Shown piece after piece: positions 1 to 64,000 of a stretch of 64,000 nucleotides of DNA; position 1 is the first letter of the stretch; each line of letters begins with the position of its first letter. A model generated the notes under the pieces. The model ran no database searches. It had not been told where the DNA came from and saw only the letters and a program-made list of their open reading frames with translations. The position numbers were made by a program, and so were the translations under genes. Origin of the DNA: Candidatus Bathyarchaeota archaeon (GTDB lineage Archaea; Thermoproteota; Bathyarchaeia; 40CM-2-53-6; DTGE01); assembly GCA_018396725.1 (NCBI GenBank), contig JAGTRC010000004.1:1-64000 (forward strand), read 5' to 3'.

Positions 1-222
1 TCCAGGGCTAGGGGAGACTACCTCGAAGACAGCGATGCGGATTTAATCCTATTAGTGGACGGCGTGGAAGGGTTAAATAGGATCGGGAGGCTTAGGTTAT
101 TCTCAGAGGCGTTACAGCCGAGGATCGAGTTCACCGTTTATACATCGGCCGAATGGTTTGAGGAAGAATCGATTTGGATCAGCGAGCTTAAAAAGGAAGC
201 GGTCAAACTCGAATGGGCTTGA
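1..222 (+). CDS. MNT-type nucleotidyltransferase, 5' truncated by window edge
   Basis: The open frame runs from base 1 to a TGA at 220-222 and encodes the last 73 residues of a protein. It opens with SRARGDYLEDSDADLILLV, the conserved G-S-x-[AR]-x-G-(x)n-S-D-x-D strand of minimal nucleotidyltransferases (MNT, polymerase-beta fold), whose two aspartates bind metal. The initial Gly of the GS motif lies off the window. MNT proteins usually pair with a HEPN protein; whether a HEPN partner precedes it cannot be seen. It fits the other HEPN/MNT modules that follow. Confidence 0.7.
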   Translation, partial: SRARGDYLEDSDADLILLVDGVEGLNRIGRLRLFSEALQPRIEFTVYTSAEWFEEESIWISELKKEAVKLEWA

Positions 223-504
223 GCCCCGTTGGGCTATGGGGGTATAGTTGAATTGCGCCCTATACGTGATGCGCCCATAAGCCCTTCCTCGGCCTATTTT
301 TCCGCGGGGCCCCCGTCCGATGGGATCGGCGGCCCTTAAGGTCACCTCCCGCATGAAGGCTATGAGCCTCAGCGCCTCCATGCTCGACGGCCCAGGGGTA
401 GCCCTGGAGATCCCGGCGATAGTATATCATTGAACCTGCAGGGCCCTCTTAAGGGGATTTGTTGGCGGATTCTCAGCTACAAGGGTGATGCAAAAATAAT
501 GCCA

Positions 505-512
505 CTTATATA
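505..512 (+). promoter_or_regulatory. TATA box for the HEPN/MNT pair
   Basis: CTTATATA lies about 38 bases before the ATG at 547. A GGTGA Shine-Dalgarno-like sequence sits at 537-541. The two together favour a short-leader transcript starting near 535 and make the ATG at 547 the likely start. Confidence 0.5.
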
Positions 513-546
513 TTCTTCTCTAGTCAAATGTTATGTGGTGAGCAAC

Positions 547-933
547 ATGTCTTTTGAGGAGGCTGAGGTTCTTCGGAGGCGGGCTGAAGCCTTCTTGAAG
601 AATGCTGAGTATCTCCTTAAAAGCGGCGAATGGGATCTAGCGGTTTTCAACCTGGAGCAGTATTGCCAGCTGATTTTAAAGTATAAACTTTTGATTAAGG
701 TAGGCTCGTATCCGAGAACCCACTCCCTGAGGAGGCTGATAAGGGAGCTTGCAGGGTTTCATCCCAAATTGCTCTCCTTGGTTGAAGATGAGAAAGAGCT
801 ACACTATGTGGCTCGACTTGAAGAGGCGTATGTAACTTCAAGGTATATTCCATACAGCTATGAAGAGGGAGAAGCTCAAAGCCTTCACAGGTTTGTAACA
901 AGCAAGTTTAAGTTGCTTGTGGATGAGGTTTGA
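547..933 (+). CDS. HEPN domain protein (putative RNase toxin of a HEPN/MNT module)
   Basis: A 128-residue all-alpha protein of the HEPN family (PF05168 type). The open frame extends back to 430, but the ATG at 547 has a GGTGA site 6-10 bases upstream and a TATA box at 505, so I start there. The typical opening helix (residues 3-35, with the EWDLAVFNLEQ pattern) is followed by the SYPRTHSLRRL segment and the AYVTSRYIPYSYEEGEA segment. In characterised HEPN/MNT systems the HEPN partner is an RNase blocked by the MNT partner. The stop overlaps the start of the next gene, so the two are translationally coupled. It resembles the N-terminal half of the fused gene at 4734-5465. Confidence 0.8.
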   Translation: MSFEEAEVLRRRAEAFLKNAEYLLKSGEWDLAVFNLEQYCQLILKYKLLIKVGSYPRTHSLRRLIRELAGFHPKLLSLVEDEKELHYVARLEEAYVTSRYIPYSYEEGEAQSLHRFVTSKFKLLVDEV

Positions 934-1235
934 CGGCTATTCAGAAGGAATTTAGGGATTATATCAACGTGGCTAGGCGTGTTAAAGCCATAGTGCAGGA
1001 TATAGATCCAGGCGCGCAAATTTATCTTTTCGGCTCAACCGTCAGGGGTGAAGCCACAGCCCTAAGCGACATAGACATACTAATAGTTACTGAGATGGTT
1101 GAACGTAAATATGACATGATGGTTAAGGTGTATAAGGCTTTGGAGGGGCCCCTAGAACTCCACGTCGCCAATAAAGCGATGCTTAATAGATGGTATAGGC
1201 GGTTCATCCCAACAGATGAACTCATAGAAGTTTAG
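930..1235 (+). CDS. MNT nucleotidyltransferase (putative antitoxin of HEPN/MNT module)
   Basis: A 101-residue minimal nucleotidyltransferase starting at TTG 930, which overlaps the HEPN stop by four bases (TTGA). It has the GSTVRGEATALSDIDILI motif (GS followed by D-x-D, about residues 36-53) and the later ELHVANK strand carrying the third acidic position. MNT antitoxins such as MntA neutralise their HEPN partner by adding AMP to it; that role is inferred from pairing. The ELHVANKxxxxRWYRR C-terminus recurs in the fused gene at 4734 (EIHLANPxEHRWYRK), so the modules are paralogous. Confidence 0.8.
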   Translation: MTAIQKEFRDYINVARRVKAIVQDIDPGAQIYLFGSTVRGEATALSDIDILIVTEMVERKYDMMVKVYKALEGPLELHVANKAMLNRWYRRFIPTDELIEV

Positions 1236-1237
1236 TG

Positions 1238-1372
1238 TTTAGAGTGCCTGTTGCCAGCCAGGGTGAAAATAGGAAGGATGCTACAACCAACTTCAAGGAG
1301 GCTGTAGAGGGCTATTTAGAGGTTAAGGCGGAGCTTTTTAAGGTAAAGTTAGGGGGGAGAAGGTTGAAATAA
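1238..1372 (+). pseudogene. HicB-like antitoxin remnant
   Basis: Immediately after the MNT stop, one frame reads RVPVASQGENRKDATTNF then KEAVEGYLEV before a tail and TAA at 1370-1372. This matches the middle of HicB antitoxins (the P-x-x-x-S-Q-G-x-[ST]-x-x-E-A-x-x-N-[IF]-K-E-A-[IV]-E-x-Y-L-E pattern). The N-terminal strand carrying the usual DG-Y-V segment is missing and no HicA partner is visible, so I call it a fragment. A GTG at 1244 could in principle start a short peptide. The match is from memory of the family pattern. Confidence 0.45.
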
Positions 1373-1399
1373 TTTTCGAGGCTTCCCTACCGTCGCGGC

Positions 1400-1727
1400 G
1401 TTGTTAAGCCGAGGGGGCTCCTCCTCGTATACTACGGAGACATCCTCTCCGATATTAATTTGGCTGAGATGGTCGGGGTCCACATGAAGGCTGAGGCCGA
1501 TGCAACGTTGGCCTTAGCTTACGGATATCAAGTGCCGGTCGGGGTGGCTGAGGTTGATGATGGGATGGTCAGAAGGCTCGTTGAAAAGCCTGAAATCAAA
1601 GTTTACGTCACAGTCGGGATAGCCCTGATCGAGGGGGCTCCTCGAAGAGTTTAAAGCATTAGGAGGGGATAGGAGTAGGCTCGACATAATGGGCGACTTC
1701 GTTCCTTGGCTGATCGATAAAGGCTAG
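1400..1727 (+). pseudogene. Decayed sugar-phosphate nucleotidyltransferase fragment
   Basis: Two frames together give the middle of an NDP-sugar pyrophosphorylase. The first reads GLLLVYYGDILSDINL (1415 onward) and continues through VGVAEVDDGMVRRLVEKP to about 1640. The second, shifted by one frame, reads LLEEFKALGGDRSRLDIMGD to a TAG at 1725-1727. YYGDIL matches the product-metal strand (GD-x-L) and VEKP the conserved E-K-P of the family. The N-terminal GGxGxRxxPxT signature is absent. It is therefore both truncated and frameshifted. The intact family member at 2647-3393 lies 0.9 kb downstream. Confidence 0.65.
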
Positions 1728-1852
1728 ATAGAAAGATTAGAAAAATAAGCAGGAATAAAATAACCAAATTCGGTAATTGTTTTAGAGAAAGCTTAGAAAG
1801 GCTTTTAAGCTATGATAGCTTCATCTTTAGCCACCAGGCTGATACTATATGA

Positions 1853-2224
1853 GTGAATATAAGTGAAGAGGAAATCCTGGCGATTATCAGGCGCCATCCA
1901 GAAGCCATAGCTGAGGCCCTAGAGAAGAAGCCCAACGCCCTAACCAGCTTAATCCTCAGGCTGGCGCCATGGGATAGGTTCGCCACTAAAGAAGATATTA
2001 AAATGCTTTTAGACTTTATGGATAAAAGGTTTGAGGCCATAGACAAGCGGTTCGAGGATATGAATAAAAGGTTTGAAGACTTAAGGAGCTATTCGGATAA
2101 AAGGTTTGAAGATTTGACGCATTACATAGATAAGCGAGTTGGTTTGGTTGAAAAGCTCTTAATAGGCTTCAACGTTCCAATATTAATAGCTGTCATAACG
2201 ATACTGATAAGATTGATCCTTTGA
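1853..2224 (+). CDS. Coiled-coil protein with KRFE repeats and a C-terminal membrane helix
   Basis: A 123-residue protein starting at GTG 1853; the ATG four bases upstream is closed by a stop in its own frame. Residues 1-45 are helical. Residues 50-97 hold four imperfect repeats around DKRFEx, DKRFED, NKRFED and DKRFED, which form a coiled coil. Residues 103-123 are a hydrophobic helix ending the protein, so it is probably a tail-anchored membrane protein. Such small KRFE-repeat proteins are common in archaea next to mobile or toxin-antitoxin genes, but their function is unknown to me. Confidence 0.6.
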   Translation: MNISEEEILAIIRRHPEAIAEALEKKPNALTSLILRLAPWDRFATKEDIKMLLDFMDKRFEAIDKRFEDMNKRFEDLRSYSDKRFEDLTHYIDKRVGLVEKLLIGFNVPILIAVITILIRLIL

Positions 2225-2280
2225 CCACTCGTTTCTATTGCAAGTTTTAATAACCAACTTGATAGGATTTAAAAGCTTTA

Positions 2281-2520
2281 CGGCAAAGCTGTAGCCGCAA
2301 CCAAAGCCGGCTCCATACCGGAGATGATCACCCATGGAAAACTGGAATATTGGTCCCATCCAGGGATCCTAAAGCCTCAGCCGAGGCAACAACGGATCTG
2401 TTGACGGACGGGGGAGAAGCCGAGGAAACGGGTAGAAGCGGAGCGAGGTATACGAGGAAATCCACGTGGGAAGCCTCCGTCAAGAGGCATTTAGAAGTCT
2501 ACAATCGCCTGGTGGGGTGA
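2281..2520 (+). pseudogene. GT4-family glycosyltransferase C-terminal remnant
   Basis: One frame reads YGKAVAATKAGSIPEMITHGK. After a one-base shift near 2336-2342 a second frame continues TGILVPSRDPKASAEA and ends RHLEVYNRLVG at TGA 2518-2520. The order A-V-A-[ST]-x-x-G-x-I-P-E-[MV]-I then T-G-x-L-V-P is the nucleotide-sugar binding end of GT4 (GT-B fold) glycosyltransferases. The N-terminal two thirds are missing and the frame is broken, so this is a dead fragment, consistent with loss of a polysaccharide locus here. Confidence 0.65.
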
Positions 2521-2646
2521 CGCGAAGACGGTGGACCTCGATGCCCTACAGCTTCCCAAGGAGTTATAAACCCTTCACGACGGAGAATAGAATATTCCCT
2601 AGGTTGCCCAGCTCGGCGGGCTAAGTGGGGTGGCGTGGGAGCCTGA

Positions 2647-3393
2647 ATGATCGCGGTAATCCTGGCGGGAGGGTTCGCCGTCCGCCTCCACCCGATAACC
2701 AGGGATGTGGCCAAGCCCCTCCTGCCTATAGGTGGGAAACCCATCATCGACCACATCGTGGAGAAGCTGATGGAGCTCGAGGAGGTAACCCGGATAATCA
2801 TATCCACGAACAGGAGATTCGAGGAACAGTTCAAGGAGTGGCTCAGCCGGGAGGCATATGAGAGAGTTGAGGTGGAGGTTGAACCCAGCCTCAGCGAGGG
2901 GGAGAAGCTCGGCGCCATCGGGGCCCTATCCAGGCTCCTGCCCAGACTCGAGCGCGGTGGCGGGGAATGCATCATCATAGCGGGCGACAACCTGTTCACA
3001 TCAAACCTGAAGGGCCTCATCGAATACTATAAGGGTAAGAGGGCCCCAACCATAGCGGCCTACGACGTCGGAGGACCGGAGCTGGCCAGGCGCTTCTCCA
3101 CGCTCGAGACGGACGCGGAGGGGAGGGTCCTCAGCTTCAAGGAGAAACCCGAAAGCCCCAGGTCGAGCCTGATAGGCACATGCATCTACATCCTTCCACG
3201 TGAGGCCCTAAAAGAGGTTAAAATATACCTGGGGGAGGGTAATAATCCCGACAGCCCCGGGCACTTCATAGAATGGCTCTCGAAAAGGCGGGAACTCTAC
3301 GCATACGTCCTCGAAGGGTATTGGTGCGACGTGGGCACACCAGAAGCATATGAGGAGGCGATCAGGAAGTTTCGGGAGATGCCTCCACGTTAA
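2647..3393 (+). CDS. NDP-sugar pyrophosphorylase (sugar-1-phosphate nucleotidyltransferase)
   Basis: A 248-residue enzyme that would couple a nucleoside triphosphate to a sugar 1-phosphate. The N-terminus MIAVILAGGFAVRLHP followed by KPLLPIGGKPIID is the family signature; the usual GGxGxRLxPLT has Ala-Val before Arg. IAGDNLF (about 116-122) is the metal-binding GD. FKEKPESP (about 164-171) and the GYWCDVGTPEAYEEA end (about 224-238) are also typical. The length matches short RmlA-like pyrophosphorylases without a left-handed beta-helix. The specific sugar cannot be told. It is intact among decayed polysaccharide genes. Confidence 0.85.
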   Translation: MIAVILAGGFAVRLHPITRDVAKPLLPIGGKPIIDHIVEKLMELEEVTRIIISTNRRFEEQFKEWLSREAYERVEVEVEPSLSEGEKLGAIGALSRLLPRLERGGGECIIIAGDNLFTSNLKGLIEYYKGKRAPTIAAYDVGGPELARRFSTLETDAEGRVLSFKEKPESPRSSLIGTCIYILPREALKEVKIYLGEGNNPDSPGHFIEWLSKRRELYAYVLEGYWCDVGTPEAYEEAIRKFREMPPR

Positions 3394-3656
3394 CCTGAGC
3401 TTTAACCTTACCGGCGGGATCCCGCTTGCGAGTTGGCTGAACAAACCGAAGGTGAATATCAAATCCGCGTAAACTCCCATCTTAATCTTCACAAGCGACC
3501 TGGCCAGAACCATGAAAGAGCACACCTCACTAATTATATAATGGAGACTTAAAGGCCCCCTACAGCAGCCCGGTATGCTTTAAATCACCTGTAAACTCTT
3601 CGAATATTGGGAAAAATGTTAAGTAGTACTTTTTAAAAGTTCTACCTTGATAAAAT

Positions 3657-3884
3657 ATGGCCGACGTTTCAGTTACCAGGAAAGGCCAGATAACCATACC
3701 CGTCAAGCTGAGGAGGAAGTTCAACATAACGGAGGGCTCAAAAGTTAAGGTGGTGGAGGAGAACGGCGTCATCGTTTTACGGAAGCTCCAGAGCATATTC
3801 GACCTCGCGGGGAGCGGCGCCGGTAAGGGTGATGCAGAGGAGTTAAAGAAGATGCTGGACCGGATGAGGGAGGAGGATGCCTGA
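3657..3884 (+). CDS. AbrB/MazE-like SpoVT-AbrB domain antitoxin
   Basis: A 75-residue protein. The VTRKGQITIPVKLRRKFNI segment followed by EGSKV is the swapped-hairpin DNA-binding domain of AbrB/VapB proteins, and a charged helix at the C-terminus would bind the toxin. The ATG is preceded by a TATA-like TTTTTAAAA at about 3629-3637, which fits a leaderless start. Its last eight bases overlap the start of the PIN gene at 3877, the standard antitoxin-first order. The partner PIN frame is broken, so the antitoxin may now be an orphan. Confidence 0.8.
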   Translation: MADVSVTRKGQITIPVKLRRKFNITEGSKVKVVEENGVIVLRKLQSIFDLAGSGAGKGDAEELKKMLDRMREEDA

Positions 3885-4285
3885 GAAAACCATCTACGAC
3901 ACCAGATTCTTCATCGAATACTTCTACTCAAACAACCCGGAGCATTTGAGAAGGCTTAAGGAGGAGATCAGGTCGGTGGGGGATAGGATGGTTTCCGCGT
4001 TAACGATCCACGAGATCCACCGCATCAACTTGGAAAGGGAAGGAAGGGACGTCGCGACTCTGAGAAGCGAAACCATACGCAGACTTCCGCGTGGTCGATG
4101 TGGACTACAATGTAGCGGTGAGAAGCGCGGAGCTGAGGGGCAGGCATAGGATGCCCATGGCCGACAGCGTAATCGCGGCTACCGCTCAAATCCAAGGATG
4201 CCCCCTGTTTTCAGACGACCCACACTTCCAAGGGATAAAAGACCTCAAGACACGATGGCACAACGCGCGAAGAGTTCGGCCATAA
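3877..4285 (+). pseudogene. PIN-domain VapC-like toxin broken by one frameshift
   Basis: The first frame (ATG 3877) gives MPEKTIYDTRFFIEYFYSN, then SALTIHEIHRI, up to SETIRR near 4083. A second frame, from about 4082, continues DFRVVDVDYNVAVRSAELRG, then MADSVIAATAQIQGCPLFSDD and ends at 4285. Spliced, the product is about 135 residues with all PIN acidic positions: D in YDTRFF, E in HEIH, D in MADSVI, D in SDDPHF. A single base change of length near 4070-4083 separates the halves. It could be a natural inactivation, a programmed shift or an assembly error. Confidence 0.75.
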
Positions 4286-4733
4286 CCATTGGCCGAATTC
4301 CATTCGCAAGTCGTTCTCAGCTAGCTGGTTAGCACCTACAAGCTATGCACATGCATCTCCCTCCAGCGCCGGCGGACAATGACTCATCACCAACGAATAA
4401 TTTTCAACCTGAGCCTTGGAACGCCCCTCTATCACGCAAGGAGATCGACAAGGGAAAGGGCAACTCGAGATGCGATAAGCTTAAAATGCCGGGTAAATAA
4501 GAACAGCTTAGGCTTAAGGACTCCCCGATAAGGAGATCACGGAGATCGGGATCTAGCGGTGAAGCATAAACTCCTTCATCATACACGCCGATAATATAAT
4601 GTGATGTAATGTAATGGAAGCCTGGAATGAGGGAGCCGAGGCAGAGTTGTTTACAGGAACAGGAAATGGTGCACCCGCCAATTCGCCTCGAGACAGGCGT
4701 GGTGGGCGCTGGATACATAGCCTATAGGGGAGG
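4286..4733 (+). other. 450-base gap with no recognisable gene
   Basis: No frame gives a recognisable domain on either strand. There is a short AT-rich tract near 4590-4615 (TAATATAATG, TGATGTAATGTAATGG). A purine-rich AGGGGAGGATGGGG run ends at the start codon of the HEPN-MNT fusion gene. It is probably decayed accessory DNA. Confidence 0.4.
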
Positions 4734-5465
4734 ATGGGGTGGATGAGTGGAGAGGAGGTCGCCGTATTCAAGGAGAGGGCCTTGAAGGCGTTTGAGAGGG
4801 CCAGGGAGGCCTTTCAGGCCGAAGACTATGAATGGTCGATGTTCCTCCTCGAGCAAGCCGTTCAACTCCTAGCGAAGTACTTCTTAGCGTTGAAGATAGG
4901 CTACTTCCCTAGGAGCCATAGCCTATTAAGGATGCTTGAAGAGGCGGGCCGCATAAATGAGGAGGTGAAAAGCTATCTCAGGCGGCATAGGGATTCGCTG
5001 CTAGCCCTAGAAGACGCTTATATAAGGGCTAGATACCTCCCAGGCAGGTACAGCGTTGAAGATGTCAGGAACAAGTTCCCCCTCTTCAAGAAATTTTTGG
5101 AGATAGTTGAAAATATGAGGGCGCTTAAGCTAGAGAAGCGGATAGCCGAAGAGAGGAGGCGGTACTTCGACGATTGGATGGGCTACGCGAAGAGAATCAA
5201 GGAAGTGGCTGAAAAAGAGCTAGGTGAAGCCAAAGTCTACGTATTCGGAAGCCTGGTTAAAAACCAGGCCCATCCAGCGCTGTCGGACATCGACGTATTG
5301 ATAGCATCCCCCAACATGCCCGACCCCCTGGATGAGAGGGCGAAACTCAAAGCGAGGATACTGGAAGCCGTAGGGCCGTTAAACCCATTCGAGATACACC
5401 TGGCGAATCCGAGGGAGCATCGATGGTACAGAAAATACATAATGGACAAGCATATACCCGTGTAA
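4734..5465 (+). CDS. HEPN-MNT fusion protein (toxin and antitoxin domains in one chain)
   Basis: One 243-residue open frame. Residues 8-125 are a HEPN domain (EDYEWSMFLLEQAVQLL, then YFPRSHSLLRMLEEA, then AYIRARYLPGRYS). Residues 145-243 are a minimal nucleotidyltransferase with GSLVKNQAHPALSDIDVLIA and the EIHLANPREHRWYRK end. The same two domains are separate, coupled genes at 547-1235. The linker (about 126-145) is highly charged. ATG 4734 follows AGGGGAGG; ATG 4743 is an alternative. In a fusion the two domains cannot be separated by protease, so the usual toxin-release logic would differ. The function is inferred only from domain content. Confidence 0.8.
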   Translation: MGWMSGEEVAVFKERALKAFERAREAFQAEDYEWSMFLLEQAVQLLAKYFLALKIGYFPRSHSLLRMLEEAGRINEEVKSYLRRHRDSLLALEDAYIRARYLPGRYSVEDVRNKFPLFKKFLEIVENMRALKLEKRIAEERRRYFDDWMGYAKRIKEVAEKELGEAKVYVFGSLVKNQAHPALSDIDVLIASPNMPDPLDERAKLKARILEAVGPLNPFEIHLANPREHRWYRKYIMDKHIPV

Positions 5466-5675
5466 CAGCCGCAAAGGCCACCCATAAGTATCATACGATT
5501 TATCCTGGGCATTGAGGCCGTGCTGACCCTAGTGGATGGAAGGCCTAGAACGCGCAAGCTATCCCATGAGCCCCCAGGGTCGTAAACCTTATGCTTCCCC
5601 ACCGTGGGAACGTATACTGTGGGGGGAGGAGCGGCAAGGAATCTAATCGGCGATATTAAGCTCCTCGGCTTTTCT

Positions 5676-6319
5676 TCAAATGCGATGAAGCTGGCTATTA
5701 AGAAAAAGTTGAGCATGACTTCGTTGAAGACGTAAATTAACATAAACCTTGAGTAGGTGTTTAAAAGGAAAACCTGGAACCATCAGCGAAAATAGGCGAC
5801 TCCTCCTAAAGTAGTAAAAAAGTAAAATTGCTGTACATACATCAAATACTAGGAGCGGATAGCGTAGATCTCCACCTATAAATTTCACTGGAATATAAAA
5901 AAATAAAGGAGAGAGGTGGATAGGGTAGGGGGACCTGGGTAAGGGGGATACTCCGCCAAGTAAGGGTTGACTCCGCGTAGTATATTTCCAACTTCCATAT
6001 CGGAAAGAAAATATACATCTATGTCTGGTGGGTTAGCTCTTATAAACCCTATCCTTAAACCTGTACTGAAAATGAATAAACCAGCTCTCTTAATCCAATA
6101 AATATACCTATCATACTTTTCAAGGAGACGTGTACAGCTAATAAAGAACAAAGATAGTAATAGAAGCAAAAACAGTTTGATATTTGGCAGTGTTGCACTC
6201 CACCACGCTGCGAGAAACAGTAGGATAAATACATTAGCAACAATCTCCTCGTCGAGCCGAGGGTACATGAAATGTCTTCTATCTCTCTTGATCGAACGAT
6301 CTTTAGTTAGTAAGTTCAT
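5676..6319 (-). pseudogene. Broken membrane glycosyltransferase (GT39/GT87-like N-terminus)
   Basis: Reading leftward from ATG 6319, residues 1-144 show membrane helices (VANVFILLFLAAWW; LFLLLLLSLFFI) followed by DVYFLSDMEVGNILRGVNPY and YPPYPGPP. The acidic first loop and NPY-YPP pattern are typical of polyprenyl-phosphate-sugar dependent membrane glycosyltransferases. The frame stops at 5885. A second frame beginning at GTG 5888 carries on with VKFIGGDLRYPLLVFDVCTA. The shift lies at a run of seven T (minus strand) near 5897-5903. After about 30 more residues similarity fades. Full family members have 400-600 residues, so the gene is also truncated. Confidence 0.55.
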
Positions 6320-6659
6320 ATTAATGGAACTGAGTCTGATATCTATTTAACTTTTAACCATACATACGAAGCTCAAGCTGAAATTGCCTCCCACACTTAA
6401 GACTCCGGGCTAGGGGCTCATCTGAACCTCTTATGAGCCAAGCCGAGTTCCAGCATGGTAGACCCTACAGTATGACCTTTCACGCCAAACCCGTAAAATA
6501 GTCGTCGAAGCATTCGGTCGGTCCTCCGAGGCTGATGATTTGAAGAACCGCTCCAACAGGGTTAACCGTATGGTTGAGAAGCCTGAAAGCCGCCGTCGAA
6601 CCTGGCCGTGGGGGACTATGGGAGGCACCTCAAGCTAACGTGGCCCGCAAGCGTTACGG
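6320..6659 (-). other. Gap of about 340 bases upstream of the broken membrane gene
   Basis: A minus-strand TATA-like TTTAAAAGTTAAATAG occurs near 6337-6355, plausibly the old promoter of the broken membrane gene. The remainder (6360-6659) has short open frames on both strands but no domain I can recognise. Confidence 0.35.
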
Positions 6660-7046
6660 TTAGATCTCGCTACTTGCAACAGTTTTCACGTATTTTCTGC
6701 CTATCCCATGGAGCTGTAGGTCATCCGTGACCAGTGTTAGATCGTTGTCGATCGCCGCCTGAATATATGAGGCATCGTAGTAGGTTATACCCTCGTCTAG
6801 GGACAGCCTTAACGTCCTCAGGGCATCTTCAGCCTCCGGCTTCTTCAACCTTTTGAAGACCTCGATTAGAGATTCCAGTACTATATATGCATCCTCCGGC
6901 TTTACAGCTTTATGTAGGTGGGTCTGTTTCCAGACGGCGTTTCCCAGCTCGTAGAATGCCAGGTTTAGTGTCCACCCTCCCAGTAGCCTATCTAATCTCT
7001 TCTCTCCGCATAGGTTTATTATAGCCGAGGGGTCGAATAGGCTCAT
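6660..7046 (-). CDS. PIN-domain toxin (VapC-like ribonuclease)
   Basis: A 128-residue PIN protein. FDPSAIINL (residue 5 Asp), the YELGNAVW Glu (about 33), TYYDASYIQAA (Asp about 91) and LVTDD (about 108) are the four acidic sites that hold magnesium in PIN nucleases. VapC toxins cut tRNA or rRNA and are held inactive by the upstream antitoxin. ATG 7046 overlaps the antitoxin stop by four bases (ATGA), so the pair is coupled. Confidence 0.85.
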   Translation of the reverse strand: MSLFDPSAIINLCGEKRLDRLLGGWTLNLAFYELGNAVWKQTHLHKAVKPEDAYIVLESLIEVFKRLKKPEAEDALRTLRLSLDEGITYYDASYIQAAIDNDLTLVTDDLQLHGIGRKYVKTVASSEI

Positions 7047-7270
7047 CTCTCCCCCCTGCCCTCCCTCAAAGATCTAATCCAAGCCTCCCTGCCCACCTTT
7101 TTTATAATCACGCTCGCATCTTCAACTTTCCTGTAGAGGCGCTGCCTCATCTTCTCCTCCACCTCCTTTTCAAGGGCCCTCTTAATGACATCTGAGGGTT
7201 TTATCCCCAGTTCAGATAGCTTCCTCCTAAGCTCCTCGTCGATCCTGGCGGAGACGGTTACATACCTCAA
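7043..7270 (-). CDS. RHH-like antitoxin partner of the PIN toxin
   Basis: A 75-residue basic protein that starts RYVTVSARIDEELRRKLSEL, a beta strand then helix typical of ribbon-helix-helix VapB antitoxins. A long charged toxin-binding helix follows. The frame extends to 7282, but a minus-strand TATA (AAATTTATG, about 7292-7300) lies 26-27 bases before TTG 7270, which fits a leaderless start there. It precedes and overlaps the PIN gene. Confidence 0.7.
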   Translation of the reverse strand: MRYVTVSARIDEELRRKLSELGIKPSDVIKRALEKEVEEKMRQRLYRKVEDASVIIKKVGREAWIRSLREGRGER

Positions 7271-7622
7271 ATATACCACCAAAAAATATTACATAAATTT
7301 ACTATATGAACATTGCCATTCTGTGAAACACCCGGTGCCCCATACGAGGTTAAGGGGCAGGGGATGCAGGATGCCGGTAAGGCTAGGCTCAACGCCCAGG
7401 CAGCGCTCCCAGGCCCCGATGGGCCACGATAAGGGCAGATCCCCCGAGTATACGGACCCGAAGGGCCTAGCAACCCCTCTACCAACCCCCTAAGCCAGCC
7501 CATACATGGGGTGCTAAATTAAATTTTCATAGGTGGAAGGATCCCTCGGCCATATATTCATTTGAACATCTCCATACCGCCTGCTAATTGAGCCATAAAG
7601 ATTTAAAATTGAGGGTGCATGA
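7271..7622 (+). other. Intergenic gap, possible decayed mobile-element end
   Basis: The first 35 bases hold the promoter of the leftward antitoxin. The GC-rich stretch 7335-7500 reads as open frame on both strands with low-complexity Pro/Arg/Gly-rich translations. I see no transposase motif. A plus-strand TATA-like TTTAAAAT lies at 7602-7609, ahead of the next gene. Confidence 0.3.
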
Positions 7623-8180
7623 TTGGATGCATGGTGGCTGGGTTTGACCGGATCCGTCAGCGGGGAGGAAGGGTTATCCGAGAAGGCCTACCGGCTCGGC
7701 GTCGAGTACGAGAAGCGCTATCATAACTGCGCGTTCTCAACCGTGAAGGCCCTCTCCGACGCCTTGAACCTGGGGTGGGACTGGCCGATAGATAAGGTCT
7801 ACGGCCTCGCCGGAGGAGTGGGATTAACCGGGGAGGGGAGCTGCGGAGCCCTAAGCGGAGGCGCCATCATCCTAACCCTACTATGCTCGCCCGAGATGAG
7901 ATATGAATCCATCTCCAGGGAGGAGAGATACAAGGTATATGGGATAGTCTCAGAGCTCGCCAAGAAGTTCCAGATGGAGTACGGTGGATGCACGTGTAGA
8001 AGGGTACAGGAAAAGGTCCTCGGTAGAAGCTTCAACCTGTGGGATCCCGAAGAGCATGAAGGCTTCGTGAAGGCTGGGGGGCATGAAGACGATAAATGTC
8101 CGAGCGTGGTTGGGAACTCCGCTAAATGGGTCGTGGAGATCCTATCAGCCAACAATTACTTCGAGGATAAACGGGGATGA
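7623..8180 (+). CDS. C_GCAxxG_C_C-family redox protein
   Basis: A protein of up to 185 residues. It has the helical NCAFSTVKAL segment (Cys about 38), then GGVGLTGEGSCGALSGGAI (Cys about 74), and later CTCRRVQEKV and a late Cys in DKCPSVVG. This set of spaced cysteines around a CGA-x-x-GG turn defines the C_GCAxxG_C_C family (PF09719), putative redox-active or metal-binding proteins often near electron-transfer genes. No reaction is known. The start is uncertain: TTG 7623 is only about 17 bases from the TATA centre, and TTG 7644 is a plausible alternative. Confidence 0.7.
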   Translation: MDAWWLGLTGSVSGEEGLSEKAYRLGVEYEKRYHNCAFSTVKALSDALNLGWDWPIDKVYGLAGGVGLTGEGSCGALSGGAIILTLLCSPEMRYESISREERYKVYGIVSELAKKFQMEYGGCTCRRVQEKVLGRSFNLWDPEEHEGFVKAGGHEDDKCPSVVGNSAKWVVEILSANNYFEDKRG

Positions 8181-8251
8181 ACAGTTAGGTTACGGCCGAT
8201 CCGATAAGGTGGCACCTCCAACATCTCCCGTCCACGGCCGCGCATTAGGGC

Positions 8252-8581
8252 CTACAGTATCCTTATCCCCTCCCTCTCCACGAGCCTCATCCACCTCGTT
8301 CCCTCGTAGCTGGGCAATTCGCTTTTAGGTATGAGGTGCAGCTCCATCCTCGGAAGTTTTATATTTTTCATTAAGGTCCTATAAACCGTTCCTTCGCTGC
8401 TCTTCTCGTCATCAAATACTATCAGGAGGTCTATGTCGCTCGCCGCAGTGTAAGTTCCCTTCGCATAGGAGCCGAACAATACAACTTTCTCCAGCCCAAG
8501 CTTTTCTCGCAGCTCCGCGGCATATTCCCTTATCTTCGCTGCGACCTCATCCCTGTTAAACTTTGGGAAGAATACTCTCAC
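8252..8581 (-). CDS. MNT nucleotidyltransferase (antitoxin of a third HEPN/MNT module)
   Basis: A 109-residue minimal nucleotidyltransferase. Codons upstream of 8581 belong to the overlapping HEPN gene, so I start at GTG 8581, which overlaps the HEPN end by 26 bases. It has VVLFGSYAKGTYTAASDIDL followed by LIV, with GS and D-x-D intact, and the later RMELHLIPKSEL strand. In sequence it resembles common bacterial/archaeal MNT antitoxins more than the RWYRR-ending proteins at 930 and 4734, so it is a separate lineage of the same system type. Confidence 0.8.
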   Translation of the reverse strand: MRVFFPKFNRDEVAAKIREYAAELREKLGLEKVVLFGSYAKGTYTAASDIDLLIVFDDEKSSEGTVYRTLMKNIKLPRMELHLIPKSELPSYEGTRWMRLVEREGIRIL

Positions 8582-8951
8582 AGAACTTGAATATCCTCTC
8601 GGCGTATCCAATAAGGCGTTCAGCCTCCCTCTTCGTATACCTTCTCCTAGGCGAGGAGGAGGGGTGGGCGTTCGGGTACCTGGTTGGGATGTAGGCTTTG
8701 TCCAGCTCCAAGGCACATTCCAACAGCTCCTCGCCGACCTCTACCCTCTCCCCTAAATTTGAGAGGAGATCATAAACCGAGCGGCCCCACGCCTCCGCGC
8801 CGAGTCTCTGAAAAACCGCTTTCACCGCTTTCTCCGCGGACTGCTGGGCCGAGAAGCAGGCCCATTCGTAGAAGCCCGATCTCAGATCGTTTCTTGCATG
8901 TTCCAGGTCTCCCTCAGCCTGGTCAAGCCAGTCTCGACTTCTCTCAACCAT
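8556..8951 (-). CDS. HEPN domain protein (toxin of a third HEPN/MNT module)
   Basis: A 131-residue HEPN protein: WLDQAEGDLEHARNDLRSG (residues 8-26), FYEWACFSAQQSAEKAVKAV (27-46), then a variable middle and the ALELDKAYIPTRYPNAH segment with the conserved RY-P. This is the classic HEPN-domain arrangement. It is the first gene of a leftward two-gene unit with the MNT gene. A minus-strand AT-rich tract (about 8970-8985, AATTATTAAATAAG) precedes ATG 8951. Confidence 0.85.
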   Translation of the reverse strand: MVERSRDWLDQAEGDLEHARNDLRSGFYEWACFSAQQSAEKAVKAVFQRLGAEAWGRSVYDLLSNLGERVEVGEELLECALELDKAYIPTRYPNAHPSSSPRRRYTKREAERLIGYAERIFKFCESILPKV

Positions 8952-9134
8952 GGATTATACCGATCTATACTAAACGAAATTATTAAATAAGCCTTTCGAA
9001 ACTGGAACCCCTACCATAAACCCGGCCCCAGGCTTTCCTTCAACCCAACGGTCTATAATGGGGTCCTTTCCAGAGGAGAAAGATGGAAATAATAATAAAA
9101 AATGGGGGGAGGTTTGGCCGGTTCTCTTATCCTC

Positions 9135-10781
9135 CTATAGGTCTGGGTTCATCAGCGGAGCGAGCTTGGGGCCGTACCCCTTGTGGTCCGGGGGACCCCA
9201 GGTCCTCAGCTGCTCGATGAGCTTATCTCTCCCGTAGCGCTCGGTGATCTCCTCCCACGCGTCGTGGACCGCCCTCATGCCCTCCTTCGGCGACTCGGCG
9301 CCCGTCAGGACCGCGTTGACGTGCTTCGTTAAAACGTCATCGTACTCCGGCGCCGTAGCCAGGTTTATATCCGGCACGACGTAGTCGAACGCCTCCTTTA
9401 AGACGTCCGTATAGTATTTTCCTCCGTAGGACTTCTGTACGAGGGGATCGTCGAAGTGGCAGACCCTGAAGGGCTCGAGGAACCCCGCTGGATCGCAGAC
9501 CACCTTCGCGCTGACCTCCGGATCAGTGTAGTAGGTGAGCAGGGCGAAGGCCAGCTCCGGATGCTTACTATACTTGTTGACGAATACCATGTGGCTCTCC
9601 CCGATCATTGATGCGTGCCTCACCCTCCCATCCTTTGTTGGGACTCCAGGTGTCGGCACGTTCTTAACCTTCTCCCCCAGCCCCATGGCCTCGCAGTATT
9701 TTTTCAGGGAGGCCCAGGCCATCTCCATCGCCAACTTGCCCTTAGCGAAGAAGTCGTATGCGGTGTCCCATATAGCCGTCATGGCCTCTGGGGGACAGAC
9801 GTTGTCGACCCTCCACTTCAGCTTCTCCATGGCCTCTATCCCCGCCGGCGAATCTATCTGCGGAACCATGTTCTCATCGAAGTAGTCGACGCCCCTCGAG
9901 GCAAGTATCTGCTTATAGTTCCTCCTATTCCAGAATAATGGAACGTACACCCACGTGCCGTATAGGTCGGGTGGACGCGTGAAGAACTCCGCTATATCAT
10001 CGTACTCCTTCCATGTTCTAGGAGGCCTCAGCTCGTATCCATATTTATCATAGAATTTCTTCTGCTCCTTGGGATCCTCGAACAGGTCAGCTCTATAGTG
10101 GAGTGTCCACAGGTCATAGTCGTATACGCAGCCCCAAAGCTTCCCTTTATAGCAGTTTATGCCCCTGTAGAAGGCGGGGGGCGGCGGGCATGGCGGCTCA
10201 TCCTTCCACTGGGGCTGATACCTCTGATAATAATTGGCCGGGGAGGCCTCCGGATCCAGGATTAAGCCCTTCTCCACGAAGTAGCCGAGGTAATGCTGCG
10301 GGCACAGGAGGAACGTATCGTAGGCCCCAGATTTCTCCACGGACTCCGCGGTCATCTTAGGTACTATATCTCCCCAATCAATGGTTACCTCTTTGACCTT
10401 AAGGCCTGTAGCATCGGTGAACTCCTTGAAATATTCAGGCTTAAAGTGCCCCTCGGATCCGGGCGTCCCTGTCATAACCAGCGTTACGCCCTTCGCTTCG
10501 GGGAACGCCTCAAGGTACATCAGAGCCCCGTTAATGGCCCTCTCCTTAGGCGTCTCCCCGGGAGGCGTCGGGAAAGTAGTCTTATAATCATATTTCGGTT
10601 TTGTGGGTGTTGGTGTTGGCGTCGGCTTCGGGGTCGGCGTTGCTGGTACTGTGGGTGTTGGTGTTGGCGTCGGCTTCCTGGTGGCGTAGTATCCTCCGGC
10701 GGCCGCGGCTGCCACTATCACGACGCCTGCTCCAGCGTAGGCGACGTACCTACGCCTAGAAACCTTCTTCTCCTCAGACAT
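9135..10781 (-). CDS. Extracellular solute-binding protein, carbohydrate ABC importer
   Basis: A 548-residue family-1 solute-binding protein. Residues 1-11 are basic and include SRRRY, a weak twin-arginine pattern. Residues 12-34 are one hydrophobic helix that would serve as signal or membrane anchor. Residues 36-65 are a Thr/Pro repeat linker, typical of archaeal surface proteins. The rest is the ligand-binding domain: LVMTGTPGSEGHFKPEYFKE strand, FTRPPDLYGTWVY, GKLAMEMAW, HMVFVNKYSKHPELA. It captures a sugar or similar solute outside the cell for the permeases encoded upstream. It is the last gene of the leftward operon starting at 15217. Confidence 0.9.
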   Translation of the reverse strand: MSEEKKVSRRRYVAYAGAGVVIVAAAAAGGYYATRKPTPTPTPTVPATPTPKPTPTPTPTKPKYDYKTTFPTPPGETPKERAINGALMYLEAFPEAKGVTLVMTGTPGSEGHFKPEYFKEFTDATGLKVKEVTIDWGDIVPKMTAESVEKSGAYDTFLLCPQHYLGYFVEKGLILDPEASPANYYQRYQPQWKDEPPCPPPPAFYRGINCYKGKLWGCVYDYDLWTLHYRADLFEDPKEQKKFYDKYGYELRPPRTWKEYDDIAEFFTRPPDLYGTWVYVPLFWNRRNYKQILASRGVDYFDENMVPQIDSPAGIEAMEKLKWRVDNVCPPEAMTAIWDTAYDFFAKGKLAMEMAWASLKKYCEAMGLGEKVKNVPTPGVPTKDGRVRHASMIGESHMVFVNKYSKHPELAFALLTYYTDPEVSAKVVCDPAGFLEPFRVCHFDDPLVQKSYGGKYYTDVLKEAFDYVVPDINLATAPEYDDVLTKHVNAVLTGAESPKEGMRAVHDAWEEITERYGRDKLIEQLRTWGPPDHKGYGPKLAPLMNPDL

Positions 10782-10943
10782 AGAGACCCTTCCTCCGATA
10801 AGGACTCAATTAAATAATCGGCATTACCCTATATAAGATTTTCCATCAATTTCGTCTCCTACAGGGGATGTTCAAGTCTTAAAAATATGATAGGGGAGAA
10901 GGTTTAAAATATGGCGTTGGGCGCCCCACCTGGCAGCATCCAT

Positions 10944-11183
10944 TTAGACTCCCGCTATTATTAGGAGTATGACCATGAACAATATGCCTGTTGACCATAG
11001 ATGGAATAGAAAAGGATACCGCCACGTAGATAACAGGTATATGCCGTCCCCTACGCCGAACAGGGCTAGAAACCATAGGATCCCCTTGATGACTTTCGGC
11101 ACCTTCTTAGACGTGTAAACCCTTACTATTACGGCTAAACCTATTATGAGTATCCCTATCACTCCGATGACCTCAAGCGTCAA
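10944..11183 (-). CDS. Small three-helix membrane protein in the ABC operon
   Basis: A 79-residue protein starting at TTG 11183 with three hydrophobic segments (about residues 3-23, 33-51, 58-78) separated by short charged loops (TSKKVPKVIK). It sits between the ATPase and the binding-protein genes, 13 bases after the ATPase stop, so it is transcribed with them. I do not recognise a family. It may be an accessory subunit of the importer, inferred from position only. Confidence 0.6.
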   Translation of the reverse strand: MTLEVIGVIGILIIGLAVIVRVYTSKKVPKVIKGILWFLALFGVGDGIYLLSTWRYPFLFHLWSTGILFMVILLIIAGV

Positions 11184-11196
11184 CTTTATACACCGC

Positions 11197-12276
11197 CTAA
11201 ACTAGGATCTTTCCGCTCCTCCTGTCGAATAAATGGATCTTATCTAGGTCGAAGTCCAGCCACACCTCCCTATCCATCTCATATTTCATCCACGGCTCCC
11301 CTATTACATCCAGTATTCCCCCGTCTTCGGTAGCTACCTTGACTAGCGTTTTGGCTCCCAGGGGCTCGTAACTGAAGATCTTAACCTTAAAGGCGTTTTC
11401 CGAGGAGGGTCTATCCGAGAGTTTCAAATCCTCAGGTCTAACACCGAGCAGCATTTCGTTGGATGTTGCCCCAGCCAAATATTCACTATATCTGCCTGCA
11501 TCTATCAGGAACACGCTTGAAGACAGCTTTCCCCCCTCATATGAGCATTCCATGAGGTTCATCGGGGGGCTCCCCATCATCTTGGCCACAATAGTATCCG
11601 CAGGCCTGTTATAGAGCTCCTCAGGAGCCCCTATTTGATGCACTTGGCCCTCATATAGGACCAGGACCCTTTGGGCCATGGACATGGCCTCCGCCTGGTC
11701 ATGGGTTGAGAATATGATCGTTTGGCCTATCTCCCTGGCTAAGCGTTTCAGCTCAACCCTCATGTTTAGCCTGAGCAGCGCATCTATATTGCTCAGAGGC
11801 TCATCTAGCAATATTACCTTAGGCCTTCTCACGATAGCCCTTGCGAGGGCCACCCTCTGCCTCTCCCCGCCGCTGAACGTTCTAGGCTCCCTATCCAGTA
11901 TGTGCTCTATCTTTAATAGCCTCGCAACCCTCAACACGCTCTCCTTAATCTCGTTCTCAGGCCTCCCCCTCACCCTCAAGGGGAAGGCGATGTTCTCGTA
12001 CCCGCTCTTATTCGGAAAAAGCGTCAAGCTTTCGAACTGCATGGATACATCCCTGTGGCGGGGTGGTAGATCGTTCACCCGCTGTCCACCTATGTATATA
12101 TCACCCTCATCCGCCCTTTCTAAACCTGCTATAAGCTTAAGGGTCGTGGTCTTCCCCGCCCCCGGGGGGCCCAATATACAGAAGAACTCCTTATCCCTAA
12201 CTTCGAAGGTGAGGTTATGGAGTACCCTTTTATCTCCAAAACTCTTACTCACATTTTCGAACCTGACGGAGGCCAT
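11197..12276 (-). CDS. ABC transporter ATP-binding protein, MalK/UgpC type
   Basis: A 359-residue ATPase. Walker A GPPGAGKTT (about 36-44), Q-loop in VSMQFESLTLFPNK, signature FSGGERQRVALARAI (about 133), Walker B VILLDEPLSN (about 154), H-loop STHDQAEAMS (about 188), then a C-terminal TOBE/OB regulatory domain (LLGVRPEDLKLSD). This is the MalK layout. All catalytic motifs are intact. It pairs with the ATPase encoded just upstream, 21 bases away. Confidence 0.92.
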   Translation of the reverse strand: MASVRFENVSKSFGDKRVLHNLTFEVRDKEFFCILGPPGAGKTTTLKLIAGLERADEGDIYIGGQRVNDLPPRHRDVSMQFESLTLFPNKSGYENIAFPLRVRGRPENEIKESVLRVARLLKIEHILDREPRTFSGGERQRVALARAIVRRPKVILLDEPLSNIDALLRLNMRVELKRLAREIGQTIIFSTHDQAEAMSMAQRVLVLYEGQVHQIGAPEELYNRPADTIVAKMMGSPPMNLMECSYEGGKLSSSVFLIDAGRYSEYLAGATSNEMLLGVRPEDLKLSDRPSSENAFKVKIFSYEPLGAKTLVKVATEDGGILDVIGEPWMKYEMDREVWLDFDLDKIHLFDRRSGKILV

Positions 12277-12297
12277 GATATCTATCCACCCCGTTTT

Positions 12298-13386
12298 TCA
12301 GATGACGACCTTCTCCGTCTTCCTGTCTATTACATGGACCTTGCGGCTGTCAAATTCTATGTATGCTTTATCCCCCGCCCTTGCGGTGAAGGTCACGGGC
12401 GCGGTTACCCTTACAAGGGTCTCCCCCAGCATCACATCTATGACCGCCTCGCTCCCTAGAGGTTCGTATGCTTCGACGCGGACTTCAAGGGAGTTCCCTG
12501 ACATCCTCTCACGGCCGATCCTTATATCCTCGGGTCTAGCGCCGAGGGTTACCTCGGGTGAGGAGCATCCCTCCTTGATCGCGCCCTTATAAGTTGAAAC
12601 ATCGACCTTCCCAACCCCTAGATCCAGGAACCCCCCATCCTCTTCGATGAAAGTGCACTCTATGAAATTCATTGGAGGGCTACCTATGAAGCCTGCGACG
12701 AACCTGGTTTTAGGATTATTATATATCTCCTCGGGCGTGCCGTATTGGTGGAGTATCCCCAGGTTCATTATGGCTATCTTATCGGAGATCGCTATCGCCT
12801 CCAGTTGATCATGCGTCACGTATATGACTGTCTGCCCGATCTCCCTCTGCAGCCTCTTCAGTTCCGCGCGCATCCTCGCCCTGAGCGCCGCATCCAAGTT
12901 ACTTAAAGGCTCGTCTAAGAGGAGGACCGAGGGGTTCGTCACAAGCGTTCTCGCTAATGCCACGCTCTGCAGCTCGCTCAGGCTCATCCTCCTGGGCATG
13001 GAACCCAAAATACCTTTAATGTTTAATAGCTCCGCTACCTCTAATACCCTCTTCCTAATCTCCTCCCTGGGTAGACCTCTTATCTTAAGCCCGAAAGCGA
13101 TATTGTCGAATGCATTCATGTTTGGAAATATCGCGTAGTCCTGGAACACTAACCCAACCTTCCTCTCCTGCGGCCTCAAATCGTTAACTAGCCTATCATC
13201 GAAGTATATTTCTCCGCTGGTGGGGGTTGTAAGCCCCGCTATCATCCTTAAGGTCGTGGTTTTTCCACAGCCCGACGGACCCAGCAGCGATACTAGAGTC
13301 CCATCATCTATCGTAAGGGTTAGATCATTCACCGCCACCAACGAGTTGAACTCCTTTCTAAGCTTTACCAGTTTTATCTCAGTCAT
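12298..13386 (-). CDS. ABC transporter ATP-binding protein with altered signature motif
   Basis: A 362-residue MalK-type ATPase. Walker A GPSGCGKTT, Q-loop VFQDYAIFPN, Walker B VLLLDEPLSN and H-loop VTHDQLEAIAI are intact, with a C-terminal TOBE domain (LGARPEDIRIG). The signature reads SLSELQSVALART in place of LSGGQxQRVALAR, so both glycines that contact ATP are lost. In a heterodimer with the neighbouring ATPase, one of the two composite sites would then be weak or dead. The gene follows the permease stop by 18 bases. Confidence 0.9.
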   Translation of the reverse strand: MTEIKLVKLRKEFNSLVAVNDLTLTIDDGTLVSLLGPSGCGKTTTLRMIAGLTTPTSGEIYFDDRLVNDLRPQERKVGLVFQDYAIFPNMNAFDNIAFGLKIRGLPREEIRKRVLEVAELLNIKGILGSMPRRMSLSELQSVALARTLVTNPSVLLLDEPLSNLDAALRARMRAELKRLQREIGQTVIYVTHDQLEAIAISDKIAIMNLGILHQYGTPEEIYNNPKTRFVAGFIGSPPMNFIECTFIEEDGGFLDLGVGKVDVSTYKGAIKEGCSSPEVTLGARPEDIRIGRERMSGNSLEVRVEAYEPLGSEAVIDVMLGETLVRVTAPVTFTARAGDKAYIEFDSRKVHVIDRKTEKVVI

Positions 13387-13404
13387 TTATCCGGTTCAGC
13401 CCCC

Positions 13405-14274
13405 TCATCCCTTAATGGCTCCGAAGGTTAGGCCTCGCACTAGGTGCCTCTGAATGATCAGGGAGAAGATTATCAACGGTATGATAGCTATCACCCCGAA
13501 CGCTGATTGTGGCCCATAGAGTTGCCCTGAATATGTGAAGAAGGCCTTTATCTGGACGGGTATCGTGAGGACCTTCTCATGGGTTAACGTCAAAGCCAGG
13601 AGGAACTCGCTCCAGTTCAGTATGAATACGAACAGGGATGTGGCCGCGATCCCGCCCCTTATCAGGGGTAGAGTAACCTTGAAGTGGCTTTCCAGGGTGG
13701 ACATGCCGTCTACCTGAGCTGCCTCCTCCAGATCCCGGGGGACCTCCTCTATGAAGCTGGCTATCATCCAGGTGGAGTAGGGGAGAGTAAAACATGCGTA
13801 AGCTATTATGAGGCCTATATGCGTATCCACCAGCCCTATTATCGAGTATAATATGAGTAACGGTATGGCTGCCACTATTGGAGGAGCCATCCGCGCAGAT
13901 AATAGGAATATTGGAAAGAATTCTCCACCCATGCGGTGGCGTGCTATTCCGAAGGCAGCCAACAATCCTATTATTATCGAGATGGCTGTCCCGCCGACGC
14001 TGCATATGGCGCTGTCTATCACCGACTTAGTAACGTTGGGCACCCTCGCCACAAATCCCCCTCCCAGCGCTCCTCCGGTAAAGATGCTTAGATAGTTCTC
14101 CACCGCCAATCTTTCAGGTATAAATATGGGTGGGTAGGTAACCCATTCCCCGATGGACTTCAACGAGGTCGATAATATCCAGAATAAGGGGAATATTACT
14201 AAGACTAGACCTAGTAGGATTAGGATCCAGCCCGTCAGGGTCTGCTTCTCCATAGCCGTCTCTTCTACGCTCAT
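13405..14274 (-). CDS. ABC transporter permease, MalG/UgpE type
   Basis: A 289-residue inner-membrane permease with about six hydrophobic helices (first at residues 14-36, last near 263-280). The cytoplasmic EAA loop is EEAAQVDGMSTLESHFKVTL followed by PLIRGG (about 190-215), which docks onto the ATPase. It forms the channel with the other permease encoded just upstream (one base apart at 14275). Confidence 0.92.
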   Translation of the reverse strand: MSVEETAMEKQTLTGWILILLGLVLVIFPLFWILSTSLKSIGEWVTYPPIFIPERLAVENYLSIFTGGALGGGFVARVPNVTKSVIDSAICSVGGTAISIIIGLLAAFGIARHRMGGEFFPIFLLSARMAPPIVAAIPLLILYSIIGLVDTHIGLIIAYACFTLPYSTWMIASFIEEVPRDLEEAAQVDGMSTLESHFKVTLPLIRGGIAATSLFVFILNWSEFLLALTLTHEKVLTIPVQIKAFFTYSGQLYGPQSAFGVIAIIPLIIFSLIIQRHLVRGLTFGAIKG

Positions 14275-14275
14275 G

Positions 14276-15217
14276 TCACCTCCTCCTCAGTATAGGCCTA
14301 ACCGCGGGAGAGATTATGAGCAGGATTAATATGAGGAGGAGCATCGCTATGGATGATCCGTAGCCTAGCCTCCCCGTCTGGACACCCACTATGTAGGTGT
14401 AGATCGACAGGGTTTCAGTTGCGAATCCGGGCCCCCCTCCAGTTAGGATGTATGGAGTGTCGAATAGCTTTAACGCCTCCATGAACCGGATCACTAAAGC
14501 TATGATGATGATGTTCTTCAACATTGGGAGCTTTATACGCCTGAAGATCTGCCATTCCGAAGCCCCTAACACTTTGGCTGCCTCTATGGGGCTCTGGGGC
14601 AGCGAGAGCATACCTGCATTTAATATTAAGAACATGAAGGGCGTCCACTGCCAAATGTCCGTGATGATTAAGGCTGCAAACGCCGATCCCGCCCTGGAGA
14701 GCCAGGGATACACGATCTCCCTCCCAAACATTTTTCCGATTACAAAATTGATCGGCCCCGTCGGCTGGAACATCATCCAGAAATTATACGCGACCACGAC
14801 CGGCATGAAGAACATAGGTACCAGGAATATCGCCGTTAAACCTCTCTTACCCTTAAAACTCCTCGAGAACAGCGCCGCTCCGATCAGGCCCAGGGCGAAC
14901 TCCGCTCCCACTGCTATGGCCGCTATCAGGAAGGTTATCCCCACAGAGTACCATAATCTGAAGTCTCTGAATATCCTTGAGAAGCCCAAGCCATAATTGA
15001 AGTGGGCGAACCACCACTCCCCTCGGCCGGGCTCCCAGTCGGAGAAGCTTAAATATATCTCCAGGAGGAAGGGGAATAGCAAGATCAAGAATAGGATCAC
15101 GTATATTGGCCCATGCAACATTAGGAACCTTCCCGGCGCCGTTTCTGAGAACTCTGAAAGCCTCTCACGGAAACTCTTAGCCTGAGCCAAACTATGATTA
15201 CCCCGATCAACCGACAC
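14276..15217 (-). CDS. ABC transporter permease, MalF/UgpA type
   Basis: About 313 residues with six membrane helices and the EAA loop IEAAKVLGASEWQIFRRIKL. The frame is open to TTG 15235, but a minus-strand TATA box at 15241-15248 is centred 27 bases from GTG 15217, the expected distance for a leaderless archaeal start, so I start there. It is the first gene of the importer operon: permease, permease, ATPase, ATPase, small membrane protein, binding protein. Confidence 0.9.
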   Translation of the reverse strand: MSVDRGNHSLAQAKSFRERLSEFSETAPGRFLMLHGPIYVILFLILLFPFLLEIYLSFSDWEPGRGEWWFAHFNYGLGFSRIFRDFRLWYSVGITFLIAAIAVGAEFALGLIGAALFSRSFKGKRGLTAIFLVPMFFMPVVVAYNFWMMFQPTGPINFVIGKMFGREIVYPWLSRAGSAFAALIITDIWQWTPFMFLILNAGMLSLPQSPIEAAKVLGASEWQIFRRIKLPMLKNIIIIALVIRFMEALKLFDTPYILTGGGPGFATETLSIYTYIVGVQTGRLGYGSSIAMLLLILILLIISPAVRPILRRR

Positions 15218-15240
15218 TAACAGGTAAGAATCCAACGCCG

Positions 15241-15248
15241 TATTTAAG
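15241..15248 (-). promoter_or_regulatory. TATA box of the ABC importer operon
   Basis: CTTAAATA on the minus strand, with AT-rich sequence upstream (GATTAAAA). Its centre is 27 bases from the GTG at 15217, which makes a leaderless transcript likely. Confidence 0.55.
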
Positions 15249-15356
15249 TTTTAATCGACCATTATACCGCCCAGCCCACCTAATGGTAATTGCCCATCGG
15301 GCGCGTCGCCCAAGGCGGCAAAGCCTTCAGTTCACCTTCAACGACCTATCCTTCAA

Positions 15357-17492
15357 TTATGGCCGTTCACCGAAGAGGGCCCATTGGACCTCCATGGGTA
15401 GGTTCCGGCATGGTTTCAAGTTCGCGTTAATCACCGTATCTGCATCGGCTTCGAGGGCGTAATGCGCGCCTTCCCTTGTGGCGTGGAGTAGGTTCCTGAC
15501 CTTTACGGCGTCACCCATTAGCACGGCTTTGACCCCATCTTCTACCAACTCCTTATAGAGGCTGTTGCTAGGTTTCACGTGTGCCAGTACTACCGTGTCC
15601 GCGGGCACTTCCCTCCTTATGAACCTGCCATCCTGGACCACGGCTTTACCGTTGGAGATGCTGTATACAGTTGAGCCCGTATAGATTTTGACGGGGATCC
15701 TGGGGACTTTACCTGATAACCCTTCAGGGTTTACACCCGAGAACAGCTTCATCATCACGTCCCGATGCACCGGCTCCAGGTTAGTGGCGAACTCCCTATT
15801 CTCCGTCACAACGGTAACATCCTTCCCCGCCAGGGCTAAGGCTTCCGCTGTGTTCGCCCCTGCGAAGTGGTCTCCCCATACGAGAACCCTCTCCCCCACC
15901 TCTACTGGACCCGGTCTATCCCCGGGATGCCATGGGCAATTGAAGAAGTTGCATCTTAGGACCTCCTCGAACCTAACGGCTTTATCAGCCCCTGGGATAT
16001 CCGGCCGGAGGCTCTCCCCGCCCGTCCCTACTAGGACCAGGTCGTATCCGCCCAGCTCACCCGCTGAGGGCTCGGTCCTCAAATGAACCTCCACGTTTAA
16101 CCTCTTTATCTGGTTTCTAATCCAGTCCATGTACCATCTCATCTTGGTTATCTTATGCGGGACCATGCAGCAGTACTTCAGGGCCCCGCCCAGCTCGCCC
16201 TCCCTTTCAAATATCACCGGCTTATGGCCCCTCATCACGGCGAATCTAGCAGCCTCCATCCCGGATGGTCCGCCGCCGACTATGGCTATGCTCAGCTTCC
16301 TGGAGGCCTTCCCTATGTCCCAGAACCTCTCATCCCCCACGGCGGGGTTTATGGCGCATTTGAGCTCATGCTTTATCATGAGGGACTCCTGCCAGCACCC
16401 GACTAGGCAGGAGATGCATTTCCTTATCTCCTCGGGTTTTCCATGGTAAGCCTTCATAGTCCAGTAGGGATCCGCTATGAACTGCCTTGAAAACCCGACC
16501 ATATCCGCCTTCCCCTCCGCTATTATGCGGTCGCAGAACCCCGGGTCCCTCAGACTATGGCTGGTTATGACGGGTATTGATACGGCTTTCTTTATGGTCT
16601 CAGCCATGTAGACGCACCACCCCTCGGGGTAGTACATGGGGTCCATCACGGGCCCTGGGGTGTCGAAGGTGCCTGCGCTTATGTCGAGAGCAGCCACGCC
16701 GGCGCTTTCGAGAACCTTCGCAACCTTGACGCTTTCCTCGAGGGTTCTACCGCCGGGGACGAATTCATCAGCCGAATACCTGAACAATATCGGAAAGTCC
16801 GGTCCACACTTCCTCTGTATATCCCTAATTATCTCTAGGGGGAACCTCATACGGTTTTCGAAGGATCCTCCAAACCTATCTATCCTCCTATTCGTATACT
16901 CGCTCATGAATTGGGCTATTAAATAGCCGTGGGCTGCATGTAATGTAACCCCGTCGAATCCCGCCTGCTGCACCCTCCACGCCGCCTCTGAGAACTTGTC
17001 GATTAGGTCGTAGATCTCCTCGATGCTCATAGCCCTAGCAGCCTTCCCCTTCGCCTCGGCTGTGGCGTAAACCACCTCGTGGCCGGCCGACGCAGGCTGC
17101 ACGGTGACTATGTCGCTGCACGACACCTGTTCATACCTCGGCATGGCCGCCTGCCTCCCCGGATGCTGTATTTGCACCGTGCATCTGGCGCCGTATCGCT
17201 GCATGGCCCTGGCCAGCCTGTGGAGGCCTGGAATGTAGTTATCGCCGTCGGCTACGATGCAGGTCACCGTGGGTCGGCCCGTCTTGCTATCCGGCGTCGT
17301 AGCCCCCACCTCTATCAATCCCACCCCTGCCTTCGCGAGCTCCTCATGATAATGTATAACCCTCTCATTTATGCTCCCATCGGCGTTGGATGAGCTTATA
17401 TCGGTGGGTACGTGCACGATCCTGTTCTTGACCTCTATATCCCCTATCCATATAGGCTTGAAAAGGTTCGGATACTTCAGTTTTGAAGCCAT
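15357..17492 (-). CDS. Old-Yellow-Enzyme-type FMN/4Fe-4S/FAD oxidoreductase
   Basis: About 711 residues, of the 2,4-dienoyl-CoA reductase/trimethylamine dehydrogenase group. An N-terminal FMN TIM barrel (NLFKPIWIGDIEVKNRIV; GFDGVTLHAAHGYLIAQFMS; RRIDRFGGSFENRMRFP) is followed by CISCLVGC and a fourth Cys in ELKCAINP, which bind one 4Fe-4S cluster. A FAD/NAD part follows with IAIVGGGPSGMEAARFA and LVWGDHFAGANTAEA. Members reduce activated C=C bonds or oxidise amines. The substrate here is unknown. ATG 17492 is chosen over 17528 because TTATAATA (about 17514-17521) lies at leaderless distance. Confidence 0.85.
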   Translation of the reverse strand: MASKLKYPNLFKPIWIGDIEVKNRIVHVPTDISSSNADGSINERVIHYHEELAKAGVGLIEVGATTPDSKTGRPTVTCIVADGDNYIPGLHRLARAMQRYGARCTVQIQHPGRQAAMPRYEQVSCSDIVTVQPASAGHEVVYATAEAKGKAARAMSIEEIYDLIDKFSEAAWRVQQAGFDGVTLHAAHGYLIAQFMSEYTNRRIDRFGGSFENRMRFPLEIIRDIQRKCGPDFPILFRYSADEFVPGGRTLEESVKVAKVLESAGVAALDISAGTFDTPGPVMDPMYYPEGWCVYMAETIKKAVSIPVITSHSLRDPGFCDRIIAEGKADMVGFSRQFIADPYWTMKAYHGKPEEIRKCISCLVGCWQESLMIKHELKCAINPAVGDERFWDIGKASRKLSIAIVGGGPSGMEAARFAVMRGHKPVIFEREGELGGALKYCCMVPHKITKMRWYMDWIRNQIKRLNVEVHLRTEPSAGELGGYDLVLVGTGGESLRPDIPGADKAVRFEEVLRCNFFNCPWHPGDRPGPVEVGERVLVWGDHFAGANTAEALALAGKDVTVVTENREFATNLEPVHRDVMMKLFSGVNPEGLSGKVPRIPVKIYTGSTVYSISNGKAVVQDGRFIRREVPADTVVLAHVKPSNSLYKELVEDGVKAVLMGDAVKVRNLLHATREGAHYALEADADTVINANLKPCRNLPMEVQWALFGERP

Positions 17493-17533
17493 TAAGCTTT
17501 TACCCCCAGGCTTATTATAACCTGGCAATGTTA

Positions 17534-17585
17534 TTATCCAGGATCAAATACTTAAGACTTTAGTTAAATTTCATATACTGGATAA
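17534..17585. promoter_or_regulatory. Inverted repeat between divergent genes, candidate operator
   Basis: TTATCCAG at 17534-17541 and its exact reverse complement CTGGATAA at 17578-17585 lie symmetrically in the 122-base region between the starts at 17492 and 17615. The right arm abuts a TATA-like CTATTTTATT (about 17585-17594) for the rightward gene; the left arm is 12 bases beyond the leftward TATA. The placement suits a dimeric regulator controlling both directions. Confidence 0.45.
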
Positions 17586-17614
17586 CTATTTTATTGTGAA
17601 AGGGGAGTGGGTTC

Positions 17615-18874
17615 ATGGAACGCCTCGGTATAGGTTTTGTAGGTACGGGTTTTGTAAATACGTTTCATGCAAATGCGTTTAGGGCTGTAAGGGATGCGGA
17701 GATAACCGCTGTATACTCGAGGACTGAGGAGAAGGGTAAAAGCTTTGCCTCCCTATGCAGGGAACTTAGGGTAGGTGATCCGAAGCCCTACACAGATCTA
17801 GCTAAGATGGTTGAGGACCCAGAGGTTGACGCCGTATGGATAGGTAACCCGAACTTCTTAAGGGTTCAAACGGTGAGAACCATAGTTGAAGAGGTAACTC
17901 AGGGGAAGGCTGAGCTGAAAGGGATATGTTGCGAAAAGCCTTTGGCTAGGAACGTTAAAGAGGCCCAGGAGCTAGTTAACCTGGTGGAGAAGGCCCGCCT
18001 CCTCCACGGATATTTAGAGAATAACGTCTTCATGCCCCCCATAGTGCGCGGAAAAGACATACTGTGGAGGAGGGGGGCTGCCATAGCTGGAAGGCCTTAC
18101 CTGGCAAGGGCGGCTGAAGAGCATTCCGGCCCCCACTCGCCCTGGTTCTGGATTGGGAGGAACACAGGCGGCGGGGTGCTCATGGATATGGCCTGCCACA
18201 GCCTTGAAGCGTCCAGATTCCTGCTGACGAGCCCCAGTGAGGATAAGGGCTCCATCGTACCTAAGGCGGTGAGCGCCGAAATAGCCACTCTGAAATGGGT
18301 GGTTCCCCGATACATGGAGGCTTTGAGGAGCCGATGGAAAGGGGAGGTGGATTACGCGAAGGAGCCCGCCGAAGACTACGCCAGGGTAAACATAGTTTAT
18401 GAGAGCAAAGAGGGCGAAGTCTTAATCGCTGAAACCTTTAATTCCTGGAGCTTCATGGGCCCGGGGATGCGCCTAATGTTCGAGCTTATAGGGCCGGAGT
18501 ATTTCATGTACATCAATGACCAGCAGCCCTACCTCCACGTCTTCTTCAGCAGGGAGGTTAAAGGCCCGGCGGGGGAAGACTTTATGGAGAAGCAGACGGC
18601 TGAGCAGGGGCTCATGCCTGTATTGGATGATGAAAGCTTCGTGTACGGCTACCAATGGGAAGACAGGCATATGGTTGAATCTTTCCTTAAGGGAGAGATG
18701 CCTAGGGAGAACTGGCACGACGGCCTATTCATCGTGAAGTTGATGATGACCGCTTATATGGCGGCTGAAAGCGGGAAGAAGCTCAAGTTCCCCCCTCCAG
18801 GCCTAGAGGACTACATACCGGGGGTACAGAAGGGTACCTACAGTCCAAGATCGATCCTGGAAGGATCCATTTAA
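17615..18874 (+). CDS. Gfo/Idh/MocA-family NAD(P)-dependent oxidoreductase
   Basis: A 419-residue enzyme. The N-terminal Rossmann fold has GFVGTGFVNTFHANAFRAV (residues 5-23), and the family's E-K-P motif appears in CCEKPLARNVKEAQ (about 108). The C-terminal half is the alpha/beta substrate domain, with GGGVLMDMACHSLEASRFLL (about 187-206) carrying the conserved D-x-x-x-H. Members oxidise or isomerise sugars, inositols and related polyols with a bound nicotinamide. A GGGGAG ribosome site precedes ATG 17615. It heads a rightward series with a PfkB kinase and an aldehyde oxidoreductase, so a sugar-derived substrate is likely. Confidence 0.88.
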   Translation: MERLGIGFVGTGFVNTFHANAFRAVRDAEITAVYSRTEEKGKSFASLCRELRVGDPKPYTDLAKMVEDPEVDAVWIGNPNFLRVQTVRTIVEEVTQGKAELKGICCEKPLARNVKEAQELVNLVEKARLLHGYLENNVFMPPIVRGKDILWRRGAAIAGRPYLARAAEEHSGPHSPWFWIGRNTGGGVLMDMACHSLEASRFLLTSPSEDKGSIVPKAVSAEIATLKWVVPRYMEALRSRWKGEVDYAKEPAEDYARVNIVYESKEGEVLIAETFNSWSFMGPGMRLMFELIGPEYFMYINDQQPYLHVFFSREVKGPAGEDFMEKQTAEQGLMPVLDDESFVYGYQWEDRHMVESFLKGEMPRENWHDGLFIVKLMMTAYMAAESGKKLKFPPPGLEDYIPGVQKGTYSPRSILEGSI

Positions 18875-18880
18875 ACCCCT

Positions 18881-18895
18881 TATTTTTTTATTTTT
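18881..18895 (+). terminator. T-rich terminator after the Gfo/Idh/MocA gene
   Basis: TATTTTTTTATTTTT begins seven bases after the stop at 18874. Runs of T on the coding strand are the usual archaeal termination signal. It suggests the next gene has its own promoter, with CTTTTATC at about 18909-18916 as candidate. Confidence 0.5.
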
Positions 18896-18943
18896 AAGGT
18901 TGAAATAGCTTTTATCGGTCATAGGACTGGTAACCGCTTAAAG

Positions 18944-20053
18944 GTGTATAATCCATTGAAGGAGAAGCAAAGCCTTATCAGGAAGCTATCCAACGTCCGG
19001 ATTAAGCCTGATGTTACCGTGTTGCAGGGTTTCTTCTTGGACCATTTCGTGACGTATCTGGGGGATGGGGGCTCCCTTGACTCCTACATCTCAAGGTTGC
19101 GCGAGCTTGCGGAGCTAGGTGGAGGCAACATCCCTGAGAGTAGGCAGCAGATACTTAGGGGCGGGAAGGGATTCAACACCTCATCCGCCTTAGCTTCCCT
19201 CGGGGCGCGCGTCCATTATCTAGGGAGGACCGATGAGCTTGGGCTTCACTTGATGAAGTTTTTCGCTAGGGATAAGGATATAGATTTCACCCATGTGAAG
19301 ACCGATGGGGAACTGGCTATGACCGTGGCCCTGGAGCTGAAGCATATGGGAAGGTCGTTTAACGCGATGCTCAACCATCCTGGGTCCGTCGCGGACTTCT
19401 GCTTCGAAGACCTTGAAAGCTCGGATCTGGATTTGATTAGAGAGACCGATTACCTCATCGTCACCGAGTGGACCATGAACCTTAGGGGCACGGATCTGGC
19501 GGAGAAAATATTCAGTTATGCTGAGAGGTTTCCCTGCAGGAAATTCTTCGATCCAGGCGATCCAAGCTGGCGTAAACAGGATATAAATGATCTGGTTGAA
19601 CGCGTCTTATTGCCGGCCAAATTTCAAGTATTGAGTGTGAACGAGAGTGAAGCGATATGGTACGCCTCATATTTCGATCATAGATATCTGGATAGGATGA
19701 GGAGTGAGCCGTTGGAGAAGCTCGGCTTTGAATGCGCTAAAAGGCTTAGAGACGAGCTTAAGCTACGCATAGATCTGCATACTCCGACCTTCACAGCCTC
19801 GATCGAGGGCGCCAAAGAGTTTTTAACGCCCACCTTCGAGGTCGAAGTTAGGAGGGTTACCGGAGCTGGGGATGCCTGGCAGGCGGGTAACGTCTATGGA
19901 GAGCTCATAGGGTTAACCCCGGAGGAGAGGCTGCTGCTGGCTAACGCCACGGCAGCATATTATATATCGCATCCCAGAGGGGACCACGGCAACCTAAACG
20001 AGTTAAGGGAGTTTATAGCCGTTAACAGGCTTAGAGGGCCTCCCGAATTATGA
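18944..20053 (+). CDS. PfkB/ribokinase-family carbohydrate kinase
   Basis: A 369-residue protein starting at GTG 18944. GGKGFNTSSALASLGARVHY followed by LGRTDE (about 67-93) is the sugar-binding N-terminal signature of the ribokinase fold. RRVTGAGDAWQAGNVYGEL (about 304-322) is the anion hole and catalytic Asp signature (DTxGAGD). FLSVNESEA-type LSVNESEAIWYA lies between. It phosphorylates a sugar, sugar acid or nucleoside; the exact substrate is not readable. Its position between the Gfo/Idh/MocA and aldehyde oxidoreductase genes supports a catabolic role. Confidence 0.85.
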   Translation: MYNPLKEKQSLIRKLSNVRIKPDVTVLQGFFLDHFVTYLGDGGSLDSYISRLRELAELGGGNIPESRQQILRGGKGFNTSSALASLGARVHYLGRTDELGLHLMKFFARDKDIDFTHVKTDGELAMTVALELKHMGRSFNAMLNHPGSVADFCFEDLESSDLDLIRETDYLIVTEWTMNLRGTDLAEKIFSYAERFPCRKFFDPGDPSWRKQDINDLVERVLLPAKFQVLSVNESEAIWYASYFDHRYLDRMRSEPLEKLGFECAKRLRDELKLRIDLHTPTFTASIEGAKEFLTPTFEVEVRRVTGAGDAWQAGNVYGELIGLTPEERLLLANATAAYYISHPRGDHGNLNELREFIAVNRLRGPPEL

Positions 20054-20081
20054 TGAGCCTGTTGGAATCGAGGGAATCTTT

Positions 20082-21959
20082 ATGAAGGGAGTGGCGGGTA
20101 AGGTCTTACACGTGGATCTTTCAGAGGGTGGGATGGAGTCTAAAACCCTTGAGGAGTCTATCCTGAGATCCTATCTGGGAGGGGTAGGCCTGGCCGCCCG
20201 AATCCTCTACGATAGAGGGGGGAGGGCCGACCCTCTAGGCCCCGAGAACCCTCTGATAATGGCTCCGGGGTTGCTCGTCGGTACGGGGTTCCCCACCGCT
20301 TCTAAAACCATCTTCATGGCGAAGTCTCCTTTGACCGGCGGGGTGGGGAGGGCTGCTGCGGGAGCATGGGTCGGCGTAGCATTGAAGAGGGCTGGATTTG
20401 ATGCCCTAATCATAGAAGGGAGGGCGGAAGCACCCACCATGCTTTATATCGATGATGGATCCTCATCGATGGAGGATGCCTCCAAGCTTTGGGGTTTAAA
20501 CGTCCGCGAAGCCGCCAGAAAGATCAAGGATAGATACGGAGGGGCTTCGACGGCCGTTATAGGCCCCGCCGGGGAGCGGTTAAGCCTAATAGCTGGGATA
20601 GACTGCGAGGAGAGGCAGGCCGCTAGGACCGGCCTGGGGGCGGTCATGGGATCTAAAAGGCTTAAGGCTATAGCCGTGAAAGGCACAGGTCGAGTAGAAT
20701 ACGCGGATCCGGATTCTTTAAGGGTCCTCTCTTTGAAATGGTCTAAGACGCTTCGAGAGGATCCGAAATCCGAGCTTCAGAGAAAGTACGGTACCCCCGA
20801 ATTCTATGATTGGATGAACAGGGATCGGGGCGTGTTCCCGAGTAGGAACTGGCAGCATGGATACTTCAAGGCGAGCTATGATAAACTTGAAGGGAACGAG
20901 CGCTCCGGATTGGACCCGTATTACTGGGCTCCGAAATACACCTTCAAGAACAGGGCCTGCCCTTATTGCAACAAGCCTTGCGGCAGGATATTCAGGATCA
21001 CCTCCGGCAAGTACGCTGGGACCGAACTCGACGGACCCGAATATGAGACGATCTACTCCCTAGGCGGGGCTTTGGAGGTCGACGATCCCGAGGCCGTGGC
21101 GAGGCTCCATATGGAATGCGATCTACTCGGGTTCGACGGCATCTCCGCAGGCCTCACCATAGCCTGGGCTATGGAAGCCCATGAGCGGGGGCTCCTCTCA
21201 ACGGAGGATCTAGACGGGGTCGACCTCAGATTCGGAAACGCTGACGCCGCCCTCGAAGCCCTAAGGAGGATGGCGTACCGGAAAGGGAGGCTGGGTAGGC
21301 TGCTGGCTGACGGTGTTAAAGTTGCCAGCGAGAGGCTTGGAAAGAACTCGGATAGATTCGCCATCCACGTGAAGGGTTTAGAGCTACCAGCTTACGATGT
21401 GAGGGGCCTCAAGGGGGTAGGCTTATCCTTCGCAGTATCTGTAAGGGGAGCCGACCACCTTAACGCTGTATGCTACTCAACGGAGCTCAAGGGAACATGG
21501 TGGAAATTCAGCGGCGTAGACAGGTTCTCCTCCAAGAACAAGGGCTTCATGGTTAAGTTGCATGAGGATATGATGACCCTATACGATGCCCTGGGGATAT
21601 GCAAGTTTTCGAGGGGCTTCTTCTACGTGGAAGAACTACCCCCGGTGATAGAGGCTGTGACAGGGGCAAGACTTGAAGTTTCAGAGCTCTTCACGATAGG
21701 TGAGAGAATATACAATCTGGAACGGGCATATAATGCAAGGGAGGGGCTTAGCCGTATGGATGATAGACTACCCCATCGAATCCTGTGGGAGCCGATACCC
21801 GAGGGTCCCTCCGCGGGCAGCTGCGTGACCCCCCTAGAACTCGAGGAGATGCTGGACGAATATTATGCTGCGAGGGGATGGTCGGAGGATGGAATACCCA
21901 CAAAAGCTAAACTGACCCAGCTCGACCTGTTCAAGGAGGCGGAGGAGATAGGCGCATAA
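20082..21959 (+). CDS. Tungsten aldehyde:ferredoxin oxidoreductase family protein (first copy)
   Basis: A 625-residue enzyme that would oxidise an aldehyde to an acid and reduce ferredoxin, using tungsten-bis-pyranopterin and one 4Fe-4S cluster. The N-terminal domain KVLHVDLSEGG and PLIMAPGLLVGTGFPTASKT match AOR. CPYCNKPCG (about 292-300) plus Cys in LGICKFSRG (about 507) would bind the cluster. GAVMGSKRLKAIAVKGTG and EYETIYSLGG are pterin-binding segments. The order after a PfkB kinase suggests oxidation of a sugar-derived aldehyde such as glyceraldehyde, but this is inference. Confidence 0.88.
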   Translation: MKGVAGKVLHVDLSEGGMESKTLEESILRSYLGGVGLAARILYDRGGRADPLGPENPLIMAPGLLVGTGFPTASKTIFMAKSPLTGGVGRAAAGAWVGVALKRAGFDALIIEGRAEAPTMLYIDDGSSSMEDASKLWGLNVREAARKIKDRYGGASTAVIGPAGERLSLIAGIDCEERQAARTGLGAVMGSKRLKAIAVKGTGRVEYADPDSLRVLSLKWSKTLREDPKSELQRKYGTPEFYDWMNRDRGVFPSRNWQHGYFKASYDKLEGNERSGLDPYYWAPKYTFKNRACPYCNKPCGRIFRITSGKYAGTELDGPEYETIYSLGGALEVDDPEAVARLHMECDLLGFDGISAGLTIAWAMEAHERGLLSTEDLDGVDLRFGNADAALEALRRMAYRKGRLGRLLADGVKVASERLGKNSDRFAIHVKGLELPAYDVRGLKGVGLSFAVSVRGADHLNAVCYSTELKGTWWKFSGVDRFSSKNKGFMVKLHEDMMTLYDALGICKFSRGFFYVEELPPVIEAVTGARLEVSELFTIGERIYNLERAYNAREGLSRMDDRLPHRILWEPIPEGPSAGSCVTPLELEEMLDEYYAARGWSEDGIPTKAKLTQLDLFKEAEEIGA

Positions 21960-22060
21960 TAAAGCCAATTCCATCCGGTAATCCTATTGCAACCCCGCGG
22001 TCCATCCACTTTTATAAGCCTCCATACAAATTCCACTTATAGGATGGGTGACCGCGAGGT

Positions 22061-22726
22061 TTGAGTAGGGTACGTATAGGTGCGTCTATGCTCTCCGCCC
22101 GCTTCTCTCATCTCGCCGAAGAGGTGGTGCGTTGCCAGAAGAGCGGGGTGGATTTCCTACACTTCGATGTTATGGATGGAAGCATGACGAGCATCATCAC
22201 TTTCGGCCATCTAGTGATAAAGTCTCTGAGGGAATATAGCGATTTAAAGTTCGATGTGCACTGCTATCTCCTAGACCCGTATAGGCATCTCCCCTTCATA
22301 GTGGAAGCCGGTGCGGACGCCATAACAATTCACATGGAGGCTGATGGAAAGGCCATCCAATCCCTGAAATATATTAGGGATAAAGGCCTCGAGGCGGGCG
22401 TGGCCCTCCTCCCCGACACTCCCCTTAAAGCGGTCAGCGGGCTGCTCGAATTAATCGATTCCATGACTATAATATCTGTGGACGTTATGAGCTACGGCTC
22501 CTGGAAGTTTCTGCCGGGCATCTTGGATAAGATTAGGGCTGCCAGGGCGCTCCTGGATGATAATGGATTGGACTTGGACCTCAGGGTTGACGGGGGTATA
22601 AACCTGGATAATGTACGCAGCGTGGTTGACGCGGGTGCAACTTCACTCGTGATAGGTGGGACGTTGTTTAAAGGTGGAGAGATGAGTAGTATATTGGCCG
22701 AGTTGAGGGGTAGGATCGCGAGATAA
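22061..22726 (+). CDS. Ribulose-phosphate 3-epimerase-like protein
   Basis: A 221-residue TIM barrel starting at TTG 22061. FLHFDVMDGS (about 31-40) and LRVDGGINLDNV (about 175-186) hold the two catalytic aspartates of the epimerase family, and FDVHCYLLDP corresponds to DVHLM-x-x-P. The usual NPGFGGQ-F phosphate loop is replaced by VDVMSYGSWKF, so the substrate may differ from D-ribulose 5-phosphate (an allulose-6-phosphate-type epimerase is one option). It converges on the 6-phosphogluconate dehydrogenase-like gene, 12 bases apart. Confidence 0.75.
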   Translation: MSRVRIGASMLSARFSHLAEEVVRCQKSGVDFLHFDVMDGSMTSIITFGHLVIKSLREYSDLKFDVHCYLLDPYRHLPFIVEAGADAITIHMEADGKAIQSLKYIRDKGLEAGVALLPDTPLKAVSGLLELIDSMTIISVDVMSYGSWKFLPGILDKIRAARALLDDNGLDLDLRVDGGINLDNVRSVVDAGATSLVIGGTLFKGGEMSSILAELRGRIAR

Positions 22727-22738
22727 ACCCTATTATAA

Positions 22739-23638
22739 TTAAGCTTCTTTGTATTCGTGTCCGCCGAACTCGTATCTGAGCGCGGATATGAGCTTGGCGG
22801 CGAAGGTGTCTCTGTCCCTGGATGAGTATCGCATAGTTAACGCCGCGTTTATGGCCGGTGTGGGGACCTCGAGCTCCATCGCTGTCGTCGCCGCCCATCT
22901 ACCCGTCCCTCCCCCTCCGATCCACCTGCCGATCTTGCTCAGCCTTGGATCCCTGCTGAGGGCCCTCTCAGCTAGGCCTAGTAACCAGGATCTCACCACG
23001 CTTCCGTTCTTCCATATCTCGGCTATTTTATGGAGGTCCAGGTTGTATGGGGCTGCGTCTAGTAGGGCGAAGCCCTCTCCATAGGCTTCGAGGATGGCGT
23101 ATAGGACGCCGTTATGAACCATCTTTACGTAGTGTCCGGCCCCGCTCTCGCCCAGGTATGCGTAGGCTCCCGGGGCTGCTAGTGCCTCGAATATGGGCTT
23201 TGCCTTCTCGAAGGCTTCCCTGTCCCCTCCTATCATGAAGCATGCTCCCTTCTCGGCCCCCTCGATTCCCCCGCTTATGCCGGCGTCTAGGAAGTGTATC
23301 CCCCTCTCTTTGAGGCGGCTGGCCCTCCTTATGGAGTCCTTGAAGTAGGAGTTGCAGCCGTCAATGATTATGTCCCCCTCGGAGAGCTCCGGGAGCATCT
23401 CCTCTATGGCCTCGTCCACCGGGTCCCCCGCTGGGATCGATAGGAAGACCACCTTGGGTTTTGGGAGCAGCTGGGCCACCTCCCTTATTGACTTGGCGGC
23501 TGCGGCTCCCTTCGACTCCACCTCCTTAAGGGCCGCCACATTATGGGGGGTGTAGGCTACTACCTCATGGCCGTGCGCCAGCAAGTTTAATACCATGGGC
23601 TTCCCCATTCTGCCCAGTCCTATAAAACCGAGCTTCAA
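22739..23638 (-). CDS. 6-phosphogluconate dehydrogenase-like (short GndA/YqeC type)
   Basis: A 299-residue NAD(P)-dependent dehydrogenase. The N-terminal Rossmann fold has GFIGLGRMGKPMVLNLLAHG (4-23). DAGISGGIEGAEKGACFMIGG (about 120-140), then GHYVKMVHNGVLYAILEAYG with catalytic Lys-x-x-x-Asn follow. The C-terminal WKNGSVVRSWLLGL, TGRWAATTAMELEVPTP and SALRYEFGGH match decarboxylating 6-phosphogluconate dehydrogenases rather than 3-hydroxyisobutyrate dehydrogenases. The reaction would be 6-phosphogluconate to ribulose 5-phosphate plus CO2. The usual SGEGRW is GGTGRW here. With the epimerase-like gene next door and RpiA at 58928, a pentose-phosphate route is plausible. Confidence 0.8.
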   Translation of the reverse strand: MKLGFIGLGRMGKPMVLNLLAHGHEVVAYTPHNVAALKEVESKGAAAAKSIREVAQLLPKPKVVFLSIPAGDPVDEAIEEMLPELSEGDIIIDGCNSYFKDSIRRASRLKERGIHFLDAGISGGIEGAEKGACFMIGGDREAFEKAKPIFEALAAPGAYAYLGESGAGHYVKMVHNGVLYAILEAYGEGFALLDAAPYNLDLHKIAEIWKNGSVVRSWLLGLAERALSRDPRLSKIGRWIGGGGTGRWAATTAMELEVPTPAINAALTMRYSSRDRDTFAAKLISALRYEFGGHEYKEA

Positions 23639-23806
23639 GACGTTTCCACTCCGGCGCTTTTATGGAATTTTGGGAGCCTTAGGTATTTAACCCTTCCTTT
23701 CCCCCTTTACTGGGCGCCCATCGATCGTTTCTGCGATTCCGTCTATTCAGTGATGTATTGTTTCCTCCCTTCTGATATCGCCTGTTTTAATGTTTTTTGT
23801 TTAAAT

Positions 23807-23818
23807 GTTTATATATGT
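23807..23818 (+). promoter_or_regulatory. TATA box of the small membrane protein gene
   Basis: TTTATATATGTG lies in an AT-rich tract about 40 bases before ATG 23851, with a GGTGGTG Shine-Dalgarno sequence at 23841-23847. Together they place the start at 23851, inside the longer open frame that begins at 23797. Confidence 0.5.
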
Positions 23819-23850
23819 GTATATGTAGTACTAATCTACAGGTGGTGCCG

Positions 23851-24081
23851 ATGAGCCTGCTAAATACGTTTAAATTCGATAAAAACCTAAAACGGTTCGC
23901 GGTCGACTCCATAGCCCACACCATATTCTATGGGGTGCTCGGGGCCGTCATAGCGTTGGCCCTGGGGATAGAGCTCAAAGTCTACCTGGCCATGTCCATA
24001 ATAGGCACGGCCATACAGATAGTGAGCGGAGGCTTCTTCGGGAGGTTCCTGGACCTAGTCAGGAGGCTGATGGGCGTCTGA
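23851..24081 (+). CDS. Small two-helix membrane protein
   Basis: A 76-residue protein starting at ATG 23851 with GGTGGTG four bases upstream. A charged amphipathic N-terminus (FKFDKNLKRFAVD) precedes two hydrophobic helices (about 19-41 and 44-62), the second with the small-residue patch SGGFFGRFL. I do not recognise a named family. It stands alone, divergent from the dehydrogenase gene at 22739-23638. Confidence 0.6.
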   Translation: MSLLNTFKFDKNLKRFAVDSIAHTIFYGVLGAVIALALGIELKVYLAMSIIGTAIQIVSGGFFGRFLDLVRRLMGV

Positions 24082-24387
24082 AGGGGCTCCTCCACCCCAC
24101 CGATTCAAGGGGGTGAAGGCCCCCATTGAGGAGTCCTCTGGGGGATCCCCTGTCTCGAGGCCTCTTATCCCCGATTTCTTCCGGGAGATAGGGCTGTAAA
24201 CGTTCTCCAGTACTGCCCGACCCCTTTGATAGATCCGTTTCCACATAATTATCGTGCTCCCCATATCCAGCGGCCTTCGATCCCCATCTGTTGAGGGGTC
24301 GCTTCATGCATGGTTTAAATAGTTTTGGGTGCGTCCATTATTAGGGTTAGATAATGTTGGATAGGGAGACCGTGGAGGGGTTCAAGT
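24082..24387 (+). other. 306-base gap with FBP aldolase/phosphatase promoter
   Basis: The first 200 bases read as open frames on the minus strand with Pro/Gly/Arg-rich translations and no recognisable motif. At 24314-24321 TTTAAATA is a good TATA box; transcription would start near 24344. GGAGGGG at 24374-24380 is the ribosome site for TTG 24388. Confidence 0.45.
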
Positions 24388-25500
24388 TTGAAGGTCACCG
24401 TATCCTTGATTAAGGCTGATGTAGGCTCCACCCCTGGACATCATGTAGTGCATGTAAGGCAGCTTGAGGTTGCGAGGGAGAAGTTGGGGAGGGAGAAGAA
24501 TAACGGGAAGATAATAGATTTCCACGTCTTCAACTGTGGGGACGATATAGAGCTTTTAATAACTCACGATAAAGGGGAGAACTCCGAGGAGATTCATAGG
24601 ATCGCATGGGATACTTTCATGGAGGTTACGGAGAGGGTCTCTAAACCCTTAAAACTCTACGGTGCAGGTCAGGACCTCCTGGCGGAAGCCTTCAGCGGCA
24701 ACATAAAAGGGTTGGGGCCCGGGGTTGCGGAGATGGAGTTTGAAGAAAGGGAGAGCGAACCCATCGTCGTATTTGCAGCTGATAAAACTGAGCCTGGAGC
24801 GTTTAACCTCCCCCTGTTCAGGATATTCGCAGACCCATCCTTCACGGCGGGTTTGGTTATAGACCCAAATATGAATCAGGGCTTCACGTTCCGCGTGATG
24901 GATGTCCTGGAGAACCGTTACGTGGATCTTAGGTGTCCCGCTGAAATGTATGAGCTTGTAGGCTTGATAGGGACCACGGATAGATACTTGATTGAGCGCA
25001 TCTTTAGGTCTGTCGATGGATTGATAGCGGCGGTTTGTAGCACATCCAGGCTATCCCTGATAGCAGGTAAGTACGTGGGCAAGGACGATCCCTGCATGAT
25101 AGTGAGGTGTCAACATGGCCTCCCGGCGGTTGGAGAGGTCCTCACACCCTTCGGCTTCCCCCACCTGGTTCCAGGCTTCATGAGGGGCTCCCACATCGGA
25201 CCTTTGATGCCCGTAAGCGTCCAGGACGCGAGGTGCACATTATTCGATGGACCCCCGAGGGTGGTGGCATTAGGCTTCAACCTCCTGAACGGAGAGATCA
25301 TTGGGCCGAACGGCTCTGGACCCGCGGATCTATTCCGGGACGTGGCCTTCGACAAGGCCCGGGAAGAAGCCAACAACATCACTGATTACATCAGGAGACA
25401 TGGAGAGTTCATGCCAGCCCGTTTAGGGGCTGAAGAACTTGAGTATACGACGTTACCCCTCATCCTGAAGAAGCTTGAGGGCCGCTTCAAAAAATATTAA
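24388..25500 (+). CDS. fbp: Bifunctional fructose-1,6-bisphosphate aldolase/phosphatase
   Basis: A 370-residue type V enzyme that condenses triose phosphates to fructose 1,6-bisphosphate and removes the 1-phosphate, making gluconeogenesis one-way in archaea. The hallmarks are the N-terminus VTVSLIKADVGSTPGHH, FHVFNCGDDIELLITH (metal site DD), YGAGQDLLAEAFSGNIKGLG, FAADKTEPGAFNLPLFRIFA with the catalytic Lys of D-K-T-E-P, and GSHIGPLMPV. The length is normal. TTG start with GGAGGGG eight bases upstream and TATA at 24314. I see no defects. Confidence 0.95.
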   Translation: MKVTVSLIKADVGSTPGHHVVHVRQLEVAREKLGREKNNGKIIDFHVFNCGDDIELLITHDKGENSEEIHRIAWDTFMEVTERVSKPLKLYGAGQDLLAEAFSGNIKGLGPGVAEMEFEERESEPIVVFAADKTEPGAFNLPLFRIFADPSFTAGLVIDPNMNQGFTFRVMDVLENRYVDLRCPAEMYELVGLIGTTDRYLIERIFRSVDGLIAAVCSTSRLSLIAGKYVGKDDPCMIVRCQHGLPAVGEVLTPFGFPHLVPGFMRGSHIGPLMPVSVQDARCTLFDGPPRVVALGFNLLNGEIIGPNGSGPADLFRDVAFDKAREEANNITDYIRRHGEFMPARLGAEELEYTTLPLILKKLEGRFKKY

Positions 25501-25540
25501 ATCGCCGTCTAGATGCCGATTACCTTGGGAGCTATGCCAG

Positions 25541-26623
25541 ATGATTAGGTGTAAAGCTGCATTACTCTACGGCGAGAGGGATCTCAGGATCGAGGAAGCG
25601 AACCTTGGAGATCTTAAAGATGATCAGGTCCTGGTGAGGATTAACACGACGACCCTATGCCCCACTGATCTCAGGAAATATCTGGGGTATGCGGAGATCC
25701 CCGGCCCCATGATACTGGGACACGAGATAAGCGGGGTGGTGGAGGAGGCAGGCGTCTCGGTCTCATCGACAGCCCCAGGGGATAGGGTCGTCGTATACTC
25801 CATCCTGCCCTGCGGTGTATGCCGCTACTGTAGGCGGCACATGCCTGAACTATGCGATAACCTCATAGGGATAGGAGGGAGCGCCGGCTCCATCAGGAGA
25901 TATTACGAGAACTACCTCTTCCAGGGTATCGGGGGCGGACTAGCCGAGTATATTAAGATCCCTGAAAAACTGGTTTTGAAGCTCCCCAAAACGATACCCT
26001 TAGACTACGGTAGCGTGATCGAGCCTTTGGCCAACGTGATCAGGGGGCAGCTGATGTGCGATCCAAGCCCAGGTAAGACGGAGCTCATATTCGGGGCCGG
26101 CCCCATCGGGTTGATGCACCTCATAGCGGCCCAGTCGATGGGCGTCGGCGAAGTCATAGTCGCTGAGCCCCTGGAGGAGAGGAGTAGAATAGCTAAGGAG
26201 CTCGGCGCCACCGCTGTTTTAAATCCCAGAGAGGGTGATTTCAAGGAGGGGGTCAGGGAGCTCACCCATGGAGCAGGCCCAGACATAGTCGTGGTGGCCA
26301 CGGGGTGGGGTGCCCAAGCGGAATGCAGCGAGATGGCGGTTGAGCTTGCCGCTAAAGGGGGTGTTATAAACATTTTCGCAGCCACGTACCCTAAGATGCC
26401 TATAAAAATAGATCCGAACGATATCCATTATAAGGAGCTCAGAATCCTAGGATCCTTCGATCATAGGCCATGGAACTACTACGAGGCCATCGACCTAATG
26501 ATTAAAAACTACGATAAGATTAGGAGGCTCGTCTATCCGAGGTTTAAATTAACCGATGTAAGGGAAGCCTTTGAAAGTTATGGGAAGGAGGGCTCCATGA
26601 AGGTGGCTGTGGACATGAGATGA
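25541..26623 (+). CDS. Zinc-dependent medium-chain alcohol/polyol dehydrogenase
   Basis: A 360-residue MDR enzyme. The open frame starts earlier, but the family N-terminus begins at ATG 25541 (MIRCKAALLYGERDLRIEEA), which lies after the aldolase/phosphatase stop. The catalytic zinc ligands are in TLCPTDLRKY and GHEISGVVEEAG. The structural zinc has four Cys in CGVCRYCRRHMPELC. The Rossmann segment is LIFGAGPIGLMHLIAAQSMG (about 184-203). Sorbitol, threonine and glucose dehydrogenases share this layout, so the substrate is open; the neighbours suggest a sugar or polyol. Confidence 0.88.
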   Translation: MIRCKAALLYGERDLRIEEANLGDLKDDQVLVRINTTTLCPTDLRKYLGYAEIPGPMILGHEISGVVEEAGVSVSSTAPGDRVVVYSILPCGVCRYCRRHMPELCDNLIGIGGSAGSIRRYYENYLFQGIGGGLAEYIKIPEKLVLKLPKTIPLDYGSVIEPLANVIRGQLMCDPSPGKTELIFGAGPIGLMHLIAAQSMGVGEVIVAEPLEERSRIAKELGATAVLNPREGDFKEGVRELTHGAGPDIVVVATGWGAQAECSEMAVELAAKGGVINIFAATYPKMPIKIDPNDIHYKELRILGSFDHRPWNYYEAIDLMIKNYDKIRRLVYPRFKLTDVREAFESYGKEGSMKVAVDMR

Positions 26624-26629
26624 TCCAGG

Positions 26630-27328
26630 CTATATGACGGTCTCAAGGAAGCTGCCCACATCCCTATAGACTATGTTTCCAACCACTATCGTAGCGTACT
26701 TAGCCATCTCCAGGGCCTTCTCCCTCGAGTCTATACCCCCTCCATAGAAAAGCCTCGCGTTCCCTATATGGGAGCGGGCCATCCTCACAACCTCGGGATC
26801 CCCATATCTGCCGCTGTACTCGATGTAGACGATTGGGAATCTAAGGAAGGAGTCCGCGAGCTTGACGTATCCCAGAATCTCCTCCACGGATAGGTCTGTT
26901 CTGGACTCGGTTAACCGTGCAACGGCCGAGTCCGGATTCAAAACTATGTAGGCCTCAGGTAGAACCTTTCCCCAGAGGATCTCCCCACCTCTCTTGAGCT
27001 GATCCACTATCCATTCCACATGCACGTCGATAACCCACCATTTACTGTTAGAATTCAGAACTGAAGGTATAAATACGTAGTCTACGCCGGCATCGAACAC
27101 CACTGCATCCTTATTTGCAGGCTCAATCACTACCGGGATCCCCTTGCCCCTAAGCATCTTCAGGAGCGCCTTAACCTTCTCCCTGGTTATCCCCTGGGTG
27201 CCGCTGACCATCACGGCATCCGTTCCACTATTCACGACTTTGCTGATGAGCTCTGGAGGGTTCGGCCTATCTGGGTCAAGCTTGGTGATATGCCTCCAAT
27301 TCTTCCAATCATCTTGGATGGATCCCAT
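26630..27328 (-). CDS. Geranylgeranylglyceryl phosphate synthase family prenyltransferase
   Basis: A 232-residue TIM barrel that makes the first ether bond of archaeal lipids by joining a polyprenyl diphosphate to sn-glycerol 1-phosphate. The evidence is WRHITKLDPDRPNPPELI at the N-terminus, DAVMVSGTQGITREKV, VVIEPANKDAV, FIPSVLNSNSKWWVIDVH, and VYIEYSGRYGDPE followed by LFYGGGIDSREKA, which binds the phosphate. The YSG-x-YGD and GGGI segments are diagnostic of the PcrB/GGGP synthase family. Chain-length preference cannot be judged by eye. Confidence 0.92.
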   Translation of the reverse strand: MGSIQDDWKNWRHITKLDPDRPNPPELISKVVNSGTDAVMVSGTQGITREKVKALLKMLRGKGIPVVIEPANKDAVVFDAGVDYVFIPSVLNSNSKWWVIDVHVEWIVDQLKRGGEILWGKVLPEAYIVLNPDSAVARLTESRTDLSVEEILGYVKLADSFLRFPIVYIEYSGRYGDPEVVRMARSHIGNARLFYGGGIDSREKALEMAKYATIVVGNIVYRDVGSFLETVI

Positions 27329-27362
27329 CTATTACGCTTATCTCCTTCCCAAATTACATCGG

Positions 27363-28310
27363 TTATGGCGGGGCCGCGTTTTTAAGCTCTCGTATTACCA
27401 GCTCCGCTGCGAGCACGGCAGCAGTCTTTTGGGCCTCCACCGTCTGGGCTCCGATGTGGCAGGTGCAAACGGTTGCCGGATGGGATATCAGTTCCAGCTC
27501 CCATCCCTCCCTGGGAGGCTCGTCGTGGTAGACATCTAGGCCCGCCCCCGCGATCTTACCCTTCCTTATAGCGTTCAGGAGGGCCTCCCCATCCACTATC
27601 CTCCCCCTCGACGTATTTATCAGGATTGCGCCGTCCTTCATCCTCTCTATCCTTTCCCTGTCTATTAAGTGATGGGTAGATGGAAGGTAGGGTACGTGGA
27701 GGGTTACGATATCCGCGATCGGAAGCAGCTCATCCAGGGATGCGACCGGCTTAAACCCTATCTCCACGGCTTTACCACTTACATCTATTACATCGTAGCC
27801 TATCACCTCGGCTTGGAATCCATGAGCCAACATCCTCGAGACTTGGAGGCCTATCCTGCCCCCTGCGCCGACTACGCCCACGACCTTCCCCTTCAGCTCC
27901 TGGCCTATAAGCTGCCTCTTAATCCATTCACCTTTCTTCATGGAGTGATCGGCGTAAGCTATACGTCTAAGCACTGCTAGGATCAATCCTATGGTGAGTT
28001 CAGCTACGCTTTGGGTCAGGGCTTCAGGGGTCGATTCAACCCTGACGCCCTTGGCCCTTGCAGCCTCCAAGTCGATGTTGTCCAGGCCTGCCCCCGCCCT
28101 CACTATTATCCTGAGGGAGTCGGCCTTCTCGATAATCTCCCTGTCCATCCTGGTTCTACTCCTGACTATAACGGCATGGTAGCCTCCTATCTTTTTGAGG
28201 AGCTCTTCCCGCGTTATCGCGGGCTCATAGTCGACGTCGAGCCCCGCACCCCTAAGGATGGAAGTCCCCTCTGGTTGAAATGGGTCGCAGACTAAGACTC
28301 TATGGGGCGT
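27363..28310 (-). CDS. D-3-phosphoglycerate/2-hydroxyacid dehydrogenase without a normal start codon
   Basis: A D-isomer 2-hydroxyacid dehydrogenase: RAGAGLDNIDLEAARAKGV, VGVVGAGGRIGLQVSRML (NAD loop), catalytic Arg in INTSRGRIVDGEAL, Glu in YHDEPP and His in CTCHIGAQT. The first ATG in frame is 28148, but homologous sequence clearly continues upstream: HRVLVCDPFQPEG, then GAGLDVDYEPAITREELLKK, then AVIVRSRTR. That stretch is bounded by the dCTP deaminase TAG and contains no ATG, GTG or TTG. The first codon after the TAG is ACG 28310. Coordinates cover the whole coding region (315 codons before the stop), close to the usual size of short SerA-like proteins. Confidence 0.8.
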   Translation of the reverse strand, partial: TPHRVLVCDPFQPEGTSILRGAGLDVDYEPAITREELLKKIGGYHAVIVRSRTRMDREIIEKADSLRIIVRAGAGLDNIDLEAARAKGVRVESTPEALTQSVAELTIGLILAVLRRIAYADHSMKKGEWIKRQLIGQELKGKVVGVVGAGGRIGLQVSRMLAHGFQAEVIGYDVIDVSGKAVEIGFKPVASLDELLPIADIVTLHVPYLPSTHHLIDRERIERMKDGAILINTSRGRIVDGEALLNAIRKGKIAGAGLDVYHDEPPREGWELELISHPATVCTCHIGAQTVEAQKTAAVLAAELVIRELKNAAPP

Positions 28311-28874
28311 CTACATCAGCCTCCTATCGGCCAGCTCCCTTAGCCTCTCATCCCTGAATATATTCGGGAATTTCTCGAGGAGTATGCCGAGATATCTTTC
28401 TACTTCTACGTCGCTCATGTATTGGAACATGTAGTCGCCGTCGTAGGGGGAGGGCTCACCCTCCCTGGATATGAACTCCACATGCATGAATGGATCCCCG
28501 TGTCTTATGGTTATCGGGTGCCTATCATTGCTCAGGTTCACTATTTCGAGGGCCAGCCTTCCCACGAAGCCGCTGTGCACCTTCGCGGCGTTGAGGAAGG
28601 ATAATCCCAGCCTTCCATACTTGCTCTTGGCTGTTAGATGGGCCACGTAGTTCGGGGGTGTGAAGACTATCTCGTTGGATATGATGTTCTTATGCTGGAG
28701 GTAGTTGAGGGTTGTATCCTCCCTCACCGTGAGGATGTATCCATCCCCGTCCAGTAGGGCCGGGTTGAACGGGTGTATACACCCATATTCATTTATGAGT
28801 TTTAACAGCCTATCCTTCCCAAGTATGCCCATATGGAGCGCCCCCCTATCATTAATTATGTAGCGGTCAGTCAT
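28311..28874 (-). CDS. dcd: dCTP deaminase / dUTPase-family protein
   Basis: A 187-residue protein of the dUTPase-like fold: ILGKDRLLKLINEYG, HPFNPALLDGDGYIL at the N-terminus, GRLGLSFLNAAKVHSGFVGR followed by LALEIVN as the core substrate-binding strands, and RHGDPFMHVEFI. Dcd deaminates dCTP to dUTP (some archaeal members also make dUMP) for thymidylate supply. The catalytic Glu is probably that of LALEIVN. The start overlaps the stop of the upstream gene by four bases (28871-28874), and the end abuts the dehydrogenase reading frame. Confidence 0.85.
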   Translation of the reverse strand: MTDRYIINDRGALHMGILGKDRLLKLINEYGCIHPFNPALLDGDGYILTVREDTTLNYLQHKNIISNEIVFTPPNYVAHLTAKSKYGRLGLSFLNAAKVHSGFVGRLALEIVNLSNDRHPITIRHGDPFMHVEFISREGEPSPYDGDYMFQYMSDVEVERYLGILLEKFPNIFRDERLRELADRRLM

Positions 28875-29365
28875 TTAAGGGATATCACCTCAACATCCAT
28901 GGAGAGCGTGTGGTTGGCTAGGGCCTTCCCTTCATCGATGTGGAGCACGACCTTAAGGTGGGCTTCACCCCGTAGATCTAGGGTGAGGTTCTCCTCGAAG
29001 ATCCCGCGGCTCACATCAAGCTCTAGGGTCTCGCCGCCGATGTGGGCTTTAGCCTCGGAGAACTCCATCCTAATCTCATCGTAGCTTCCATAGGGGATCC
29101 TGGCCACGTACCGGTGGGTTTCAGGATTTAAGCTCGAGGCCTTGATGGCCACATCTTCGATGAGCGTGAACCTGCCGTTGTTCTCCCTAGCACCATAGTG
29201 GTGCACGTATAATTCCCCCAGCTTCAGCTCCATGAGGGGTACTTCCTTTAAAGGCTCAACCTCTACCTCTAAGTCCACTTGGCCCATCGGAAGCGCAGGA
29301 TACACCGCGACGACCGCTACCAGGGAGAGGAGTAGGATGGATGCCACCTTCCCTACGGAGTTCAT
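28871..29365 (-). CDS. Secreted DUF4382-like protein
   Basis: A 164-residue protein. Residues 8-26 are a hydrophobic signal or anchor (ASILLLSLVAVVAVYPALPM). The rest is beta-rich: LMELKLGELYVHH, GRFTLIEDVAIKASS, IPYGSYDEIRMEFSEAKAHI, LKVVLHIDEGKA. The pattern of a strand, a G-x-Y turn, an iRlxf-s-A-x-v strand and an acidic last strand resembles DUF4382 proteins, predicted extracellular beta-sandwiches; I assign this tentatively. It lies between the por operon and dcd and is coupled to dcd by a 4-base overlap. Confidence 0.55.
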   Translation of the reverse strand: MNSVGKVASILLLSLVAVVAVYPALPMGQVDLEVEVEPLKEVPLMELKLGELYVHHYGARENNGRFTLIEDVAIKASSLNPETHRYVARIPYGSYDEIRMEFSEAKAHIGGETLELDVSRGIFEENLTLDLRGEAHLKVVLHIDEGKALANHTLSMDVEVISLK

Positions 29366-29388
29366 CCAGATTATCCACTCCAGCTATC

Positions 29389-30309
29389 CTAGGGCTCCCC
29401 GGATAGCTTCGCGATCCTCTCGTAGTTCCTGTCCACGTAGTCCTGTATCTTCCTTATCTCATCGGCGAACTCCGGCTGGAAGAGGTGTCTGAACCTGCCC
29501 TGGAGTTTGAGGAATTCCTCCACCGGCTTCGGGTTGGGAACCTTGATGCTCAGCCTATACGTTCCCTTATCGTATTCATAGATAGGGAAGAACCTCGTCT
29601 GCACCGCTAATTTAGCGATTTTAATGGTGTCTTTGGGTTCCGACCTCCATCCCAGAGGGCATGGGGCGAGCACATGCACCACCGCTGGGCCATCCACCTC
29701 TATGGCCTTCCTCACCTTCGTGACGTAATCGTTCCAGTAGGCTATGCTCGCGGTGGCTGCATAATCTATGCCGTGGGCTATACATATGCCTATCAGATCC
29801 TTCTTCCATTCTGGCTTGCCAGGTATCTTGCTCCCGGCGGGGCTCGTCGTCGTCGCGGCTCCATGGGGCGTCGCCCCAGACCTCTGGATACCCGTGTTCA
29901 TGTAGGCCTCGTTATCGTAACATAGGTATACGAAGTCGTGGCCTCTCTCCAAGGCTCCGGATAAGGCTTGTATCCCTATATCGAAGGTGCCGCCGTCTCC
30001 GCCTATAGCTATCACATCCACGTTTCTTTCGAGCTTGCCCTTCCTCCTCAAGGCTTTAAAGCCCGCCTCTATGCCCGAGGCTGTGGCTGCGGCGTTCTCG
30101 AAGGCCGTGTGAACCCACGGCACGCCCCAGGCGTTGAAAGGATATATTGAGGAGGCAACCTCGACGCATCCGGTGGCGTTTGTAACGACTGTGGGGCCCC
30201 TGAAGGCCTTCGTCAACATGCGCATGGATATGGCTGGACCGCACCCTGCGCATAGGCGGTGGCCCGGGCCGAAGAGCTCCTCCACGGGCAATTCCCTTAA
30301 GGTCACCAT
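29389..30309 (-). CDS. porB: Pyruvate/2-oxoacid:ferredoxin oxidoreductase beta subunit
   Basis: A 306-residue TPP-binding subunit. LCAGCGPAISMRMLTKA (Cys pair near 22-25), TNATGCVEVASSIYPFNAWG, IGGDGGTFDIGIQALSGALE (TPP-Mg motif GDG...N, about 100) and CYDNEAYMNTGIQRSGATP are diagnostic, and a further Cys in APCPLGWR completes the cluster ligands. The enzyme makes acetyl-CoA from pyruvate and reduces ferredoxin. It is the last gene of the porCDAB operon, five bases after porA. Confidence 0.93.
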   Translation of the reverse strand: MVTLRELPVEELFGPGHRLCAGCGPAISMRMLTKAFRGPTVVTNATGCVEVASSIYPFNAWGVPWVHTAFENAAATASGIEAGFKALRRKGKLERNVDVIAIGGDGGTFDIGIQALSGALERGHDFVYLCYDNEAYMNTGIQRSGATPHGAATTTSPAGSKIPGKPEWKKDLIGICIAHGIDYAATASIAYWNDYVTKVRKAIEVDGPAVVHVLAPCPLGWRSEPKDTIKIAKLAVQTRFFPIYEYDKGTYRLSIKVPNPKPVEEFLKLQGRFRHLFQPEFADEIRKIQDYVDRNYERIAKLSGEP

Positions 30310-30314
30310 CTATA

Positions 30315-31502
30315 TCACTCCCTCACGCCTATGAACTCCATCCTCTTATCGACCATCTTGGTCTCAGCCATCTTCAGGGCTTTCATGGAGAGCTCCTCCA
30401 CCTCGGCTGGGGTGAGATCCCTGCCCCCCAGGCCGTAGACTGCGTTGGCCACCCTTATATCGCATCTCCCAGCATTGTATAGGGCGGCGATCACGTCGCT
30501 GCAGAGAGGGCCGACCGGAGCTCCGAAGCTCAACGTCCTGTCTAGGACTATTAGGGATTCCATGTCCTCCACGAGTTTGATGAGCTCATCCCCAGGGAAT
30601 GGACGGTATAGCCAAAGCTTTATCACTGCTACCCTCTTCCCCTCCCTCTCCAGCTGCCTCGCCACGGTTCTCAGCATTCCAGCCGTGCTCCCCATGGCTA
30701 TGAGGGCTGTGTTCGCGCCCTCCACGTTGAACGGGTCTATAGGCGCGTATTTCCGGCTCGAATATTCATAGTATTCCCTCGTAACCTCCCCTATCTTCTC
30801 AGCGGCCTTTCTCATGGCCTCCTCCTGCTGGACTTTGAATTCGAAGTAGTAGTCGGGTAGCACCAATGGCCCCACCAGTATCGGGTTATCCGGATCCAGC
30901 CTGTATACGGCCTCTCTCTCAGGGAGAAATTCATCCACAGCACCGTCCTCCAGGACCCTTATGTCCTCGAGGGCGTGGCTTATGGTGAAGCCATCCAGGT
31001 TTACGGCCATCGGGAGGAGCACCTCCCTATCCTCAGCTATCTTGAAGGCTTGTATGACCCAATCGTAAACCTCCTGAGCGTTCTCCGCGAATACTTGTAT
31101 CCATCCGCAGTCCCTGGATCCCATCATGTCTGAGTGGTCGCAGTGGATGTTTATAGGCGCTGAGAGGGCCCTGTTCACCACGCACATGACTATCGGGCAC
31201 CTCAGACCTGAGGCTATGTAGAGCATCTCGTGCATCAATGCAAGGCCCTGACTAGAGGTGGCCGTGAAAACCCTGGCTCCTGTAAGGCTCGCACCTATGC
31301 AAGCAGACATGGCTGAATGCTCGGACTCCACGCATATGAACTCCGTGTCCACCTCGCCGTTGGCCACGTAGTTGCTATACTCCTCCACTATTATAGTTTG
31401 AGGCGTTATGGGATAGGCTGATACCACGTCGACCCTGCACTGCTTAGCGGCGTAGGCTGCTATCTGGTCGCCGCTTAACCCTACCACCTTCATCTTTTCC
31501 AT
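30315..31502 (-). CDS. porA: Pyruvate/2-oxoacid:ferredoxin oxidoreductase alpha subunit
   Basis: About 395 residues. SGDQIAAYAAKQCRVDVVSA then YPITPQTIIVEEYS and EFICVESEHSAMSACIGASL (Glu/His motif), GARVFTATSSQGLALMHE and CDHSDMMGSRDCGWIQVFAE are the PorA signature. The open frame extends to 31574 but overlaps porD; ATG 31502 has GGAGGAG 10-16 bases upstream and gives normal length. ATG 31523 is possible. Confidence 0.93.
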   Translation of the reverse strand: MEKMKVVGLSGDQIAAYAAKQCRVDVVSAYPITPQTIIVEEYSNYVANGEVDTEFICVESEHSAMSACIGASLTGARVFTATSSQGLALMHEMLYIASGLRCPIVMCVVNRALSAPINIHCDHSDMMGSRDCGWIQVFAENAQEVYDWVIQAFKIAEDREVLLPMAVNLDGFTISHALEDIRVLEDGAVDEFLPEREAVYRLDPDNPILVGPLVLPDYYFEFKVQQEEAMRKAAEKIGEVTREYYEYSSRKYAPIDPFNVEGANTALIAMGSTAGMLRTVARQLEREGKRVAVIKLWLYRPFPGDELIKLVEDMESLIVLDRTLSFGAPVGPLCSDVIAALYNAGRCDIRVANAVYGLGGRDLTPAEVEELSMKALKMAETKMVDKRMEFIGVRE

Positions 31503-31522
31503 CGCCTTCACTCCTCCCTCCA

Positions 31523-31807
31523 TTAAGCCTCTTCCACCATGGCTATGGCTTTGACTGGGCATTCCTCGGCGCATATCCCACAGCCCTTACAGTAGTCGTA
31601 GTCCACCTTCACTTTCCTATCCGACTGTTGAATCGATGCGTCTGGGCAGTAGATCCAGCAGAGGAGGCATCCTATACATTTATCCAGGTCTATGACTGGC
31701 CTGAAGACCCTCCAGTCCCCCGTCCTATACTTCCTAGCCGTGGCGGGCTCGGGGATCACGCTTCCTATCGCTATGCTCCTCCATCCGGGGAGTTCATCTC
31801 GGCTCAT
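31523..31807 (-). CDS. porD: Pyruvate/2-oxoacid:ferredoxin oxidoreductase delta subunit (2x4Fe-4S)
   Basis: A 94-residue ferredoxin-like subunit. Two 4Fe-4S motifs are visible: CIGCLLCWIYCPDASI (about 41-56) and CKGCGICAEECPVKAI (about 73-88). It carries electrons from the TPP site to free ferredoxin. It overlaps porC by four bases and precedes porA. Confidence 0.93.
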   Translation of the reverse strand: MSRDELPGWRSIAIGSVIPEPATARKYRTGDWRVFRPVIDLDKCIGCLLCWIYCPDASIQQSDRKVKVDYDYCKGCGICAEECPVKAIAMVEEA

Positions 31808-32361
31808 TGGTTCCGTACCTCCGAGAACCCTCTCCTCAGGAGTTGTACGTTCTTCTCGAGTATGGAGCCTTTGAACCTTTCCCCTAAAGCCTTGATCACC
31901 GAGTCTAATGATACTAGGCTTGTAGCTCCTATCAAGGCTCCCAGCATTATCGTATTTAGGGCTCTGGCATCCCCTAGAACGTCTATGGAGATCCTGGTAG
32001 CGTTTAGCGTGTAAACCTCCATGCTGTCTATACCCAGCCTCGACGAGAGCTCCCGAGGCCTCTCCTTGGAGTTGACTAGGAGCTTACCCTTTTCCTTGAG
32101 GCCTTCGGTTACATTCACCATCTTCATCACCGTCGGGTCTAGGACCACCACTACGTCCGGCTGATATATTTTGCTGTGTATCTCTATCGGCTGATCCGAT
32201 ATCCTCGTAAAACCCGATATCGGTGCTCCTATCCTTTCAGGGCCGAACTCGGGGAACGCCTGGGCATGCTTATCCTCTAGGATCGCAGCGTAAGCTAATA
32301 GTCTGCTGGCGGTTATTATACCCTGCCCTGCCCTTCCATGCCATCTGATCTCAGTTAACAT
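31804..32361 (-). CDS. porC: Pyruvate/2-oxoacid:ferredoxin oxidoreductase gamma subunit
   Basis: A 185-residue subunit starting MLTEIRWHGRAGQGIITASR, the gamma-subunit signature, then AFPEFGPERIGAPISGFTRI and VVVLDPTVM. It is the first gene of the leftward porC-porD-porA-porB operon. Confidence 0.93.
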   Translation of the reverse strand: MLTEIRWHGRAGQGIITASRLLAYAAILEDKHAQAFPEFGPERIGAPISGFTRISDQPIEIHSKIYQPDVVVVLDPTVMKMVNVTEGLKEKGKLLVNSKERPRELSSRLGIDSMEVYTLNATRISIDVLGDARALNTIMLGALIGATSLVSLDSVIKALGERFKGSILEKNVQLLRRGFSEVRNQ

Positions 32362-33177
32362 GGCCTGTGACCTCGGGTTAGAGTGGAGAAAGATCTACTT
32401 TAATCTTTTCTAGGAAGGGTTAAGGGGAGCCAGTTTTTAGAAGCTTCGGCTCCTATAGGTCAGGCTCGGGTCTGGACGGGATTGGGGCCATCCAGTTATT
32501 GTATAATATATGTACACGCCGGTTTTGCAGGGTTACCAATTCTCCAATGGCTTCTAAGACCGCTTTTGATATTCAATTTTATGCGTTGAGGTTATGCTTT
32601 AGGATTTGTCTAGGATCACAGTTCAGGCTCAACCCTGGTTTCACTCATCACTCATCAGTAATACCAGCTTATATCATAGCCGGCTATTTTATGGAGGTAT
32701 TAGTAGAAAAATTTTTTGGTGCATTAGATGCCCACTGACGAGATAAGGACCCCGGGGCAAGCCCCCTCATACATCTTCTATTTAAGGTTGAAGGCCTGGG
32801 GATGAAGAGCTTACCTTGCCAGTACCGGGATCCTTCCCCATCTACTTTGTTCGAAGTCCTTATGTTACTCGAGGTGCGCTGCTATGCGTGCCCCGCCGTA
32901 GATGTGGAATCATGGATAAGGTTAAAATATGTTGATTTACACGTTTTATGAGATGATTTTAATTATTCTACAAGTTATTAAGCATTTATACACCATTTTT
33001 ATAATATAAAAATATTTTTTAGAGTTTTAAATTCTATACTTGGTTTTAAGGCTTAATGCGCTCATCAAATTCATATTTGAAGTTGTATCATCCTAAGATA
33101 TTTAAATGGGCCGGTAAAAAGTTTTTAAAGGGCTGAAGGAGTCGTCTGAAGGGGTATGAGATCTGCGAGGTATCCGC
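32362..33177 (+). other. 816-base gap, AT-rich in its right half
   Basis: The first 40 bases hold the por promoter (minus strand). A 79-residue open frame at 32499-32738 has no recognisable motif, and its Cys/Phe/Ile-rich translation looks non-coding. Bases 32930-33110 are strongly AT-rich with several TATA-like tracts (ATAATATAAAAATATTTTTT near 33000-33020; ATTTAAAT near 33098-33106). Such a tract could hold the promoter of the MgtE-like gene. I see no repeat array or tRNA. Confidence 0.4.
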
Positions 33178-34410
33178 ATGGCCGCGGGGATCGCCCGGAG
33201 GTTAAGGCTCGCCATGGGAGAGGCGTTAGTGAGGCATCTATCCCTGATGGAGCAGAGCCTCCTCGCATTTACATTCAATATTGGGGGGATCCTATCCGGC
33301 CTGATCTTCGCCGTATTCTTCTCGAGACTCCAGGACCCAACCCTCCTAATGCTGCTGCCAGCCATCCTCACCATAAGAGGGAACATAAACGGCATCTTAT
33401 CCAGTAAGCTGGGCACCCTCCTCCACACGGGGAGGATCCTGCCTTCACTAAGGGGGAACACAAGGGATTTTGAGGCGTTGCTCCGATCCACCTTCGTCCT
33501 CACGTTTCAGAGCACCCTCCTCATAGGCTTAATAGCATTCGCGGCTAACCTCGCCTTGAAGAGGATAGATGTCGCCTACCTTCCATTCTTCATATTGATA
33601 CCCACCCTAACGGGCGGGATATCCGTCGCGATCTCGGAGGTTATAACCTCAGCCCTAGCCATATTCACTTTCAGGAGGGGTTTGGACCCCGATGTGCTAA
33701 CGTACCCCGCGATGTCGACAGTGAACGATGTAATGGTTACAGCCATATACTTCGGGGTCTCATGGCTGATGTTGACATGGATCTATTCCATACCCTTCGG
33801 CGTGATAACGTTCCTGGCGGTGGGGGCGGCCTCCATGGCCTTCGCTGTTTTAAACTGGAGGAACGAGATGTTCAAGAGGACTGTCATGGAGGCTACGCCC
33901 GCTATACTCGCATCCCTATCCATGGGGGTCCTAAATGGTGTAATACTGGCCGGATTTAGATCCGAGATAGAGGAGAGCCCGGCGGTTTTGACGGTCTACC
34001 CGGCCCTAATGGACTCCTTGGGGGACATAGGGGCTATAACGGGGGCGACGACCACCACCAAGCTCTTTCTGGGGGAGCTGGAGGCTAAAGCCTCTACGAT
34101 TAAAGAGGCATTGAAGGATTTAATACCGGTTGAGAGCATGGCCTTCCTACTCCACATAGTTTACGCGGCGGTAGGCTTCCTCCTATCGAAGGGGGCTGGC
34201 CTAACGGTGTCCTTCACGAAGCTTATAGGGATAACCCTGGCCTCGAACCTCATGGCATTCCCAGCCATATTCGCTATAGCTTATCTCATCGCGATAATGA
34301 CCTTTAAAAAGGGTTTAGACCCGGATAATTTTGTGATCCCCTTGGAGACCTCCATGGCTGACTCATTGGCCACGCTCTCAGTCTCGATCCTGACGAGGCT
34401 CTTCACATAA
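33178..34410 (+). CDS. MgtE/SLC41-like divalent cation transporter with two repeated domains
   Basis: A 410-residue membrane protein built of two copies of the MgtE integral membrane domain (PF01769 type). The first copy covers about 28-215 and the second about 225-405. The two share the helix-break motif TFRRGLDPDVLTYPAMSTVN versus TFKKGLDPDNFVIPLETSMA, and PAILTIRGNINGILSSKLGT versus PALMDSLGDIGAITGATTTT. There is no N or CBS regulatory domain, unlike bacterial MgtE, so it resembles SLC41-type and archaeal transporters. Likely substrate Mg2+ or another divalent cation. Confidence 0.85.
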   Translation: MAAGIARRLRLAMGEALVRHLSLMEQSLLAFTFNIGGILSGLIFAVFFSRLQDPTLLMLLPAILTIRGNINGILSSKLGTLLHTGRILPSLRGNTRDFEALLRSTFVLTFQSTLLIGLIAFAANLALKRIDVAYLPFFILIPTLTGGISVAISEVITSALAIFTFRRGLDPDVLTYPAMSTVNDVMVTAIYFGVSWLMLTWIYSIPFGVITFLAVGAASMAFAVLNWRNEMFKRTVMEATPAILASLSMGVLNGVILAGFRSEIEESPAVLTVYPALMDSLGDIGAITGATTTTKLFLGELEAKASTIKEALKDLIPVESMAFLLHIVYAAVGFLLSKGAGLTVSFTKLIGITLASNLMAFPAIFAIAYLIAIMTFKKGLDPDNFVIPLETSMADSLATLSVSILTRLFT

Positions 34411-34495
34411 ATCGCTATTTTCGATCCACTATCATCATCCTATTACAAGTACAGGTTTGAGGTAGGGGCTTGAGCCTTTAGAGGCACGTCTTCCT

Positions 34496-35554
34496 TCATG
34501 GGATCGGCCTTTTAAGCCTTATCTTTCCTTTGATCGGTATTTCTTCCCCGCACGAAGCGCAAAAACGACCATCTAAAACTTTAGATCCGATGAGGGAGAA
34601 GCCTAGTCTAGCCAGCAGCAGTCCCCCACATTTAGGGCAATAAGTATTCTCGTAGGGGTGGCCGGGGACGTTCCCGACGTAAGCGTAGTTCACGCCTTCC
34701 CTTACAGCGATCTCCCGGGCCCCCTCCAGGAGTTTAATGTCCGTGCTGGGTCTATCGGTCATCCTGTAGCTTGGATGGAACCTCGTGAAATGTATCGGGG
34801 TGTCAGGTCCCGCCTCAGCCAACAGCCTTATAGCTATCTCCTTCAGCGTCTCAGGGCTGCTATTTACTCCGGGTATGACCAGGGTGACCACCTCCACGTG
34901 GAGGCCGAGCCTCTTGGCTAAACCTATATTCCTCCACACAATTTCTAGATCGGCGCCGCAGAACTTCTCCACAGCCACTCCATCTCCCTTCACATCGATG
35001 TTTATCGCGTCTAAACCCGCGCTGGCCAGCATCCTCAGGGCTCCCTCGGACATATAACCGTTTGAAACGAAGGTATTGTAGTATCCTTTCTTGGAAGCCT
35101 CCCTGAACAGATCTAGGCTGTACTCGAAGAGGAGGGTGGGCTCATTAAAGGACATTGATGTGCCGTTGCATCCCATCCTGCCCATAAGCTCCATGAACTC
35201 CTTAACCGAGATGAAGTTCGGATTGCAGGGATCAGGCTTAACCTTGGAGATCTCCCAGTTCTGACACCAGGGGCAGGTGAAGTTGCAACTCCAACTCCCA
35301 ACTGTGAGGGCGAGGCTTCCAGGCCAGAAATGGTAGAAAGGCTTCTTTTCGATGGGATTAGCCGAAATAGAGGAGACATCCCCATAAACCATCGTGTAAA
35401 GCCTCCCATTCACGTTACGCCTCGTACCGCAGAAGCCCTCTCCTCCATCGGGGATCACGCACCCCCTCCCGCACAGCAGGCATCGAACCATTCCCTCCCC
35501 CTCAACCTCGTAGAGGAGGGCTTCTCTAACTGTAGGTGAATTCAACATCTGCAA
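34496..35554 (-). CDS. AmmeMemoRadiSam-type radical SAM protein (PflA-like, COG1180)
   Basis: A 352-residue radical SAM enzyme. The N-terminal cysteine segment CLLCGRGCVIPDGGEGFCG is followed by FYHFWPGSLALTVGSWSC, with the cluster motif CNFTCPWCQNWEIS (C-x3-C-x2-C, about 92-99), then SFNEPTLLFEYSLDL and FVSNGYMS. The C-terminus has a zinc-ribbon-like CPKCGGLL and CASCGEEIP. This layout is the AmmeMemoRadiSam radical SAM component, which usually occurs with AMMECR1 and Memo proteins; neither is in this window. Substrate unknown. Confidence 0.85.
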   Translation of the reverse strand: MQMLNSPTVREALLYEVEGEGMVRCLLCGRGCVIPDGGEGFCGTRRNVNGRLYTMVYGDVSSISANPIEKKPFYHFWPGSLALTVGSWSCNFTCPWCQNWEISKVKPDPCNPNFISVKEFMELMGRMGCNGTSMSFNEPTLLFEYSLDLFREASKKGYYNTFVSNGYMSEGALRMLASAGLDAINIDVKGDGVAVEKFCGADLEIVWRNIGLAKRLGLHVEVVTLVIPGVNSSPETLKEIAIRLLAEAGPDTPIHFTRFHPSYRMTDRPSTDIKLLEGAREIAVREGVNYAYVGNVPGHPYENTYCPKCGGLLLARLGFSLIGSKVLDGRFCASCGEEIPIKGKIRLKRPIP

Positions 35555-35844
35555 CCACTGCCGGGATAGGCTCCGCTTATAAGCCGGAATCCCCCATCCA
35601 TAGATAAGGGCTTACTACGGATTAATTTTAACCCAACCTATAGGCATTACTTAACCCTTATTCTGATAGGACCTTGTTGGATCTAAGGGTGGGGATATGG
35701 AACTCCTCCACGGAGCCCCAGCATGAACAGGCTCCATCCAATTGCGGGTCTTCCATACCTTGATAGTAGATTTTTTAAGTCTAATCGGCCTCTAAGTGAT
35801 TACATGTCTGGAGGTTTATTCCGTCAAGTTGGAGGTGGAATTTA

Positions 35845-36411
35845 ATGCCCATAGCTTTGAGCTTGGATTCCGAGAGGGATGCCCTAACCGAGGCGGCTAA
35901 GCTCATGCTCGTATCGGCTAGGACGGCCCCGAAGTCCGGGGGTAAGGACGATGTAAAGACCGCCCTGGTAACCGGCCTTGAGAAGGATAGACTGGCTGAG
36001 GAGATGGAGCTCATAGGGAGGGAGCGTGGGAGCGAGGGATTCATGAGGGATGCGAGGAACGTGAGGGATTCCGAAGTCATTGTATTGATAGGCGTTAACG
36101 GATTGAAAAAGTTTGGCCTCAACTGCGGAGCATGCGGCTACGGAAGCTGTGAGGGGTTCGCCCAAGCGGTGGAGGAGGGCAGGAGGGGCCTAGACTATAA
36201 GGGCCCGACCTGCGTCTTCAAAGCCCTAGACTTAGGCATAGCCTTGGGATCAGCCGTGAAGACCGCGAGCCTACTCAACGTTGATAACCGTATAATGTAT
36301 AGGATAGGGGCGGCGGCTTTAAGGCTCGGATACATGAAAGAAACAGAAGTCAACGTGGTTATGGGTATACCGTTGTCCGCTAAGGGGAAGAACATATACT
36401 TCGACAGGTGA
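35845..36411 (+). CDS. DUF2148 ferredoxin-like domain protein
   Basis: A 188-residue protein with LTEAAKLMLVSARTAPKSGG at the N-terminus, VIVLIGVNGL in the middle and a four-cysteine cluster GLNCGACGYGSCEGF followed by a fifth Cys in GPTCVFKALDLGIALGSAVK. DUF2148 proteins are small iron-sulfur proteins of anaerobes with unknown partners; the N-terminal part resembles a nitroreductase-like fragment. It is monocistronic as far as I can see. Confidence 0.8.
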   Translation: MPIALSLDSERDALTEAAKLMLVSARTAPKSGGKDDVKTALVTGLEKDRLAEEMELIGRERGSEGFMRDARNVRDSEVIVLIGVNGLKKFGLNCGACGYGSCEGFAQAVEEGRRGLDYKGPTCVFKALDLGIALGSAVKTASLLNVDNRIMYRIGAAALRLGYMKETEVNVVMGIPLSAKGKNIYFDR

Positions 36412-36495
36412 GATCGGATGCCTCCATCGGAGGATCCCCACGTCGATTAAAGGCTCAGCACATGGCAGCTTCCTCACATTTTTTATCCGTTAGGT

Positions 36496-37191
36496 CTAGT
36501 TTATGTTTATTTTCCTGATGAGCTTCGGGGGCGAAAACTTCAGGCCATATCTCCTAAGGTTCTCACCTATCTCCTCGGGTCTTCTCAGGAGCGATTCGAT
36601 CCCCTCAACGTGGGCTGCTCCTACAACGGCTAGGATTTTAGGCTCCTCACCCCTGTCGATTCTCTGAGTGGCTATCCAAGCTATTCTAGCCGCCATGATT
36701 GTATTTCTCTCCTCTATGAGTACGCGCCATATATGGGGGGCTCTCCTCCTGAGGTTCTCCAGCCTCTCCACGTTCCTCTTTAAAACTTCGTCCTTTAAGC
36801 CCAGCTCCCACATCCTATACTCATCGTCCACAGGCCTGAACCATGGATAGCCTATTCTGCTATACCATTCATGCCGGTTTTCCGGTGCGGCCCCCATCCT
36901 CATCCGCATCTCATTCTCCGACATGTCTATGAGCCATATGTCAGCGTTGGAGTTTCCGAACGCCTCCACTGCCCCTATGAACTCGCACTTCAGGGCCTGA
37001 ACCATCGATGACCCATTCAGACCCTGGAGGATCCGGAACCTGTCCATGTCGAGTTCGATAGCTAAATCCGTCGGCTTAAGCTCCTGCACAGCCTCGCAGG
37101 CTTCCCTGAGGCTTCGTAGGGTGAAATGGGCCGTCCCCAACACCGTCACGTACCTCGTATAATCCACATCTAAGATTTCCAAGCTCAACAC
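36496..37191 (-). CDS. TraB/PrgY/GumN-family protein
   Basis: A 231-residue protein: YVTVLGTAHFTLRSLREACE (G-T-x-H motif, about 15), LAIELDMDRFRIL (conserved E-L-D), RNTIMAARIAW and AVVGAAHVEGIESLL (G-x-x-H motif, about 203). These two histidine-bearing motifs define the TIKI/TraB fold, proposed metal-dependent proteases or peptide-pheromone inhibitors. Archaeal members often carry membrane helices at the C-terminus; this one is short and appears soluble. Confidence 0.82.
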   Translation of the reverse strand: MLSLEILDVDYTRYVTVLGTAHFTLRSLREACEAVQELKPTDLAIELDMDRFRILQGLNGSSMVQALKCEFIGAVEAFGNSNADIWLIDMSENEMRMRMGAAPENRHEWYSRIGYPWFRPVDDEYRMWELGLKDEVLKRNVERLENLRRRAPHIWRVLIEERNTIMAARIAWIATQRIDRGEEPKILAVVGAAHVEGIESLLRRPEEIGENLRRYGLKFSPPKLIRKININ

Positions 37192-37360
37192 CCGACCGTA
37201 GATTGGCTCATCGGTTTTAGCTTGCCTATAAGGCTTAATTTTTGCGGGCCTGGGGCCTCTACATTATTTGTGGCACTCAATTATTTAACGCAGTTTAAAA
37301 TTATATTTAAACATTACTGAACGTAAACTCCTCGGCAAGAGGGCATCCCACCGCAAAGGA

Positions 37361-37879
37361 TTAGGCCTTCCCGTAATCCAAGCGCTCCATCAGAAGCCTA
37401 GATCTACCTAGCATTTTAAGAAGTATGTATCCCATGCCGTTAACTGATATTAAGCTCCCTGTAAACACTCCTAGAAACGATACTTTGAAGGGAACCGTTA
37501 ATAGGAAGCTTAGATAGCCTCCGACTACGGCTGATACTATGAGAGTCTGGAGGGAGGATCCGATCAGCCAGCTTCCCTTGAACCTGCCCCGCCCCACCCT
37601 CCACCCAACGTAGCCCGCAGCCAGGTTTGCAAGTCCTCCCCCCACCACGTCCAACGCGCCCAATCCGCCGAAAAAGTTCGCAACAGTGCATCCTATGGTC
37701 ACGCCTAATATCGCAGGCCAACCCCCGATTATCGTGAGGGGGAGTAGGGCATCGGCCACCCTAACCTGGGTTACATAGAAACTTATCGGGGCCAGGACCA
37801 CCACGCCAACCACGTAGAGGGCCGCGAAGACGGCGGATAAAGAGATAAAGTGAGCGTCGATCCTATCAGCAGCCCTCAA
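37361..37879 (-). CDS. QueT-family membrane protein (queuosine/archaeosine precursor ECF S-component)
   Basis: A 172-residue protein with five to six helices. VRVADALLPLTIIGGWPAIL and VTIGCTVANFFGGLGALDVV followed by GGGLANLAAGYVGW match the QueT family of substrate-specific subunits for ECF importers, thought to take up a queuosine precursor. In an archaeon the precursor could feed archaeosine or queuosine-type tRNA modification. No ECF ATPase or T-component gene is next to it, so it would share a module encoded elsewhere. Confidence 0.8.
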   Translation of the reverse strand: MRAADRIDAHFISLSAVFAALYVVGVVVLAPISFYVTQVRVADALLPLTIIGGWPAILGVTIGCTVANFFGGLGALDVVGGGLANLAAGYVGWRVGRGRFKGSWLIGSSLQTLIVSAVVGGYLSFLLTVPFKVSFLGVFTGSLISVNGMGYILLKMLGRSRLLMERLDYGKA

Positions 37880-38268
37880 GCCTCTTCCCTCTTCACCCGG
37901 GGTTTATATAAAGGCGGAACGGGGAGAGGGCCCCTCACCCGCCCATCCGCACCATATACTGGATGCAGGATGAATAAAAAGGTTTCATCGAGTCCCATTC
38001 CGCTCAACCCCGCCTGCTTCACCGGATAGGGGAGCATCGAAGTATCTGGTCCAAGGGATGAGGGCTGGGGGCAATCCATGGCAGAGCGAGGCCTCCCCAG
38101 GAGCTGGATCAGCCCTGTTACACCTCATGGATCTCACGAATCTCTCATCCCCCCATGGGATATAGGGCTTCCACGTAGAACCTTCACGTCCACGGCCTAT
38201 CCGTAGATAATCTTATATTGAGATTCCAAGATTATGGTGCAGCTTCGATCCCGTGGATCGTGGATATC
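37880..38268 (+). other. Gap of 390 bases before the second aldehyde oxidoreductase gene
   Basis: No gene is recognisable. A plus-strand TATA-like CTTATATTG lies at about 38211-38219 and supports transcription from near 38240, and hence the ATG at 38269 rather than the open frame from 38218. On the minus strand TTTATATAAA (about 37900-37909) is a good TATA for the QueT gene. Confidence 0.45.
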
Positions 38269-40074
38269 ATGTATGGGTGGGGTGGAAGGATCTTAAAGGT
38301 GGACTTGTCGAGGTCTAAATCCATCGTGGAGAGGCTTGACGGGGTGGATGCCTTAAACTTCATAGGTGGGAGGGGTCTAGCCGTCAAACTCCTATGGGAT
38401 AACCTGCCTCCAGGGGTTGATCCTCTCTCGCCTGAGAACATACTCGTCTTCTCGGTTGGCCCACTGACGGGACTACCTATTCCGAGTAGTGGGAAGCTGG
38501 TGGTCGCCGCCAAGAGCCCCCTAACCCTAGGCTATGGGGATGGCAGTATAGGATCAAATGCAGCCGTTCAATTGAGGAGGACCGGCTTCGACGCCGTCAT
38601 GGTTAAGGGTAAGGCTGAGAGGCCCTGCATACTCCTCGTAGAGGAAGGGGGGGCTGAGATACTCGACGCTGAGGGGGTTTGGGGTCTCGAGACCTCCAGG
38701 GTGGAGGAGAAGCTTAAGGAGGAGCATGGGGGGGATGCGGGTGTCCTATCCATAGGACCCGCTGGCGAGCGTTTAATCAGGTACGCCAACGTCGTCTCCC
38801 AGGGCGGCAGGGCTGGTGGTAGACCTGGAATAGGCGCCGTCATGGGCTCCAAGATGTTGAAGGCGGTGGTCGTCAAAGGGGGTGGCTCGCCCAAGCTCTC
38901 GGATCCGGAGGCCTTGAAGCGTTTGGGATCCGAAGCCTACAAGGAGATACTGGACAAGCCCAACTACAGGTTCTGGATGAGGCAGGGCACCATGGCCACC
39001 ATAGCGTGGAGCCAAAGCCACGGGGTTCTACCCTCCTTCAACTTCAGGGAGGGCGTCTTCGAAGGGGCCGACGGGATAGGGGGCGACTTCATGGAATCCA
39101 TTAAGATCTCCCAGAGGGGCTGCCCCAACTGCAATATGATCTGCGGGAACATAGTTAGGGATTCCGCGGGCATGGAGGTGGAGCTTGACTACGAGAACGT
39201 CGCCATGCTGGGCTCCAATATAGGATTAGGCGACCTCAGGAAAGTAGCCTACTTGAACAGGCTCGCCGATGGATACGGTCTGGACACCATATCTCTAGGA
39301 AACGCGGTAGGATTCGCCATGGAATCCTCCGAGAAAGGAGTTATAGAGGAGGAGGTGGAGTGGGGTGACTTCCAGGCGGTAGAGAGCCTAATAGACGACA
39401 TAGTGGAGAAGAGGGGGATCGGATCCGTATTGGGGTTGGGGGTGAGGAAGGCCTCGGAGATCATAGGATCTGAAAGCTGGACTTGGGCGATGCATGTGAA
39501 GGGCTTAGAGGTCTCCGCCTACGACTGCCATTCCACACCTGGAATGGCACTGGCGTACGGGACCTCCCCGATAGGCGCCCACCATAAAGACGCGTGGGTC
39601 ATAGCCTGGGAGGTAACACAGGGCGGGGAAGGCTACGGCGAAGAGAAGGTAGATAAGGTCATCGAACTGCAGAGGATCAGGGGCGGGCTATTCGAGTCCC
39701 TGACGACCTGCCGCCTCCCATGGGTCGAGGTGGAGCTGAGCCTCGACTGGTATCCGAGGTTCTTTGAATCCGCAACTGGGGTGCGGCTCAGCCTGGAAGG
39801 GATGTACACGGTCTCGGATAGGATATACTCCCTGATAAGGGCCTTCTGGGTAAGGGAGCTGGCCCAGGGCTGGAGCCATAAACTCGATATACCGCCCCCG
39901 AGGTGGTTCAGGGATCCCCCCTCAAAAGGCCCGACCAGGGACTCTAAGCTGGACTATCAGAGATACCTAGAGATGCTTCAACTCTACTATAGGAAGAGGG
40001 GATGGGACACGGAGGGCATACCCACAAAGGCAACCCTGACGAGGCTGGGCCTCGAATACGCAGCCTCCTCCTAG
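38269..40074 (+). CDS. Tungsten aldehyde:ferredoxin oxidoreductase family protein (second copy)
   Basis: About 601 residues; the start at ATG 38269 gives YGWGGRILKVDLSRSKSIVE, the normal AOR N-terminus. PSSGKLVVAAKSPLTLGYGD, GRPGIGAVMGSKMLKAVVVK and CPNCNMICGNIVRD (cluster Cys) plus the late Cys in LTTCRLPWVE are typical. It shares the EGIPTKATLTRLGL-like end with the copy at 20082, yet differs over most of its length, so the two probably use different aldehydes. It has its own promoter. Confidence 0.87.
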   Translation: MYGWGGRILKVDLSRSKSIVERLDGVDALNFIGGRGLAVKLLWDNLPPGVDPLSPENILVFSVGPLTGLPIPSSGKLVVAAKSPLTLGYGDGSIGSNAAVQLRRTGFDAVMVKGKAERPCILLVEEGGAEILDAEGVWGLETSRVEEKLKEEHGGDAGVLSIGPAGERLIRYANVVSQGGRAGGRPGIGAVMGSKMLKAVVVKGGGSPKLSDPEALKRLGSEAYKEILDKPNYRFWMRQGTMATIAWSQSHGVLPSFNFREGVFEGADGIGGDFMESIKISQRGCPNCNMICGNIVRDSAGMEVELDYENVAMLGSNIGLGDLRKVAYLNRLADGYGLDTISLGNAVGFAMESSEKGVIEEEVEWGDFQAVESLIDDIVEKRGIGSVLGLGVRKASEIIGSESWTWAMHVKGLEVSAYDCHSTPGMALAYGTSPIGAHHKDAWVIAWEVTQGGEGYGEEKVDKVIELQRIRGGLFESLTTCRLPWVEVELSLDWYPRFFESATGVRLSLEGMYTVSDRIYSLIRAFWVRELAQGWSHKLDIPPPRWFRDPPSKGPTRDSKLDYQRYLEMLQLYYRKRGWDTEGIPTKATLTRLGLEYAASS

Positions 40075-40153
40075 CACGGGTCCATCCCTACTGAACGGCT
40101 TGATCCAGCCTCCAACGATGAAGGATCGGATCCGAAGGGGTGAAGGCATCTCC

Positions 40154-41218
40154 TCAGCATATCCTGGGTATGGGGTCCCCTATGGGAGGGGGGACCAGCC
40201 TTCTACCCCCCACCTCAGTCCTCAAGACCACGCCCTCGAAGGTATTCACAGCCTCACCTATCAAGGCTGCGTCCCGTCCTTCAGGGGTAGACCTCAACTC
40301 CTCCAGGATCTCCTCGGCCTTCCCGGGAACCACGGCTATCAGGAGCTTTCCCTCATTCCCCACCTCTAAGGGATCTATCCCCAGCATTTCGCAGGCGGCC
40401 CTAACACCCTCCTTGACGGGTATGGAGGCCTCCTCTAATTCCAAGCCCACCCCGGATTTCCTACTCCACTCGTTCAGGGCCGCGGCGAGGCCGCCCCTGG
40501 TAGGATCCTTCATGGCTACGATCCCCCCTATTTTTAGGAGCTCCTCCACGACCTTGTTTAAAGGTTTGATGTCCGATTCAAGCTTGGCTCCGAACCCGTA
40601 GCCCTCCCTGTAAGCCATGAGGGCCATCCCGTGATCCCCTATAGTCCCTGAGACTATCAATTTATCCCCTGGCCTCAGATTGGAGTCTAGGAGCCACCTC
40701 CCCCCAACCCTGACACCCCTAGACTCCTCTACGACCCTGAGGTTCCCATCCAGAAACGGGCTCCTGAAGCCTATGCCTGAAGTATTCACTATGAGGCCCT
40801 CTAAGGCACCCTTCTCTAAGACTTTAGTGTCCCCTGTGGCTATGTGGACTCCAGCCATCCTGCAGGTATCCCTCATACTCGAAAGGATCCTCTCAAGATC
40901 TGAGAACGGAAAGCCCTCCTCGATCAACAGTGCACATGATAAAGCCACAGGCCTAGCCCCCAAGACGGCTAGGTCGTTGACAGTCCCGGCCACAGCTAAA
41001 CTACCGATGTCGCCCCCTGGAAAGAACAGGGGCTTCACCGTGTGGGAGTCGGAGGTGAAGACCACCCCCTCGACAACGGCTGAATCGTCCAAGGCCTCCA
41101 ATGGAACCTCGAAGCTCCCCCCCTTAAAGAAGCTCAGGATAAACCTGTCGATGAACTCCTGCATGAACAAGCCGCCGGCGCCGTGAACAAGCCTAACCCT
41201 ATCCTCCAAAGAGCGCAT
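40154..41218 (-). CDS. hypE: Hydrogenase maturation protein HypE
   Basis: A 354-residue AIR-synthase-like protein. LVHGAGGLFMQEFI at the N-terminus, FTSDSHTVKPLFFPGGDIGS, AGTVNDLAVLGARP, KDPTRGGLAAALNEWS and the C-terminal PRIC are all HypE hallmarks. HypE dehydrates the carbamoylated C-terminal cysteine to thiocyanate, the cyanide donor for the NiFe site. The terminal Cys is present. The other hyp genes are not in the window. The hydrogenase structural genes lie 8.4 kb away. Confidence 0.93.
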   Translation of the reverse strand: MRSLEDRVRLVHGAGGLFMQEFIDRFILSFFKGGSFEVPLEALDDSAVVEGVVFTSDSHTVKPLFFPGGDIGSLAVAGTVNDLAVLGARPVALSCALLIEEGFPFSDLERILSSMRDTCRMAGVHIATGDTKVLEKGALEGLIVNTSGIGFRSPFLDGNLRVVEESRGVRVGGRWLLDSNLRPGDKLIVSGTIGDHGMALMAYREGYGFGAKLESDIKPLNKVVEELLKIGGIVAMKDPTRGGLAAALNEWSRKSGVGLELEEASIPVKEGVRAACEMLGIDPLEVGNEGKLLIAVVPGKAEEILEELRSTPEGRDAALIGEAVNTFEGVVLRTEVGGRRLVPPPIGDPIPRIC

Positions 41219-41329
41219 CCTCCCAGCTTACCCATGAGATACCGAGGGGAGAATGGAGAAACCATTAAATAAATAGATGCCTACCCTTTTAGGATGCATC
41301 GTCGAATAGTTGGAGGGGGATTTTAGGAT

Positions 41330-42502
41330 TTGGCTGAACCGTTAGCTACGATAGTGTCCACGGGGATCTCATATTTCGGGAGGAGGGATGGAGTCTACGC
41401 CAGGGAGTTGTTCAGGGAGGCCGCTGAAGAGGCCTTCAACAACTGTCCAAACCTGGATCCTGGAAGGGATCTCAAAGCCATCTTCGTAGGTCAGATGAGC
41501 GACCTCTTTGAGCATCAAGGCCACGTTGGGGCTATGATATCGGATTGGCTGGCCTTAAGCGAGATCCCGGCCCTGAGGACCGAAGCGGCATGTGCATCCT
41601 CTGGTGCAGCCCTCAGATGCGGGATAATGGCCGTGGCGTCCCGCCTCTGCGATGTGGTGCTTGTAGGGGGGGTGGAGAAGATGACCCATATACCCACCCC
41701 TAAAGCCGTGGAGGCCCTGGCTACAGCCGCTGACTATCCCATGGAGCAGTGGAACGGAGTAACCTTTCCAGGCCTCTACGCGTTAATGGCTACAGCCCAT
41801 ATGAACCGTTATGGAACCACGGAGGAGCAGTTGGCGATGATAGCAGTGAAAAACCATAGGAACGGCGCTAAGAACCCCAAGGCGCATCTAAGGAAGGAGG
41901 TGGCCCTCGATGACGTGTTGAACTCGAGGATGGTGGCGTGGCCCTTAAAGCTCTACGACTGCTCCCTCATAACCGATGGGGCCTCGTGCGCCATCCTCAC
42001 CAGACCGGAGCTCGCGAGGAAGTATACGGACACCCCCATCCATATAACGGCATCAGCCCAGTCCCATGACACCTTAAACCTGGCGGATAGGGAGGAGCTC
42101 ACAACCTTGAAGGCTGCGAGGAAAGCCGCCCGGCAGGCATATGAGATGGCTAAGATAAGGCCTGGGGATGTGGATGTGGCTGAGGTTCACGACTGCTTCA
42201 CAATAGCGGAGCTCATGGCCTATGAGGACCTCGGCTTCTGTAAGCCCGGCCTCGGAGGGAAGCTCATCCAAGAAGGCGTGACGGAGATAGGGGGTGGCAT
42301 ACCCGTTAACCCCAGCGGAGGCTTGAAATCTAAAGGCCATCCGGTCGGGGCCACCGGGGTAGCCCAGGTCCACGAGATATTCCTCCAGCTCAGGGGGGAG
42401 GCAGGCCAGAGGCAGGTTGCCGGGGCGGAGATAGGCTTAACCCATAACGTAGGGGGGTCAGGGGCGACAGCGATAATCCATATTCTCAGGAGGGGCGACT
42501 GA
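41330..42502 (+). CDS. Archaeal acetyl-CoA acetyltransferase-type thiolase
   Basis: A 390-residue thiolase starting at TTG 41330. The nucleophilic Cys is in RTEAACASSGAALRCGI (about 86). HDCFTIAELMAYEDLG, NPSGGLKSKGHPVGATGVAQ (catalytic His) and THNVGGSGATAIIHIL at the end (usual Cys replaced by His-Asn) match archaeal acetoacetyl-CoA thiolases and non-decarboxylating SCP-x-like thiolases. The next gene, two bases on, is a DUF35 protein, the usual scaffold partner in mevalonate synthesis. HMG-CoA synthase is not adjacent, so other CoA chemistry is possible. Confidence 0.88.
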   Translation: MAEPLATIVSTGISYFGRRDGVYARELFREAAEEAFNNCPNLDPGRDLKAIFVGQMSDLFEHQGHVGAMISDWLALSEIPALRTEAACASSGAALRCGIMAVASRLCDVVLVGGVEKMTHIPTPKAVEALATAADYPMEQWNGVTFPGLYALMATAHMNRYGTTEEQLAMIAVKNHRNGAKNPKAHLRKEVALDDVLNSRMVAWPLKLYDCSLITDGASCAILTRPELARKYTDTPIHITASAQSHDTLNLADREELTTLKAARKAARQAYEMAKIRPGDVDVAEVHDCFTIAELMAYEDLGFCKPGLGGKLIQEGVTEIGGGIPVNPSGGLKSKGHPVGATGVAQVHEIFLQLRGEAGQRQVAGAEIGLTHNVGGSGATAIIHILRRGD

Positions 42503-42503
42503 G

Positions 42504-42911
42504 ATGGAGGAGGGGCCCTCAATAGAGGGGTTCTACCGGAGATGCTCCGCTAAGACCCTATACCTGGCGAGATGCGGTGGATGTAAGAGCGTCTATGGAT
42601 CCCCTAGAACCATATGTCCAAGGTGTGGATCTAGGGATCTTGCCTGGATCCCGTCGAAGGGGCTGGGGAGGCTGGTAACATGGACGATCATATACGTGGC
42701 TCCGCCCGGGTTCCAGGAAAAGGCTCCATACGCGATGGGCGTAGTGGAGCTTGAAGAGGGGGGTAGGATCCTCTCAGCCATAGAGAACGTGGAGCCCGAA
42801 AAGCTGAGGGTGGGATTAAAACTTAAGATAAACTATTATGAATCACGCGGAGAGGGAGGGGAATGGCCCCAATGGCCGAGATACTACTTCGAACCTGTCG
42901 ATGAGAAATAA
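42504..42911 (+). CDS. DUF35 zinc-ribbon/OB-fold protein, thiolase partner
   Basis: A 135-residue protein with a rubredoxin-like zinc ribbon CGGCKSVYGSPRTICPRCGS (about 22-41) followed by an OB fold (GLGRLVTWTIIYVAPPGFQE, PYAMGVVELEEGGRILSAIE). Such proteins bind CoA and hold thiolase and HMG-CoA synthase together. The start nearly touches the thiolase stop, so the pair is one unit. Confidence 0.9.
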   Translation: MEEGPSIEGFYRRCSAKTLYLARCGGCKSVYGSPRTICPRCGSRDLAWIPSKGLGRLVTWTIIYVAPPGFQEKAPYAMGVVELEEGGRILSAIENVEPEKLRVGLKLKINYYESRGEGGEWPQWPRYYFEPVDEK

Positions 42912-43003
42912 AATGATGGGATCACAGGGATCCTTTAAATTCCTGAGCTCCACCTTCCGGAACCCTTTAAACGTTAAAGCCCCAAAGTTAGATGGGGGCA
43001 TGA

Positions 43004-43768
43004 ATGAGCTCCGAGAAAAAGGTGACAATAATAGGTCTACGGGGTCTACCTGAGATAAGGGAGGGGGATGAGCTGGGCCGCCTCATAGCGGAGGCCGCTC
43101 TAAAGCAGGGTCTAAGGATCGAGGATGGAGACATAGTGGTGATCACCCATAAAATAGTCTCAAAGGCTGAGGGGCGTCTAATCCCGTTATCCGAGATAAC
43201 CCCATCGGACTTCGCGTACAGGATAGCCTCAGTACACGGCAAGGATCCCAGGTACGTGGAGGCCGTCTTGAGGGAGGCCAAACGTATAGTGAGGATGAAG
43301 GGGCCTCACCTCATAGTGGAGAATAGGCTGGGCCACATATGCGCCAATGCAGGCCTGGATCGATCCAACGTGGATCCTCAGATGGCCGTCATGCTCCCCG
43401 TAGACCCTGACAGATCTGCCGCCAGGATAAGGGAGGCCTTGGAAGAAGCTTGCGGGGCGAAGGTAGGGGTGATAATCACGGATACTTGGGGTCGCCCGTT
43501 CAGGAACGGTCAAGTCAACGTGGCGATAGGGGTTTCAGGGTTGAAACCCCTTAAAAGCTACATTGGTAAACGGGACAGGTTCGGGAACAAGCTTAGATCC
43601 ACGGTGATAGCCGTGGCCGATGAGCTCGCATCGGCGGCCGAGCTCGTGATGGGGAAGGTGGACGGGGTTCCCGTAGCCTTGATAAAGGGATATAGATACG
43701 CGTATTCTCCGGGGAGGGGGGATGCTAGGATGCTCATCAGAGAACCTGGAAAAGATCTCTTCGCTTAG
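43004..43768 (+). CDS. cofE: Coenzyme F420-0:L-glutamate ligase
   Basis: A 254-residue enzyme that adds glutamates to F420-0. GLRGLPEIREGDELGRLIAE, GDIVVITHKIVSKAEGRLI, VENRLGHICANAGLDRSNVD, IITDTWGRPFRNGQVNVAIG and KSYIGKRDRFGNKL match CofE along its length. It shows the organism uses deazaflavin F420. Its 3' end overlaps the convergent DUF72 gene by 32 bases. Confidence 0.95.
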   Translation: MSSEKKVTIIGLRGLPEIREGDELGRLIAEAALKQGLRIEDGDIVVITHKIVSKAEGRLIPLSEITPSDFAYRIASVHGKDPRYVEAVLREAKRIVRMKGPHLIVENRLGHICANAGLDRSNVDPQMAVMLPVDPDRSAARIREALEEACGAKVGVIITDTWGRPFRNGQVNVAIGVSGLKPLKSYIGKRDRFGNKLRSTVIAVADELASAAELVMGKVDGVPVALIKGYRYAYSPGRGDARMLIREPGKDLFA

Positions 43769-44507
43769 AGAGCAGGCCCTTAAACCTTAACGCATCCTCC
43801 ATCATGTACCGGTTATTGAAGAGTATGTAGCACTCATCCATACCCTTATCGGCGAGCTCGTTCAACTTGGATGCAAGGAGCTTCAGGTCTTCTTCCTCGT
43901 ATTTATACGCGTAGTTGACCTCCCTGCCCCCCAGCCCGTGAAGCCTTATATAAGCTGTGGGCGAGTAGTGGAGGGGGCTCCTCCTCAGCAGGTCGACTAC
44001 ATGGATGAGCTTCAAGCCCTTGCATAATTCCGTTACTAGCTCCGGCCTCGAACTCCATTCGCCCCTCGGCTCCCAAGCTATCTTAAGGGGGCCCCTATCT
44101 ATGATGGATAGGAAACGCCTCATGTTCTCCACGTTCTCGTCGCTCGGGGTGAAGCTGGGCGGCGTCTGGATCACGCAGATATCAGCGTTTAAAGCCTCGC
44201 ATGATCTTCGGATGAGGCCCCAGGCGTCGATGTTCTCCCTCGTAGGCTTCAGCGAACCGTATCTTTCAGGATTTGGGATCCTGAGCTTAGCCTTTCTCCA
44301 AGTCGGGCTCCCATATGGATGGGTTATTGCCTGCCAAGCTTTCACCGTGAACTCGAAATCTTGAGGGGCTAGGCTCCGCCACCTCTCTAAGGTCTCCTCT
44401 CTGGGAGGTTTATAGAAGGTCTTCTGCACCTCGGTTAAGGAGAAATCCTGGGCATACCTCCTAATCGGCTCCGGGAATCCGCAGCATCCCACTTTAACCC
44501 TGATCAA
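43737..44507 (-). CDS. DUF72 family protein
   Basis: A 256-residue TIM-barrel-like protein: VGCCGFPEPIRRYAQDFSLT, EVQKTFYKPPREETLERWRS, FEFTVKAWQAITHP, CVIQTPPSFTPSDENVENMR, KIAWEPRGEWSS and YIRLHGLGGREVNYAYKYEE, ending with the YILFNNRYMMEDA strand. These are the DUF72 (COG1801) motifs. No reaction is established. Convergent with cofE. Confidence 0.88.
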   Translation of the reverse strand: MIRVKVGCCGFPEPIRRYAQDFSLTEVQKTFYKPPREETLERWRSLAPQDFEFTVKAWQAITHPYGSPTWRKAKLRIPNPERYGSLKPTRENIDAWGLIRRSCEALNADICVIQTPPSFTPSDENVENMRRFLSIIDRGPLKIAWEPRGEWSSRPELVTELCKGLKLIHVVDLLRRSPLHYSPTAYIRLHGLGGREVNYAYKYEEEDLKLLASKLNELADKGMDECYILFNNRYMMEDALRFKGLLSKRRDLFQVL

Positions 44508-44593
44508 TCCCTCCTCAAACCTCGTTTGGAAGGTTTATTAGTTAGAATCTTTTAAGTTTCCCTAAGGTTTTAGGGTTTAAATGGTGCTCATCG

Positions 44594-45310
44594 ATGGTTG
44601 TTAAGGGTAGCCCGATAAAGCCTCCGATGCCCATAAAGGTTAAGGATCTAACAAACTTTGCGAGGCTCGTGCTGGCGCTTACGGATGGAAATCAGATAAT
44701 ATGGAGCATAACCCGAGGATCCAAGAGGTATCTAGCATTCTTCACGGCCTACATGTACTGGAACGGGGACCTTCCAATCCTAGCCTACGTCGATGTGAGC
44801 GGGGAGGACGGGGTTAAGCCCTTCCTCGCTTACAGGAGCGACTCCTCCGCTGGTGAGGAGATGAAGTTTCTGGGCGGGATGGATGATCCGAAGTATAAGT
44901 ATGCTTCCCTGATAGAGCTCGAGGAGTGCCCTGAGCCCTTCCTGAAGGCCCTGGAGGGGAAGCCTGAAGTTCCCCATCCCCCCTTGAGGGTCCTCGTCAA
45001 GGATGGGAGGTCGATAATGCGATTGTTGCTGGCGATAACCCTGAGGGAGGGGACGAACTTCCCAATCTGGCATTTCGAGAGGAAAGGCTCCACGGTGATG
45101 GGCACGTTCATCCCGTTCGAGCACTACTACGAGTCGGACGCCCTCCCGATGTTCATATACTTTAAGTCGAGGGTTCCTCCTGGAGGGGGCTTCCTGAAGT
45201 ATCAGACACTGGAGACCAGGGATGAACAGTTGACGTTCTCCAATAATACCCGTGACGTAAAGTACTTCTACGCTAAGATAGTGTCGGTTGAGGAGCTTCC
45301 CTTCATTTGA
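44594..45310 (+). CDS. Uncharacterised protein made of two tandem repeats
   Basis: A 238-residue protein I do not recognise. It contains two copies of a roughly 100-residue unit. Copy one starts VKDLTNFARLVLALTDGNQI and ends YASLIELEECPEPF; copy two starts VKDGRSIMRLLLAITLREGT and ends YAKIVSVEELPF. Shared positions include [IR]MRLxLAIT, W, a YxxxDxLPxxxY segment, and the ending K-Y-x-Y-A-x-[IL]-x-x-x-E-E. No signal peptide or membrane helix is visible. It precedes the cobalamin adenosyltransferase gene on the same strand with a 51-base gap. Confidence 0.7.
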   Translation: MVVKGSPIKPPMPIKVKDLTNFARLVLALTDGNQIIWSITRGSKRYLAFFTAYMYWNGDLPILAYVDVSGEDGVKPFLAYRSDSSAGEEMKFLGGMDDPKYKYASLIELEECPEPFLKALEGKPEVPHPPLRVLVKDGRSIMRLLLAITLREGTNFPIWHFERKGSTVMGTFIPFEHYYESDALPMFIYFKSRVPPGGGFLKYQTLETRDEQLTFSNNTRDVKYFYAKIVSVEELPFI

Positions 45311-45361
45311 AACCCTCCATATAGTTGGAGATGGTTCGGTCGAGATGGACGGGGAGCGGCT

Positions 45362-45871
45362 ATGGGATTCATATATCTTTACACAGGGAACGGGGCCGGG
45401 AAGACCACAAACGCCTTAGGCTTAGCCCTCAGAGCTGTGGGTCACGGCCTCAACGCCGTCATAATCCAGTTCATGAAGGGCAGGAAAGACATCGGGGAAT
45501 ATAAGGTGAAGGACCGCCTCAAGCCCCAATACGAGATATACCAGTTCGGCACCCCTGAACTCATAGACTTGAAATCCCCTAGCGAGTTGGACCGTAAAAT
45601 GGCTGAAGAAGGGTTGAGGTTTGCGGAGGAGGCCTTAAGAAGGAAGCCTGCCCTGCTCGTCCTGGACGAGATAAACCTGGCGGTCTTCTGCGGCCTCCTG
45701 GAGGTGGACGAGGTCCTCAGACTCCTCGATAAGATACCTGAGGAGACAACGGTCGTCTTAACCGGCAGATACGCCGTGAAGGAGCTCTACGATAGGGCGG
45801 ACTTCGTGAACGAGATCGTGGACGTTAAGCATCCACCGGAACTAGTTACGATGAAGGGGATACAATACTAA
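45362..45871 (+). CDS. cobO: ATP:cob(I)alamin adenosyltransferase, CobO/CobA type
   Basis: A 169-residue P-loop enzyme: YLYTGNGAGKTTNALGLALR (Walker A), AVIIQFMKGRKDIGEYKV, LLVLDEINLAVFCGLL (Walker B), VVLTGRYAVKELYDRADFVN and the end VKHPPELVTMKGIQY. These are diagnostic for CobA/CobO, which attaches the adenosyl group to cobalt in coenzyme B12 synthesis or salvage. Confidence 0.93.
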   Translation: MGFIYLYTGNGAGKTTNALGLALRAVGHGLNAVIIQFMKGRKDIGEYKVKDRLKPQYEIYQFGTPELIDLKSPSELDRKMAEEGLRFAEEALRRKPALLVLDEINLAVFCGLLEVDEVLRLLDKIPEETTVVLTGRYAVKELYDRADFVNEIVDVKHPPELVTMKGIQY

Positions 45872-45945
45872 ACCCATCATCATAAAGTAAAAATTAAAAT
45901 ATCGGCGGCGCCCTCCAATCCCAGATGTTTCTCGTCTCCACTTTC

Positions 45946-46092
45946 TCAGCTGTTGTTCCAGAGCTCCTTCCTGAGCAGCTCCCTAACAGCCGTCCTAATG
46001 GCGGCGGACCTGCTTTGATAGAAGCCCGCCTTTATTAATTCATCTATCCCCTCCACTAGGGCTTTAGGCAACTTAACGGTTACTAACCTCAT
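45946..46092 (-). CDS. 48-residue ribbon-helix-helix (CopG/NikR-like) regulator
   Basis: A short open frame from ATG 46092 to TGA 45946. It reads MRLVTVKLPKALVEGIDELI, then KAGFYQSRSAAIRTAVRELL, and ends RKELWNNS. The strand VTVKLP, first helix and S-R-S-A-A-I-R second helix are a textbook ribbon-helix-helix DNA-binding domain, complete at this length. A minus-strand TATA-like ATTAAAAAAATAAG lies at about 46122-46135. It may regulate itself or the adjacent cobO or S25e genes. No toxin gene accompanies it. Confidence 0.8.
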   Translation of the reverse strand: MRLVTVKLPKALVEGIDELIKAGFYQSRSAAIRTAVRELLRKELWNNS

Positions 46093-46265
46093 CTGCGAGC
46101 CCCAGGAGAGAATTAGATTGGGGCTTATTTTTTTAATATTTTGACGCCGATATAGTGAAAATCATCGGTTTAGAATCGGCCTAGTTTTCCATGAATCAGA
46201 TGTTTAAGCAGCCCCTGTAACATCGCGGTTTCATGGGTTAGGTAAACCTTTTTATCGGTTCGCAC

Positions 46266-46280
46266 CCGGTTTATAACCGG
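46266..46280. promoter_or_regulatory. Palindrome upstream of the S25e gene
   Basis: CCGGTT-TAT-AACCGG is a perfect 6-base inverted repeat around TAT, ten bases before TTG 46290 and about 10 bases after a TATA-like CTTTTTATC (46248-46256). It could be an operator or an RNA hairpin at the 5' end of the mRNA. Confidence 0.4.
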
Positions 46281-46289
46281 TGTGAAGCC

Positions 46290-46568
46290 TTGAGCGAACC
46301 CAAACCCGGTAAGAAGGGCAAGGTTAAGGCCGAGGAGGCTAAGAAGCCCTCCCGCGCCCGGGGAGGGTTAGGCCTCGACCTGGACGAGGGAGCCGTTTTA
46401 AGGGAGATGAGTAAGGTTAAGGCCATCACCCCATTCTCCATAGCTTCACAATACGATTTAAAGGTCAGCGCCGCTAAGGTTTTGCTCAGGAGGTTGGCCG
46501 AGAAGGGTCTAATAGAGGCCGTGGCGGGATGCTCTCGGATAAGGATCTATAAGGTTAAGGCTGCCTAA
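46290..46568 (+). CDS. rps25e: 30S ribosomal protein S25e
   Basis: A 92-residue protein starting at TTG 46290. The basic, Lys/Ala-rich tail (residues 1-25) is followed by a winged helix: EGAVLREMSKVKAITPFSIA, SQYDLKVSAAKVLLRRLAEK, GLIEAVAGCSRIRIYK. This is the S25e pattern. S25e occurs in eukaryotes and in Thermoproteota/TACK archaea but not in most Euryarchaeota, so it helps to place the organism. The stop region overlaps the convergent cyclophilin-like gene by four bases. Confidence 0.92.
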   Translation: MSEPKPGKKGKVKAEEAKKPSRARGGLGLDLDEGAVLREMSKVKAITPFSIASQYDLKVSAAKVLLRRLAEKGLIEAVAGCSRIRIYKVKAA

Positions 46569-46957
46569 TTCGTCCTATCCACGATTATAACGGTGCCCTC
46601 GGCTGCCTCCCTGAATATCTCCAAGTTATCGATGATCCTCCCTATCAGGTTCACCGGGCTATAAGGCTGGGATTCGCCGTAGAATATGCATATGGCTGAT
46701 CCCATGGGCCAATATGCCAACGCACCCTTCTCCACCTTACCCCGCGGCTTCTCCGGCCCCACCTTCACCGGGACCTCGAAGTAGACCTCCTCCTTCCATC
46801 GAGCTATCCGGCCGGAGAGGGGTAGGGAATCAACTATCTTCCCCACCGTCAACGGGGATAGAAACCTCTTAAGCTCCCCCTTAGCCACCCCTACCCCCTC
46901 CAACTCAATCTTTACAGGTATTACAGCCCGCTCCATATATGCATCCTCCATGAGCAC
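46565..46957 (-). CDS. Cyclophilin-like fold protein (COG2164/PF04126 type)
   Basis: A 130-residue beta-barrel protein: VIPVKIELEGVGVAKGELKR, SPLTVGKIVDSLPLSGRIAR, YFEVPVKVGPEKPRGKVEKG, LAYWPMGSAICIFYGESQPY and SPVNLIGRIIDNLEIF. These strands match the archaeal cyclophilin-like family, whose catalytic role is untested. The N-terminus could start at a later Met (MERAVIPVK). Confidence 0.82.
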   Translation of the reverse strand: MLMEDAYMERAVIPVKIELEGVGVAKGELKRFLSPLTVGKIVDSLPLSGRIARWKEEVYFEVPVKVGPEKPRGKVEKGALAYWPMGSAICIFYGESQPYSPVNLIGRIIDNLEIFREAAEGTVIIVDRTN

Positions 46958-47003
46958 TTTGAGGCGCAGGGGATCCTCCCATCTCCTACGGGCGACTCCG
47001 GAG

Positions 47004-48131
47004 TCATTTCGTCAACGATTTCTTTAAGGTTTTCGCTATGTAATCCAGGTCCTCCGGGGTAACCCTAGGATGCACCGGCAGGGAGATTACCTGGCTGGAG
47101 GCCTTCTCAGCGCTGGATAGTGTCCCCCTCCTGGATTCAGCCAGCCTTTTATAGTATGGGAGCAGATGGATGGGCGTGGGGTAGTATACGGCTGCCGACA
47201 CCCTTCTGGCCCTTAGATACTCCACTATCTTGTTTCTCTTCCCTTTATTTGCCCCTCTAACCCTCACTGTGTATAGATGCCAGGCGTGAGCCTTATCTCC
47301 GGTTTCAAACGGCAGTGCAAGCTTCTTAGCCTTTTCCAGCTTCTCGGTGAGGATGGCGGCGTTCTCCCTCCGCCTCTCTATGTTCTTGGGTAGTCTCTGA
47401 AGCTGGACGATCCCCATGGCGGCCTGCATCTCGGTCATCCGGTAGTTGTGGCCCAGCCTCTCCACCCAGTATGGTTTGCTCTCCCCATGGGTCCTGATCA
47501 TCCTCAAGGCCTCCGCCAGGTATTCATCATTCGTTGTGATCATACCTCCCTCCCCCGTCGTTACATGTTTGGATGCGTAGAAGCTGAAACAGGTCTGATG
47601 GGCTATCGCCCCTACACGCCTGTCTTTATAGGTGGCCCCGAGGGATTGGGCGGCATCCTCTATCACGCATATGTCCCTCTTCTCCGCCATCTCCAGTATC
47701 GGATCGATATCCGCGGGTAGGCCGTAGAGGTCTACCGGTATTATCGCCTTGGTCTTACGGCTGAGGGCCTCCTCCACGGATTCAATGGTTATAGTATACG
47801 TTTCCTCGTCTATATCCGCGAATACAGGCCTCGCCCCCGTGAGCATGACCGCCTCCGCGGTGGCTGAGAAAGTGAAGGATGGGATTATCACCTCGTCTCC
47901 GGGACCCACCCCCGCAGCCAATAGGGCGGCGTGGAGGGCTGCGGTACCGCTGGATACCGCCACGGCGTATTTAGCGCCCGTGTACTCGGCGAATCGCCGC
48001 TCAAACTCTATGACCCTCGGGCCCATGCCGCTCTTATCGGTCAGTATGCCGCTCTGAAGCACCTCCGTGACCGCCCTGACCTCCTCCTCCCCTATTATAG
48101 GTTCATTTATCTTGATGAGATCCCGCATCAT
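47004..48131 (-). CDS. DegT/DnrJ/EryC1-family PLP aminotransferase
   Basis: A 375-residue aminotransferase acting on keto-sugars. YAVAVSSGTAALHAALLAAG (about 56-75), GDEVIIPSFTFSATAEAVML, VIEDAAQSLGATYKDRRVG (Asp for the PLP ring), and SFYASKHVTTGEGGMITTND with the Schiff-base Lys are all present, plus GHNYRMTEMQAAMGIVQLQR. Such enzymes make amino sugars for glycans or lipopolysaccharide-like polymers. It lies 27 bases downstream of a small winged-helix gene on the same strand. Confidence 0.92.
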   Translation of the reverse strand: MMRDLIKINEPIIGEEEVRAVTEVLQSGILTDKSGMGPRVIEFERRFAEYTGAKYAVAVSSGTAALHAALLAAGVGPGDEVIIPSFTFSATAEAVMLTGARPVFADIDEETYTITIESVEEALSRKTKAIIPVDLYGLPADIDPILEMAEKRDICVIEDAAQSLGATYKDRRVGAIAHQTCFSFYASKHVTTGEGGMITTNDEYLAEALRMIRTHGESKPYWVERLGHNYRMTEMQAAMGIVQLQRLPKNIERRRENAAILTEKLEKAKKLALPFETGDKAHAWHLYTVRVRGANKGKRNKIVEYLRARRVSAAVYYPTPIHLLPYYKRLAESRRGTLSSAEKASSQVISLPVHPRVTPEDLDYIAKTLKKSLTK

Positions 48132-48158
48132 CTACCCTTCCACACCTCCCGTCCCCCT

Positions 48159-48632
48159 TCATGTACCGCCTTGCGCCCTAAGCTTGGCCAGGATCTCATT
48201 CTCAACCCATTGTATACCGGCCCCTGAAAGGGTGTAGCGTCCATCCTCGGAGACCAGCTTCCCCTCCTTCCTGAGCTCGCTGGCCCTAGCCCTAACGGCC
48301 TCAGCCCTTATGGTCTTCCATCCCATCGTCATGACTTCAGCCAGCTCCCTATCGGAGAGCCTCCTCGGAGAAGAGGCGTATAGGAACAGGGCCAGGGCCT
48401 CCCTCGAGGTAACCTTATCAACGGGGATTACGAGGTAGGGCCTCCCATCCTCGGTCCTCTCCATGACGCCGTCAAGCCCCCTCGGGACAACCCTCTGATC
48501 CGATACGTATTGGAGGCCCTGAACCACCGCCTCAAATAACCTCTCAAACTTCTCCTTCACGTATCCGAATTCCCCTTCAAGCTCAACCTCCACGTCTCCT
48601 CTCCTAAGCTTGAACCTCAACCTATCATCCAT
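48159..48632 (-). CDS. Uncharacterised protein with a C-terminal winged helix
   Basis: A 157-residue protein. Residues 1-40 form strands and a helix (RFKLRRGDVEVELEGEFGYV KEKFERL) common at the start of several archaeal proteins of unknown role. Residues 75-150 look like a winged helix-turn-helix (SREALALFLYASSPRRLSDR, ELAEVMTMGWKTIRAEAVRA, RASELRKEGKLVSEDGRYTL SGAG). It may be a DNA-binding regulator. It is upstream of and in line with the aminotransferase gene. Confidence 0.65.
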   Translation of the reverse strand: MDDRLRFKLRRGDVEVELEGEFGYVKEKFERLFEAVVQGLQYVSDQRVVPRGLDGVMERTEDGRPYLVIPVDKVTSREALALFLYASSPRRLSDRELAEVMTMGWKTIRAEAVRARASELRKEGKLVSEDGRYTLSGAGIQWVENEILAKLRAQGGT

Positions 48633-48796
48633 TCAGCTCCAACCTTCAGAGCTCGAATAATACTCCTTAAATCCATATTCAGCCTCTTAAGTCTTAGGGG
48701 TGCGTCACCAATCCTCAGGCCTTTAAAAGGCCAAGGCTGGGACTTCGATTAGTCAAATATTTTAGAGAGTTATTGTTTAACATATAATGATCATGT

Positions 48797-48896
48797 GCGG
48801 CCGTAGTCTAGCCTGGCCTAGGACATCGGCCCCCCACGCCGACGCACCGACACCCGGGGAGAGCCGGTAACCCGGGTTCGAATCCCGGCGGCCGCA
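48797..48896 (+). tRNA. tRNA-Gly(CCC) with a likely 25-base intron at 37/38
   Basis: Acceptor GCGGCCG pairs with CGGCCGC (48889-48895), A73, and CCA is encoded at 48897-48899. The D stem is GTCT/GGAC and the T arm CCGGG-TTCGAAT-CCCGG. The anticodon stem TCGGC (48826-48830) pairs with GCCGG (48863-48867). Between 37 and 38 a 25-base intron (48837-48861) fits a bulge-helix-bulge: C32-C35 pair with GGGG (48856-48859), leaving bulges CA|C and AG|A. The anticodon is CCC. Base 33 reads C instead of the nearly universal U. An alternative fold pairs TCGGC with GCCGA (48838-48842-type segment) and would put the extra bases in the variable region. Confidence 0.8.
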
Positions 48897-48940
48897 CCAG
48901 ACCTATCATTCTTATATGGTTTCACCGCCTAGATTTATCG

Positions 48941-49453
48941 GTGTCCTCCATGGCTGATAGGCGTTGGATGCTCCTCTCCCTCGCATCCATCCTATCCCTG
49001 ACCGGCATAGCTTTATGGTGCCTCAAAGCTCATCCCGGCACCTCATACTACGGGGAGCAGTTCATCATCGACGAGTGGCATCTCATACCCTTCATACAGT
49101 TTAAACCCATCACCCTGATGGTTTACCTGGGCTTCCTCGCATGGGCCTCCTTCCTTGAGGGCGTTGAGGATCGGCTTAGATCCGCCGGCGAGGGCTTCAT
49201 AAAGTTCGCGATGGTCCTATCCGCCCTGATATCTTTCGGCTCCCTATACGAATTGCTCTTTAACTTCTCCCTCTGGGGGGCGCTCATGGCGGCGACGGAT
49301 GTGGTCAACCCCGACATCCTGGTGAACAGGTTCCCCACGGCTGAGACGGCGGTATCCCTGGTCTACGCCAGCAAGCTGGTGTTGCTCACCTTCGCAACGT
49401 CGAGCTACACCATATGCTTCATCCTAAGGATCCTCTGGAAGAGGCGGTCATAG
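48941..49453 (+). CDS. Uncharacterised four-helix membrane protein
   Basis: A 170-residue protein with hydrophobic segments at about 10-28, 52-70, 88-112 and 140-163. GTSYYGEQFIIDEWHLIPFI is an extracytoplasmic loop. CTTATATG at 48911-48918 lies 27 bases upstream of GTG 48941, which fits a leaderless start there; ATG 48950 is an alternative. I recognise no family. It lies between a tRNA gene and the hydrogenase operon, which has its own promoter. Confidence 0.65.
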   Translation: MSSMADRRWMLLSLASILSLTGIALWCLKAHPGTSYYGEQFIIDEWHLIPFIQFKPITLMVYLGFLAWASFLEGVEDRLRSAGEGFIKFAMVLSALISFGSLYELLFNFSLWGALMAATDVVNPDILVNRFPTAETAVSLVYASKLVLLTFATSSYTICFILRILWKRRS

Positions 49454-49581
49454 CCATTTCATCCGGGAGAGCCGTGTGGTAGCATCATCCTGTATACCCG
49501 TAGGGCCGTGATCCCAAGAGTTGTCCATATACAATCCCCTCTATAGTTTAAAGCAACCTTTTTGGCATTCTAATTAGAGAA

Positions 49582-49590
49582 ATATATATA
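49582..49590 (+). promoter_or_regulatory. TATA box of the hydrogenase operon
   Basis: ATATATATA in an AT-rich tract, about 57 bases before ATG 49643. Transcription would start near 49613 and leave a leader of about 30 bases that includes GGAGAG (49630-49635) as ribosome site. Confidence 0.5.
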
Positions 49591-49642
49591 ATGGATGGCC
49601 TTCTACCTTAGTGAAAACCATGCTGGAACGGAGAGCTAAGAG

Positions 49643-50683
49643 ATGGATAAGGTCCTGAGGGAGGAAGAAATCAGCCATCTTGTGGAGGAGCTGATCTCCA
49701 GATATCAAGTCTTCGGACCTAAAAGGAAGGGTTCAGACCACGTCTTTGACGAGATCAGATCCAGCGATGAACTCGACCTATCCTATGTTACAACGATCCT
49801 CCCCCCGAAGAAGTTCCTCCTCCCCCAAAGGGAGAAGATCCTATCCTTCGGCCCCGGAGCCACTCCAGAAGAACCCAAGCCGCCGCGGAAGCAGCTGATA
49901 TTCGGAATCCACTCATGCGATCTAAATGCAATCCTCATCCTAGATAAGGTATTCCTAGACAAATATCCGCTGCCCAGCTATGCGGAGAGGAGGAAGAACC
50001 TTGTCACGGTCGCCTTAACATGCACCGAAGTGGATCGCGCCTGCTTCTGCTCCTCGATGGGGACGGGGCCCTCCCCGGATCAGGGATACGACCTCCTCCT
50101 CACCCGGCTAGGGGGCCGATACCTCGCGGAGGCGGGCAGCCCGGAGGGCGAGGAGATCTTGAACTTAGTTGAAGGCGAGGAGGCTGAACCTAAAGATTAC
50201 GAGGCCAAACACAGGCTCATAGAGGAGGTGAGGGGAAAGTTCAGGAAGAGGGTTGATACAGAGGGGCTGCCCGAGGTCATCGGGGAGAGCCTCCAACACG
50301 GGATATGGGATGAGCTTGGAGAGATCTGCCTCGCATGCGCCCAATGCGTCATGTCCTGCCCCACATGTTACTGCTTCGACGTCAGGGATAGGCTGGAGCT
50401 CAACCTTAAAGAGGGTTTCAGGTTTAAAGAGTGGGATTCATGCCTCCTACTCGAGTTCGCAGAGGTGGCCCTGGGCGGAAACTTCAGGGGCAGCAGGGCT
50501 GCGAGGATAAGGCAGTTTATAGGCCATAACCTAGGCTGGGGAGGGGGATGCCAATACGAAGCCCTGGATGGAATGTTCAAGTGCGTGGGGTGCGGCAGAT
50601 GCATCAGGGTGTGCCCCGTCCATATAGACTTAACCGATGCAGCGGCTAGATTGAGGGGTGAGATAGTTGCAAAATCCGTATAG
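49643..50683 (+). CDS. hydB: Group 3b-type hydrogenase beta subunit (4Fe-4S electron-transfer)
   Basis: A 346-residue iron-sulfur subunit like HydB of the Pyrococcus sulfhydrogenase. IFGIHSCDLNAILILDKVFL (about 90-109) and VTVALTCTEVDRACFCSSMG are the family's first half. Two ferredoxin motifs follow: CLACAQCVMSCPTCYCFD (about 230-247) and CVGCGRCIRVCPVHID (about 314-329). It passes electrons between the NiFe module and the flavin subunit. It is the first gene of hydBGDA. Confidence 0.88.
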   Translation: MDKVLREEEISHLVEELISRYQVFGPKRKGSDHVFDEIRSSDELDLSYVTTILPPKKFLLPQREKILSFGPGATPEEPKPPRKQLIFGIHSCDLNAILILDKVFLDKYPLPSYAERRKNLVTVALTCTEVDRACFCSSMGTGPSPDQGYDLLLTRLGGRYLAEAGSPEGEEILNLVEGEEAEPKDYEAKHRLIEEVRGKFRKRVDTEGLPEVIGESLQHGIWDELGEICLACAQCVMSCPTCYCFDVRDRLELNLKEGFRFKEWDSCLLLEFAEVALGGNFRGSRAARIRQFIGHNLGWGGGCQYEALDGMFKCVGCGRCIRVCPVHIDLTDAAARLRGEIVAKSV

Positions 50684-51503
50684 GCCTATCCCTGCGAGGA
50701 TCGATAGGATAGTGAGGGTTCGGAGGGACGTGAAGACTTATACCCTATCCCTCCTAAACGCGGAAGATGAGGCTTTTCAACCCGTAGAACCGGGGCAGTT
50801 CATAATGATCTCGGTTCCAGGACTCGGGGAGGCTGCTTTCTCCGTCAGTTCGTGGAACAGCGAGGGCAGGGTCTTCGACACGACTATTAGGAGGGTGGGC
50901 CGTCTAACCTCATATCTTGACGGGCTCAGCGAGGGAGATGAGGTGGGGGTTAGAGGACCTTACGGTAGGGGATGGCCCCTGAAGGAGTCTGAGGGCAAGG
51001 ATATACTCCTGATAGCAGGGGGGATAGGCCTAGCCCCGTTGAAGCCCGTGATCTCCTACATAGCCCATAACAGGGAGAGATATGGGTTGCTCGAGATCCT
51101 ATACGGAGCCAGGACGCCCGACGAACTAATATTCATGGATGAGTACGATGCGTGGAGGAGGATTAAGGATACCATCCTGAGGTTGACGGTTGACATGGTG
51201 CCGAAAGGGGTGATCTGGGACTATAACGTGGGGCTCGTCCCAATCCTCATAGAGGATGTGGAGGTGAGGCCTGAGGGCTCCGAGGTCATGGTATGCGGGC
51301 CGGAGGTAATGATGCACTTCGTCGTCAAAGCTCTGACTTCACGGGGGTTCAGCGAGGATCAGATATATCTATCCCTGGAGAGGAGGATGAAATGCGGGAT
51401 AGGACAATGCGGCCATTGCCAAATAGGCTCCAAATACGTCTGCAGAGATGGACCTGTATTCTCATATGCTGAGATCATGGGCCTACCCGACGTCAACATT
51501 TGA
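50667..51503 (+). CDS. hydG: Group 3b-type hydrogenase gamma subunit (FAD/NAD(P)H, 2Fe-2S)
   Basis: A 278-residue ferredoxin-NADP reductase-like subunit. It has FQPVEPGQFIMISVPGLGEA (FAD part), VGRLTSYLDGLSEGDEVGVR, then GPYGRGWPL and LLIAGGIGLAPLKPVISYIA (NAD(P) loop), CGPEVMMHFVV, and the C-terminal CGIGQCGHCQIGSKYVCRDG that binds a 2Fe-2S cluster. It couples H2 oxidation or formation to NAD(P)(H). TTG 50667 overlaps the hydB end by 17 bases and has GGGGTGAG upstream. Confidence 0.9.
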   Translation: MQNPYRPIPARIDRIVRVRRDVKTYTLSLLNAEDEAFQPVEPGQFIMISVPGLGEAAFSVSSWNSEGRVFDTTIRRVGRLTSYLDGLSEGDEVGVRGPYGRGWPLKESEGKDILLIAGGIGLAPLKPVISYIAHNRERYGLLEILYGARTPDELIFMDEYDAWRRIKDTILRLTVDMVPKGVIWDYNVGLVPILIEDVEVRPEGSEVMVCGPEVMMHFVVKALTSRGFSEDQIYLSLERRMKCGIGQCGHCQIGSKYVCRDGPVFSYAEIMGLPDVNI

Positions 51504-51518
51504 GGAGGGGTTAGACAG

Positions 51519-52298
51519 ATGAGAGATAAGCTGAAGATAGCTGTGGTGAAGATGACCGGCTGCGCTGGGTGCCAGATGGAGTTCCTCCGCCTGGAGGAGG
51601 AGTTCATGGATCTGCTTGAAAAAGTGGATATAGAATACTTCGTAATGGCGAAGCGTGAAAACCATCCAGGCCCCTACGATCTAGTCTTCATAGAGGGCTC
51701 CGTATCAACCCCTAGGGAGCTCGAGGAGTTGAGGGAGCTCAGGAGGCGGAGCGAGATCCTCGTGGCGTTCGGGGACTGTGCATGCACCGGCTGCATCCCT
51801 TCCATCCTGAACTGGGTCCCACCCATAGTCTCATCGAGGGTCTACGAAGACTTCACAGCCATACATTCGAGGAAGGAGTCCTTCCAGAGGATCATCCCTC
51901 TAGCCGAGTTCGTGGAGGTGGACGTGCACCTACGCGGCTGTCCACCCCATAAGGATACTATCCTGGAGGTTTTGAAGGCGGGGCTCTTAGGGGTTAAGCC
52001 TTGGCTGAGGCTCCACCCGGTGTGCGTGGAATGTAAATTGAAGGAGAACGGCTGCCTGCTCACATCGGAACATAGGCCGTGTATGGGGCCAGTCACAGCC
52101 GCCGGCTGCGGCGCCATATGTCCATCCGTGGGGAGGATATGCGAGGGATGCTACGGCCCCATGAGCGACGCTAACCCCGAATCCCTAGCCAGGGTGTTCA
52201 TGGAGGAATGCGGCCTCTCGAAGGATGAGGTGGTGAGGAAGTTCCGTAAATACGCGGGGGCCGCCCGGGCCTTCCTCAAAGTGGCGGGTGGTGGTTAG
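51519..52298 (+). CDS. hydD: [NiFe] hydrogenase small subunit, group 3b type
   Basis: A 259-residue small subunit. VKMTGCAGCQMEFLRLEEEF (C-x2-C of the proximal cluster, about 13-16), VFIEGSVSTPREL, FGDCACTGCIPSI and VDVHLRGCPPHKDTILEVL supply the proximal cluster; CVECKLKENGCLL and CGAICPSVGRICEGCYGP supply two further clusters. ATG 51519 follows GAGGAGGGG. Confidence 0.92.
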   Translation: MRDKLKIAVVKMTGCAGCQMEFLRLEEEFMDLLEKVDIEYFVMAKRENHPGPYDLVFIEGSVSTPRELEELRELRRRSEILVAFGDCACTGCIPSILNWVPPIVSSRVYEDFTAIHSRKESFQRIIPLAEFVEVDVHLRGCPPHKDTILEVLKAGLLGVKPWLRLHPVCVECKLKENGCLLTSEHRPCMGPVTAAGCGAICPSVGRICEGCYGPMSDANPESLARVFMEECGLSKDEVVRKFRKYAGAARAFLKVAGGG

Positions 52299-52300
52299 CC

Positions 52301-53575
52301 GTGGAGAAGAACATCCGCGTCGACTACATAGCCAGGGTTGAGGGCCAGGGAGAACTTACGATAAAGGTTGTGGATGGGACGCCTGAAACCGTGCAGTTCG
52401 GCATATTCGAACCTCCGAAGTTCTTCGAGGCCTTCCTCGTAGGGAGGGATTTCAGGGAGATCCACGAGCTCACCTCCAGGATCTGTGGCATATGCCCGGT
52501 GCCGCATCAGATAGCAGCCCTGAGGGCCGTCGAGAAGGCGGTGGGGATCGAGGTGGACGAGTATACGAGGCAGCTGAGGAGGCTTATGAACTTCGGATCC
52601 CACCTGCAAAGCCACGTGTTAAACCTATACCTTCTAGCCGCGCCGGATTACCTGGGCTACGAGAGCGCGATATCCCTAGCGAGGGATAACCCGGAGCTAC
52701 TGAAGAAAGGCTTGAAGTTGAAGAAGCTGGGCAACGACATAATCGAGGTGGTGGGGGGGAGGGCCGTACACCCCGTATCGGCTGTGGTTGGAGGGTTCAC
52801 CCATACCCCGAGCAGGGCGAAGCTGGAGGATCTGAAGGACCGGCTCAGAGAGGCTAGGAGGGACTCGGAGGAGACCGTGCGGCTTTTCTCAGAGCTCGAT
52901 CTCCCGGATTTCGAGAGGAACGAGGAGCAGATAGCCCTGACCCGTGGAGGGGAGTACCCCATAAACGAGGGTACGTTGAAGTCCACGGGGGGCTTAGAGG
53001 CCGGGGAGGACGAATACAGGAGATACATAAAGGAGGTTCAAGTCGACTATTCCTGGGCTAAGCACTCCATAGTGGAGGGAAGGGGCTCATTCATGGTTGG
53101 GCCGTTGCCGAGGGTGAACTTGAATTACAGGGTTCTCTCCGATGGAGCTAGGGAGGCCGCTGAGGCTGCCGGGTTTAAACCTGTGGTTCACAGACCTTTC
53201 GAAGCGCTGCTCGCCAGGGCCATAGAGGTCTTAAACGCCGTCGAGCAGTCAATCCTAATAATCGAGGATCTTCCTAAGGGTAAAGCTGTCCGGGAGGATG
53301 CGTTTAAGCCGAGGTCGGGTTTCGGATGCGCCGTGGTGGAGGCTCCCAGGGGGCTGCTCTACCACGCCTATAAGGTAAACGATAAAGGCCTAGTGGAGGA
53401 GGCGGATATAGTAACCCCTACCGCCATGAACGCGAGGAACATAGAGGAGGACTTGAAGGGCTACCTTCCCACCATAGCCGATCTGCGGGAGGAGGAGATG
53501 ATCCTTAGATGCGAGATGCTGGTGAGAGCATACGACCCATGCATCTCCTGCTCGGTGCATGTCCATAGAGCTTGA
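52301..53575 (+). CDS. hydA: [NiFe] hydrogenase large subunit, group 3b type, short C-terminus
   Basis: A 424-residue catalytic subunit starting at GTG 52301, two bases after hydD. The N-terminal nickel ligands are in SRICGICPVPHQIAALRAVE (R-x-C-G-x-C, about 62-66). The C-terminal ligands are in YDPCISCSVH (D-P-C-x-x-C). Only four residues (VHRA) follow the conserved His. Most large subunits carry a longer tail that a dedicated protease removes after nickel insertion; this one seems to lack it, or to have only a minimal one. HypE at 40154 would supply the cyanide ligands. Confidence 0.92.
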   Translation: MEKNIRVDYIARVEGQGELTIKVVDGTPETVQFGIFEPPKFFEAFLVGRDFREIHELTSRICGICPVPHQIAALRAVEKAVGIEVDEYTRQLRRLMNFGSHLQSHVLNLYLLAAPDYLGYESAISLARDNPELLKKGLKLKKLGNDIIEVVGGRAVHPVSAVVGGFTHTPSRAKLEDLKDRLREARRDSEETVRLFSELDLPDFERNEEQIALTRGGEYPINEGTLKSTGGLEAGEDEYRRYIKEVQVDYSWAKHSIVEGRGSFMVGPLPRVNLNYRVLSDGAREAAEAAGFKPVVHRPFEALLARAIEVLNAVEQSILIIEDLPKGKAVREDAFKPRSGFGCAVVEAPRGLLYHAYKVNDKGLVEEADIVTPTAMNARNIEEDLKGYLPTIADLREEEMILRCEMLVRAYDPCISCSVHVHRA

Positions 53576-53592
53576 TAAACGGATCTGGCGGC

Positions 53593-54276
53593 TCACCCCA
53601 CCTCTATCTTGTCCCTATCGAGGTTGAAGAGCTCCATGAGCTTTTCAGCCATGCCCCTTATACCCTCCCAGCTTAGGGGCTCGGAGTCTATTATGGCTGC
53701 GGCCCTCGATCCGGCCGCCGCTCCCTCAGGGTCGAAGTTCCTGTAGAGCGTTTCGAACCTGGATCCGGCTTCGCCGTAGTCCACATCACTCCTGGTTAAG
53801 AGGTATATGGCGAAGTTAACAGCCGAGTATATCCTCCTACGATCGGTATCAGCTATGTGGCTGTAGGCTCCGCCCTCCATGTCAAGGTAGGTTAGATTGT
53901 TCTCAAAGTAGTCCTTTAGAAGCCCCTCCGCCCTCAACCCCCTAATCTTGAGCTCCCTCATAACCCATCTCACCGATAGGAGCGCGTTGATCCAGGAGAC
54001 TGTCAGGTGGTCGCTACTCCCGGCTTTTGGTGAGGCCCTCAACAGGGAGCGGTTCCTCTCGCCTTGGGCCATGAAGGCCCCCCTTAGAAGCTCGAAAGCC
54101 AAGTCCCCTGTATCGCATCTACTTGGGGAGTACTCGACCTTAACCTTCTTCCCGGCACCCCCCGATAGGTTCGCCCTGAGCGGTAGGTGGTCCCTGGGGG
54201 ATAGTATAACCTTTAGCTTAGTAGCCTCTTTAACCTCCTCGACGAGGTTTACGATCAAGCCTACGTCGAGGGACAT
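53593..54276 (-). CDS. Uncharacterised protein convergent with the hydrogenase operon
   Basis: A 227-residue protein, mostly helical after residue 60 by appearance (DLAFELLRGAFMAQGERNRS, LTVSWINALLSVRWVMRELK, YSAVNFAIYLLTRSDVDYGE). The N-terminal part is strand-rich (TKLKVILSPRDHLPLRANLS, KKVKVEYSPSR). There is no signal peptide, cysteine cluster or nucleotide motif. I do not recognise the family. It ends 17 bases after the hydrogenase large-subunit stop on the opposite strand. Confidence 0.6.
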   Translation of the reverse strand: MSLDVGLIVNLVEEVKEATKLKVILSPRDHLPLRANLSGGAGKKVKVEYSPSRCDTGDLAFELLRGAFMAQGERNRSLLRASPKAGSSDHLTVSWINALLSVRWVMRELKIRGLRAEGLLKDYFENNLTYLDMEGGAYSHIADTDRRRIYSAVNFAIYLLTRSDVDYGEAGSRFETLYRNFDPEGAAAGSRAAAIIDSEPLSWEGIRGMAEKLMELFNLDRDKIEVG

Positions 54277-54331
54277 CCCGGCACAAACCTCCTCACGGGG
54301 CTAAATCCTTAACAGTTCGGGGGATCATCCC

Positions 54332-54673
54332 TCACTTCGGGTTTGAATCGGGCCTCTTGGCCCTACGTTTAATCTCCTTTGCAAACTCTAGTATTAGATG
54401 GTCTAGGAAGCCTATGAATTTTTCCTTATCATACATTATCAAAGCCTTATTCTCCTCTATCTGGTCCCTAATCTTCTCCAAGAATGGGTCCGCGCTTATA
54501 CATGGGAGACGCCTCGAGAGTTCCACCAGCCTGCTCAACCCGTCTATCAGCCTTAGAGGCCCATATAGATGGGGTTCATCAACGCATCCCCTCGCGCTCA
54601 CCGCTAAGAAGGAGGCGAGCTCAAATAAGTATTCTTCACCCTCGGTGGAGCCGCCCAAACCTAACCCCTCCAT
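54332..54673 (-). CDS. Small helical protein, possibly DUF6092-like
   Basis: A 113-residue helical protein. EYLFELASFLAVSARGCVDE followed by PHLYGPLRLIDGLSRLVELS resembles a small archaeal/bacterial family I recall as DUF6092; I cannot confirm it. It overlaps the nitroreductase gene by 13 bases, which implies coupled translation. Confidence 0.55.
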   Translation of the reverse strand: MEGLGLGGSTEGEEYLFELASFLAVSARGCVDEPHLYGPLRLIDGLSRLVELSRRLPCISADPFLEKIRDQIEENKALIMYDKEKFIGFLDHLILEFAKEIKRRAKRPDSNPK

Positions 54674-55194
54674 CTCTCACCATAAACGTTACGGTAGGTT
54701 ATCTCCTCCAATCCGAGCTTTGGAGGTCTCATCGGCTGCTCATCCGGCCAGCCTATCGCCAGCATGAGCTCGGGCTCAACCCCTCCAGGTATCTCGAGGA
54801 TCTCCTTGACGGCTGGGGTTGAGAAAGATTTGATGCAGCATCCCCCCAGCCCGAGCGCTTGAGCTGCCAGTAATATGTAGCCGGCCGCTATGGCGCAGTC
54901 AACTATGCTTAAATAGTCCCTGGCCACTATTCCCCCCAACTCATAGCTTCTCCCCCTATCGGAGCATACGATGATCGCTAGAGGCGCCCCGCCGAAGTAT
55001 CCAGGCGATACCTTCCGGATCATCTCAAGGGTTGAAGGATCATCTACAACTATGAACCTCCAAGGCTGGATGTTGCCGGCTGTGGGTGCACATACACCGG
55101 CGTTGAGGAGTTTCTCCACCAACCCTTCAGGCACAGGGTCGGGCTTAAACCTTCTCACGCTCCTCCTGGAGGCTAGGACCTGGAAGAGATCCAT
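54661..55194 (-). CDS. Nitroreductase-family flavoprotein
   Basis: A 177-residue FMN protein: VLASRRSVRRFKPDPVPEGL (S-R-R-S-x-R-x-F), AGVCAPTAGNIQPWRFIVVD (A-P-T/S-x-x-N-x-Q-P-W), DCAIAAGYILLAAQALGLGG and MLAIGWPDEQPMRPPKLGLE. These are the FMN-binding segments. The nicotinamide-dependent substrate is unknown. It is the first gene of a leftward unit with the small helical protein. Confidence 0.9.
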   Translation of the reverse strand: MDLFQVLASRRSVRRFKPDPVPEGLVEKLLNAGVCAPTAGNIQPWRFIVVDDPSTLEMIRKVSPGYFGGAPLAIIVCSDRGRSYELGGIVARDYLSIVDCAIAAGYILLAAQALGLGGCCIKSFSTPAVKEILEIPGGVEPELMLAIGWPDEQPMRPPKLGLEEITYRNVYGERWRG

Positions 55195-55312
55195 AAGCCC
55201 TCACCTCAGCCCTCTACCCGGTTAGTGGACCATCTAAACTAATTAAGGTTAACTTTAAATCCCACTCCACAGGGCATATTTGCCTTTATTAGAGGAGGTT
55301 AACATAATAGAG

Positions 55313-55840
55313 ATGGCTGGAGAGAGGATAGAGGTATTCCTTCCCAAGGCCTACTTCGTTACGAGCGGTGAGGGGCTCAGCGCCGAGTCACCGCTCAACG
55401 CCTTCGACAACGCCTTAAGATCCGCCGGGGTGGATGCCTGCAACCTCGTCTACGTCTCCTCGATAATACCGAAGGATGCCGTGGAGGTGAAGAGGAGGAG
55501 GATAACCCCGGGAACCATAACATTCGCCGTCGTGGCCAGGATGGACGGTGATGAGGGCGAGGTTATAGGCGCTGGGATAGGCTACAGCAAATGCGAGAAT
55601 AGGACTGGCCCCACCTACGGCTTCGTAGCCGAGAACCACGGCTACAAAGACTCCAAGACCATAGAGGACGAGCTCATGGGAAGGCTTCAGAGGATGGCCT
55701 CCTCCAGGGGTTTAAAGCTGGTTAACCCTAAGGTGGTGTCCAGGAGCATGAGGGTGCCGAAGGATAGATACGGCTGCTGCGTGGTGGCGTTCATATACCT
55801 CCCCCATAACCTCTATCCAAGGAATGAGGATAAGGGATAA
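55313..55840 (+). CDS. pdaD: Pyruvoyl-dependent arginine decarboxylase
   Basis: About 175 residues. VYVSSIIPKDAVEVKRRRIT holds the Ser-Ser self-cleavage site that makes the pyruvoyl group (about residue 43-44 from this start). FAVVARMDGDEGEVIGAGIG and GFVAENHGYKDSKTIEDELM are typical of PvlArgDC, which converts arginine to agmatine, the first step of archaeal polyamine synthesis. The frame extends back to TTG 55280, but CTTTAAAT (about 55251-55258) as TATA places the mRNA start near 55281, and GAGGAGG lies before ATG 55313. The deoxyhypusine synthase gene follows 46 bases on. Confidence 0.92.
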   Translation: MAGERIEVFLPKAYFVTSGEGLSAESPLNAFDNALRSAGVDACNLVYVSSIIPKDAVEVKRRRITPGTITFAVVARMDGDEGEVIGAGIGYSKCENRTGPTYGFVAENHGYKDSKTIEDELMGRLQRMASSRGLKLVNPKVVSRSMRVPKDRYGCCVVAFIYLPHNLYPRNEDKG

Positions 55841-55886
55841 GGCTGCAGCCTCCCAGGCGCTATCCAACCTGACGGGATGAAGGGGG

Positions 55887-56951
55887 ATGGCCTCAATAAA
55901 GGATCGCGTCGGCCTTCCCAGGGTAACCCCTAGGCCCTTGGACCACGCCTCCGTGGAGGACCTAGTGGACCACATGGGGTCTTCGAACTCCTTTAACGCC
56001 AGGAGGCTTCACGAGGCCTGCGCCATATACGGGAAGATGATAACGGAGGACGCCACCATATGCCTAACCTTGGCGGGGGCCTTCACGCCCACGGGGTTAG
56101 GGATGGCTGTAAACTCGCTCATGGAGAAGGGATTGGTAGACTTCATAATCTCCACGGGCGCCAACCTTTACCACGACATCCACTTCGCCTTGGACCTCCC
56201 GGTGTATCAGGGCGATTTCAGGATGGATGATTCAGAGCTCCTGGAGAGGGGCTTGGTCAGGATCTACGACGTATTCATACCGGTGGAGGTGCTGCTGGAG
56301 ACGGATCGCTTCATTAGAGGCGCGTTGAGGGATCTGGGCGGCAGGGTGGTCTCCAGCTCCCAGCTCCACCACCTTCTAGGCGAGAGATTGCTCGAGGTGG
56401 CGGGGCATCCTGAGAGGTCGATCCTCGCTAAGGCGGCATCATTGGACGTCCCGGTCTATACGCCCTCCCCCGGGGATTCATCCATAGGGCTTAACCTGGC
56501 GGCTGAGAAGCTTAGAGGTGAAGGGGTTGTGGTGGATCCGGACCTTGACGTGATAGAGACCTCCTCCATAGTCTATTCGAGCCGTAAAAACGGTGTGGTA
56601 ATCCTCGGCGGGGGGGCTCCTAAAAACTTTTATATGCAGACGCAGCCGTTCCTCAGCCAGATCCTATCGATAAGTAAGGGAGGCCACGACTACTTCATCC
56701 AGATAACCATGGACGCGCCCCATTGGGGCGGCTTATCCGGGGCAACCCATAACGAGGCCGTGTCATGGGGGAAGATGAACCCTAAAGAGATAGGGAACGG
56801 CGTCACAGTATACTCCGACTTCACCTTAGCCGCACCAATCCTCTTCTCATACGCTTCACTCAAGTATGAGAGGCCCCTGAGACGCCTATACGCCGAACGG
56901 GAGAAACTCGTAGAGAACTTGAAGAACGAGGTGGAGATGAGAAACAGGTGA
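55887..56951 (+). CDS. dhs: Deoxyhypusine synthase
   Basis: A 354-residue NAD-dependent enzyme that transfers aminobutyl from spermidine to a lysine of translation factor aIF5A. LTLAGAFTPTGLGMAVNSLM and DFIISTGANLYHDIHFALDL (NAD site), NGVVILGGGAPKNFYMQTQP, and GGLSGATHNEAVSWGKMNPK with the catalytic lysine are all conserved. The length is normal. Its neighbour makes agmatine, so the pair covers the supply and use of polyamine. Confidence 0.93.
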   Translation: MASIKDRVGLPRVTPRPLDHASVEDLVDHMGSSNSFNARRLHEACAIYGKMITEDATICLTLAGAFTPTGLGMAVNSLMEKGLVDFIISTGANLYHDIHFALDLPVYQGDFRMDDSELLERGLVRIYDVFIPVEVLLETDRFIRGALRDLGGRVVSSSQLHHLLGERLLEVAGHPERSILAKAASLDVPVYTPSPGDSSIGLNLAAEKLRGEGVVVDPDLDVIETSSIVYSSRKNGVVILGGGAPKNFYMQTQPFLSQILSISKGGHDYFIQITMDAPHWGGLSGATHNEAVSWGKMNPKEIGNGVTVYSDFTLAAPILFSYASLKYERPLRRLYAEREKLVENLKNEVEMRNR

Positions 56952-57107
56952 GGATCGAGTTGAATCTGTGGAAACCCTCCCAACACCAGTCACTTAAGGT
57001 TACCTATCCTATCCTCCGCCAGCCCCTCCAATGATCCATAGATTCGGATAACCATCCGATAAACCTTCGGAAGCCGAGCGACACCACTTACTTATTTAAG
57101 CTCATAT

Positions 57108-57881
57108 ATGATTCCCCGGATTAGGATTAAAGGAGCGCTCGAGGGGGAGGCTGTGGGTATGTTCCACGTCGATCATGGGATCATCGTCGCATGCGACGTC
57201 GAGGGCTTGAGGGCCCTAGAGAAACTCGTCGAATCCACCTCCAGCCTAGAGTTCATAGCGGGCTATAAAGTGGGCTCGCCGCTCGCCATCCGGTATGGTT
57301 TAAGGAGGGTAAACAGGATCATCAAGGAGTTTTCACCCCTCCCAGTAATATATGATCATCAGAAGTACGGCACGGATATACCCGAGATATGCGCGGGGCC
57401 CCAGCTGAAGGCTATAGAAGCCTCAAAGATTGAAGGGTTGATAATATTCCCCCAGGCGGGGATAGAAACCCTGAGGAGGACGGTGGAGTCATGCCTAGAA
57501 GCTGGGATAACTCCGATAGTGGGCGGCGAGATGACGCATAAGGGATACTTAGAGGGGGAGGGCGGCTATATATCGGGCGATGCCCCAGATAGGATTTATA
57601 GGAACGCCGCGGCCCTAGGCGTGACCCATTTCGTGGTGCCGGGTAATAAGCCCGCCTCGATAGAACGCTATAAGAGAATAATAGAGATGGAGGGGGTAGG
57701 GAACCCGGTGTTCATGTTCCCGGGAGTAGGGAGAAGCCAGGGAGGCGATGTTAAAGCAGCCCTTAAAGCCGCCAAGCCGCACAGGGGCTTCCCCATAATC
57801 GGCCGGGGGATCTATGGAGAACCCGACCCGAGGGAGGCCGCCGTGGAATTCTGGCGGATGATCCAGGAGGAAATGGAATAA
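57108..57881 (+). CDS. pyrF: Orotidine-5'-phosphate decarboxylase-like protein
   Basis: A 257-residue TIM barrel. IIVACDVEGLRALEKLVEST at the N-terminus, LPVIYDHQKYGTDIPEICAG with the D-x-x-K-x-x-x-D catalytic array, FMFPGVGRSQGGDVKAALKA and FPIIGRGIYGEPDPREAAVE (phosphate loop) match divergent archaeal OMP decarboxylases, which make UMP. The spacing differs from bacterial DxKxxD, so a related decarboxylase/synthase is possible. TTATTTAAG at about 57090-57098 is a TATA near leaderless distance from ATG 57108. Confidence 0.75.
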   Translation: MIPRIRIKGALEGEAVGMFHVDHGIIVACDVEGLRALEKLVESTSSLEFIAGYKVGSPLAIRYGLRRVNRIIKEFSPLPVIYDHQKYGTDIPEICAGPQLKAIEASKIEGLIIFPQAGIETLRRTVESCLEAGITPIVGGEMTHKGYLEGEGGYISGDAPDRIYRNAAALGVTHFVVPGNKPASIERYKRIIEMEGVGNPVFMFPGVGRSQGGDVKAALKAAKPHRGFPIIGRGIYGEPDPREAAVEFWRMIQEEME

Positions 57882-57939
57882 AGCTTAATTCCATCCCTCA
57901 GCGAATCTATATATGCGCCTGAAACGCTCCGGGTTAAGG

Positions 57940-58058
57940 GCTCCGGTGGAGGCGGCTCCGCCGAATGTAGCCCGGCCAAGCATAGCGGCCTTATTTCCCC
58001 GGCGGAGGGGAAAGGCCAATCGAGCCGTTGATCGCGGGTTCAAATCCCGCCCGGAGCA
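57940..58058 (+). tRNA. tRNA-Glu(TTC) with two introns (10/11 and 34/35)
   Basis: Acceptor GCTCCGG pairs with CCGGAGC (58051-58057), A73; CCA is not encoded. Joining 57940-57949 to 57966 onward gives TGGTGTAGCCCGGCC, the usual archaeal Glu D arm, so a 16-base intron sits at 57950-57965: C5-T8 pair with GCCG, bulges GG|A and AA|T. A 27-base intron lies at 57993-58019: exon GGCC pairs with intron GGCC, bulges TT|A and AA|T, inner stem TTTCCCC/GGGGAAA. Spliced, the anticodon stem is GCGGC/GCCGT and the loop CTTTCGA (anticodon TTC). T arm GCGGG-TTCAAAT-CCCGC. Confidence 0.85.
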
Positions 58059-58307
58059 CTAATTTTAATTAAGCTTAGAAGGCCCTCACCTCGTTCTTCT
58101 CCACCGTTCTCTCCCCGTCCTCGCGTTTACGTTCAAAAGTCCTTAATCCTAGTCGATAGCGGCTTATATTTATGGATTTCAAGTCAACTTAGCCTAGAAT
58201 AGCTTCATGTAATCTTCGGCGAGAGAAAACACTACAGAACTTTACTCCTTGTAGGAGGCTTGGAGAAGAAGCTGATGAGGAGTAGGGGGTTTGAACTCGG
58301 GGTTTGG

Positions 58308-58421
58308 AGCCCCGGGCGGGCTTCGAACCCGCGGCCTACGGCTCTCCTTGGACGGCTTAGCCCATACAAGGATCGACCGGAGGCTGCCGTCCGTCGCTCT
58401 ACCGGGCTAAGCTACCGGGGC
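58308..58421 (-). tRNA. tRNA-Thr(TGT) with two introns (30/31 and 37/38)
   Basis: On the minus strand the acceptor GCCCCGG starts at 58421 and pairs with CCGGGGC; T73 is 58308 and CCA is encoded (58305-58307). D stem GCTT/GAGC, T arm GCGGG-TTCGAAG-CCCGC. Removing 58372-58390 (19 bases; helix CGAC/GTCG, bulges GG|A and AT|C, inner stem CGG/CCG) and 58344-58364 (21 bases, site 37/38) gives anticodon stem ACGGC/GCCGT and loop CTTGTAA with anticodon TGT. The 30/31 intron fits a strict bulge-helix-bulge; the 37/38 one is slightly relaxed (CTTG/CAAG with one extra base). Confidence 0.82.
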
Positions 58422-58658
58422 ATATATAGGGAAACAATTAATAGAAGTCAATGGCGTTCATAAATAACCTTTGTCGTCCTCCTCGTTTTCCTCGCTTTCC
58501 GAAATCGGTGGGGGCCCCTCCTTTGGGGGCTACGATCCTAAGAGCCGCGTTTAGGTATGCCTCCGGATCCATCGCCCCATCTCATATGTGCTTCATGGGG
58601 CTCCCTCCATTATGGAAGGTATATTTTTATCTGGGTTAATCGCTTAAATTGGGGGTAA

Positions 58659-58754
58659 GCCGGGGTGGCTCAGCTGTGGTCAGACCCTTCCGAAGCGGGC
58701 TTAAGCGTTGGACTCATAATCCAAAGGTCGCGGGTTCGACTCCCGCCCCCGGCA
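58659..58754 (+). tRNA. tRNA-Met(CAT), elongator type, with a 20-base intron in the D arm
   Basis: Acceptor GCCGGGG/CCCCGGC, A73, encoded CCA (58755-58757). The anticodon stem-loop is TTGGA-CTCATAA-TCCAA (58708-58724) with anticodon CAT, and the T arm is GCGGG-TTCGACT-CCCGC. The D arm works only if 20 bases (about 58684-58703) are removed: GCTC then pairs with G|AGC. The site, between 22 and 23, has a weak helix GGTC/GGCT (two wobbles) with bulges AG|A and TA|A. The exact cut could shift by a base. The overall sequence resembles archaeal elongator Met rather than Ile2. Confidence 0.82.
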
Positions 58755-58927
58755 CCATGGAGGGCCGATGAGTTTTCACCCCTTACTTCCAGGATTCAGT
58801 CCAGCTCGCCGATATATCATGATTTAGCCTCTATCAGCTTCGCCGTTTCCTCAGCCTTCAATTTCTGCGGGCTTGCCCTCGTTTTCGACTGAATGACTGA
58901 TCAGGTCGTACAAATACCCTATTTGAC

Positions 58928-59626
58928 TTATGGGCTGTTCCTTTCCAGGATTTCTATTCGACCCGTGCTCTTCCCCACTATCACCTTATCTGCGAGATTG
59001 AGGAATAATCCCGTCTCTAATACGCCAGGGATCCTCCTCAACCCCTCCTCGATTTTATAGGGGTCCTCTATGGTTCCCACGTCCAGGTCGACTATGTAGT
59101 TGCCGTTATCGGTTACTATGGGTCCCAGCTTACCTGTGCCCTCCCTCACCTCGGGTTTTCCAAGCCTCCTCAACTGTTTAAGGCAGAATCCTAGGGCGAA
59201 CGGCAGGACCTCTAAGGGGATCTTCCAGCTCAGCTTATCGGCTAGTTTCCCTTCCTCTATGATTATTATGCGCTTATCCGATGCTGAGGCCACTATCTTC
59301 TCCCTCAGGAGTGCTCCCCCTCCCCCCTTGATCATGTTCAGGGAGGTCCTCTCCACCTGGTCCGCTCCATCCACATCCAAGTCTAGGCTAGGGGCCTCGT
59401 TCAGCGTGGTCAGGGGTATTCCATGCTCCATGCATAGGAGCTCCGTCTTAACCGATGTGGGTACGGCCTTGACGGCTATCCCTTCCTCCTTCAACCTTAC
59501 GCCTAGTGCCTCGATGAACTTTGCGACGGCTCTCCCGCTCCCGATGCCCAGCTTCATCCCGTCCTCGACGTAGTCCAGGGCGGCCTTCGCCGCTAGGATC
59601 CTCTCCTCATCTCCATGCACGCTCAA
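58928..59626 (-). CDS. rpiA: Ribose-5-phosphate isomerase A
   Basis: A 232-residue enzyme that interconverts ribose 5-phosphate and ribulose 5-phosphate. AALDYVEDGMKLGIGSGRAV (phosphate loop), VPTSVKTELLCMEHGIPLTT, LDVDGADQVERTSLNMIKGG (D-G-A-D), GGGALLREKIVASASDKRII and LPIEV-type LEVLPFALGF are conserved. It follows the coiled-coil gene by two bases, so they share a transcript. Confidence 0.95.
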   Translation of the reverse strand: MSVHGDEERILAAKAALDYVEDGMKLGIGSGRAVAKFIEALGVRLKEEGIAVKAVPTSVKTELLCMEHGIPLTTLNEAPSLDLDVDGADQVERTSLNMIKGGGGALLREKIVASASDKRIIIIEEGKLADKLSWKIPLEVLPFALGFCLKQLRRLGKPEVREGTGKLGPIVTDNGNYIVDLDVGTIEDPYKIEEGLRRIPGVLETGLFLNLADKVIVGKSTGRIEILERNSP

Positions 59627-59628
59627 GG

Positions 59629-60156
59629 TTAGCCTTCAACCTCCATCTCCTCGAGCTTCTCCATAGCCCTAAGTATCTCATCTTTTAGGGGCTTCAACCC
59701 CTCCGATGCGGGGGCTTCCCTCTTCGTCCTAGAGGGCTCTCTAGGGGGCTTCAATAAGGGTATGGCCTCCTCCCCTATGGAGGCTGCAAGCTCCCCCATG
59801 GCCTCTTCAACCGCCCTGATGCGTTCCCAGTATCCCTTGTAGAGGGAGTCCCTTACCCTGCGTAACTCGAGGAGCCTGAGGATCCTGGTATACCTGTCGA
59901 TGTCGTCCTCCAACCTCTCAAGCTCAATGCGATATTTGGAGCTGAGCCTCTCGACCTCGCCGCTGGTGATCAGGCCCTTCTCCCCAGCCTTCCCTATAAC
60001 GTCTAATAGGATGCGGATCAGCCCCCTCTCCAAGGTGTAGAGTTTCAGGGTGGACTCAACATCCTCAAAGGACGTTTTAACCTCCCTTACCCCCTTCTCA
60101 TCCACCTTCCCGCGCCTAAATATGCCTTTGAAGCTGAACTTCAAGCTCTTCACCAT
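59629..60156 (-). CDS. Uncharacterised coiled-coil protein upstream of rpiA
   Basis: A 175-residue charged, helical protein. Residues 1-30 are basic (KSLKFSFKGIFRRGKVDEKG), 35-130 form heptad-like helices (STLKLYTLERGLIRILLDVI; RIELERLEDDIDRYTRILRL), then a Pro-rich stretch (LLKPPREPSRTKREAP) and a final helix DEILRAMEKLEEME. The layout recalls ESCRT-III-like helical proteins, but I see no diagnostic motif. Function unknown. Confidence 0.6.
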   Translation of the reverse strand: MVKSLKFSFKGIFRRGKVDEKGVREVKTSFEDVESTLKLYTLERGLIRILLDVIGKAGEKGLITSGEVERLSSKYRIELERLEDDIDRYTRILRLLELRRVRDSLYKGYWERIRAVEEAMGELAASIGEEAIPLLKPPREPSRTKREAPASEGLKPLKDEILRAMEKLEEMEVEG

Positions 60157-60707
60157 CTGACTCCTCTAGGCGGATCCGGTGATCACGCATCAAATTTACA
60201 TCCCACGGGCGGGCAATGGATCGAGCCTCCAGGCTCCCCATGGAGCCTACCACGGTGGAGCTCCTCCCCCGCCTCCTATTTATCCTTTCTATATGGAGCT
60301 ATAATATAACGTATATAACGTCTACATCGAGTATACGGCTATTTCAAACTTATCCATCGATCCTCCGAAGCACCCACCCGTTTCCCCGGCTCTATTCATA
60401 AGAACGCCGCCCTTGCGATTCCATTTAAAATGCAAAGGTCGAGGAGGCATCCGTCTGTATGGGTATGGAGGGGCCTGGTGAAGCTTTCACTCGCCTCATC
60501 GAATCCTCATGTAGTCGATGTCGAGCTGGTTTAACATCCTCAGCGTTAAAATCTAAGGAGACAGTGAAGAAAACTGTGGGGGAAAATGAAGATGGGAGAG
60601 CTGGGACTGGCCAGCCTTGGGGGAACCATGGAGCTAAGTATACGGTGAAGGTGTTCGTTAATGGACAATCCAGAAACCTTTAACAGGGTCTTCCCAGCCA
60701 GGATGGG
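60157..60707 (+). other. 550-base gap, no recognisable gene
   Basis: The left end carries the minus-strand promoter of the coiled-coil gene. AT-rich stretch 60290-60320 (AGCTATAATATAACGTATAT) could hold a plus-strand promoter. A 74-residue frame at 60459-60683 lacks recognisable motifs and is probably non-coding, though a small cysteine-bearing peptide (CSRCRAG) cannot be excluded. Confidence 0.4.
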
Positions 60708-60962
60708 ATGAGAGTTAAGATGGAAGGTTTAAGGTGTCCTGTATGCGGTAAACTGGTGGAGGAGGGATCGTTCTGTCCCCTCCACTCTAGGGCCCTCACC
60801 AATCTTAGGGAGGCCTTCAAGGTCTGGGGGAAGGCCTACGGCGGCCGGATCTCCCTGAGGGATTACCTGAAGGAGATAGTTGAGCAGCCTGAGACCGGCG
60901 AGGCCTCGAGGGAGTTAGCCCTAAGGATCCTGAAAGGAGAAATTGAATGGGATGAAGGCTGA
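60708..60962 (+). CDS. Small zinc-ribbon protein coupled to topoisomerase I
   Basis: An 84-residue protein starting at ATG 60708 (ATG 60720 is an alternative). LRCPVCGKLVEEGSFCPLHS (about 8-27) is a zinc knuckle of the CxxC...CxxH type. The rest is helical (SRALTNLREAFKVWGKAYGG, ISLRDYLKEIVEQP, SRELALRILKGEIEWDEG). Its end overlaps the topA start, a conserved-looking arrangement that suggests joint translation. Role unknown, perhaps nucleic-acid binding. Confidence 0.65.
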   Translation: MRVKMEGLRCPVCGKLVEEGSFCPLHSRALTNLREAFKVWGKAYGGRISLRDYLKEIVEQPETGEASRELALRILKGEIEWDEG

Positions 60963-63060
60963 GGGGCTGGATGGATACTCCACGACGACGATGATTATAG
61001 CTGAGAAACCCATGGCTGCGGCTCAAATAGCGAGGGCGTTATCGCTGGGCGGAGAGATCTACGAGAGGACCCGGCACGGCGCGACATACTACGAGGTGAG
61101 AAATGGGGATGAGCGCATCCTGGTATGCGCAGCGGTGGGGCATCTATTCCAGGTGGCTGAGAAGACGCCCCTAGGCAGGCATCTGTATCCGGTCTGGGAT
61201 ATCGCGTGGAAGCCTATATACCTCGTGGAGAAGGGGCTTAAACGCCAGGAGAACGCTGCAAAGCTCATACGAGAACTATCCAGGGAGGCCGATAAATATG
61301 TAAACGCCTGCGATTACGATGTGGAGGGGAGCCTAATCGGCCACATGATCCTCAAATACCTCTGCGACAACGCCCATAGGGAAGCTTTAAGGATGAAGTT
61401 CAGCACCTTGACCCCTGGAGAGATAAGGGGGGCCTTTAAGTCGGCTAGGAGAGGCCTGGATGGGAACCTAGCCCAGGCGGGGATGTGCCGCCACGAGGTG
61501 GATTGGCTTTACGGGGTGAACCTTTCAAGGGCGCTCACCCAGGCGAACCTGAATCACAGCGGATTTTACGCCACCCTCAGCATTGGACGGGTCCAAGGGC
61601 CAACACTCAGATACATAGCTCAAAGGGAGGAGGAGATCCTAACCCACGTCCCGATACCTAGATGGATCATAAAGGCGGCCTTCAACATAAGGGGCTGGAG
61701 GCTGGAGGCTGATTATCATAAGCCCATGCTGGAAGCCAAGTCTGAGGCGGACATGATAGTAGAGGAGTGCGCTGGGAAAACCGGAACGATAGAGAGGGTG
61801 GAGGCTAGGAGGGTGCGCGTGAACCCGCCCCACCCCTTCGACCTTACGACCCTCCAGACCGAAGCCTATCGCCACCTAAACCTGAACCCCGCAGCCACCC
61901 TGAGGCTGGCTGAAAACCTCTATTTGAAGGGGCTGATATCCTATCCGAGGAGCTCGAGCCAGAAGATACCCAGGGAGATAAGCCTCGAGGCCATACTTCA
62001 AAACCTGAGGCGGAACCCGAACTACGAAGAGGCTGTCCGGAAACTCATGGGGGAGAAGCCGGTGCTGAAGGCCTGGGAGGGGCCGAAGGAGGATAAAGCC
62101 CACCCCGCCATCCATCCAACCGGGGATCCCCCAGACCCCGCTTTGGATAGGAAGAGCCTACAACTCTACGACCTGATAGTGAAGAGGCTCCTGGCTACGT
62201 TATCGGATCCCCAGATGAAGGAGATTAAAAAGGTGACGGTCAACGTGGAGGGCCACAGGTTCCATGTGGGCGGCTCCACAACCGTAGATCCGGGGTGGAG
62301 CCAATATTATAAGCCGTATTATAGGGAGAAGGATCAGGAGATACCATCCGTATCGGAGGGAGAAGAGGCGGAGCTGCTGGATGTGAAGGCTTTCAGGAGG
62401 CTCTCACCTCCTCCCCCCCGATACAACCCGAGCAGCCTCATCCGCCTGATGGAAAGGCTTGAAATAGGCACGAAGGCTACGAGGGCTGAGATCGTTGAGA
62501 CCCTCTACAAGAGGAGGTATATAAATGGGGATAGGATCCGGGCCACGCAGCTGGGCTTGGATCTGGTTAGGATAATCTCGAAATATTGCCCTAGAATACT
62601 CGATGAGGAGTTGACGAGGGACCTAGAATCGCAAATGTTAAAGATAGAGGACGGCTTAAAGACGAGGGAAGAGGTGGTTCTAGAAGCTGTAAACTATCTG
62701 AGGCCCATCATAGGGACTCTAAGGAGCTCGGAGGGGGAGGTGGGATCGCGTCTATCCGAGATGTTGAGGGAAACCTACAGCTCCGACACCGTGCTGGAAG
62801 AGTCCTGTCCCAGATGCGGACGCCCCCTAAGAATAGTTAAGAACAGGAGGACTGGAAAACGCTTCATAGGATGTGCAGGATGGCAGACCATGGGATGCAG
62901 CTTCGCCCTACCATTGCCCCAGAGGGGGAGGCTCACCCTAACGGAGGGGAGATGTCCTAAATGCAGCTTCCAGCTCGTATCCGTGAGGAGGGGGGCAGGT
63001 AAGCCTTTGACGATATGCCCCCAATGCTACGTTGAAGCCTTCAGAAGCCCAGACGCCTGA
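60952..63060 (+). CDS. topA: Type IA DNA topoisomerase I
   Basis: About 702 residues. TOPRIM: TTTMIIAEKPMAAAQIARAL with catalytic Glu, and NACDYDVEGSLIGHMILKYL (D-x-D-x-E). GVNLSRALTQANLNHSGFYA and TLSIGRVQGPTL are core segments. The catalytic tyrosine is in GLISYPRSSSQKIP. ATRAEIVETLYKRRYI follows. Two C-terminal zinc ribbons are CPRCGRPLRIVKNRRTG...CAGW and CPKCSFQLVSV...CPQC. It relaxes negative supercoils. It is not reverse gyrase: no helicase domain. ATG 60952 chosen; TTG 60943 is possible. The 3' end overlaps the convergent GT2 gene by 20 bases. Confidence 0.95.
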   Translation: MKAEGLDGYSTTTMIIAEKPMAAAQIARALSLGGEIYERTRHGATYYEVRNGDERILVCAAVGHLFQVAEKTPLGRHLYPVWDIAWKPIYLVEKGLKRQENAAKLIRELSREADKYVNACDYDVEGSLIGHMILKYLCDNAHREALRMKFSTLTPGEIRGAFKSARRGLDGNLAQAGMCRHEVDWLYGVNLSRALTQANLNHSGFYATLSIGRVQGPTLRYIAQREEEILTHVPIPRWIIKAAFNIRGWRLEADYHKPMLEAKSEADMIVEECAGKTGTIERVEARRVRVNPPHPFDLTTLQTEAYRHLNLNPAATLRLAENLYLKGLISYPRSSSQKIPREISLEAILQNLRRNPNYEEAVRKLMGEKPVLKAWEGPKEDKAHPAIHPTGDPPDPALDRKSLQLYDLIVKRLLATLSDPQMKEIKKVTVNVEGHRFHVGGSTTVDPGWSQYYKPYYREKDQEIPSVSEGEEAELLDVKAFRRLSPPPPRYNPSSLIRLMERLEIGTKATRAEIVETLYKRRYINGDRIRATQLGLDLVRIISKYCPRILDEELTRDLESQMLKIEDGLKTREEVVLEAVNYLRPIIGTLRSSEGEVGSRLSEMLRETYSSDTVLEESCPRCGRPLRIVKNRRTGKRFIGCAGWQTMGCSFALPLPQRGRLTLTEGRCPKCSFQLVSVRRGAGKPLTICPQCYVEAFRSPDA

Positions 63061-63727
63061 GGAAAAGCCTCAGGGAGATCCTGAGGAACTCGAATATGTC
63101 CTTTGAACCGAGCTTGGAGGCGCCCTTAACCCTATCCCTGAATACTATGGGGACAGCTCCCACTTTGCATCCATGCCTTAAGGCCTCAAATAAGATCTCC
63201 AGCTGGAACGCATAACCGTTTGAATCCATGGCTTTGAGGTTCACCCTCCTGAGAGCCTCCCTTCTATAGGCCCTGTAACCCGAGGTTAAATCGGAGACTC
63301 CGACACCCGCCAGGAGCCTTCCAAGGATGTTAGCGGTCCATGAGGTCGCTTTTCTCCTCAAACCCCACCCAACCACTTTACCCCCCTTCATCCTCCTCGA
63401 ACCCACCACTATGTCGAAGCCCTTATCCAGCTCAGCTAGGAACCTGGGGACGAAGACGGGGTCATGGCTTAGGTCGCCGTCCATGGTGAAGATGACGTCT
63501 CCCTTAGCCAGCTCCAGCCCTTCCCTCAAGGCCCCGCCCAAGCCCCTAGATGACTGCCGGTAGACCTTGGCCCCCATCTCTGCAGCTCTCACAGGGGTAT
63601 CATCATCGGAACGGTCTATAACTATAACTTCAAAGTCTCTCCCCATCTCATCCATGACCGAATCGATGCCCTTAATCAGGGATTGGATCATGGGTTCATT
63701 CCACGTCGGGATCACGAAGGAGATCAA
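63041..63727 (-). CDS. Dolichol-phosphate mannosyltransferase-like GT2 glycosyltransferase
   Basis: A 228-residue GT-A enzyme without membrane domains. SFVIPTWNEPMIQSLIKGID, EVIVIDRSDDDTPVRAAEMG, SRGLGGALREGLELAKGDVI, FTMDGDLSHDPVFVPRFLAE (D-x-D metal motif), VVGSRRMKGGKVVGWGLRRK and DLTSGYRAYRREALRRVNLK match DPM1-like enzymes, which charge polyprenyl phosphate with mannose or glucose for protein N-glycosylation. It is followed leftward by topA in convergence. Confidence 0.9.
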   Translation of the reverse strand: MISFVIPTWNEPMIQSLIKGIDSVMDEMGRDFEVIVIDRSDDDTPVRAAEMGAKVYRQSSRGLGGALREGLELAKGDVIFTMDGDLSHDPVFVPRFLAELDKGFDIVVGSRRMKGGKVVGWGLRRKATSWTANILGRLLAGVGVSDLTSGYRAYRREALRRVNLKAMDSNGYAFQLEILFEALRHGCKVGAVPIVFRDRVKGASKLGSKDIFEFLRISLRLFLRRLGF

Positions 63728-63770
63728 ACACTGGAACCCCCCATCATAAATGGAATGGAGGTCAACTCAT

Positions 63771-64000
63771 CTATCTATATTTATCCAGGACCACTACGAA
63801 AGCTAGGATGGATAATATGGAGAATAAGGCTAAAGAGGCATCGTAGACGGTCCCGGTTAAACCACCTCTGAACTTGACGGAGAAACGGAAGGCCATTATA
63901 AAAGTTATGAACGCTGATGCCGATGAGAGCAGAGCCAGGTAGAAGCCTATTCGGCGCCTCAAATAGATGGATAAGCCGGAGGCCGCCGACAACCCTAAGA
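63771..64000 (-). CDS. Membrane protein, 5' end beyond the window
   Basis: Open frame on the minus strand from the window edge to a stop at 63771. A TTG at 63992 could be an internal start giving 73 residues. It holds two hydrophobic segments (IGFYLALLSSASAFITFIMA and ASLALFSILSILAFVVVL) ending DKYR. Probably the C-terminal end of a larger membrane protein. Family unknown. Confidence 0.45.
   Translation of the reverse strand, partial: LGLSAASGLSIYLRRRIGFYLALLSSASAFITFIMAFRFSVKFRGGLTGTVYDASLALFSILSILAFVVVLDKYR

Follow-up and report, generated by a model that had tools for sequence, protein, structure and literature searches.

The window, by which we mean the whole stretch of 64,000 nucleotides analyzed, carries a tRNA-Thr(UGU) gene on its minus strand at 58421-58305, with the encoded CCA counted in. 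A ribose-5-phosphate isomerase gene is its neighbor; in a scan with that gene, the best 80 of 507 matches are a mix of bacteria and archaea, headed by Bathyarchaeota. The gene is read as three exons and two introns, all on the minus strand: Exon 1 (58391..58421) holds tRNA positions 1-30 (31 nt with 17a) and is delimited by the sequence and by alignment with spliced relatives; intron 1 (58372..58390) is 19 nt long and lies at position 30/31, where seven other genomes have introns of 19-26 nt; exon 2 (58365..58371), CCTTGTA, supplies positions 31-37 with the anticodon TGT and is identical across the eight two-intron genomes; intron 2 (58344..58364), of 21 nt, lies at position 37/38, where one-intron relatives also have an intron; and exon 3 (58305..58343) holds positions 38-76, with the T-arm, the 3' strand of the acceptor stem, U73 and CCA.

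The pre-tRNA gene (58305..58421) is identified by RF00005, by ARAGORN on the spliced form, and by homologues in the order. In an Rfam search of the whole genome (G000), it scores 46.5 bits against RF00005 (E 6e-9); it is absent from the window-wide Rfam gathering scan and was missed in the ARAGORN run on the window. When both introns are removed, ARAGORN reads a clean 77-nt tRNA-Thr(tgt) cloverleaf with the anticodon stem ACGGC/GCCGT, the loop CTTGTAA and an encoded CCA, and the acceptor, anticodon and T stems are all complete. The tRNA-Thr(TGT) pattern has a single match in the genome and, read by eye, its 24 RF00005 hits include one gene of this kind, a single-copy call that rests on searches of a genome 98.87% complete. 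With a full cloverleaf, a UGU anticodon and one copy, the locus is, as judged from sequence, the tRNA-Thr(UGU) gene of this genome, with two introns predicted to be spliced by proteins. A sequence-only reading had proposed a tRNA-Thr(TGT) gene with two introns, and both the anticodon and the introns are borne out by the spliced cloverleaf and the homologues. The span then given, 58308-58421, has the right start but stops at position 73 of the tRNA (58308), whereas the gene with CCA reaches 58305.

Intron motifs and their distribution

The bulge-helix-bulge motif of intron 1 (BHB1) has a four-pair central helix between CGAC (positions 25-28; 58393..58396) on the exon side and GTCG (58374..58377) on the intron side, with two three-nucleotide bulges, GG|A and AT|C, at the exon-intron borders. 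The outer helix is GAG/CUU and the inner helix is CGG/CCG, the latter closing a hairpin within the intron (58378..58389; CGG 58389-58387 with CCG 58380-58378). Among the eight two-intron genomes, intron 1 measures 19, 22, 26, 19, 19, 19, 19, and 25 nt, and the border reads CGAC GG|A ... GTYG A(A/T)|C throughout: CGAC is paired in all eight, by GTCG in five and GTTG in three. Over the outer (22-24/32-34), central and inner helices, 79 of 80 cells pair, and one pair of the outer helix is missing in G032. Eight cells are changed on both sides, and the inner helix carries two-sided changes, in two of its three pairs. Sliding the partner by 1-3 columns leaves at most 48.8% of cells paired. The number of cells paired, the number of two-sided cells and the covariation score are each matched by 1 of 500 shuffles; the count of two-sided pairs (two, reached by 279/500 shuffles) is not above chance, and the number of pair types is not unusual (357/500). 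The homologues and the pairing show that the intron at 30/31 is real and that BHB1 is a strict BHB, as had been claimed for a 19-base intron with CGAC/GTCG.

The motif of intron 2 (BHB2) is of a looser kind. Its central helix has four standard pairs, CUUG with CAAG (intron side, 58347..58350, facing CTTG at 58370-58367), and in G000 the 3' bulge has 4 nt vs 3 nt. In four other genomes (G027, G028, G032, and G033) the central helix is short of one or two of its four pairs. We therefore read BHB2 as a relaxed motif, slightly so in G000; the earlier description of a 21-base intron at 37/38 with a slightly relaxed motif agrees with the 4-nt bulge. The boundaries of both introns are supported by the homologue in G001, which has the 37/38 intron alone, and by the seven other genomes that have both introns.

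The comparison drew on 38 genomes from six families of the same order. A tRNA-Thr(TGT) pattern with free intron lengths matches in 29 of them; since the pattern required TTGTA, these matches are no independent proof of the anticodon. Both introns are present in eight of the 38 genomes (G000; G026 and G027; G028; G029, G030, G032, and G033). Seventeen of the 29 pattern-matched genomes have the 37/38 intron alone, as do G023-G025, which were read by eye, and four have neither (G031, G034, G036, and G037). The gene was not found in six of the 38 (G002, G005, G014, G020, G022, and G035). Intron 2 is thus found without intron 1 in 20 of the 32 genomes with the gene, and intron 1 without intron 2 in none of the 32. 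In G001, which belongs to the same family and is the nearest genome, the gene lacks the 30/31 intron and is interrupted only at 37/38, by 16 nt. A narrower two-intron pattern, which recovers 5 of the 8 known cases (missing G028, G032, and G033), so that diverged cases elsewhere would escape it, yielded nothing convincing among the 218 other genomes of the class or among 389 phylum-sample genomes outside the order. Single matches in G190, G354, and G486 were rejected, the matched letters being either no tRNA or, by chance, an ordinary Thr tRNA.

RNA polymerase subunit B gave a tree of 26 rows, from which G018 and the Geoarchaeota row G580 were left out. Its root was placed on three same-class genomes and Bathyarchaeum tardum; in an earlier polymerase tree, B. 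tardum clusters with G143, G178, and G038, all of the same class (98/98), which points to Bathyarchaeia as that class. The one-intron family f3 branches first, then f5, f4 with f1, f2 and f6; the fork uniting all families except f3 has a support of 83/87 and was drawn open. Read by eye, the tree suggests one gain of intron 1 after f3 and three losses, in G001, in f2 and in a subclade of f6. The 30/31 intron would then probably have been gained once inside the order and lost several times. The four f6 genomes without either intron (loci L172, L175, L176, and L177) form one clade of the tree, a pattern that would be expected if a spliced copy had replaced the gene.

Two readings that deny the proposed structure can be weighed against these data. 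It is most improbable that the cloverleaf or the intron borders are accidental, or that the gene is a decayed tRNA, even though ARAGORN also misses the seven two-intron homologues: The genome has no other tRNA-Thr(TGT) match and no second such gene among its RF00005 hits, the three stems and CCA are intact, and the gene is kept in seven other genomes with covarying intron helices. Just as improbable is a different 21-nt excision, at 35/36, after removal of intron 1, which would produce tRNA-Ser(UGA). ARAGORN does return this tRNA for the intermediate without intron 1, but the intronless relatives L172 and L175 are read by the same program directly as tRNA-Thr(tgt), and by eye the exons match these intronless relatives. 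The ends of the molecule are G1-C72, C2-G71, and U73, which are of the Thr type. On the relatives and these ends, the tRNA-Ser(UGA) reading was rejected.

Order of splicing

The genome encodes two subunits of a splicing endonuclease, in endonuclease-domain genes that lie apart from each other on contig 1. Best matches of the 187-aa protein are 3p1z_B (E 3e-48) and 3ajv_B (E 8e-47), chains that we take to be from Aeropyrum pernix. The 194-aa protein is a diverged relative, with best matches to other endonuclease chains (5x89_A, E 5e-24). Two subunit genes fit a predicted heteromeric (alpha-beta)2 enzyme. Passages in reviews describe this type as accepting relaxed sites (PMC4033280, PMC6379350, PMC4390854).

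Positions 22-28 and 32-34 take part in BHB1, 22-25 belong to the D-stem, 27-31 to the anticodon stem and 32-35 to the BHB2 core. Because these nucleotides overlap, BHB1 is mutually exclusive with the D-stem, the anticodon stem and the BHB2 core. In the model we favor, the heteromeric endonuclease would take out the 30/31 intron first, at a stage when BHB1, built from the 3' strand of the D-stem together with 25-28 and 32-34, would exclude the D-stem, the anticodon stem and BHB2. Once the exons are joined, the anticodon stem would be free to form, and since this stem would be the outer helix of the 37/38 motif, intron 2 would leave last.

The cost of forming these stems was modelled in the eight two-intron precursors with the acceptor and T stems held, at 37 C and also at 70 C; the folding leaves out the enzyme, modifications and tertiary contacts. 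At 37 C, with both introns present, forming the 5-bp anticodon stem takes 4.9-16.4 kcal/mol, vs 0.1-5.2 without intron 1, and removal of intron 1 lowers the cost by 4.8-13.2 kcal/mol in all eight genomes. At 70 C the corresponding ranges are 6.3-12.8 and 0.3-4.9. For the BHB2 core and the anticodon stem together, the cost falls from 5.0-20.6 to 0.2-7.4 on removal of intron 1, again in every genome. The cost of BHB1 at 37 C is 1.0-4.6 with intron 2 vs 0.6-5.4 without it; in these models, formation of BHB1 would hardly depend on intron 2. In four natural one-intron precursors used as controls, the stem costs 0.0-2.2 in three and 7.5 in G023 at 37 C, and by this last value the modelled costs are noisy.

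The alternative is that both introns are real and are cut in either order, with the heteromeric endonuclease accepting relaxed motifs that lack the outer helix. The behavior of the BHB2 core helix alone bears on this in both directions. In G000 its cost rises from 0.9 kcal/mol with both introns present to 5.9 once intron 1 is gone, which is opposite to expectation; in G026 it goes from 0.8 to 0.1. Because the core is cheap early in G000, an enzyme that accepts relaxed motifs could start with intron 2, and the two subunits fit the (alpha-beta)2 type, which is described as broad in specificity in parts of one review (PMC6379350). Against this, the core helix alone costs 7.0-12.5 kcal/mol in the full precursor of the other six genomes at 37 C, and we regard cutting in either order as doubtful. 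The sequence-only reading had suggested an ordered two-step splicing, on the ground that the first intron has to go before the anticodon stem can form. That part stands in so far as the stem is cheaper without intron 1 in 8/8 genomes; it is weakened by the BHB2 core in G000, which costs little beforehand. On these models, ordered splicing with 30/31 first is plausible. Taken as a whole, our preferred explanation, which we hold to be probably right, is that of two protein-spliced introns, with the 30/31 intron out first, the 37/38 intron last, and the 30/31 intron gained once.

A predicted pairing between intron 2 and the D-arm

In G000, GGGCTAAGC in intron 2 (58355..58363, minus strand) is the exact complement of GCTTAGCCC in the 5' strand of the D-arm (58404..58412, minus strand). 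The duplex has an energy of -18.4 kcal/mol (p 0.004 vs shuffled intron 2); in the folding ensemble 7.6 pairs are expected vs 2.0 with a scrambled intron (p 0.079). When intron 2 is shuffled 1000 times, the p value of the D-arm duplex is <=0.03 in six of the eight two-intron genomes (G028 0.103, G026 0.703). Among one-intron genomes p <=0.05 is reached in 5/20, all of family f2 and with weak duplexes (-4.6 to -5.4 kcal/mol). When seven exon regions are compared in the two-intron genomes, the 5' part of the D-arm is the strongest (mean z -2.19) and the 3' part second (mean z -1.39, including the strongest G026 value, -4.35). The region and ensemble analyses of one-intron genomes cover 19 of the 20 genes (G004 was missed in parsing); in these the 5' part has a mean z of -0.60, and two other regions are stronger (-1.13 and -1.23).

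The full-precursor ensembles give a similar picture. The expected D-arm pairs with intron 2 number 5.7-9.4 in seven of the eight two-intron genomes and 0.9 in G026, with p <=0.05 in six of the eight. In the 19 one-intron genomes p stays above 0.05 throughout, and more than 1.5 pairs are expected in just two of them, G001 (4.5) and G023 (6.9). In a hand-made register of six distinct rows, from which G026 was dropped and one bulged base of G027 omitted, 95.2% of 42 cells pair, with three two-sided pairs (5/500 shuffles reach three). Swaps of D-arm and intron between genomes gave p 0.009 for two-intron genomes (7 rows) and p 0.007 for one-intron genes; this test was dropped as support, as relatedness or composition alone can yield such values. 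We put forward the pairing of intron 2 with the 5' strand of the D-arm, predicted in 7/8 two-intron vs 2/19 one-intron precursors, as a hypothesis, because it had already been noticed in the data when it was tested, and because the rows share ancestry.

The predicted duplex is nested around BHB1 and stays in the same 7/8 genomes when BHB1 is forced. This arrangement leads to a tentative proposal, which we consider possible although rather unlikely, that intron 2 acts as an antisense strand to the D-arm (positions 10-19) and so as a folding aid in cis for the removal of intron 1. The duplex would hold the D-stem open, leaving 22-28 free for a BHB1 nested inside it, and intron 2 would leave only once the cloverleaf displaces the duplex. 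At 37 C, putting the native intron 2 in place of scrambled ones (30 each) makes BHB1 cheaper in six of the eight genomes and dearer in G033, with little difference in G026; most of these shifts amount to no more than about one standard deviation. The duplex likewise stays in 7/8 modelled intermediates without intron 1, where it would hinder the second splicing step. If true, the folding-aid role would explain why intron 1 is never found without intron 2. If the pairing is real, one tRNA intron helps to splice another, which would be a reason to keep an intron. Our literature search found no report of introns complementary to the D-arm, and the pairing would be the new part of the tRNA-Thr(UGU) case.

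Related systems and other interrupted tRNA genes

The multiple-intron tRNA genes of Thermoproteales were reportedly treated by Sugahara in 2007 and 2008 and by Tocchini-Valentini in 2009. The present gene belongs to another archaeal class, inferred to be Bathyarchaeia; unlike the Thermoproteales genes, its intron 1 has a lineage traced over four families, and a D-arm pairing is predicted for its intron 2. Archaeal tRNAs have up to three introns, according to parts of several reviews (PMC4033280, PMC6379350, PMC4390854). As far as portions of two papers describe them, the Thermoproteales genes each contain two or three short BHB introns, at the canonical 37/38 and at noncanonical sites, some of them nested (PMC3978253, PMC8450103), and the present gene resembles them in its short BHB introns, one at 37/38 and one at a noncanonical place. 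It is also stated there that the next BHB in an archaeal tRNA may form only after an intron leaves; for this order dependence one of them (PMC3978253) cites Sugahara 2007 and Tocchini-Valentini 2009. Order-dependent BHB formation is thus already described in archaeal tRNAs, and tRNA-Thr(UGU) adds another case. Our literature search found no paper dedicated to the order of splicing in archaeal tRNA, and for Bathyarchaeota or Bathyarchaeia together with tRNA introns it gave nothing on point. With the present case, the descent of a noncanonical tRNA intron is traced beyond Thermoproteales. Orthologues with two introns, one intron or none can be set next to each other, so that the order of splicing can be tested by comparing them.

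Two other systems invite comparison. The tRNA-Thr(GGU) of Caldiarchaeum subterraneum has two introns, at 24/25 and 45/46, and a one-intron version in the same population, as a section of the report describes (PMC3293823); it is likewise a two-intron tRNA-Thr, but another isoacceptor with other intron positions. In multi-intron pre-tRNAs of Cyanidioschyzon merolae, the noncanonical introns are out first and the 37/38 intron last, and an earlier RT-PCR study, as cited in passages of the same papers, found no intermediate with the anticodon intron gone first (PMC3978253, PMC9602550). C. merolae is a eukaryote, and its BHB motifs, from what these passages say, can fold independently, whereas those of the present gene share nucleotides.

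Other tRNA genes of the genome appear to be interrupted as well. Only 5 of the 24 Rfam hits (loci L001-L024) are full-length at 73-75 nt; many of the tRNA genes would thus be interrupted, and some of the longer hits may owe their length to the long variable arm of a Leu or Ser tRNA. As 24 hits fall short of a full set, more tRNA genes are probably hidden by introns. A probable candidate is a tRNA-Glu(TTC) at 57940-58058 (+) of the window, absent from the ARAGORN and Rfam lists, with putative introns at 57950-57965 (about 10/11) and 57993-58019 (between anticodon bases 34 and 35); spliced by hand, it reads tRNA-Glu(ttc). At 58659-58754 (+) lies a tRNA with a CAT anticodon, by eye an elongator Met with an apparent D-loop intron, which ARAGORN calls Arg(gcg) in the window and Leu(aag) under other settings. 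The tRNA-Thr(GGT) of the genome (L027 80-121 and upstream) has apparent introns after the 5' strand of the acceptor stem and at 37/38. By eye, the tRNA-Gly genes (48797-48896 (+); L009, L010) have introns and C for U at position 33.
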